This document shows positions 1 through 24,285 of a stretch of 24,285 bases of DNA, one piece after another. The position numbers and the translations under genes are program-made. The stretch is from a virus. The notes below the pieces were generated by a model. That model was not told where the DNA came from. It searched no databases and saw only the letters and a program-made list of their open reading frames with translations. The stretch covers positions 1 to 24,285 of IMG/VR virus record IMGVR_UViG_3300014914_000039. One strand, written 5' to 3'. The first letter of the stretch is position 1, and each line of letters begins with the position of its first letter.

Positions 1-16
1 TGCTGTTCGTTTTAAA

Positions 17-301
17 ATGAGTAGAGACGATGTGCTTAGAATTTATAACAAGTACACTTTTAAAACAGAGCTGAAAGCTCCAAAGCCGTGTAAATATATG
101 GACACAATTGCTGAAAAGTGTGGTGGTGTTGTTGCTGATTTAATACTTGAAAATTATTCCGGTGAGAGTTTTAACATCCCGTCATCAGGGAAAAGAATTA
201 TGATGGCAAAGGTTATTAGGAGAGAGTTTAGCGGTGATAATCATGTTCAGCTTGCAGCAAAACATCGAATGAGTGTTATGCAGGTTTATAGGATAGTTTG
301 A
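17..301 (+). CDS. Mor/C-family transcriptional activator (Mu Mor-like), possibly 5' partial
   Basis: A 94-residue protein whose C-terminal quarter (about residues 70-94, containing EFSGDNHVQLAAKHRMSV) matches the helix-turn-helix of the Mor/C activators of Mu-like phages; the GGVVADLILENY segment (residues 36-47) fits the dimerisation domain of the family. Mor switches on middle, and C late, transcription in Mu by binding an AT-rich dyad and recruiting RNA polymerase. The frame stays open back to the left window edge and no ribosome binding site is visible before this ATG, so the true start may lie upstream (Mu Mor is about 129 residues). Position at the head of the late genes agrees with Mu. 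Whether it acts as Mor or as C cannot be decided from sequence. Confidence 0.88.
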   Translation: MSRDDVLRIYNKYTFKTELKAPKPCKYMDTIAEKCGGVVADLILENYSGESFNIPSSGKRIMMAKVIRREFSGDNHVQLAAKHRMSVMQVYRIV

Positions 302-313
302 AAGGATTTAAAG

Positions 314-568
314 ATGGATGGAAGAAAGAAAAGCAAAACATTGATAGATGAAAACGGGAGAATTTGCACGGTTTGCAATGTTTATAAAACATGGGAATTT
401 TTTACAAAAAACAGTTATCACAAAACAGGGTTTTCGCCAGCTTGTAAAAAGTGTATTAATAAAAAAAGTAAAGCAAAACATGTTAAAAAAGAACGGGATA
501 GTTCTTATGACAGAGGTGCTTATTTTTGTGACAAGTACTCTGTTACAGCTGCAAGGTATAGTTTTTAG
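314..568 (+). CDS. Small Cys4 zinc-finger-like phage protein, unknown function
   Basis: An 84-residue basic protein starting 12 bases after the Mor-like gene, with AAAGGA about 8 bases before the ATG. Residues 17-48 hold two CxxC pairs (CTVC at about 18-21 and CKKC at about 44-47) spaced by an aromatic EFF motif. This resembles the small phage proteins of the type 'C-x-x-C-x-x-x-K-x-x-x-x-F-x13-20-C-x-x-C', some of which are linked to HNH endonucleases, but no HNH residues are present. The last 25 residues look unrelated to that motif. Probably co-transcribed with the activator gene. Function unknown. Confidence 0.6.
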   Translation: MDGRKKSKTLIDENGRICTVCNVYKTWEFFTKNSYHKTGFSPACKKCINKKSKAKHVKKERDSSYDRGAYFCDKYSVTAARYSF

Positions 569-707
569 AGTTGGAGTAGAGGTGACTATATTTTTAGGAT
601 GTTACATTTATGATAATTCAAGAAACAAGGTATATCCACCGGAAGGGCATTTTCTTTACAATTATATAGATAGTGTTTTTTTTCTTTTTGCAAAGGTGAG
701 ATTTTGA
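507..707 (+). CDS. Possible small membrane protein overlapping the preceding gene
   Basis: A 66-codon frame beginning inside the end of the preceding gene in another frame. The N-terminal 35 residues are strongly hydrophobic (VLIFVTSTLLQLQG, then VEVTIFLGCYIY), compatible with one or two membrane segments, followed by a polar tail. The ribosome binding site is poor (AACGGGA). It would fill an otherwise empty 220-base stretch and could be translationally coupled. In a lysis-gene position a holin-like role is conceivable, but nothing specific supports it; it may be a chance frame in AT-rich DNA. Confidence 0.25.
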   Translation: MTEVLIFVTSTLLQLQGIVFRVGVEVTIFLGCYIYDNSRNKVYPPEGHFLYNYIDSVFFLFAKVRF

Positions 708-740
708 ATTTTGAAAATTAACGGTTAATTTGGAAAATTC
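706..740 (+). promoter_or_regulatory. 35-bp AT-rich palindrome, possible operator or terminator
   Basis: The sequence reads GAATTTT at one end and AAAATTC at the other, with an inner dyad AAATTAAC-G-GTTAATTT; only two mismatched pairs interrupt the symmetry around the central base. It lies in the gap before the small gene at 789. It could be a regulator binding site or a weak hairpin; no U-tract follows. Confidence 0.4.
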
Positions 741-788
741 ATTTTTCTAGAATTAATTGTTATGACTTAATTAAGAAAGAAGTGAAAT

Positions 789-947
789 ATGGGTTTGTTA
801 TTTTTTTTAATAACAGTGTTCTTAACTATAAGAGTGTTAAAAGATACGTTTAAAATAGGGTATTATGAAACAAAGCTTGAAAATATGGATGTCGATATAA
901 GTATTGTTAAAAATATGAGCTTGTGGGAAATGTTCAAATTAGGATAA
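789..947 (+). CDS. Small single-pass membrane protein, unknown function
   Basis: A 52-residue frame with ATG preceded by AAGAAAGAAGTG. The N-terminus MGLLFFLITVFLTIRVLK is a typical short membrane anchor, followed by a 35-residue charged region ending in NMSLWEMFKLG. It sits in a row of tiny genes between the Mor-like gene and the inverted head operon, where many Mu-like phages carry lysis or accessory genes. No family is recognised. Confidence 0.5.
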   Translation: MGLLFFLITVFLTIRVLKDTFKIGYYETKLENMDVDISIVKNMSLWEMFKLG

Positions 948-1000
948 CCTTTGAATTTAGCAAATTTATTTTGCTGCAATGATTTATTATAGGAGGAATT

Positions 1001-1162
1001 ATGATGTCAGCAGATATATGTCATATATGTGGAGATTATACATTTTTAAGATGCAAAAAATGTAGCGCTTGTTGGGGATGTTGTCAATGTGAAGATGAAT
1101 ATATAGAAGAAGAAGAAGAAGACGACGATCAAAATGAAGATTTTATGAAAGATAACGCATAA
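1001..1162 (+). CDS. Tiny zinc-ribbon-like protein with acidic tail
   Basis: A 53-residue protein with an excellent ribosome binding site (AGGAGG, 5-6 bases upstream). The first 30 residues contain eight cysteines, including CHIC, CKKC and CWGCCQC, a treble-clef or ribbon-like zinc-binding arrangement. The second half is extremely acidic (EEEEEDDDQNED). Such a combination could mimic nucleic acid or bind a basic partner, but no family is recognised and no function is assigned. Confidence 0.6.
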   Translation: MMSADICHICGDYTFLRCKKCSACWGCCQCEDEYIEEEEEDDDQNEDFMKDNA

Positions 1163-1218
1163 TTTATAAACTTCAGTTTTTTAGAACCGCTGGTTATGTG
1201 GTTCGGAAAGGATTTAAA

Positions 1219-1362
1219 ATGGTATGTAAAGAAAATGAAATACTAAAAACACTTTTAAGTGAAATCAAAATTCTTCGTGAAAGAATTTCTGATTTAGAAT
1301 ATAAGGTTAAGACACTCAAAGAAAAACCAAAAAAAATTGATATGAATACAGTATTAGGATAA
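1219..1362 (+). CDS. Tiny coiled-coil protein, unknown function
   Basis: A 47-residue protein with AAAGGA 6-7 bases before ATG. Residues 5-38 show a heptad pattern of I/L residues (ILKTLLSEIKILRERISDLE), predicting a short coiled coil, with a lysine-rich end. The hairpin-like sequence GAACCGC...GTGGTTC lies immediately upstream (about 1182-1206). No family recognised. Confidence 0.5.
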   Translation: MVCKENEILKTLLSEIKILRERISDLEYKVKTLKEKPKKIDMNTVLG

Positions 1363-1390
1363 CAAAGAATTATAAAGAAAGGTTAATAAG

Positions 1391-1714
1391 ATGAAAGAAG
1401 AAAAAATTGACAAATGGGGTTTGAAAAAGGTTTATGGTAATAAAGCTGAATCTAAAAATAACACATTAAAAAGTTCTATGAATAACAAAGATTTAATAAC
1501 ACAAAAGCAATCAATTCTTACTAAATTAGATAATATGACTCGCAAAGAAATTGATGAAGAAATATATTGTGCAAATTGTGAATTAAATGGAGTAGTCTAC
1601 AAAAGGAAAAAAAATGAAATTGGTTTTTGGCATGGAAACGACTGGTGTTGTAACAAGTGTTATCGTGGACATCTTGAACTAGAATTATACAGAATAAATT
1701 TAAATACAAAATAA
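1391..1714 (+). CDS. Hypothetical protein with Cys-rich C-terminal zinc-binding motif
   Basis: A 107-residue protein preceded by AAAGG about 7 bases before its ATG. The N-terminal half is polar and lysine/asparagine-rich; the C-terminal half has CANC (about residue 60) and CCNKC (about 86-90) separated by KRKKNEIGFWHGNDW, consistent with a single Cys4 zinc site. It is the last + strand gene before the convergent head operon. No family recognised. Confidence 0.6.
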   Translation: MKEEKIDKWGLKKVYGNKAESKNNTLKSSMNNKDLITQKQSILTKLDNMTRKEIDEEIYCANCELNGVVYKRKKNEIGFWHGNDWCCNKCYRGHLELELYRINLNTK

Positions 1715-1787
1715 TTACTAGAAACTACAACAAACAGTTGATGAATATCATTTGGCTTGTTAATCAAATTCGACATCTAATACCCTC

Positions 1788-1809
1788 TTTTAAAATTGAT
1801 ATTTTAAAA
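1788..1809. terminator. AT-only hairpin between convergent genes, weak candidate terminator
   Basis: TTTTAAAAT, a 4-base loop and ATTTTAAAA form a 9-bp stem in the 163-base gap between two convergent operons. The absence of G-C pairs makes it a weak intrinsic terminator on its own. Just downstream, at 1815-1839, the heptamer TATGGAC occurs three times with a 9-base period. Confidence 0.25.
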
Positions 1810-1877
1810 TAGATTATGGACAATATGGACGGTATGGACTTTTAAAACTTTAAGGACAAACACAGACTATTTTTTAA

Positions 1878-2321
1878 CTACTTGGTTAAATATCTCCCAA
1901 AGGCATCGGTTATTGATTGCCAGTCTTCAGGTTGGATTAGTAGGTATTCTCTTTGTGGGATAGTTGTTTTTTTATTTCTTCCAGCTTTACCACCAAACTG
2001 ATGAATCGCTCCATAGACTTTTGGAGTGCCAACTCGAACATCAGAGTTTGTTGATTGGTAATTGATTGAGCCCATCAAACCGCCAGCCATGCCTCGATTG
2101 ATGAGGATTTTGTTTCCTTTTTTTTTCTTTTTTGTGCTTTCTGCAAGATCTTGCCATTTGGTTGGCCTGCCTTGGGAGGTAAAATTTTTTCTGACTGATT
2201 TTGTGAGTATTTGCCCAGCTATGTTGAAGGCTGGTCTTGCGTTGCCAGCTTTATATTTTATGTCCATGAGTTTTCTTTGAAATTTGTTTGTGATTTCAAC
2301 GCTTATGAATGAGCCTGCCAT
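1878..2321 (-). CDS. Phage virion morphogenesis protein (Mu G / P2 gpS-like)
   Basis: 147 residues from the ATG at 2321, chosen because AAAGGA lies 7 bases upstream; the longer frame to 2393 adds only low-complexity sequence. Hallmarks of the tail-completion family are visible: RPAFNIAGQILTKSVRKNF, the GRPTKWQDLAESTKKKK segment, ILINRGMAGGLMGSI, and the C-terminal VYGAIHQFGGKAG followed by PQREYL. These proteins act late in head-tail assembly. It is the last gene of the leftward head operon, as G follows F in Mu, but separated from the upstream gene by 169 bases with no recognised content. Confidence 0.9.
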   Translation of the reverse strand: MAGSFISVEITNKFQRKLMDIKYKAGNARPAFNIAGQILTKSVRKNFTSQGRPTKWQDLAESTKKKKKGNKILINRGMAGGLMGSINYQSTNSDVRVGTPKVYGAIHQFGGKAGRNKKTTIPQREYLLIQPEDWQSITDAFGRYLTK

Positions 2322-2490
2322 AATTGTATCCTTTTTTTTATTCTTGTTTTTTTGATGAAAATTTGTTATTATTATAATTAGGACAGGTGACAACTGGAAA
2401 ATCGGTTTGGCCAGTTAGATATGCATTGTCTTTGTTTGACCAAAGAACTTGCCTTTCTTATGAGGGGTTAACCGTTCCTCCACACTGTCC

Positions 2491-3702
2491 TTATAATTTC
2501 CCAGAAATAACTTCATATCTTTTCTCTTTAAGATTATTTACATTTATCTTACTAGCTGTTCTCAGTTCATTAATATCGTGTTTAAACTGTTTTGATTTTC
2601 TTTCAAGCTTCACAACAAATTTTAATTTTTTATTTTCTCCTGAAGTGACATACAATAGGGAGTTATCTCCAGTATCCCACAAAACAGATTCGGGGTTTGC
2701 AATTGTTTCAGGGATTTTCTTTAATTCATTGGCAGTGACCTTTTGCAGCACATTTTTTTTTGTACGTAAAGTGTGTTGAATACCTTTGTCTGTGGCAGTT
2801 ATTACTGGACTGTAAGGCTCTGCAGTTCGCTTTTTAATATCTGTCCAAATGTCTGGAGAGATCCATCCAACTGTTTTTGTTTCCCCTTTTAAATGCCATT
2901 GTTCGTGAATATTGCTTTGCATTCTGTTAATCATTTTATCAAGAACACCTGAGTATTGACCGGATTCAGCCATTTCAGATAAAAAAGCTTCCTGGATTTG
3001 TTCAGGGCATTTTTTAATAGATTGCCATGTTGCATGATCAGACATAGTTGAAGCTTCCAAAGGATTATAAGCAAAACCTGGGTCAATGCCTTTGGGAATG
3101 CTTTCTTTTATTCCTGTTGATGGATTTTCCCACAAAGTTGTGCCATCGTTTGGAGATTCTTTTTGTGCTCCTTCGCTGGTAGGTTCTTTCCAGCAACGGC
3201 AACGCCATCCGTTTGGAGGTGTGTGAGTTGACCACCATGGATCGTCATGAGGCAAAATTGTTCCATCCCATTTTTTATGCAAGGGTCGAACTCGTGAGTC
3301 ATCCATTGAATTGTATTCATCGTTTGGAAAGGCTGCAATAATTTCAGGAAGTTTGCGTTGCTTTTCTCTGCCTGCGGAATAGGCGGTTGAAAGATTTGTG
3401 TCAAGAATTATTGAGGTTCTCCAGCCTCGCTTGCCTTTGTAAGACCATCCGTGCTTTGCCACAATTTTGTCAAAATCTTTTCTGAACTCTGCAATATCAG
3501 TGCCTTCGTCAATAGATTTAAGGATAGACTCATGGAAATCGGAAAGGAGTTCAGCCTTTACAGCTCCGGAAACAACAAATGCACGTCCATGCATTTCATT
3601 GGTTATGTCTGACCAGGTTTCGGTTGGAAGGTTGATTTTGTTTTTGAAGAAATCAATGGCTTCATCGAATTTTAAAGAGCCGTATTGTGCTGTGTTTGGC
3701 AT
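2491..3702 (-). CDS. Mu F-like minor head (capsid morphogenesis) protein with C-terminal PBECR-type nuclease-like domain
   Basis: 403 residues. About 55-175 match the Mu F/SPP1 gp7 head morphogenesis domain: EFRKDFDKIVAKHGW, the region around RTSIILDTNLSTAYSAGR, DDSRVRPLHKKWDG and a terminal PPNGWRCRCW. Minor head proteins of this type associate with the portal and may enter the cell with the DNA. Residues about 290-400 (H310, TANELKKIPETIANPESVLW, LLYVTSGENKKLKFVVKLE) resemble the PBECR domains of the Barnase/EndoU/ColicinE5/RelE-like fold commonly fused to phage F-type proteins; this is recognition by pattern, and nuclease activity is not shown. Its ATG overlaps the TAA of the upstream hydrolase gene by one base. 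Confidence 0.85.
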   Translation of the reverse strand: MPNTAQYGSLKFDEAIDFFKNKINLPTETWSDITNEMHGRAFVVSGAVKAELLSDFHESILKSIDEGTDIAEFRKDFDKIVAKHGWSYKGKRGWRTSIILDTNLSTAYSAGREKQRKLPEIIAAFPNDEYNSMDDSRVRPLHKKWDGTILPHDDPWWSTHTPPNGWRCRCWKEPTSEGAQKESPNDGTTLWENPSTGIKESIPKGIDPGFAYNPLEASTMSDHATWQSIKKCPEQIQEAFLSEMAESGQYSGVLDKMINRMQSNIHEQWHLKGETKTVGWISPDIWTDIKKRTAEPYSPVITATDKGIQHTLRTKKNVLQKVTANELKKIPETIANPESVLWDTGDNSLLYVTSGENKKLKFVVKLERKSKQFKHDINELRTASKINVNNLKEKRYEVISGKL

Positions 3703-4334
3703 TATTTACTCTTTTTGAAATAGGAACGATGAACAAGGATTTTTATCCAAATTAGTGGTATTTTGTGCCACCATTTTGAAGGCAACTCGACATGGGTAAT
3801 TCTATCGCCTACCTGTGGAAGATGAGCACAGTTAAATAGTTTTCCTGGTAGATGAACAATTGGATCATGTTTAAAGTATGTTCTACAATAATAGAGTCTT
3901 CGCAGACTAGCTTTTGCTTTTGCTTCGTTTGCTTCGTAGGTCATTTCTTGCCCCATAGTAAAACAGAATGTGTCTTTGTATTTGTGCAGTGTTGCACAAC
4001 GAACCGCACAAATTAAGGCTAAATCAGCACCACGGGAATATCCACCAAAACAACATTGCTTTTTGACAATATATTTGTCAATTTCTGGAAAAAACTTTTT
4101 TGCACTTCTATACATACCAGGGTGTACTTTTTTATTTTTTCGATAAAATTTAAGATTTGATTTCCAGTCAAGAAAGTCATCACTAGCCTTGAATAAAAGC
4201 CAAAAGTGGTTTTTAGTTTTATAAACAGTAAGGACGTCATTGTCCTTTGTAATTACTCTTTTTTTTACTTTGGAATTTTTTTTGATATAGGCTTCTTCAT
4301 AAAAATTTTTGAGCCTTTGCATAATATGGAACAT
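3702..4334 (-). CDS. Lipase class 3-like alpha/beta hydrolase
   Basis: 210 residues, ATG with AAAGGA 8 bases upstream. Features of class 3 lipases appear in order: a strand ending in FKASDDFLDWKSNL (residues 48-61, like the family's FRGT-x-x-x-DW), VHPGMYRSA (70-78), the nucleophile elbow GGYSRGADLALI with Ser100 in G-x-S-x-G, then HDPIVHLP (156-163), the usual position of the catalytic Asp (D157), and candidate catalytic histidines at 181 and 190. No signal peptide. It lies between portal and F-type genes, translationally coupled (TAATG) to the latter, a place with no counterpart in Mu. It may be a cargo or entry enzyme, or an internal moron. Substrate unknown. Confidence 0.65.
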   Translation of the reverse strand: MFHIMQRLKNFYEEAYIKKNSKVKKRVITKDNDVLTVYKTKNHFWLLFKASDDFLDWKSNLKFYRKNKKVHPGMYRSAKKFFPEIDKYIVKKQCCFGGYSRGADLALICAVRCATLHKYKDTFCFTMGQEMTYEANEAKAKASLRRLYYCRTYFKHDPIVHLPGKLFNCAHLPQVGDRITHVELPSKWWHKIPLIWIKILVHRSYFKKSK

Positions 4335-4345
4335 AAATAAATCCT

Positions 4346-6049
4346 TTAAATTAGTTGTTGAATGTCGGATCGCCCTGCCAGTTCTGCAGCTGTCAGAGAA
4401 TTTTGCATAGACGCAAGGGTTTGTTGAGACGCAAGGCCTTGTTGAGACGCAAGGCCTTGCGTCTCTACATTGTTGTAACCATTTAATAGCATTGCTTGAA
4501 ATTCCTGAATTGAATCGGCTTTGTTTGCCATTTCTTTTATTGAATCAATTAATTCATCCTGAGTGATTTCGTTTTCTGCCATTTCCACTATGGTGTTTAT
4601 GGTGTCGGCAGGTGTTGATTTAATGTTTTTGGATTGCCGTAGAGACGCAAAATTTTGCGTCTGTACGTTTTGCAATGATTGTAGAGACGCAAGATTTTGC
4701 GTCTGTACGTTTTGCGATGGTTGTAGAGACGCAAGATTTTGCGTCTGTACGTTTTGCGATGATTGTTGAGACGCAAGATTTTGCGTCTGTACGTTTTGCA
4801 ATGGTTGTAGAGACGCAAGATTTTGCGTCTGTACGTTTTGCGATGGTTGTAGAGACGCAAGATTTTGCGTCTCTACGTCGAATTCGTCTTCGGCCAGGCC
4901 GTGGTTTCTTTGAAAATATGTTTTATTAAATCTAACCCCTGTTTTTGTGAGGGTTTCGTCTCTGTCAGCAAGATTTTGGTTGATCTCAGAAGGATCATAA
5001 AAAAGGATCTCAGGGATTCCATCATTGCTCTTGTGGTGAGGGTTTAGGTCTATAATCCATTTAATGAGTGTGTTCATTGTTTCTGTTATCGCTTGTATAT
5101 CAGTGTCAATTAAATCAGCTCTCACATCCATTGCAGCGGTGTCGTTGCCTAGTTTGCCAGCAGTTGAGTTTAATGCGCCTTCATGGCCAAGTACATTTAT
5201 TGAGATTTCCTTGTTGTGGTAGCTTGCAAATCTATCATAAGCATCGGTTGAGCCACCTTTGTCTTTTTGTTCCAGAAGCATAATAGAACCGTCATCAGGA
5301 ATGACAGAACAACCATCTTGAATCATAAGAATTAATTGTTGCAAAAGGTCGCTTCTGTCTTTTTCCGGTGCTCCCCTTGGCAACTTTCCAACTGCGTGAG
5401 GCATCCCATACTTTTCAATGAACTTTGCCCAATAGCTTACACCGCCTCGTTTGAAAGTTACAGGCCAAAAACAATCTGAATAAATTGCAATTCCATAAGG
5501 ATTCTCGTAATCAGCTTCGTGAGTTGTCAACAAAAATTTATATGGTTTTACTGGCTCTGGCTCTCCTGTTTGAGGTTTAAAGACAAGGTAATTCTCGTCA
5601 TTAAAGGCAAACCATTTTTGAGGCTTTCCTTTTACCTGTTCGGGGTAGAGGTCTTTGCCGTCCTTTTTCCAAATGACTTCAGAAACTTGAAAGCCATAGC
5701 CAAAATAATCAAGTATTTCAGTGAAAATTTGCCTTGTAGAGAGGTTTTTAAAAATTTCAGAAATAAATTGAAACGTATTATCACTGGAGTTATTGGCAAC
5801 AATCTTCCATTTCATTTTAAAAAAGCCAGATTTTCTCGACCTTGTTGCAGAGGAGACTTTTGAATCTCTTCTTATAAGTCTTAGGGAATCAATATAAATT
5901 CCAGCTTTTTTAAGAATAGGATCTGGATTTGGAAGGACATTATAAATTGCATTCCAATCTGCAATGTCTCTTGTTGCTTTCTCTGAAGTTAATTCAGGAA
6001 TTTTCATTTTTTCATTAGGGCTCACGTATATTTCAGGCATTTTAAACAA
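4346..6049 (-). CDS. Portal protein (Mu gp29-like, DUF935 family) with repeat-derived C-terminal tail
   Basis: 567 residues (Mu gp29 is about 512). Residues 1-385 follow the DUF935 portal family: PEIYVSPNEK, the long helix with RLIRRDSKVSSATRSRKSG, KYGMPHAVGKLPRGA, ISINVLGHEGALNSTAGK and the LNPHHKSNDGIPEILFYDP segment followed by LADRDETLTKTGVRF. The dodecameric portal sits at the capsid vertex and is the DNA channel. Residues about 391-471 are a repeat of 14 residues (core QTQNLASLQ) encoded by the palindromic array at 4639-4876, and residues about 527-548 a second repeat cluster (GLASQQ). These lie in the C-terminal part, outside the conserved core, and probably extend the clip/crown-distal tail. 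ATG preceded by AAAAAGGA. Confidence 0.92.
   Translation of the reverse strand: MFKMPEIYVSPNEKMKIPELTSEKATRDIADWNAIYNVLPNPDPILKKAGIYIDSLRLIRRDSKVSSATRSRKSGFFKMKWKIVANNSSDNTFQFISEIFKNLSTRQIFTEILDYFGYGFQVSEVIWKKDGKDLYPEQVKGKPQKWFAFNDENYLVFKPQTGEPEPVKPYKFLLTTHEADYENPYGIAIYSDCFWPVTFKRGGVSYWAKFIEKYGMPHAVGKLPRGAPEKDRSDLLQQLILMIQDGCSVIPDDGSIMLLEQKDKGGSTDAYDRFASYHNKEISINVLGHEGALNSTAGKLGNDTAAMDVRADLIDTDIQAITETMNTLIKWIIDLNPHHKSNDGIPEILFYDPSEINQNLADRDETLTKTGVRFNKTYFQRNHGLAEDEFDVETQNLASLQPSQNVQTQNLASLQPLQNVQTQNLASQQSSQNVQTQNLASLQPSQNVQTQNLASLQSLQNVQTQNFASLRQSKNIKSTPADTINTIVEMAENEITQDELIDSIKEMANKADSIQEFQAMLLNGYNNVETQGLASQQGLASQQTLASMQNSLTAAELAGRSDIQQLI
4406..4468. repeat. Degenerate GTAGAGACG-type palindrome cluster (18-bp period) inside portal gene
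   Basis: A complete 28-nt palindrome variant with symmetric centre CAAGGCCTTG occupies 4441-4468; its left 18 bases are repeated immediately upstream (4423-4440, and in decayed form at about 4405-4422). On the coding (-) strand it gives NVETQGLASQQGLASQQ in the same frame as other copies. Confidence 0.85.
4639..4876. repeat. 42-bp tandem array of six 28-nt palindromes with 14-nt linkers, coding within portal
   Basis: Palindromes begin at 4639, 4681, 4723, 4765, 4807 and 4849, an exact 42-base period. Each has a left arm GTAGAGACGCAA (one GTTGAGACGCAA) and a right arm TTGCGTCTGTAC or TTGCGTCTCTAC. The 14-nt linkers (GTTTTGCGATGGTT with one- or two-base variants) are near identical. On the - strand each unit encodes 14 residues (QTQNLASLQPSQNV type). 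Because linkers are short and alike, this is a protein-coding repeat expansion, not CRISPR. Confidence 0.95.
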
Positions 6050-6063
6050 TCCTTTTTAAAAAT

Positions 6064-6088
6064 GGTAAACCACAAAGGTTAACCCTAC
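6064..6088. repeat. Copy of GGTTGACC-type palindrome (second repeat family)
   Basis: GGTAAACC, a short loop and GGTTAACC, followed by CTAC, lie in the 45-base gap between the large terminase and portal genes. The layout and the CTAC end match the copy at 8218-8243. Confidence 0.6.
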
Positions 6089-6094
6089 ATTTCA

Positions 6095-7513
6095 TTATTT
6101 GTTAAATTTTCCATAAGAATTCAACAATTCCTGTTGAATGTCTTCACTTCTTTTTTTATACCAAGGGCTTTGAGATGTTGCCCATGTTTTACAGGCAGCC
6201 ACAGAATTCGCTGCATGGTAAGCCAAAGCCAAAGCCCAAAAGTGATCGGCATGGCCTGTGCTGTCTGTTCGGTCGGCATCGTACCGTATATTACCAGCAG
6301 CGGTGACTATTTTTTGAATACTATGACAAGAATCTCTTAACACAACATATTCAGGGATTATAATAGAAACATCCTCAAATGCTCCTTTGAGCGTTGAGGC
6401 CATAACTTCTTTTGATTGATTTGTAAAGGTAACACCTTCAACTCGAACTTCACCATATAATTCTTGCATATCCTCAGTGATAGGGATTCCCATTCCTGTT
6501 TGGTCAGTACACATACGGCGAATGTTATGGATTTTAAGGAACTCTCCAACGGTTCTTTTTTGCACTGGTGTTTTAACTTTTTCCATTTCATGAATGTGGC
6601 GAACAATGTATTGAAGTCCAATTTTTTCCAAAACGATAACAACAGAAAAATCTCGTTTTCTAGCGATATCCCAGCCAGCAAACAAAGCACCATCATAGTT
6701 TTTGAGCTGTTCAAGTGACAAAAGAAGATCTTGTTTTTCACATTGCATTATAACTTCATAAGTAAGGTATGCGGTTGTGGCATCGCGAGGATTACAGCAG
6801 TAGTCTTCTTGCCAGATGTCTTCGTCACGGCAGTCACGGCGTTCTTTTTCAAGCCATTCCTGTCGTTCTTTTTCAGTTGTTGTGTGGCCAAAAATTTTAT
6901 CAACAAGGCCATCAGCAACGGCTCTATGAATATCTATTGTGTGAATTGACCAACCTGTTTTACCGTCTTTTGTATCTTGAACAAATTGATAAAATAGAGT
7001 TTTTAAACCTTTGTGTGTTGATAGCATTCTGATAGGATAACCCCACATGGCTGCTGGTTTTGCACCTGACCACATTTGTTTTTGGCTATTATGAAGCGCC
7101 ATTTCATCCCAAACTATTTTACCACCTTTTGAGTTGAATGCTGTCGGTGCACTTGTCAAAGCATGTATTTTTCCGCCATTATCATATTCTATAACGCGGG
7201 CTTTAATCCCCTTGTCTTCGTCAACAACTTGTGTGCCCAAGTCATGTGCAGCGACATTATGGATTTTTGACCATTTACCACAATAGTCGATATATTCCTT
7301 ACCAGCAAGTTCATCTTTAGAAGAGAAATAAACATCTTTTACAGGCCTTCCATGAGTATATTGTTTTTCCTTAATGATATCGTCAACATCCTCAAAAGAT
7401 TGCATATAAGTTCCACCTATACGTCGAGACTTTTCAGCAATTTTTATAAGACTGTCATCTTCTATGTATTCCTTTTGATAATTTAAAAAGTAAGAGTTTA
7501 AGATATCTAACAT
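6095..7513 (-). CDS. Terminase large subunit (Mu gp28-like)
   Basis: 472 residues, ATPase plus nuclease that packages DNA by the headful mechanism and, in Mu, cuts flanking host DNA. Visible: a Walker A variant EKSRRIGGTY (27-36), Walker B GGKIVWDEMALH (130-141; D136, E137), a coupling motif STHKG (165-169), then the RNase H-like nuclease with acidic residues D282 in AGWDIARKRDFS, D337 in CTDQTGMGIP and D423 in HADHFWALALAYHA. All catalytic positions appear intact. The start has only a weak ribosome binding site and lies 6 bases after the stop of the small subunit gene, suggesting coupled translation. Confidence 0.95.
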   Translation of the reverse strand: MLDILNSYFLNYQKEYIEDDSLIKIAEKSRRIGGTYMQSFEDVDDIIKEKQYTHGRPVKDVYFSSKDELAGKEYIDYCGKWSKIHNVAAHDLGTQVVDEDKGIKARVIEYDNGGKIHALTSAPTAFNSKGGKIVWDEMALHNSQKQMWSGAKPAAMWGYPIRMLSTHKGLKTLFYQFVQDTKDGKTGWSIHTIDIHRAVADGLVDKIFGHTTTEKERQEWLEKERRDCRDEDIWQEDYCCNPRDATTAYLTYEVIMQCEKQDLLLSLEQLKNYDGALFAGWDIARKRDFSVVIVLEKIGLQYIVRHIHEMEKVKTPVQKRTVGEFLKIHNIRRMCTDQTGMGIPITEDMQELYGEVRVEGVTFTNQSKEVMASTLKGAFEDVSIIIPEYVVLRDSCHSIQKIVTAAGNIRYDADRTDSTGHADHFWALALAYHAANSVAACKTWATSQSPWYKKRSEDIQQELLNSYGKFNK

Positions 7514-7519
7514 AATTTT

Positions 7520-7951
7520 TTAGCTGTTTAAAATTTCATGGACACGATTTGAAATTTCATCACCTGAAACTTTGACAGTCCCCAGTTTTTCCTCTTTGAT
7601 TTTTGATTCATAGTCTTTTGTTTTAGGAAGCTGTCCAAGTAAGCGAGTCATTGAATTGATACGAGATTCAATTCTTTTATCCTGTTCTTCGTCGCCATAG
7701 CCTCCGTCAATGAGCCTATCCATTTCAAGACTTATTAATTTCATTAATTTACGCGCGAAATTATAGAGATCTTCGTGAAACTCAGTTTTTGTTTTAAGAT
7801 AGGCCGTTCGCTTTTGCTCCCAATTACCATCTGCTTTCCAAAGACGAACGGTCTTTTCGGCAATACTCAATTCACTGGCAATGGAGTCAATTGTGTATTG
7901 CTGAACAATGTAGAGCTTTTCAGCAATTGGTGCAAGGAAAGTTTTTTTCAT
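7520..7951 (-). CDS. Terminase small subunit-like DNA-binding protein (Mu gp27 position, DUF1804-like)
   Basis: 143 residues. Residues about 18-48 form a helix-turn-helix (TIDSIASELSIAEKTVRLWK followed by ADGNW), the pattern of phage small terminases that recognise the packaging site. The remainder is helical and charged, with residues 75-110 likely an oligomerisation region. Its ATG overlaps the stop of the upstream coiled-coil gene by four bases (ATGA) and it directly precedes the large terminase gene, as in Mu-like phages. Confidence 0.85.
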   Translation of the reverse strand: MKKTFLAPIAEKLYIVQQYTIDSIASELSIAEKTVRLWKADGNWEQKRTAYLKTKTEFHEDLYNFARKLMKLISLEMDRLIDGGYGDEEQDKRIESRINSMTRLLGQLPKTKDYESKIKEEKLGTVKVSGDEISNRVHEILNS

Positions 7952-8193
7952 GAAAGATCCTCTTGAATTTCTTTGATTTTATTTTTGAGTTTTCTAAGTT
8001 CCAGCACATCATTTTTCATAGAATTCATTTCAGCAGAGGCTTGTTTTACTTTGATTTTTTCGAGATTATCTTCATAGGGATCAAGGAGATTTCTCACTGA
8101 TGCGATGTTTGCAGAAATCATTACTTCGAGTTCAGCAGCTTTATGTTCATATTGAGCCAATTTTCCTCTGTATTTGAGCATTTCATCATTCAT
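7948..8193 (-). CDS. Small coiled-coil protein of the packaging operon, unknown function
   Basis: 81 residues from the ATG at 8193, chosen because AAGGGGA lies 7 bases upstream and the ATG overlaps the previous stop as ATGA; the longer frame up to 8229 runs through a repeat. The protein is almost entirely charged helix (KYRGKLAQYEHKAAELEVMI, NDVLELRKLKNKIKEIQE). It occupies the place of Mu gp26, whose role is unclear. No catalytic motif is visible. Confidence 0.7.
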   Translation of the reverse strand: MNDEMLKYRGKLAQYEHKAAELEVMISANIASVRNLLDPYEDNLEKIKVKQASAEMNSMKNDVLELRKLKNKIKEIQEDLS

Positions 8194-8603
8194 TTGGTTT
8201 TCCCCTTGTTTAAAGAAGGTTGACCACATAGGGTCAACCCTACAATTTGATTTATGTTGTTTAATTTTTCATTCATTTTTGCCATGTTTGCGGTTTGCAT
8301 TTCTAATGCTGCTGTGGTTCTTTCCTGGAGTTTAAAAACTCTTTCCAGTGCTTTTTCGTGTGATTCAATAAGCTTTGTGTTTTGTTCTCTGAAAATTTTA
8401 AGAGCATTGTCTTGTATAGTTTTATTAGTATCGATCATACTATTCCATTTTTTGAGATGCTCAGCTCTATCTTCATCATTCTTTGATTTTAAATCTGCCA
8501 TTGCTTTTTTAGCAATGAAATAAATAAGAATAAATAAGGATGGAATACCAATCACAGGGTATAAACTTGTAAAGCTTGCAATTTCAGACAAAAAAACCTC
8601 CAT
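8190..8603 (-). CDS. Membrane-anchored coiled-coil protein (DUF2730/Mu gp25-like position)
   Basis: 137 residues: an N-terminal hydrophobic segment (residues about 14-31, PVIGIPSLFILIYFIAKK) followed by a long charged coiled coil (33-120). In Mu-like phages a TM-plus-coiled-coil protein (gp25/DUF2730) stands just before the terminase genes; a spanin- or holin-like lysis role is an alternative. The C-terminal residues IVGLTLCGQPSLNKG are encoded by the GGTTGACC-type palindrome at 8218-8243, so the last 15 residues or so appear to come from a repeat insertion. First gene of the leftward operon. Confidence 0.65.
   Translation of the reverse strand: MEVFLSEIASFTSLYPVIGIPSLFILIYFIAKKAMADLKSKNDEDRAEHLKKWNSMIDTNKTIQDNALKIFREQNTKLIESHEKALERVFKLQERTTAALEMQTANMAKMNEKLNNINQIVGLTLCGQPSLNKGKTK
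8218..8243. repeat. GGTTGACC-type palindrome inside coding sequence
   Basis: Perfect 8-bp arms GGTTGACC and GGTCAACC separated by 6 bases, with CTAC at one end. Read on the - strand it supplies the codons for about V-G-L-T-L-C-G-Q-P of the membrane/coiled-coil protein. It resembles the intergenic copy at 6064-6088. Confidence 0.7.
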
Positions 8604-8806
8604 TAAAAAGAATAATTGGCAACCACAAGGGAAGCCTTCACATTATCAAAGATACAACCAAAAACTATTCAAAAAATTTTATCATTTGATAAAAGTTTTT
8701 GAATAGTATTGTGGTTTATATTTGGTACAGATGTGAAATTTTTATGTTACAAAAAAATGAATTGGGAATTTGATTTAAAAATTTAATAAAAAACAAGGGT
8801 GACAAA
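8604..8806. promoter_or_regulatory. Divergent late promoter region with 44-bp palindrome at 8664-8707
   Basis: The only gap between the leftward head operon and the rightward capsid/tail operon, so both must be initiated here. Its centre is a near-perfect palindrome: arm ACTATTCAAAAA-x-TTTTATCA on each side of a 2-base TT centre, with 20 of 21 pairs complementary. No convincing -35 boxes are seen, as expected for activator-dependent late promoters. Whether the palindrome binds the Mor-type activator or another factor is unknown. Confidence 0.6.
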
Positions 8807-10024
8807 ATGAAAATTAAATGGTTTGACTTATTAAGAACAGGCAAATTTAAAACTCTAAAAGGTGAAGATGTTGAAATTACAGAACAAGACTTGTCTGATA
8901 TTGAAACAAATTACAACCCTGATGAGTTCAGCGCTCCTATGACTCTTGGTCATCCTAAAGACCAAAAAGAGCCTGCGTATGGGTGGATTGCAACTGTAAA
9001 AAAGTTTGGGAACAAACTTTGTTTTGCTCCCGGTCAGGTTGTAAAAGAGTTTGCTGAAGCTGTCAACAAAGGAATGTTCCCTAAAGTTTCAGCTGGTATT
9101 GAAAATGCTGATAATGGAACAAAAGCATTAAATCATGTAGCTTTTTTAGGTGCCTGGAAACCAGCAGTTTCCGGTCTGGCAAAAATTGAAGGGCTTGATT
9201 TTGCAAGTCAGAAAGATGCATTATGCATTGAGTTTGCTGACTGGAATAAAGAAAAACTTGAGTTTGCTATTGCTGATTATGATTTGAGTTACAAGTTTGA
9301 GACTATTGGCGAGCTGCTTAGTGGTATTCGCGATTTTATTATTGATAAATATGACACGCAAACAGCGGACACTGTTCTTGCATCCTGGCAGATTGACCAG
9401 GTGAAAAAGAAATTGATTGAAAATTCTTCAACTGATAATTTTGCAGAAAAACAAACAAGAGAGACGCAAAATCTTGCGTCTCTACAGGGCAATGGCAATG
9501 ATGATAATGTCGAAAAGTTGAAAAATGAAATCAAGGAATTTGCGTTAAAGACGCAAAATCTTGCGTCTCTACTTAAAACTGAAACAGAACTGAAAAACAA
9601 GGCTCTTTTTAAGGTTTCGGAGATGGAAAGTAAGGCAAAAGAAGCAATTACAGCAAGGGCTCGGTTTGAATTTTCATCATGGGCAAATTCCATGGTTGAA
9701 CAAAATAAACTTTATCCAAACAAAGTTGATGACACGGTTAACCGATTGATGTTTTTTGCTTCTAATAAAATCACAGAGTTTTCAACTGATTTCTCAACAG
9801 ATGAAATTGTTGAGTATAAATCAAAAATTGAAAACAATGAATCAACAGATTTGACTACAGAAGTTGCGAGAAAAGGCAAAGGAGAAAAAGGCGTGGCTAG
9901 TGCCATTGAGCTTGCTGCATATGCGAACAAACACATTACTGAAATGGCTACTCAAGGGACAACCGTTGGAGTTGCTCAGGCAGTTGAGTTTGTACAGAAT
10001 AATTTGGAAAAATTTCAAAAGTAG
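8807..10024 (+). CDS. Prohead protease/scaffold (Mu I-like) carrying two repeat-derived inserts
   Basis: 405 residues. The N-terminal 130 residues match the Mu I protease family: GHPKDQKEPAYGW (48-60, H49), FPKVSAGI (91-98, S95) and ALNHVAFLGAWKPAVSGL (107-124, H110), giving a Ser/His constellation. The C-terminal half is helical and charged and would be the scaffold (the Z product in Mu starts internally). Two 28-nt palindromes are read in frame at residues about 218-226 (ETQNLASL) and 246-255 (KTQNLASL), and the TAG stop lies inside a third palindrome (10021-10048). ATG preceded by AAGGGTG; first gene of the rightward operon. Confidence 0.9.
   Translation: MKIKWFDLLRTGKFKTLKGEDVEITEQDLSDIETNYNPDEFSAPMTLGHPKDQKEPAYGWIATVKKFGNKLCFAPGQVVKEFAEAVNKGMFPKVSAGIENADNGTKALNHVAFLGAWKPAVSGLAKIEGLDFASQKDALCIEFADWNKEKLEFAIADYDLSYKFETIGELLSGIRDFIIDKYDTQTADTVLASWQIDQVKKKLIENSSTDNFAEKQTRETQNLASLQGNGNDDNVEKLKNEIKEFALKTQNLASLLKTETELKNKALFKVSEMESKAKEAITARARFEFSSWANSMVEQNKLYPNKVDDTVNRLMFFASNKITEFSTDFSTDEIVEYKSKIENNESTDLTTEVARKGKGEKGVASAIELAAYANKHITEMATQGTTVGVAQAVEFVQNNLEKFQK
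9458..9485. repeat. GTAGAGACG palindrome, coding copy in protease gene
   Basis: Near-complete copy with centre CAAAATCTTG and right arm GCGTCTCTAC. Read as (R)ETQNLASL on the + strand. Confidence 0.9.
9545..9572. repeat. GTAGAGACG palindrome, second coding copy in protease gene
   Basis: The left arm is decayed at its outer end (TTAAAGACG), the right arm is intact. Read as LKTQNLASL in the same frame as the first copy. Confidence 0.9.
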
Positions 10025-10048
10025 AGACGCAAAACTTTGCGTCTCTAC
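10021..10048. repeat. GTAGAGACG palindrome overlapping the protease stop codon
   Basis: A full 28-nt copy (centre CAAAACTTTG). Bases 10022-10024 (TAG) are the stop codon of the protease/scaffold gene, so the insertion may have set the present C-terminus. Confidence 0.92.
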
Positions 10049-10128
10049 TGTTGAACCGCTATAAATTGCATTAAGCGGGTCTTTTGATAAATAGAAAATA
10101 GTTGTAAATGACAAGTAAAAGGGGTGAA

Positions 10129-10242
10129 ATGAGAGTTTTTTTGATTTTTAAAAACAGTCTGAGTTCCATAGGGGCTGTTTTAAGGTACTTTTTCAAGTTC
10201 AGCCATTCAATCTACCTCTCAAACCCATTTAAAAAGATTTAA
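10129..10242 (+). CDS. Possible 37-residue peptide gene
   Basis: A short frame in the 295-base gap after the protease gene, with AAAAGGGG four bases before ATG. The product, starting MRVFLIFKNSLSS, is hydrophobic and basic. No homolog is recognised and base composition does not distinguish it from non-coding DNA. The rest of this gap holds the palindrome at 10021-10048 and no other recognised element. Confidence 0.2.
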   Translation: MRVFLIFKNSLSSIGAVLRYFFKFSHSIYLSNPFKKI

Positions 10243-10319
10243 AAGGTCTTTTAATGCCTTTTGAAAAAGATTATAAGTTTGTTTCAAATAGAATTTTAAT
10301 AAAACAAGGAGAAATTTAA

Positions 10320-11030
10320 ATGAATCCTCTATTAAACAAAAATTATACTGCTGATGGTGCTGTGGCAAAACACAAAATTGTTAAGTATGGCACTGCTGAC
10401 GGTACGGGTTCGGTGTCATCTTCGTCAACAGATAAGTTTTTTGGTGTGAGTTATGAAATTGATACAGCTGACGGTGATAGACTTGATGTCGTTGAAAATG
10501 GTATTGCGGATGTCCTTTACGGCGGTGTTGTTACAAAGGGCGACTTTCTCACATCAAATGCAAATGGTAACGCTGTAAAAGCAGGCTCTGGAGATCGGGT
10601 TGTTGGTGAGGCAAAAGTTTCTGGTGTCTCTGGCGATATTGGAAAAATCAAGGTCATGCTTTCAAATAAAGACGCAAATGTGCTTAATACTTATGAAGCT
10701 GATGGCGCAGTTGCTGGAAACAGAATTGTAAAACCAAGCACAGCAGCTGGAACAATTGCTCAGGCAAGCGCGGCAACTGACTTGTTAACTGGTGTTAGTG
10801 ATGCGGATGGTGCTGCTGATGAAGCTGATTGTGTTGTTGTTGAAACTGGTATAGCTCCAGTCGAATACGGCGGGACTGTTACAAAAGGAAACTTTCTAAC
10901 AGCAGACGCAAACGGAAAAGCCATCACGGCATCAACTGCGGAAAGAGTAATTGGCACAGCAATGGTTTCCGGTGTTGATGGTGATGTTGGCAGTGTGAAA
11001 ATTAATCCGTTCTTTCTTACAATTGCTTAA
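10320..11030 (+). CDS. Head decoration-like protein with duplicated domain (DUF2190-like)
   Basis: 236 residues with AAGGAG before ATG. It consists of two tandem copies of a roughly 115-residue beta-rich domain: YTADGAVAKHKIVKYG (9-24) aligns with YEADGAVAGNRIVKPS; YGGVVTKGDFLTSNANG with YGGTVTKGNFLTADANG; and VVGEAKVSGVSGDIGKIKV with VIGTAMVSGVDGDVGSVKI. The sequence style fits the DUF2190 family, small capsid-associated proteins encoded beside the major capsid gene. The duplication may let one chain fill two capsid sites (inference). The position between protease and capsid genes supports a structural role. Confidence 0.75.
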   Translation: MNPLLNKNYTADGAVAKHKIVKYGTADGTGSVSSSSTDKFFGVSYEIDTADGDRLDVVENGIADVLYGGVVTKGDFLTSNANGNAVKAGSGDRVVGEAKVSGVSGDIGKIKVMLSNKDANVLNTYEADGAVAGNRIVKPSTAAGTIAQASAATDLLTGVSDADGAADEADCVVVETGIAPVEYGGTVTKGNFLTADANGKAITASTAERVIGTAMVSGVDGDVGSVKINPFFLTIA

Positions 11031-11093
11031 TTAATTTATTGGAAAAGCTAAGATCATGTTAAGTGTGTTGCCATAATTGTTGAAATATTGACC

Positions 11094-11121
11094 GTAGAGA
11101 CGCAAGATTTTGCGTCTCTAC
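11094..11121. repeat. GTAGAGACG palindrome, intergenic copy before capsid gene
   Basis: An intact 28-nt copy (centre CAAGATTTTG) in the 143-base gap between decoration and capsid genes. Confidence 0.95.
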
Positions 11122-11173
11122 ATAAAATTTACAGAAAATAAAAAATATTAATTTTAAATACGGAGAATAAAAT

Positions 11174-12100
11174 ATGAAAGCTCCTTTCCCAATTGACCCT
11201 GTTCTTGTTGCGATAATGGTTGCATACAAGAACACAAAGTTAATTGCTGACGATGTTCTTTTTAGAGTACCAGTTGGCAAGCAAGAATTCAAATACTGGA
11301 ATATCCCAAAAGGGCAAAATTTTACTATTCCAGACACTAAGGTAGGGCGTGCAAGTAAGCCTAATCAAGTAACATTCAATGCGACAGAAGAGACAGACTC
11401 AACTGTTGACTATGCTCTTGATGATCCAATTCCAAACGCGGACATTGAAAACGCACCGTCAAACTTCAATCCTGTTAATATGGCTGTTCAGGGGATTGCG
11501 AACCTAATTGCATTAGATAGAGAAGTTAGAACGGCGAACCTTGTTTTTAATGCTGCCAATTATGCTACAGCAAATAAAATTCAGTTGAGTGGTAATGCTC
11601 AATTTAGTGATTTTACAAACTCCGATCCTATTGGTGTTATTATGGCAGGGCTTGATGCTTGTGTTATGAGACCAAATGAAATGACGATCGGTCGTTTAGT
11701 TTTTTCAAAATTAAGTCAACACCCGGATATTAACAAGGCCACAAAAGGCAATAGTGGAGACACAGGAATCGCACGGAGACAGCAAATTGCTGAGCTTTTT
11801 GAACTTGACGCTGTTCATGTCGGTGAAGCTTTTGTTAATACGGCAAAACCAGGTCAGACCGTTTCATTGAATCGAGCATGGGGAAAACATATTTCATTAC
11901 AATATGTTGATCGTACTGCGAATACTCGTGGAGGTACCACTTTTGGTTATACTGCACAGTTTGGAGATCCAATTGCTGGAAAATGGGAAAACAAAAACAT
12001 TGGTATGCGTGGTGGTCAAATGACTCGCGCGGGTGAAAGTGTCAAAGAATTAATCGTTGCAAATGACCTTGGTTATTTCATCGAAGACGCTATTGCTTAG
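11174..12100 (+). CDS. Major capsid protein (Mu T position)
   Basis: 308 residues, close to the length of Mu T (about 305). GGAGA lies about 7 bases before the ATG. Segments typical of this phage capsid group are VPVGKQEFKYWNIPKGQNFT, IPDTKVGRASKPNQV, FNATEETDSTVDYALDDPIP, and the C-terminal RGGTTFGYTAQFGDPIAGK. It follows the protease/scaffold and decoration genes as in Mu-like modules. It would form the icosahedral shell with the HK97-type fold (inferred from family). No N-terminal extension is seen, consistent with a separate scaffold. Sequence similarity seems closer to non-Mu members of the transposable-phage capsid group than to Mu T itself. Confidence 0.85.
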   Translation: MKAPFPIDPVLVAIMVAYKNTKLIADDVLFRVPVGKQEFKYWNIPKGQNFTIPDTKVGRASKPNQVTFNATEETDSTVDYALDDPIPNADIENAPSNFNPVNMAVQGIANLIALDREVRTANLVFNAANYATANKIQLSGNAQFSDFTNSDPIGVIMAGLDACVMRPNEMTIGRLVFSKLSQHPDINKATKGNSGDTGIARRQQIAELFELDAVHVGEAFVNTAKPGQTVSLNRAWGKHISLQYVDRTANTRGGTTFGYTAQFGDPIAGKWENKNIGMRGGQMTRAGESVKELIVANDLGYFIEDAIA

Positions 12101-12232
12101 TAATTAGTTTCTGTTCAGAATACAAAAAAAATTATCTCAAACCGATCATTGAGCTTGCCGAAATGGCGTTTTTAGGTCGAATCCGTGGCACTTCGACAAG
12201 CTCAGTGACCGATTCTGAACAGAAACTAATTA
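12101..12232. repeat. 132-bp MITE-like inverted-repeat element
   Basis: Perfect 21-bp terminal inverted repeats (12101-12121, beginning TAATTAGTTTCTG, and 12212-12232) enclose a second imperfect stem: TGAGCTTGCCGAAATG on the left pairs with CACTTCGACAAGCTCA on the right. The whole segment can fold into one long hairpin. It begins at the base after the capsid stop codon and has no coding frame. The GACAAGCTCAGTGACCG motif is a widespread bacterial intergenic repeat. A non-autonomous transposable element or a processed hairpin are both possible. Confidence 0.75.
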
Positions 12233-12286
12233 GAAAAATCGTTAATTGACATAAAACGATGTCCTTTTTGAGTTAAGATTGATTAA

Positions 12287-12316
12287 CCTGGTCAATTACC
12301 ATTGTGATTGACCAGG
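12287..12316. repeat. 10-bp perfect inverted repeat, possible terminator or operator
   Basis: CCTGGTCAAT and ATTGACCAGG flank a 10-base loop. No T-run follows, so termination is not strongly supported. It lies in the 254-base gap between capsid and completion genes that also contains the MITE-like element. Confidence 0.5.
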
Positions 12317-12354
12317 CAATTAAACAAAAAAAACTAACAGAAAGTTAAAAAAAA

Positions 12355-12672
12355 ATGGCAAAGAAAAAAACGGCTGCTGAAATTGCAGCTGAAAAAAAAG
12401 CTGCTGAAATTGCAGCTGAAAAAAAAGCTGCTGAAATTGCAGCTGAAAAAAAAGCTGCTCAAGAAAAGAAAAACAAAGAGTTCAAAGATTCACTGAAAAA
12501 AAACAATGAAGGAATCTACAAAGGTTTAACGTCAAACGAAGTAAAAGTAAAGTTTCATAAAAATGTTCTTCACAATGAAACTTTGTATGAAGCTGGCAAA
12601 GAGTATTCTTTTGAAGCTGCCGAGCTTGCTCTTATCAAAAATAACAAAACCTTTAAACCTGTTGAAGAATAA
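12355..12672 (+). CDS. Mu gp35-like small head protein with repeated N-terminal helix
   Basis: 105 residues. The N-terminus is a Lys/Ala-rich helix made of three exact 9-residue repeats AAEIAAEKK (12373-12453, 27-bp units), followed by another charged stretch. The C-terminal 45 residues (VKVKFHKNVLHNETLYEAGK, then ELALIKNNKTFKP) have the pattern of the short C-terminal domain of Mu gp35-like proteins encoded between capsid and gp36. The role in Mu is not established. The start is ATG in an A-run with no clear ribosome binding site; AAAGTTAAA precedes it. Confidence 0.6.
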   Translation: MAKKKTAAEIAAEKKAAEIAAEKKAAEIAAEKKAAQEKKNKEFKDSLKKNNEGIYKGLTSNEVKVKFHKNVLHNETLYEAGKEYSFEAAELALIKNNKTFKPVEE

Positions 12673-12696
12673 AAGCCGCGAAAGGCGTATTAATAG

Positions 12697-13134
12697 ATGT
12701 ATAGTGCATTAGACGATTTAATCTCCTTAATTCCTGAAGAACGACTTCTTCAGTTAACCGATGATGAGCAGGAAGGTGAGTTTATTATTTCACCACCTAA
12801 TGCACCATACTCAAAGATTGTTGCTGCGATTGAGGATGCTGACACAATAATTGATAGTTTTCTCGTTGAAAATTACGAAGTTCCTTTTACCACAATCATC
12901 CCGAAATTAGTAACACAAATCAGTACTAATTTAGCAATTTACACATTATATACCCGTTCTCATGATCTGGATGCTCCAAAAGGTATTGTCATGAGGTATG
13001 AAAATTATATGAAGATTTTAGAGAAAATACAAAGCAAAGAAATTAAATTTCCCGAACTTGTAATAAATGATAATTTTTTCAAATCAAGTAAAACAGCAAA
13101 TGATGTCAATTTTGGAAATTTGGAATCATATTAA
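12697..13134 (+). CDS. Head-tail connector protein (Mu gp36-like, DUF1320)
   Basis: 145 residues. MYSALDDLISLIPEERLLQL at the start and KIVAAIEDADTIIDSFLVENYEVPF (in two halves) followed by PKLVTQISTNLAIYTLYTR match the DUF1320/gp6-like connector family, all-helical proteins that join the portal and tail completion proteins. It is followed by the gp37-type gene with a one-base overlap (TAATG), as in Mu order. No anomalies. Confidence 0.9.
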   Translation: MYSALDDLISLIPEERLLQLTDDEQEGEFIISPPNAPYSKIVAAIEDADTIIDSFLVENYEVPFTTIIPKLVTQISTNLAIYTLYTRSHDLDAPKGIVMRYENYMKILEKIQSKEIKFPELVINDNFFKSSKTANDVNFGNLESY

Positions 13135-13712
13135 TGAGTAATTTTAATATAATAAACGATTTTGAAAATGCAATTCTTGCTTTTATTTCAAGCATGAAAC
13201 AGCCAGGCAATGAAAGCAGTCCGCTTTTTAACATTGTGGAATTCAGTGTTGACATTTCAAAGATTAGGCCAAAAAGATGGCCTTCAATAATGATTGCCAC
13301 AGACCCTGTTGAATTTGAAAAGGGGAATATATTAAGTGGAAACTTAAGAAGCCTTAGTTTTAAACCAACAACTCATATGATTGTTTTGTATAGGAATGAA
13401 TCTGCTGTAAGAAAAGAAAAATTCAGAAGGCATAATACTTATCCAATAGTATTAGCACTGGTAAAACATATTGACGGTAATAAATTCGGTTTAGATATTG
13501 ACTCTGTAAAAGTGATTTCAGTAAAAGAAATCATAACGGAAGAAACAACAGAGCGAGATATAATCGCTTTTGACATTGCTTTTACATGGAAAACTGAAAT
13601 TGAAGGCAATGAAGACGAATACGAAGATTTACTCGTCATAGCAAATAAATACTTTGTTGTTGACGGTGAAGAGAGTACAGAAATAGTTGAAGACATTGTT
13701 GACGTCTCTTAA
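13134..13712 (+). CDS. Tail terminator/completion protein (Mu gp37-like, DUF1834)
   Basis: 192 residues. INDFENAILAFISS at the N-terminus, the central MIVLYRNESAVRKEKFRRHN segment and the VLALVKHIDGNKFGLDIDSV region match the gp37/DUF1834 family, thought to cap the tail tube before joining the head. Start chosen because ATG overlaps the previous TAA by one base. The C-terminal 25 residues are strongly acidic. Confidence 0.85.
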   Translation: MSNFNIINDFENAILAFISSMKQPGNESSPLFNIVEFSVDISKIRPKRWPSIMIATDPVEFEKGNILSGNLRSLSFKPTTHMIVLYRNESAVRKEKFRRHNTYPIVLALVKHIDGNKFGLDIDSVKVISVKEIITEETTERDIIAFDIAFTWKTEIEGNEDEYEDLLVIANKYFVVDGEESTEIVEDIVDVS

Positions 13713-13759
13713 TAATAGAAAATTAACAAAATTCCATTTTTTGATGGGAGTATAAATAT

Positions 13760-13984
13760 ATGAATACAAAAACTGTTTTAGTTTATACTGATACGCCTTT
13801 TAGAAGCTATTGGGAAACATCCAAAATTATAGGTCAAACACCTGTAAGGATTCCTCACGATGCTTTGTGCAAAAAGATGTTGTCAGATGGTAGTTTAAAG
13901 ATGGTTGGCGTAGAGCCGTTGCATGCAACGTCTCTACATGCAAAGGATGAAAAATCTACACAAAAGAAAAAGGCAGGTAAATAA
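13760..13984 (+). CDS. Small protein in Mu gp38 position (DUF2635-like) with repeat-derived segment
   Basis: 74 residues. TPVRIPHDALCKKMLSDGSL recalls the 'P-x-x-x-x-W-x-R-R-L-x-D-G-D' core of DUF2635 (Mu gp38), encoded just before the sheath gene. Residues about 51-60 (VEPLHATSLH) are encoded by a 28-nt palindrome at 13910-13937, so the lysine-rich C-terminal tail follows an inserted repeat. The last base of the stop overlaps the sheath ATG (TAATG). Role in tail assembly is unknown. Confidence 0.6.
   Translation: MNTKTVLVYTDTPFRSYWETSKIIGQTPVRIPHDALCKKMLSDGSLKMVGVEPLHATSLHAKDEKSTQKKKAGK
13910..13937. repeat. GTAGAGACG palindrome, type B (GCATGC centre), coding copy
   Basis: The left arm GTAGAGCCGTTGC has one change from the consensus; the right arm is GCAACGTCTCTAC. 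Read as VEPLHATSL in the gp38-like gene, the same phase as the type A copies. Confidence 0.92.
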
Positions 13985-15414
13985 TGACAATACCTTCTTC
14001 TTATAAGGTTCCAGGAAAATACACAGAATTTGATTTGGTATCAGGAGCAAAAGGGTTTGCCCCATTAAATGAACAAATTGTAATTATTGCCCAAATGGAC
14101 TCAGTTGTCGGAAGTGCTGAATTGTTGAAACCGATTCAAGTATTTCAAGCATCAAAAGCAAAAGAGTTGTTTGGACCCTATTCAATCGCTTATTTAATGT
14201 GCGAAGCCATTTTTGAGGCAAACATAAACGCACCTGTTTCTGTTTGTCCGATTGCTGATGACGCTGCTGGTGTTGCTGCTGTAAAAACAATCAGTGTTTC
14301 GTTTGAGGAGGTCGGAGATCTTGCAGGTCCCGCATCGCTTTGGATTGGTAACAGAGAAATTAAAATTGTTGTTGCTGCTGATGATGCTCAAGCAGATGTC
14401 GCGGCTGCCCTTGCCACTGCAATTAACGCAGAGCAAAGACAACCTTATACAGCTTCTGCAACTGATAGTGTTGTTACAATAACAGCAAAAAACAAAGGGA
14501 CTCTAGGAAGTGAAGTTAAACTTCAAATCGGAGACAAGCCCTCAATGGTAACTCTTGTAATTGCAGAAACCACTCCAGGTTCTGGCGATCCTGACATCTC
14601 TGCAACTGATGGTGCTCTTGACAAGTGTTTTCCAGGTAATTACACAATGTACTGTGTTCCTTATGATGACAGCACAAATCTTGCAGCATTAAGGGACCAC
14701 ATTGATCTCGTTTCCGATGGGATGGAGCAAAGAGGAACGCTTGGTGTTTTCGGTTATACTTCAGAAAACGGAAACCTCGCTGCTGTTCAGTCTTTGTGTG
14801 GAACAACTCTCAACTCCTGGAGAATGTGTTGTGGTTATTATCCGGAAACAAAAAGTATTTGTTATGAGATTGCTGCTGGTTTTGCTGGCGTTATTGCAAC
14901 ACAACCAAGGCCAGGAGATCCGATTGATGACTATGTTATTAAAGGGCTTGAGGTACCGGATGTTGATCTCAGAATGCTTGAAGCCGTGAAGCAATCATTA
15001 TTAATCAACGGGGTTTCTCCAATCCATGTTGTTTCCGAGCGTTCAGCAATTTGCATGGTGAGAACAACCTATACTTCAAATGTTGTTGGTGGCGGTTATA
15101 TTGATAAATTAATAGATTTCATAACTCCTCGTAGTTTGGATTATATCAGGCTTCAAGTGAATAATATGGAAAAGAATAAATATCATAACAAGAAAAACAA
15201 CGAGCCCACAAGGGACAATCTTGAAAAAGATATTTATTGGGTTTTAAAAGAGCTTGAAAAACCTGATTTTGAAATCACTCAAAATGTTGACGAGAACAAA
15301 GATGGAATTATTGCAACTGAAGATTCTGTAAATGTCAGTCGTGCGAATGTTGATGTTCCTGCTGATGTTGTTCCAGGACTTCACCAAATAGTTAATACAG
15401 TACGTTTATTATAA
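13984..15414 (+). CDS. Contractile tail sheath protein (Mu L-like)
   Basis: 476 residues, near the 495 of Mu L. Diagnostic segments: IPSSYKVPGKYTEFDLVSGA at the start, the central LRDHIDLVSDGMEQRGTLGV, SWRMCCGYYPETKS, IATQPRPGDPIDDY, and RSAICMVRTTYTSN near the C-terminal domain, ending VVPGLHQIVNTVRLL. Sheath subunits polymerise round the tube and contract to drive it through the envelope. Residues about 95-200 form the exposed insertion domain typical of Mu-like sheaths. Start set by TAATG overlap. A small duplication in the C-terminal part (DENKDGIIATEDSV) gives a Ca-binding-like DxNxDG motif. Confidence 0.93.
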   Translation: MTIPSSYKVPGKYTEFDLVSGAKGFAPLNEQIVIIAQMDSVVGSAELLKPIQVFQASKAKELFGPYSIAYLMCEAIFEANINAPVSVCPIADDAAGVAAVKTISVSFEEVGDLAGPASLWIGNREIKIVVAADDAQADVAAALATAINAEQRQPYTASATDSVVTITAKNKGTLGSEVKLQIGDKPSMVTLVIAETTPGSGDPDISATDGALDKCFPGNYTMYCVPYDDSTNLAALRDHIDLVSDGMEQRGTLGVFGYTSENGNLAAVQSLCGTTLNSWRMCCGYYPETKSICYEIAAGFAGVIATQPRPGDPIDDYVIKGLEVPDVDLRMLEAVKQSLLINGVSPIHVVSERSAICMVRTTYTSNVVGGGYIDKLIDFITPRSLDYIRLQVNNMEKNKYHNKKNNEPTRDNLEKDIYWVLKELEKPDFEITQNVDENKDGIIATEDSVNVSRANVDVPADVVPGLHQIVNTVRLL

Positions 15415-15417
15415 ATC

Positions 15418-15472
15418 GTAGAGACGTTGCGGTTGTTATAAATTGTAGAGACGTTGCATGCAACGTCTCTAC
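15418..15472. repeat. GTAGAGACG palindrome, type B: half copy plus full copy
   Basis: A half element (GTAGAGACGTTGC, 15418-15430) is followed by a complete 28-nt palindrome with GCATGC centre at 15445-15472, in the gap between sheath and tube genes. Confidence 0.93.
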
Positions 15473-15523
15473 GTAATACGAAAATAATTTGATTAATAAT
15501 ATTTAAAAAAAAGGAATATAAAA

Positions 15524-15886
15524 ATGGCCAGAGTATCAAGGTGTAAAATTTTTATAAATGGCGCACAAAATACAGATCTTAAAAGCTTCAAATCAAATTC
15601 TCGTGTTGTTGCTAAAACTGTAATGTTAATGCACAAAACAGACTATTTTAATGTAACGCCTGAAAATGTGTTTACAATTGATTATGCTGTCCCATCTGGC
15701 AAAACAGAATTTGATTTTGATAGCGTACTTGATGGAACTGCAACAATTAATGTTGCAAAAGATGGCGGTGGCAGTTACCTCTTTTCTAATTGTAGATGTT
15801 TGGAAATTGGTGAAGAGACTATGGATAATGAAAACGAACTTGTGAAAACAATCACAATTTTTGCTGAAGACAGAGTTGATGAATAG
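15524..15886 (+). CDS. Tail tube protein (Mu M-like)
   Basis: 120 residues, the length of Mu M (about 118). The beta-rich pattern CKIFINGAQNTDLKSFKSNS, FNVTPENVFTIDYAVPSGKT, GTATINVAKDGGGSYLFSNC and the acidic end match the tail tube family; immediate location after the sheath gene supports this. AAAGGAATATAAAA precedes ATG. Forms the inner tube by stacking of hexameric rings. Confidence 0.88.
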   Translation: MARVSRCKIFINGAQNTDLKSFKSNSRVVAKTVMLMHKTDYFNVTPENVFTIDYAVPSGKTEFDFDSVLDGTATINVAKDGGGSYLFSNCRCLEIGEETMDNENELVKTITIFAEDRVDE

Positions 15887-15892
15887 GAAGCT

Positions 15893-16012
15893 GTTAGTTA
15901 TTAGTTATTAGTTATTAGTTATTAGTTATTAGCTATTAGTTATTAGTTATTAGTTATTAATTATTAGTTATTAATTGTTAATTATTAATTGTTAATTGTT
16001 AATTGTTAGTTT
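15893..16012. repeat. Heptanucleotide tandem repeat (TTAGTTA)n, about 17 units
   Basis: The 7-base unit GTTATTA/GTTAGTTA repeats from just after the tube stop codon almost to the ribosome binding site of the next gene. The first ten or so units are nearly identical, the last ones drift to TTAATTG/TTAATTA. No coding frame. Tracts like this are known in repeat-rich bacterial genomes; here it lies inside a phage late operon. Confidence 0.9.
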
Positions 16013-16036
16013 GAGAAAAAAATAAAGGAGTGAAAA

Positions 16037-16528
16037 TTGGATATTAATAAATTGAAACTCGGTGCAAATAATCGAAAACCTGTCAAATGGCCAGGTACAA
16101 AAGAAACTGTTTATATCAAAGTGTTGTCTGATTTTGATTACAATACAGCAGTGAAAGAAACAGATCTTGAATACAAAGATAGAGGAATCAATCTCGCAAA
16201 TGTCACTGAAAGAAGTTGTTTCATAGAACAGTATTGCCTATTTCTTTCAATAGTTGACGAAAAAGGCAAAAGGCTTTTTGATGATTTCAAAACTTTTTCA
16301 GAATGCCTTACGCACGAATTAAGGCTTGAGTTTTGTGATATACAAATGGCCTGGCAAGAAGAGTGCTCTCCAAATATTGACTATATGCCTGATAAAGAGT
16401 TTAATGTTTTACTTAAAGAAGTAAAAAAAAATCCGGAAAAAGTAAAGAATATATCAAGTACCTCCTTGCTGAGAAGGCTTATTATTACTTTGGCTGTCCG
16501 GCCTGTGAAATTACAGACGGGCAATTAA
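16037..16528 (+). CDS. Tail assembly chaperone, 0-frame product (Mu gp41 position)
   Basis: 163 residues starting at TTG with AAAGGAG 6 bases upstream; the nearby GTG and ATG are out of frame. The protein is globular and charged, with the segment TERSCFIEQYCLFLSIVD central and no known catalytic motif. It lies between tube and tape-measure genes, where long-tailed phages encode a chaperone made in two forms by ribosomal frameshifting. The 0-frame C-terminus after residue 131 (NPEKVKNISSTSLLRRLI...) is probably the shorter form. Chaperones of this type bind the tape measure and recruit tube subunits. Confidence 0.75.
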   Translation: MDINKLKLGANNRKPVKWPGTKETVYIKVLSDFDYNTAVKETDLEYKDRGINLANVTERSCFIEQYCLFLSIVDEKGKRLFDDFKTFSECLTHELRLEFCDIQMAWQEECSPNIDYMPDKEFNVLLKEVKKNPEKVKNISSTSLLRRLIITLAVRPVKLQTGN

Positions 16529-16614
16529 TACTTCTTTATGCAATGTTTGAATATGATCCTGAAGATGCATTGAACAAAAATGACAAAGTGGAAATCTATT
16601 ATATAGATAAATAA
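16037..16614 (+). CDS. Tail assembly chaperone, predicted -1 frameshift fusion (G-T type)
   Basis: Near residue 131, a -1 slip in the A-run 16423-16431 takes ribosomes into a frame that is open for 60 further codons to TAA at 16612. The extension reads KSGKSKEYIKYLLAEKAYYY, then FGCPACEITDGQLILLYAMF and EYDPEDALNK, a well-formed protein sequence ending just before the tape measure gene. The 0-frame reading over the same bases (RRLIITLAVRPVKLQTGN) looks less protein-like. This is the arrangement of lambda G/GT and of Mu-like chaperone pairs. The stretch contains a C-x-x-C (CPAC) not usual for such domains. Confidence 0.8.
16423..16429 (+). other. Slippery heptamer A-AAA-AAA for -1 frameshifting
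   Basis: In the 0 frame the codons are GTA AAA AAA AAT; nine consecutive A residues fit the X-XXY-YYZ rule. The A-run is followed by TCCGGAAAA but no obvious strong stem was found by eye, so a stimulatory structure is unproven. Confidence 0.75.
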
Positions 16615-16651
16615 TTTAATTGCAGACAATTAAAACACAATGTACTGTACT

Positions 16652-16681
16652 GTAGAGACGTTGTGCGTGCAACGTCTCTAT
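16652..16681. repeat. GTAGAGACG palindrome, type B variant (30 nt), intergenic
   Basis: Arms GTAGAGACGTTG and CAACGTCTCTAT around TGCGTG; two bases longer than the standard copies. It follows the chaperone frameshift product. Confidence 0.9.
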
Positions 16682-16704
16682 ATAAAAATGCAAAATAGGA
16701 AACC

Positions 16705-16732
16705 GTAGAGACGCAAGGCCTTGCGTCTCTAC
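16705..16732. repeat. GTAGAGACG palindrome, type A2 (GGCC centre), directly before tape measure RBS
   Basis: A perfect 28-nt palindrome with centre CAAGGCCTTG. Its right end abuts AAGGAAAT, the ribosome binding site of the tape measure gene, so a hairpin here could affect translation. Confidence 0.93.
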
Positions 16733-16744
16733 AAGGAAATATAA

Positions 16745-18286
16745 ATGGCTGAAAACACAGTTGAATTAAAACTAAAAGCAGATGCCAAAAGTCTTGTAAG
16801 AGGAGTTGGGCGATCTGAAAGAGTTCTGAGAGGATTTTCAAATAAATCCAAAAGGATGCTTTCTGGCATTGGGAGAGGTCTTGGAAGGACATTGACCTCA
16901 ATTCCAGCTCAACTTGGTTTTGCTGGTGTCGCGGCTGGCCTTGTTGTTGCTGGAAAAGGTGTTGTTGATTTTGATTCAAAGCTCACAAGGTTTTCTATTA
17001 ATGCAAAAATATCTCGTAAAACTCAACAGGAGCTTCGTGACGAAATAAACAGAACAGCTCTGGCAACTGGGCAGTCTCAGAATGATATTCTTGAAGGATT
17101 GGATGCCATTGTTCAGAGAACTGGTAAGTTCAAAATGGCAAGGGAATCAATTGGAGGAATCGGTATTGCTGCCACTGCTACAGGTGCTGATATGCAATCG
17201 CTTGGTGCGTTGTCATCACAGCTTGGCCAGAAATTTGGTTTAACTGGTGATTCAATTTACGAAGCTTTAAACATTCTTACGGTTCAAGGTAAAGAGGGAG
17301 CATTCACTCTAGAAAACCTTGCGGGGTTAGGAGAAAGGCTTTTCGCTTCGGCAGGAAGGCTTGACATGAGCGGGCTTGATGATTTGAAAAAACTTGGTGC
17401 ATTCGCTCAGATTGCAAGAATGAATACTGGAAGCTCAGAGCAGGCAACCACTGCTGTTGAGCGGACGTTGTCAAATATCCTCGCAAAAGAGAAACAAATC
17501 AGCAAACATGGATTTGAAATTAAAGACAAAAACGGTAAAATAAAAGAATTAGATGTAATACTCAAAGGTATTATAAAAGCCACAAAAGGAAATGAGGCAA
17601 TACTTGGAAGGCTTTTCGGTGAAGAGGGCATAAGGGCAGTTTCTGGCTTGGCAAAAGAATTTAGAAAAACAAAAGCATTTGCCCATTTTGATGAATTAAT
17701 TAATGTAAACGATAATGTTTTGATGAAAGACTTTGCAAGGGCTTCAGAAACAGCAGCTTTTCAGTTTGGGAAATTAAAAGTTGTAGGAGCAATGTTTGCC
17801 AATCAAGCGCTTGCAAAACCAATTGAAGACCTCACAAATTGGCTTAGAGAGCTTACAGGCAATCCTGAAAAACTTGAAGCACTGGGAAATGATATAAAAA
17901 ATACTACAGAAGCACTGAACAACATGCTAAAAACGGTTATTAAATTGGTAAAATGGACAGGGAAAATTGGTGATCTTCTAGGCTGGACAGCTAAAAAATG
18001 GGGTAAACACCAGGAATGGCTTGTTAAAGATGAAATTGAACGAAAAATGGGGATGTCTGGTGTTAATGCTGATGAAGACTTTTACAGGAAAAGATTCAGG
18101 GAGTCGTTTCGTCAACAATCTATAAACAAAAACTTGCAAAACCAAGTAAACAATCAAATAAGTGTCAATGTAAATGTTGATAAAGAAGGGCGTTTGAAAT
18201 CTGCCTCAGTTCAAGATAGACCTCAAGCAGGTGTGAACACAACAACTTTTCTCAGCAATGTTTTTGCTTCGGGAGTTGTTCAATAA
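16745..18286 (+). CDS. Tail tape measure protein (Mu gp42-like)
   Basis: 513 residues. The N-terminal 60 residues are basic (ELKLKADAKSLVRGVGRSER) and are followed by a hydrophobic stretch LGFAGVAAGLVVAGKGVVDF, then the conserved TMP core (RDEINRTALATGQSQNDILE, GADMQSLGALSSQLGQKFGL, ALNILTVQGKEGAFTLENLA, LFGEEGIRAVSGLAKEF). The protein sets tail length; at about 0.15 nm per residue it would predict a tail near 75 nm, shorter than Mu (inference). Start chosen with AAGGAAAT before ATG. The stop overlaps the next ATG (TAATG). Confidence 0.9.
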   Translation: MAENTVELKLKADAKSLVRGVGRSERVLRGFSNKSKRMLSGIGRGLGRTLTSIPAQLGFAGVAAGLVVAGKGVVDFDSKLTRFSINAKISRKTQQELRDEINRTALATGQSQNDILEGLDAIVQRTGKFKMARESIGGIGIAATATGADMQSLGALSSQLGQKFGLTGDSIYEALNILTVQGKEGAFTLENLAGLGERLFASAGRLDMSGLDDLKKLGAFAQIARMNTGSSEQATTAVERTLSNILAKEKQISKHGFEIKDKNGKIKELDVILKGIIKATKGNEAILGRLFGEEGIRAVSGLAKEFRKTKAFAHFDELINVNDNVLMKDFARASETAAFQFGKLKVVGAMFANQALAKPIEDLTNWLRELTGNPEKLEALGNDIKNTTEALNNMLKTVIKLVKWTGKIGDLLGWTAKKWGKHQEWLVKDEIERKMGMSGVNADEDFYRKRFRESFRQQSINKNLQNQVNNQISVNVNVDKEGRLKSASVQDRPQAGVNTTTFLSNVFASGVVQ

Positions 18287-19581
18287 TGGCAATATACAAA
18301 GCTGAAATTGACAAGTTTAAAATTGACGTGCAAACTATCACCGATAGTTTTGAAAACAATGTTGCAAAGTATTCTTATCCTTTTTCTGATGGTGCAAACC
18401 TCGATTATATGGGTGAAAATGCTCGTGTGATTGATTTTGAATGTTATTTTTTCAAAAAAAATTATCAAACACATTATGATTTTTTAGAACATATTAGATC
18501 CGGAGATGTGTTTCAATTAACACACCCAAAATATGGACTTATTAATGGCAGGATTGAAAGCCCGATAGTCAATCACAATGATGGCATTGAACATTGTGTC
18601 ATCACAATAAAATTCATAGAACAGAAAATCGGGCAGGAAGTTGAAGTTCTTCCTGATGTGGTTATTGAAATAAATGAAGCTTTTGGGAGTGGTCAAGATG
18701 GTTCAATGGAGACCGCTGCAATTGATATTGACAAAATTGTTGGTGAAGATTCAAAGAATGTTTTGTCAACTGTACTTGACCCATTAAAAACAGTCTCCTC
18801 CCAAATAAGTGGCGTCACCTTTGCGACAAGGCAAGTAATGGCTGGGCTTGATGTTGGTATTGGTTATATTTCTGCAACATTATCAGAACTTCAACAACCA
18901 GCGGACTCGCTGGTCAATTTAATTGATTATGGAACCAAATTACCTGGAACAATTGCAAAGCCTGTAACTCAGTTAATCGAGGCTTATGCTTTTGCACAAA
19001 AGAAAAAAAACAATCTTCCAAGTAGCTTTATAAGCTCTTTAAAAGCTGTTAAAAACTCTTTTAAAACCAGTTTAAAGAGGGCAACAAACGATGCAACAAC
19101 ATTTGAAGTTTTTGAAAATTGTTTTGATTTGACAACGGCTCAGGTTGGCTCTGTTTATATGTCTCGAATGTATGATACCGATGAAAAACAAAGAAACGAA
19201 CATTTTAAAAACATCAACATTAATGCTTTTAATTCGCTTGGCGAACGTGTTTTTAATTCAAAAGAAATCGAACTTTACAATGTAAACGAACTGGAAAACA
19301 GCTTGTTTCTGATCAGACAAGAACTCGGCACAACATTTGAATTAAATCGCAACGGACTAACCGCACATAAAGTAATGGCTAGAGCTTTGAAGTGCCACGT
19401 TGACAATGTTAAACTCGATCGTGAAAACATTGTTAAAGTTAGCACAAAAGGCAAAGAAATCCCTGTTCACACACTGTGTTTACTTCAAGGGCTGAGTCAT
19501 AGAAACATTTTTCGAATTATGGCTATCAACGAAATTAAAAATCCAACATTTGCCAAAGGAGATATTTTGTTATATGAATGA
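18286..19581 (+). CDS. DNA circularisation/baseplate protein (Mu N-like)
   Basis: 431 residues. The N-terminal domain (about 1-115) shows the DNA circulation N family pattern: KIDVQTITDSFENNVAKYSY, YMGENARVIDFECYFF, HIRSGDVFQLTHPKYG, with HCVITIKFIEQ near its end. In Mu, N (gp43) is a tail protein at the tube-baseplate junction, and the family name reflects an older assignment to DNA circularisation. Long helices fill residues 180-310. AAAGGAG near its 3' end serves as ribosome binding site for the next gene. Confidence 0.88.
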   Translation: MAIYKAEIDKFKIDVQTITDSFENNVAKYSYPFSDGANLDYMGENARVIDFECYFFKKNYQTHYDFLEHIRSGDVFQLTHPKYGLINGRIESPIVNHNDGIEHCVITIKFIEQKIGQEVEVLPDVVIEINEAFGSGQDGSMETAAIDIDKIVGEDSKNVLSTVLDPLKTVSSQISGVTFATRQVMAGLDVGIGYISATLSELQQPADSLVNLIDYGTKLPGTIAKPVTQLIEAYAFAQKKKNNLPSSFISSLKAVKNSFKTSLKRATNDATTFEVFENCFDLTTAQVGSVYMSRMYDTDEKQRNEHFKNININAFNSLGERVFNSKEIELYNVNELENSLFLIRQELGTTFELNRNGLTAHKVMARALKCHVDNVKLDRENIVKVSTKGKEIPVHTLCLLQGLSHRNIFRIMAINEIKNPTFAKGDILLYE

Positions 19582-20584
19582 TCATGACGAAATAAAACTC
19601 CTTGTCAATGGGAAAGAACTAAAAAATTATTTGAGTTATAATGTTGCTCAAAACATCTATGAAGCTGAGTCAACATTTAGTTTTAAGACTCACTTAGATT
19701 CTGATTTGAGTAAAACTGTTAAAACAGGCGATTTGTGCAAAATTGTTGTTAATAGTGTTGATGTTTTTAATGGAATTATTGACAGCGCACCGATTAATTA
19801 TTCTAATGACGGTGTTGTCAGAGACATTCAAGGACGCGACCTCATGGGTCTGGTCGTTGACCAGTATGTTCAATCCTGGAAAACTTTTAAAAACAAAACG
19901 CTTTCTGAAATAGCAATTGAGCTATTGAGAGAAGTGCCTATTGTTTCAAAACAGGCTATCAGTTTTGAGAATGGTGTTGAAAGTCTAAATATTGTCGGTG
20001 ACGACATCAATCCTGAGCCAGGACAAACAGTGTTTGAAGTACTCAATAATATTGCTTTTTCACGAGGTGTTGTTTTCTATATTCGGAATGATGGAACTTT
20101 TGTTTTTTCAAAACCAATAAAAACACAGAAAAAAAGTTATAGTTTTATTGTTAAAAAAGGTGAAAGAACTTATGCAAATAAATCAAAAATAATTTCTGCT
20201 GGTTATGCCAATGATTCAAGAGAACATTACAGAAATATTATAGTTGTTGATAATTCAAAGTCAAGTAAAAAAGCAACATCATTTGTTGATGAAACTGCAC
20301 CAACTAATAAAACGCTCGTTGTTTTACGAAACGATGGAACGTCAATTGAGGAAACTGGAAAAAATATAATCAATCAACAACGATTTAATGCAAAAGGAAT
20401 CCGTTACACTGTTTCAGGTCATAGTCAGAACCGCGAGGTTTTTTTACCAGGGAAAACAGCCTCAATTAAAGATGATTTGTTGCTTGCAAATGATAGTTAT
20501 GTACTTTATGGTGTCACTTATAGACTTGACAAGCAAACAGGTATTACTTCGGAACTCTTATTTTCAATCCCTGCGGAGAATTAA
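19574..20584 (+). CDS. Baseplate hub protein (Mu P-like, gp44)
   Basis: 336 residues from ATG at 19574, chosen over a TTG further upstream because AAAGGAG is 11 bases before it and the coding overlap with the upstream gene is short (8 bases). Segments IKLLVNGKELKNYLSYNVAQ, IQGRDLMGLVVDQYVQSW, GQTVFEVLNNIAFSRGVVFY and AKGIRYTVSGHSQN match Mu P/phage D-like hub proteins that form the trimeric ring holding the central spike. No truncation visible. Confidence 0.9.
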   Translation: MNDHDEIKLLVNGKELKNYLSYNVAQNIYEAESTFSFKTHLDSDLSKTVKTGDLCKIVVNSVDVFNGIIDSAPINYSNDGVVRDIQGRDLMGLVVDQYVQSWKTFKNKTLSEIAIELLREVPIVSKQAISFENGVESLNIVGDDINPEPGQTVFEVLNNIAFSRGVVFYIRNDGTFVFSKPIKTQKKSYSFIVKKGERTYANKSKIISAGYANDSREHYRNIIVVDNSKSSKKATSFVDETAPTNKTLVVLRNDGTSIEETGKNIINQQRFNAKGIRYTVSGHSQNREVFLPGKTASIKDDLLLANDSYVLYGVTYRLDKQTGITSELLFSIPAEN

Positions 20585-20586
20585 TT

Positions 20587-21162
20587 ATGAATAACATATT
20601 TGATAAAGTTGGGTTAATTCGAGGCTACATCGTTGAAACTGTTAGCGAAGCAGGTAAACTATTAAAAGCGAAGTTCAGCGGACGCGGTGAAGAGGTTGTT
20701 GAAGATCGTTAAGTTTTTCAACAATACGGCTTTCAAAGTAAGCCCCGTGAAAATTGTGAAGTTGTCGCGCTGAGACAAGGCAATTTGATTATTGTCGTTG
20801 GTACTGATGACAAAGAATACAGGCTTTCTCTTCAAGATGGTGACACTATTCTTTATTCTGATACTGATAACTTTATCAAATTAAAAGGTGATGGAGGCAT
20901 TGACATCGAGGCCTCATCACATGTTGATGTGAATGTTAGTGGAAATGTTACTATTAATGCTGAAAATATTACAGCGGTTGCAAACAGTATAAAACTTGGT
21001 GACAACACTGGTTTAAACAAGCTTGTTACAGATATTGCTTTGGAATTGATAGAAAACCATATACATACAATAAACGTTCAAGGAAGCATTGACCCATCTG
21101 CAATGCTTATAGGATTATCAACAAACCCAGCAAATAAAACTCAAATTGTGGAGGCCAAATAA
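20587..21162 (+). pseudogene. Mu gp45-like baseplate spike gene interrupted by an in-frame TAA
   Basis: A 192-codon frame, full length for the family, with ATG at 20587 two bases after the P-like stop. It is intact apart from TAA at 20710-20712 (codon 42), between EEVVEDR and VFQQYGFQSKP. The family has a glutamine-rich sequence at this point, so CAA to TAA is the simplest change. Downstream residues (VFQQYGF, EVVALRQGN, VVGTDDKEYRL) match the OB-fold of gp45-like proteins and the C-terminus is beta-helix-like (VNVSGNVTINAENITA), ending with an HIH motif near ENHIHTINV. No good restart codon follows. The spike is essential, so this prophage may be defective, or low readthrough may suffice, since few copies are needed. 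Confidence 0.8.
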
Positions 21163-21534
21163 ATGCTTGTTGATAAAAAGATAGTAATTGAAAACGGTTT
21201 TGCAGACAGAGAGTTTCTTTTTGGTGATGCATTATACAATAATATATGGTACTCGCTACAAATCAAAAAAGGTTCAATGTTTTACAATAGAGAATTTGGG
21301 AGTGAACTCCACTTGTTGAGAAGCTCTCAAAAAATGACATCAAACACTTATGAACTTGCAAAAGAATACATAAAAAAAGCTTTGCAATGGATTTTGGACG
21401 CTGGAAGGTTGAAATCTTTCGAGTCTGAAGTCGAACAAAACAGTGTTGTAAAAAGTAGGCTTGATATTACAATTACTGCTTTGCGAAGTGACAACAAACA
21501 AGTAACTTATAACTTATGGTATAATCTTGTATGA
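21163..21534 (+). CDS. Baseplate wedge protein (Mu gp46-like, gp25/W-type lysozyme-like fold)
   Basis: 123 residues, ATG immediately after the stop of the spike gene. IWYSLQIKKGSMFYNREFGS, ELHLLRSSQKMTSNTYELAK and KEYIKKALQWILDAGRLKSF match the Mu gp46 family, which corresponds to T4 gp25 and P2 W in the inner wedge. No catalytic function is expected. Its TGA overlaps the next ATG by four bases (ATGA). Confidence 0.92.
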   Translation: MLVDKKIVIENGFADREFLFGDALYNNIWYSLQIKKGSMFYNREFGSELHLLRSSQKMTSNTYELAKEYIKKALQWILDAGRLKSFESEVEQNSVVKSRLDITITALRSDNKQVTYNLWYNLV

Positions 21535-22514
21535 ATTATAATGTGCCTTCTCACGACAAAATTTTAAATGATCTGTTAACAGACTACGAAAATACTCTGG
21601 ACAAAGATGGTAACCCCATTGATACAAGTCAAGGGAGTTCAACTTTTATTGATTCCGCTGTTTTAGCTTCGGCCTTGCAGGGCGTTTATTTCAGATTGAA
21701 ATATACTGAACAGCAAACCCTTGCGAATTTGAGTGGGGCAACTCATAAAACGATTTTGAAATGGGCTGGTATTTTTGCGGTTGACGTTGACAGCACAGAC
21801 AACGATGCTGACATTGTTTTAAAAATATTAAAAAGAATCCAAGAACCACCTGCTGGCGGCAATGAAAAAGATTGGCTTGATTGGGCTGATAGTATTTCGG
21901 TTACTCATACAAATTCAGATTCAACAACCTGGACTGAAGAAACTGTTGACGCGTCGGTTGTGGAGAATTTAAGAAGTGATGGCAGTGTTGATTTGTTCCT
22001 ATTTAGCAATTGGGAACCATTTCCAAAATGGAGTCCAAGCATGAATTATGTTGTTGGTGATATTGTTCATTTTATTTGTCCTAGTTTCAACGCAGAGGCG
22101 ATTCATGAATGTTCAACTGATAATATTGGGCAGGTACCAAATCTAACAGTGTCAACATCTCATTGGGAACTCTTAGAAGGATGTTCTCATGAGCTTTCTA
22201 CTAAGGCAGAAACTGTAATTGAAGATTTGAGACCAATAGGAATATGGAATACAAAATATCAATCAGTAGGAATTGATCAGGTTGTAGTTGATGGCACTGT
22301 CACAGGAAATGTCAACAAATTAGAAATTGAAGACATTGTTAGAAGTTATATAAATTCTTTAAAAATCGGAAAGAGTTTGTCAATCGCAAAACTATATTCA
22401 TTGTTGGATGAATCCGGGTGTGAAACAGCAGTAATCACATCGCCAGCAAATGATATTATAGGGGTAAAGTCTGAAAAAATAATGGCTGCAATTGTGGCAT
22501 TAACCGTTTCGTAG
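21531..22514 (+). CDS. Baseplate wedge protein (Mu gp47/J-like) with inserted carbohydrate-binding-module-like domain
   Basis: 327 residues. N-terminal and C-terminal regions fit the gp47/J family (STFIDSAVLASALQGVYFRL, KTILKWAGIFAVDV, EPPAGGNEKDWLDWAD; after the insert TKAETVIEDLRPIGIWN). Residues about 161-216 interrupt this framework: W161, W167, YVVGDIVHF (173-181), IHEC (191-194), P203 and HWELL (211-215). The spacing 'W-x-x-x-x-x-Y-x-x-G-D-x-V ... Y/H-x-C ... P ... W' is the pattern of CBM5/12 chitin-binding-type modules. Whether it binds a glycan is unknown. A four-base overlap with the gp46-like gene (ATGA) supports co-translation. Confidence 0.85.
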   Translation: MNYNVPSHDKILNDLLTDYENTLDKDGNPIDTSQGSSTFIDSAVLASALQGVYFRLKYTEQQTLANLSGATHKTILKWAGIFAVDVDSTDNDADIVLKILKRIQEPPAGGNEKDWLDWADSISVTHTNSDSTTWTEETVDASVVENLRSDGSVDLFLFSNWEPFPKWSPSMNYVVGDIVHFICPSFNAEAIHECSTDNIGQVPNLTVSTSHWELLEGCSHELSTKAETVIEDLRPIGIWNTKYQSVGIDQVVVDGTVTGNVNKLEIEDIVRSYINSLKIGKSLSIAKLYSLLDESGCETAVITSPANDIIGVKSEKIMAAIVALTVS

Positions 22515-22523
22515 TGGGGAAAA

Positions 22524-22904
22524 ATGATTAAATATAGTGATTCCGAGCTGGACAACAAAATAACAAATAAGCTATGTGTTGTTTGTAACAACGTCACTGA
22601 TTATACTCCTGTGTATTGTTCAGGAAATTGTGATAATTGCCCAATTGAAAATTGCCAAATACAGAATAAACCAGTAAATGTCCCTTTATGCAAGGATTGT
22701 GAAAGCATATTGGCAGGCTGGCTACAGCTTGAAAAACACAATAAAATTGATGAATTTTTGTCAAAATTTCCTGAAGTTTCAAACCTTGTTTATCCTGAAG
22801 ATAAATATCAGATATTAAATGAGATTTCTAAAATTGACAAAACAGTCTTGCGTTCAAACTTAGAATCAACGCTAGGAAAAGATGTATGGCTTTATATGAA
22901 TTAG
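22524..22904 (+). CDS. Cys-rich protein in the gp48 position, unknown function
   Basis: 126 residues. Residues 17-58 contain ten cysteines arranged as C-V-V-C, Y-C-S-G-N-C-D-N-C-P-I-E-N-C and L-C-K-D-C, consistent with two zinc sites or an iron-sulfur type cluster binding. The C-terminal half is helical and charged. In Mu the gene after 47 is gp48 (DUF2313), a baseplate protein of about 190 residues, of which no trace is seen here. Role unknown; the gene overlaps the next by 19 bases. Confidence 0.65.
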   Translation: MIKYSDSELDNKITNKLCVVCNNVTDYTPVYCSGNCDNCPIENCQIQNKPVNVPLCKDCESILAGWLQLEKHNKIDEFLSKFPEVSNLVYPEDKYQILNEISKIDKTVLRSNLESTLGKDVWLYMN

Positions 22905-23494
22905 CCCCCGAAAGAAGGATTTGCCTCGAATTCGACGACTGGTCTGTTGACCAATGGCCTGAAAATTCTGGCAATATCGGTAGATGGGAAAGAAGCTCAT
23001 CAATTGGATACTGTTTTGAGACGTTGCTTCGTTTTGATGTCTCTCAATTTGTTAATTCAATTATTAATAGTGTGCGGCTGAAAGTTGTTTGCGACCAGCA
23101 AGGATCACAAGATACTCCAGCAGAAATGCTTGGGCATGTGTGGAGACAGAACAAACTTGAACCTGGTTATTGGAGTAGCCCACCAAGATGGGATGACTTC
23201 TCGTCATCCCCATGGACAACTGAAGTTGCAAATCCTGTTGAAATGAAATATATTGACACTTATTATTTTGAGTCAACACAAACATTTATAGATTTAATAA
23301 ACACATGGAAAAACAACAGTGCTGACAATTGGGGCTTGGTTTTATCCTGGAATGGACCATCGCCAGATTACTGGTTACATGTGAGTAATACTTCAAGATT
23401 AATAATAGATGCGGATGAAATAAGCAATGATGATTATGTTTTTAAAAATGTAAACCGTGGTGTTTATATGGGTGTAAATAATGGAATTAATTAA
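22886..23494 (+). CDS. DNRLRE/TGF-propeptide-like beta domain protein, possible tail decoration or fibre
   Basis: 202 residues, ATG overlapping the previous gene by 19 bases, with AGGAAAAG upstream. Residues 30-60 (GRWERSSSIGYCFETLLRFD followed by VSQFVNSIINSVRLKVV) and the region from NWGLVLSWNGPSPDYWLHVS to RLIID match the pattern of DNRLRE domains: a beta sandwich found in extracellular and phage tail proteins. It sits where tail fibre genes follow in Mu, so an adhesion or decoration role is inferred. No signal peptide is present. Confidence 0.6.
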   Translation: MALYELAPERRICLEFDDWSVDQWPENSGNIGRWERSSSIGYCFETLLRFDVSQFVNSIINSVRLKVVCDQQGSQDTPAEMLGHVWRQNKLEPGYWSSPPRWDDFSSSPWTTEVANPVEMKYIDTYYFESTQTFIDLINTWKNNSADNWGLVLSWNGPSPDYWLHVSNTSRLIIDADEISNDDYVFKNVNRGVYMGVNNGIN

Positions 23495-23505
23495 AGGATT
23501 AAATT

Positions 23506-24285
23506 ATGGAAATAATTAGAGAACAAATGGCTCTAAATGATGATTATTTTATTTGCTTTCCTCTAATACAATCAGATGACAGACCGAATCGGCTGTCTGG
23601 TGTTGTTGCTGCTGATATAGACGAAATCAAGTTGTATGTTGTAGATATTAATGGTTCTGCAGCCTATACAATCGACCAGTCAACACAATTTCACTCCATA
23701 GGAAACGGGTGGTATTACCTTGTGATTCCTGGCGGTTCAATTAATAAAGTTGTTGGAACAAACCATATAATCACAATAAAACACGATGGTACTGAAAATT
23801 TTGACACGCAAACAGTTATTGTGCGGTTTGTTGAAAATTTCGGTGGTGTGGACTGTAATGTTGTTAGTGTTGATGGAAACGCTGTTACAAGCGTTGACGA
23901 TTTCAAAGCTAATGTTTCTGGATTATCAACATTTGACCATGAAAATGACACGGTGAAAAGTGACATTCAGTCGGTTAAGACTGTTTCTGTGACTTCTGTT
24001 GACGATTTCAAAGCTAATGTTTCTGGATTATCAACATTTGACCATGAAAATGACACGGTGAAAAGTGATATCCAGTCGGTTAAGACTGTTTCTGTGACTT
24101 CTGTTGATGATTTCAAGGCTGATGTTTCTGGATTATCAACGTTTGACCATGAAAATGACACGGTAAAAAGTGATATTCAGTCGGTTAAAGCCGTTTCAGT
24201 CACTTCAGTTGACGATTTCAAGGCTGATACTAACGGAATAAGTTGCAATAGTAATGTCATTAGTGTTGATGGAAATCCTGTTACA
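23506..24285 (+). CDS. Tail fibre/appendage-like protein with 35-residue repeats (3' partial)
   Basis: Open for all 260 codons from ATG 23506 (AAAGGA upstream) to the window end, so the gene continues past it. The N-terminal 115 residues are a beta-rich domain resembling phage upper baseplate or adaptor domains (EIKLYVVDINGSAAY, GNGWYYLVIPGGSI). Then come 35-residue repeats of the form DDFKANVSGLSTFDHENDTV plus KSDIQSVKTVSVTSV, three full copies and a fourth begun. Such repeats are typical of phage tail fibre and tail-spike shafts and may form a trimeric beta or coiled structure. Role as fibre is an inference from position and repeats. Confidence 0.7.
   Translation, partial: MEIIREQMALNDDYFICFPLIQSDDRPNRLSGVVAADIDEIKLYVVDINGSAAYTIDQSTQFHSIGNGWYYLVIPGGSINKVVGTNHIITIKHDGTENFDTQTVIVRFVENFGGVDCNVVSVDGNAVTSVDDFKANVSGLSTFDHENDTVKSDIQSVKTVSVTSVDDFKANVSGLSTFDHENDTVKSDIQSVKTVSVTSVDDFKADVSGLSTFDHENDTVKSDIQSVKAVSVTSVDDFKADTNGISCNSNVISVDGNPVT
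23896..24285 (+). repeat. 105-bp tandem repeat in fibre-like gene
   Basis: The unit begins at 23896, 24001, 24106 and 24211 (exact 105-base period); the first two units are almost identical and later ones differ by a few silent or conservative changes (GCTAATGTTTCT to GCTGATGTTTCT, A to D). Confidence 0.95.

Follow-up and report, generated by a model that had tools for sequence, protein, structure and literature searches.

A short palindromic repeat in and between the structural genes of a Mu-like phage and in bacterial chromosomes

The linear IMG/VR record IMGVR_UViG_3300014914_000039, referred to here at its full length of 24,285 bp as the window, carries a 28-nt palindrome in 15 full or near-full copies and three half copies, spanning positions 4405–16732. 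The arms, GTAGAGACG/CGTCTCTAC, flank a 10-nt centre (N10; N12 in one copy). The most probable reading (about 0.7) is that this is a non-autonomous mobile palindrome of the REP, Rickettsia palindromic element (RPE) or small dispersed repeat (SDR) kind, acquired from the host and tolerated in the linkers between protein domains.

Palindrome copies in the phage record

The record is a Mu-like myovirus or prophage fragment, as the earlier note had it, because genes for a Mor-type regulator, a Mu-type portal (PF06074), Mu-type virion morphogenesis, a tail sheath and a GpP-like baseplate protein are all present, along with those for minor head proteins, a head maturation protease, a major head protein and a tape measure. 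No transposase gene was identified within the 24,285-bp fragment. The major head protein is 61% identical to one from Desulfobacterota genome G314 and 54% to one from Bacteroidota genome G378, and by this homology the host is ambiguous between the two phyla; tetranucleotide correlation did not decide.

The pattern GTAGAGACG-N10-CGTCTCTAC at three or fewer mismatches has 14 sites in the window and none in 100 dinucleotide shuffles, and half sites at one mismatch or fewer number 32 against 1.2 expected, which together rule out a chance origin. With at most two mismatches the count is 14, and no more than four in any of 177 other viral loci, chosen for holding such palindromes or half-relaxed forms; the window is the densest viral contig for the palindrome among those found. 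Every coordinate reported earlier holds, but the number of full copies outside the portal array, put at a minimum of twelve, comes down to nine full or near-full ones (4441, 9458, 9545, 10021, 11094, 13910, 15445, 16652 and 16705), those at 4405, 4423 and 15418 being half copies. The features are as follows.

4346..6049, (-) strand: Mu-type portal gene (phrog_113; PF06074 at residues 57–385), carrying the array and the C-terminal copy
4441–4468, with 4405–4422 and 4423–4440, (-) strand: palindrome GTTGAGACGCAAGGCCTTGCGTCTCTAC and two 18-bp partial tandem copies, portal C-terminus; encodes VETQGLASQQGLASQQTLAS, absent from portal orthologues
4639..4876, (-) strand: array of six palindromes in the portal gene (starts 4639, 4681, 4723, 4765, 4807, 4849), each 28-bp palindrome plus 14-bp spacer
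8807..10024, (+) strand: head maturation protease/scaffold gene (phrog_976), two palindromes in its linker, TAG stop from the copy at 10021
9458..9485, (+) strand: palindrome, AG end-variant, in the protease gene, read RETQNLASL
9545..9572, (+) strand: palindrome, TTAA end-variant, in the protease gene, read LKTQNLASL
10021..10048, (+) strand: perfect palindrome, centre CAAAACTTTG, overlapping the protease stop codon
11094..11121, (+) strand: perfect palindrome, centre CAAGATTTTG, intergenic, ahead of the major head gene
13910..13937, (+) strand: palindrome, centre TTGCATGCAA, within a small gp38-like ORF (13760–13984), read VEPLHATSL
15409..15472, (+) strand: half copy (15418) and perfect palindrome (15445–15472, centre TTGCATGCAA), a 27-bp tandem duplication after the tail sheath gene
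16652..16681, (+) strand: 30-nt variant palindrome with a 12-nt centre, intergenic
16705..16732, (+) strand: perfect palindrome, centre CAAGGCCTTG, 12 nt upstream of the tape-measure gene start

All full intergenic copies open with GTAG, which pairs with CTAC in a perfect 12-bp stem, and the GTAG of the copy at 10021 provides the TAG stop of the protease gene (10022–10024). Four of the five intergenic copies are perfect, with stems of about -18 kcal/mol, and most intragenic copies are eroded at their ends, a contrast resting on about ten sites, too few for a test. All intergenic copies also sit between co-directional late genes. Both observations would suit a selected function, in which the hairpins act on late-operon RNA as terminators, mRNA stabilisers or processing sites and the intragenic copies are incidental. 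Intragenic copies are equally numerous, however, no U-run lies behind the copies, and an Rfam scan of the whole window returned no match; a role of this kind is improbable. If the palindrome is a mobile element, its intergenic copies would be tolerated as transcribed hairpins.

Amplification and insertion in portal and protease genes

The portal array has a period of exactly 42 bp and, 42 being divisible by three, the reading frame is kept throughout. A near-identical 14-nt spacer follows five of the six copies, and a CTGTAC variant is likewise common to five. Given this period, conserved spacer and common variant, the array is one insertion that was then amplified in tandem: the six copies pointed out in the earlier note are there, but as a 42-bp tandem repeat, whose anatomy excludes six independent insertions. 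The half copies are tandem duplications too. Those at 4405 and 4423 are 18-bp partial units ahead of the copy at 4441, and the one at 15418 is a 27-bp partial unit, including eight flanking bases, ahead of the copy at 15445. Replication slippage provoked by the hairpins may have produced the 42-bp array and the 18-bp and 27-bp partial copies, and may also account for replacement of centres. The array adds about 80 aa to the portal directly after the Portal_Mu domain. In the predicted portal structure (mean pLDDT 49.8), residues 393–499, which include the array, score below 50, with no helix up to 453, in weak agreement with a linker.

Relatives available for comparison, at identities of at most 61%, came from Desulfobacterota genomes, Bacteroidota genomes and IMG/VR phages. 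In the portal alignment the array has no counterpart in L240, L046, G158, L242, G314, L241 and others; the C-terminal VETQGLASQQ segment of the portal is missing from the aligned orthologues, as are the VETQ-like segments of the protease. Genomes G314 and G378, the two best relatives, have no palindromes at two or fewer mismatches. Since orthologues from two phyla and from IMG/VR lack them, the portal and protease segments are, as judged from these alignments, insertions in unconserved linkers. Base-level insertion edges are out of reach because the relatives are too distant. The comparison thus bears out insertion as far as absence from relatives goes. No usable target duplication emerged from the fetched loci, Planktothrix and viral comparisons yielding only rearranged empty sites.

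Other phages have copies of their own in comparable positions. Portal linkers contain VETQDFASL in L072, VETHGRTSL in L117 and two degenerate copies in L082, and L118 has a copy at residue 404, right behind its Portal_Mu domain (65–383). Locus L064 has a copy at residue 250, at the protease-capsid junction (the start of one protease/capsid match), L369 one at residue 178, right behind a CLP domain ending at 170, and L046 one in the protease linker; further copies lie in another portal family (L120) and in a tape measure gene (L041). Portals or proteases make up 8 of the 16 viral target genes in the VETxxxxSL frame. This enrichment (p ~4e-6 to 1e-3, taking an assumed rather than measured 7–15% as their share of coding DNA) is suggestive, and the choice of viral contigs may favour head genes.

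That L072, L082, L117 and L118 share a peptide type in the same portal region could mean that VETQNLASL-like repeats are simply old in the portal/protease family, the DNA palindrome being a by-product of the peptide. Orthologues carrying the same segments at the same places would be expected, and seven relatives are without copies; in the phages that do have copies in matching portal or protease linkers, centres and positions differ from those in the window. The pattern is therefore best taken as recurrent insertion, not ancestral sequence. Moreover, identical palindromes at 10021, 11094, 15445 and 16705 lie between genes, where no peptide is made, and there are hundreds of copies in unrelated chromosomes. 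An ancestral protein repeat is largely refuted, with a very small probability left to it, and the description of these segments as inserted, coding-tolerant palindromes stands.

Reading frame of copies within genes

Copies inside genes had been described as always read in one frame, as V/R-E-x-x-x-x-A/T-S-L. The five independent intragenic events in the window do share a frame (p=0.06 against 50:50), and the motif applies roughly to the peptides encoded (VETQNLASL, VQTQNLASL, VETQGLASQ, RETQNLASL, LKTQNLASL and VEPLHATSL), but it is looser than stated. Outside the window, among copies at two or fewer mismatches in clustered ORFs of at least 250 aa, VETxxxxSL is used 36 times and RDxxxxVST 12 times (p=0.0007), so that the bias extends beyond this phage but an absolute one-frame rule is rejected. 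Split by source, the counts are 17:2 in viral sequences, where the bias is significant, and 19:10 in genomes, where it is not (p=0.14). Depending on the ORF cut-off, the overall p ranges from about 0.001 to 0.15. Loose sites in viral contigs (3–4 mismatches; 4:6:3), the majority of them probably chance matches, show no bias. The frame preference is a real bias of about 3:1, resting chiefly on viral genes.

For a mobile palindrome, such a pattern could arise through differential persistence. Intragenic copies would remain only where the gene stays open and the site is an unconserved linker between domains, such as that behind the Portal_Mu domain or that inside the protease, and, of the two frames that are open, VETxxxxSL would be kept some three times as often as RDxxxxVST, probably because it makes the more harmless linker. 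The protein stretches added at these flexible joints are apparently harmless.

The family in bacterial genomes and its possible movement

The earlier note had proposed looking for the palindromes in related genomes. The GTDB genomes have at least 118 stretches that match the pattern, and all 24 genomes checked, picked because the pattern scan matched them, hold between 1 and 241 copies each (reversed-pattern control, 0). At least nine phyla have the family; record titles name Bacteroidota, Cyanobacteria, Spirochaetota, Chloroflexota, Planctomycetota, Acidobacteriota, Desulfobacterota, Zixibacteria, Cloacimonadota, Patescibacteria and Pseudomonadota. Copy numbers are high in Nostocales (Dulcicalothrix 241, Calothrix 186). 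The copies in the phage structural module are real, but the palindrome family is not specific to phages and is one of bacteria in general.

Of 146 genome copies, 100 have a centre that is a perfect palindrome, where chance would give 0.1%. The centres differ among genomes: an acidobacterium has CAGCATGCTG, a Bacteroidetes MAG CGCCGCGGCG and a Desulfuromonas MAG TAGCATGCTA. The window's CAAGATTTTG is also found in Desulfobacterota G243, G234, G157 and G094 and in Bacteroidales G022, which indicates no single host group. Two Planktothrix species differ in the centre at one orthologous site (CGCCATGGCA against TTGCATGCAA) yet share its boundaries, so the centre was switched in place; a 32-bp tandem duplication also distinguishes two species. 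The centre varies yet stays self-complementary, and the arms are fixed. This would be expected of a short, fully self-complementary, non-autonomous element with fixed GTAGAGACG/CGTCTCTAC arms and a 10-nt centre that drifts while remaining palindromic. The phage most likely gained its copies while resident in a host chromosome with the same family.

The closest published parallel is the GTAG/CGTC-tagged REPs (Di Nocera, De Gregorio and Rocco, 2013; PMC3733652), 20–40 bp palindromes found in several phyla, whose clusters encode 43–82 aa; they often supply a TAG stop to the upstream gene, and some lie inside ORFs. The phage palindrome shares the GTAG end, dispersal in several phyla, supply of the TAG stop and copies inside ORFs. 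These traits, together with Y1 transposases in 11 of 12 copy-rich genomes, would be accounted for if a REP-associated tyrosine transposase (RAYT) moved the palindromes, as in Pseudomonas and Escherichia. Two features that define GTAG REPs were looked for and not found here, however. Their tag is unpaired and the element asymmetric, whereas here GTAG is base-paired to CTAC and all 28 bp are symmetric; and RAYT genes in GTAG REP and REPIN-RAYT systems are flanked by repeats, whereas among 30 Y1 loci in the 12 copy-rich genomes (partly draft) only five have a palindrome no more than 1.5 kb away, and no Y1 gene lies between two of them. Genome G020 has 14 palindrome copies and no Y1 match. Strengthening the REP palindrome, moreover, abolished RAYT cleavage (PMC3733652). 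The RAYT association raised in the earlier note finds no support in these loci, and RAYT-driven movement seems quite unlikely. The mobile palindromes would instead be moved by some other host function, and then changed in place by hairpin-driven slippage or conversion.

Other small repeats offer partial parallels. The RPEs, from Rickettsia and ending in CGTC according to the summary in PMC3733652, also stand in frame inside ORFs whose orthologues lack the palindrome, as in the portal and protease genes, and the analogy drawn earlier is apt as a likeness of behaviour; the present palindrome differs, on a comparison of descriptions only, in occurring across many phyla and inside the head genes of phages. 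REPINs are likewise non-autonomous short palindromes with many copies per chromosome, but they consist of paired REPs with a spacer, and neither such pairing nor a flanking transposase was found here. The SDRs that Elhai and colleagues reportedly described in 2008, very small mobile repeats in Nostocales, are similar in that the GTAGAGACG palindrome is abundant in that order, and it may equal a named cyanobacterial SDR family; SDR5 is described as inserted inside HIP1, a context not seen around the window copies. The text of PMC3733652 contains neither the word phage nor GTAGAGAC, and among literature text matches to the arm sequences, those listed first were unrelated, mostly primer sequences.

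A broader proposal can be framed: one symmetric family whose GTAGAGACG arms are fixed, spread over at least nine phyla by non-RAYT transposition with phages such as this one as vehicles, would generate protein linkers by repeated in-frame entry at portal and protease domain boundaries. As a whole this is conceivable, if rather unlikely.

Protein-coding palindromes were previously known chiefly from Rickettsia and a handful of species rich in REPs. Here one arm sequence turns up in phyla that are unrelated and has entered phage capsid genes time and again, at the linkers between domains. These entries amount to replicate natural experiments on small mobile DNA adding peptide to proteins, in which a frame preference is measurable, and in-place switching of the centre between species provides a handle on how such repeats are copied.

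Tandem arrays and other inverted repeats

At 15890-16012 of the window, an array of the heptamers TTAGTTA / AATTGTT separates the tail tube gene from the one that follows; a 27-bp tandem repeat at 12355-12460 encodes KKAAEIAAE close to the start of a small ORF; and three 105-bp tandem units (23882-24228) lie within the final, open-ended ORF, which is probably a tail fibre-like gene. There is also an inverted sequence with CTTCGACAAGCTCAGTGACCG at 12130-12230, and exact matches to CTTCGACAAGCTCAGTGACCG in three further viral contigs; it looks like another dispersed repeat. Eroded inverted repeats of the GTAGGGTTGACC type are located at two gene junctions (6063-6087 and 8215-8243). A search of viral contigs for the perfect form of this type found none.

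A Lipase_3-like ORF and a decoration-like protein

A Lipase_3-like ORF (PF01764; 3702-4334) is flanked by a minor head gene on one side and the portal gene on the other, an unexpected presence in a Mu-like head module. The decoration-like protein encoded at 10320-11030 is internally duplicated, with both halves matching one and the same stretch in relatives.

Changes within the palindrome

Copies of the 28-nt palindrome in G002, a Desulfuromonas MAG, have symmetric double changes in the arms too, i.e., compensated mutations inside the palindrome, with GTAGAGACACATTGCAATGTGTCTCTAC occurring several times.

Orthologous palindromes were compared among Planktothrix loci (L266, L275, L268, and L270 vs. 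their relatives L286, L288, L289, L290, L292, L295, and L300). The centre has changed in place, for example from CGCCATGGCA to TTGCATGCAA, while the arms and flanks are the same. This suggests that the palindrome was converted or replaced as a whole.
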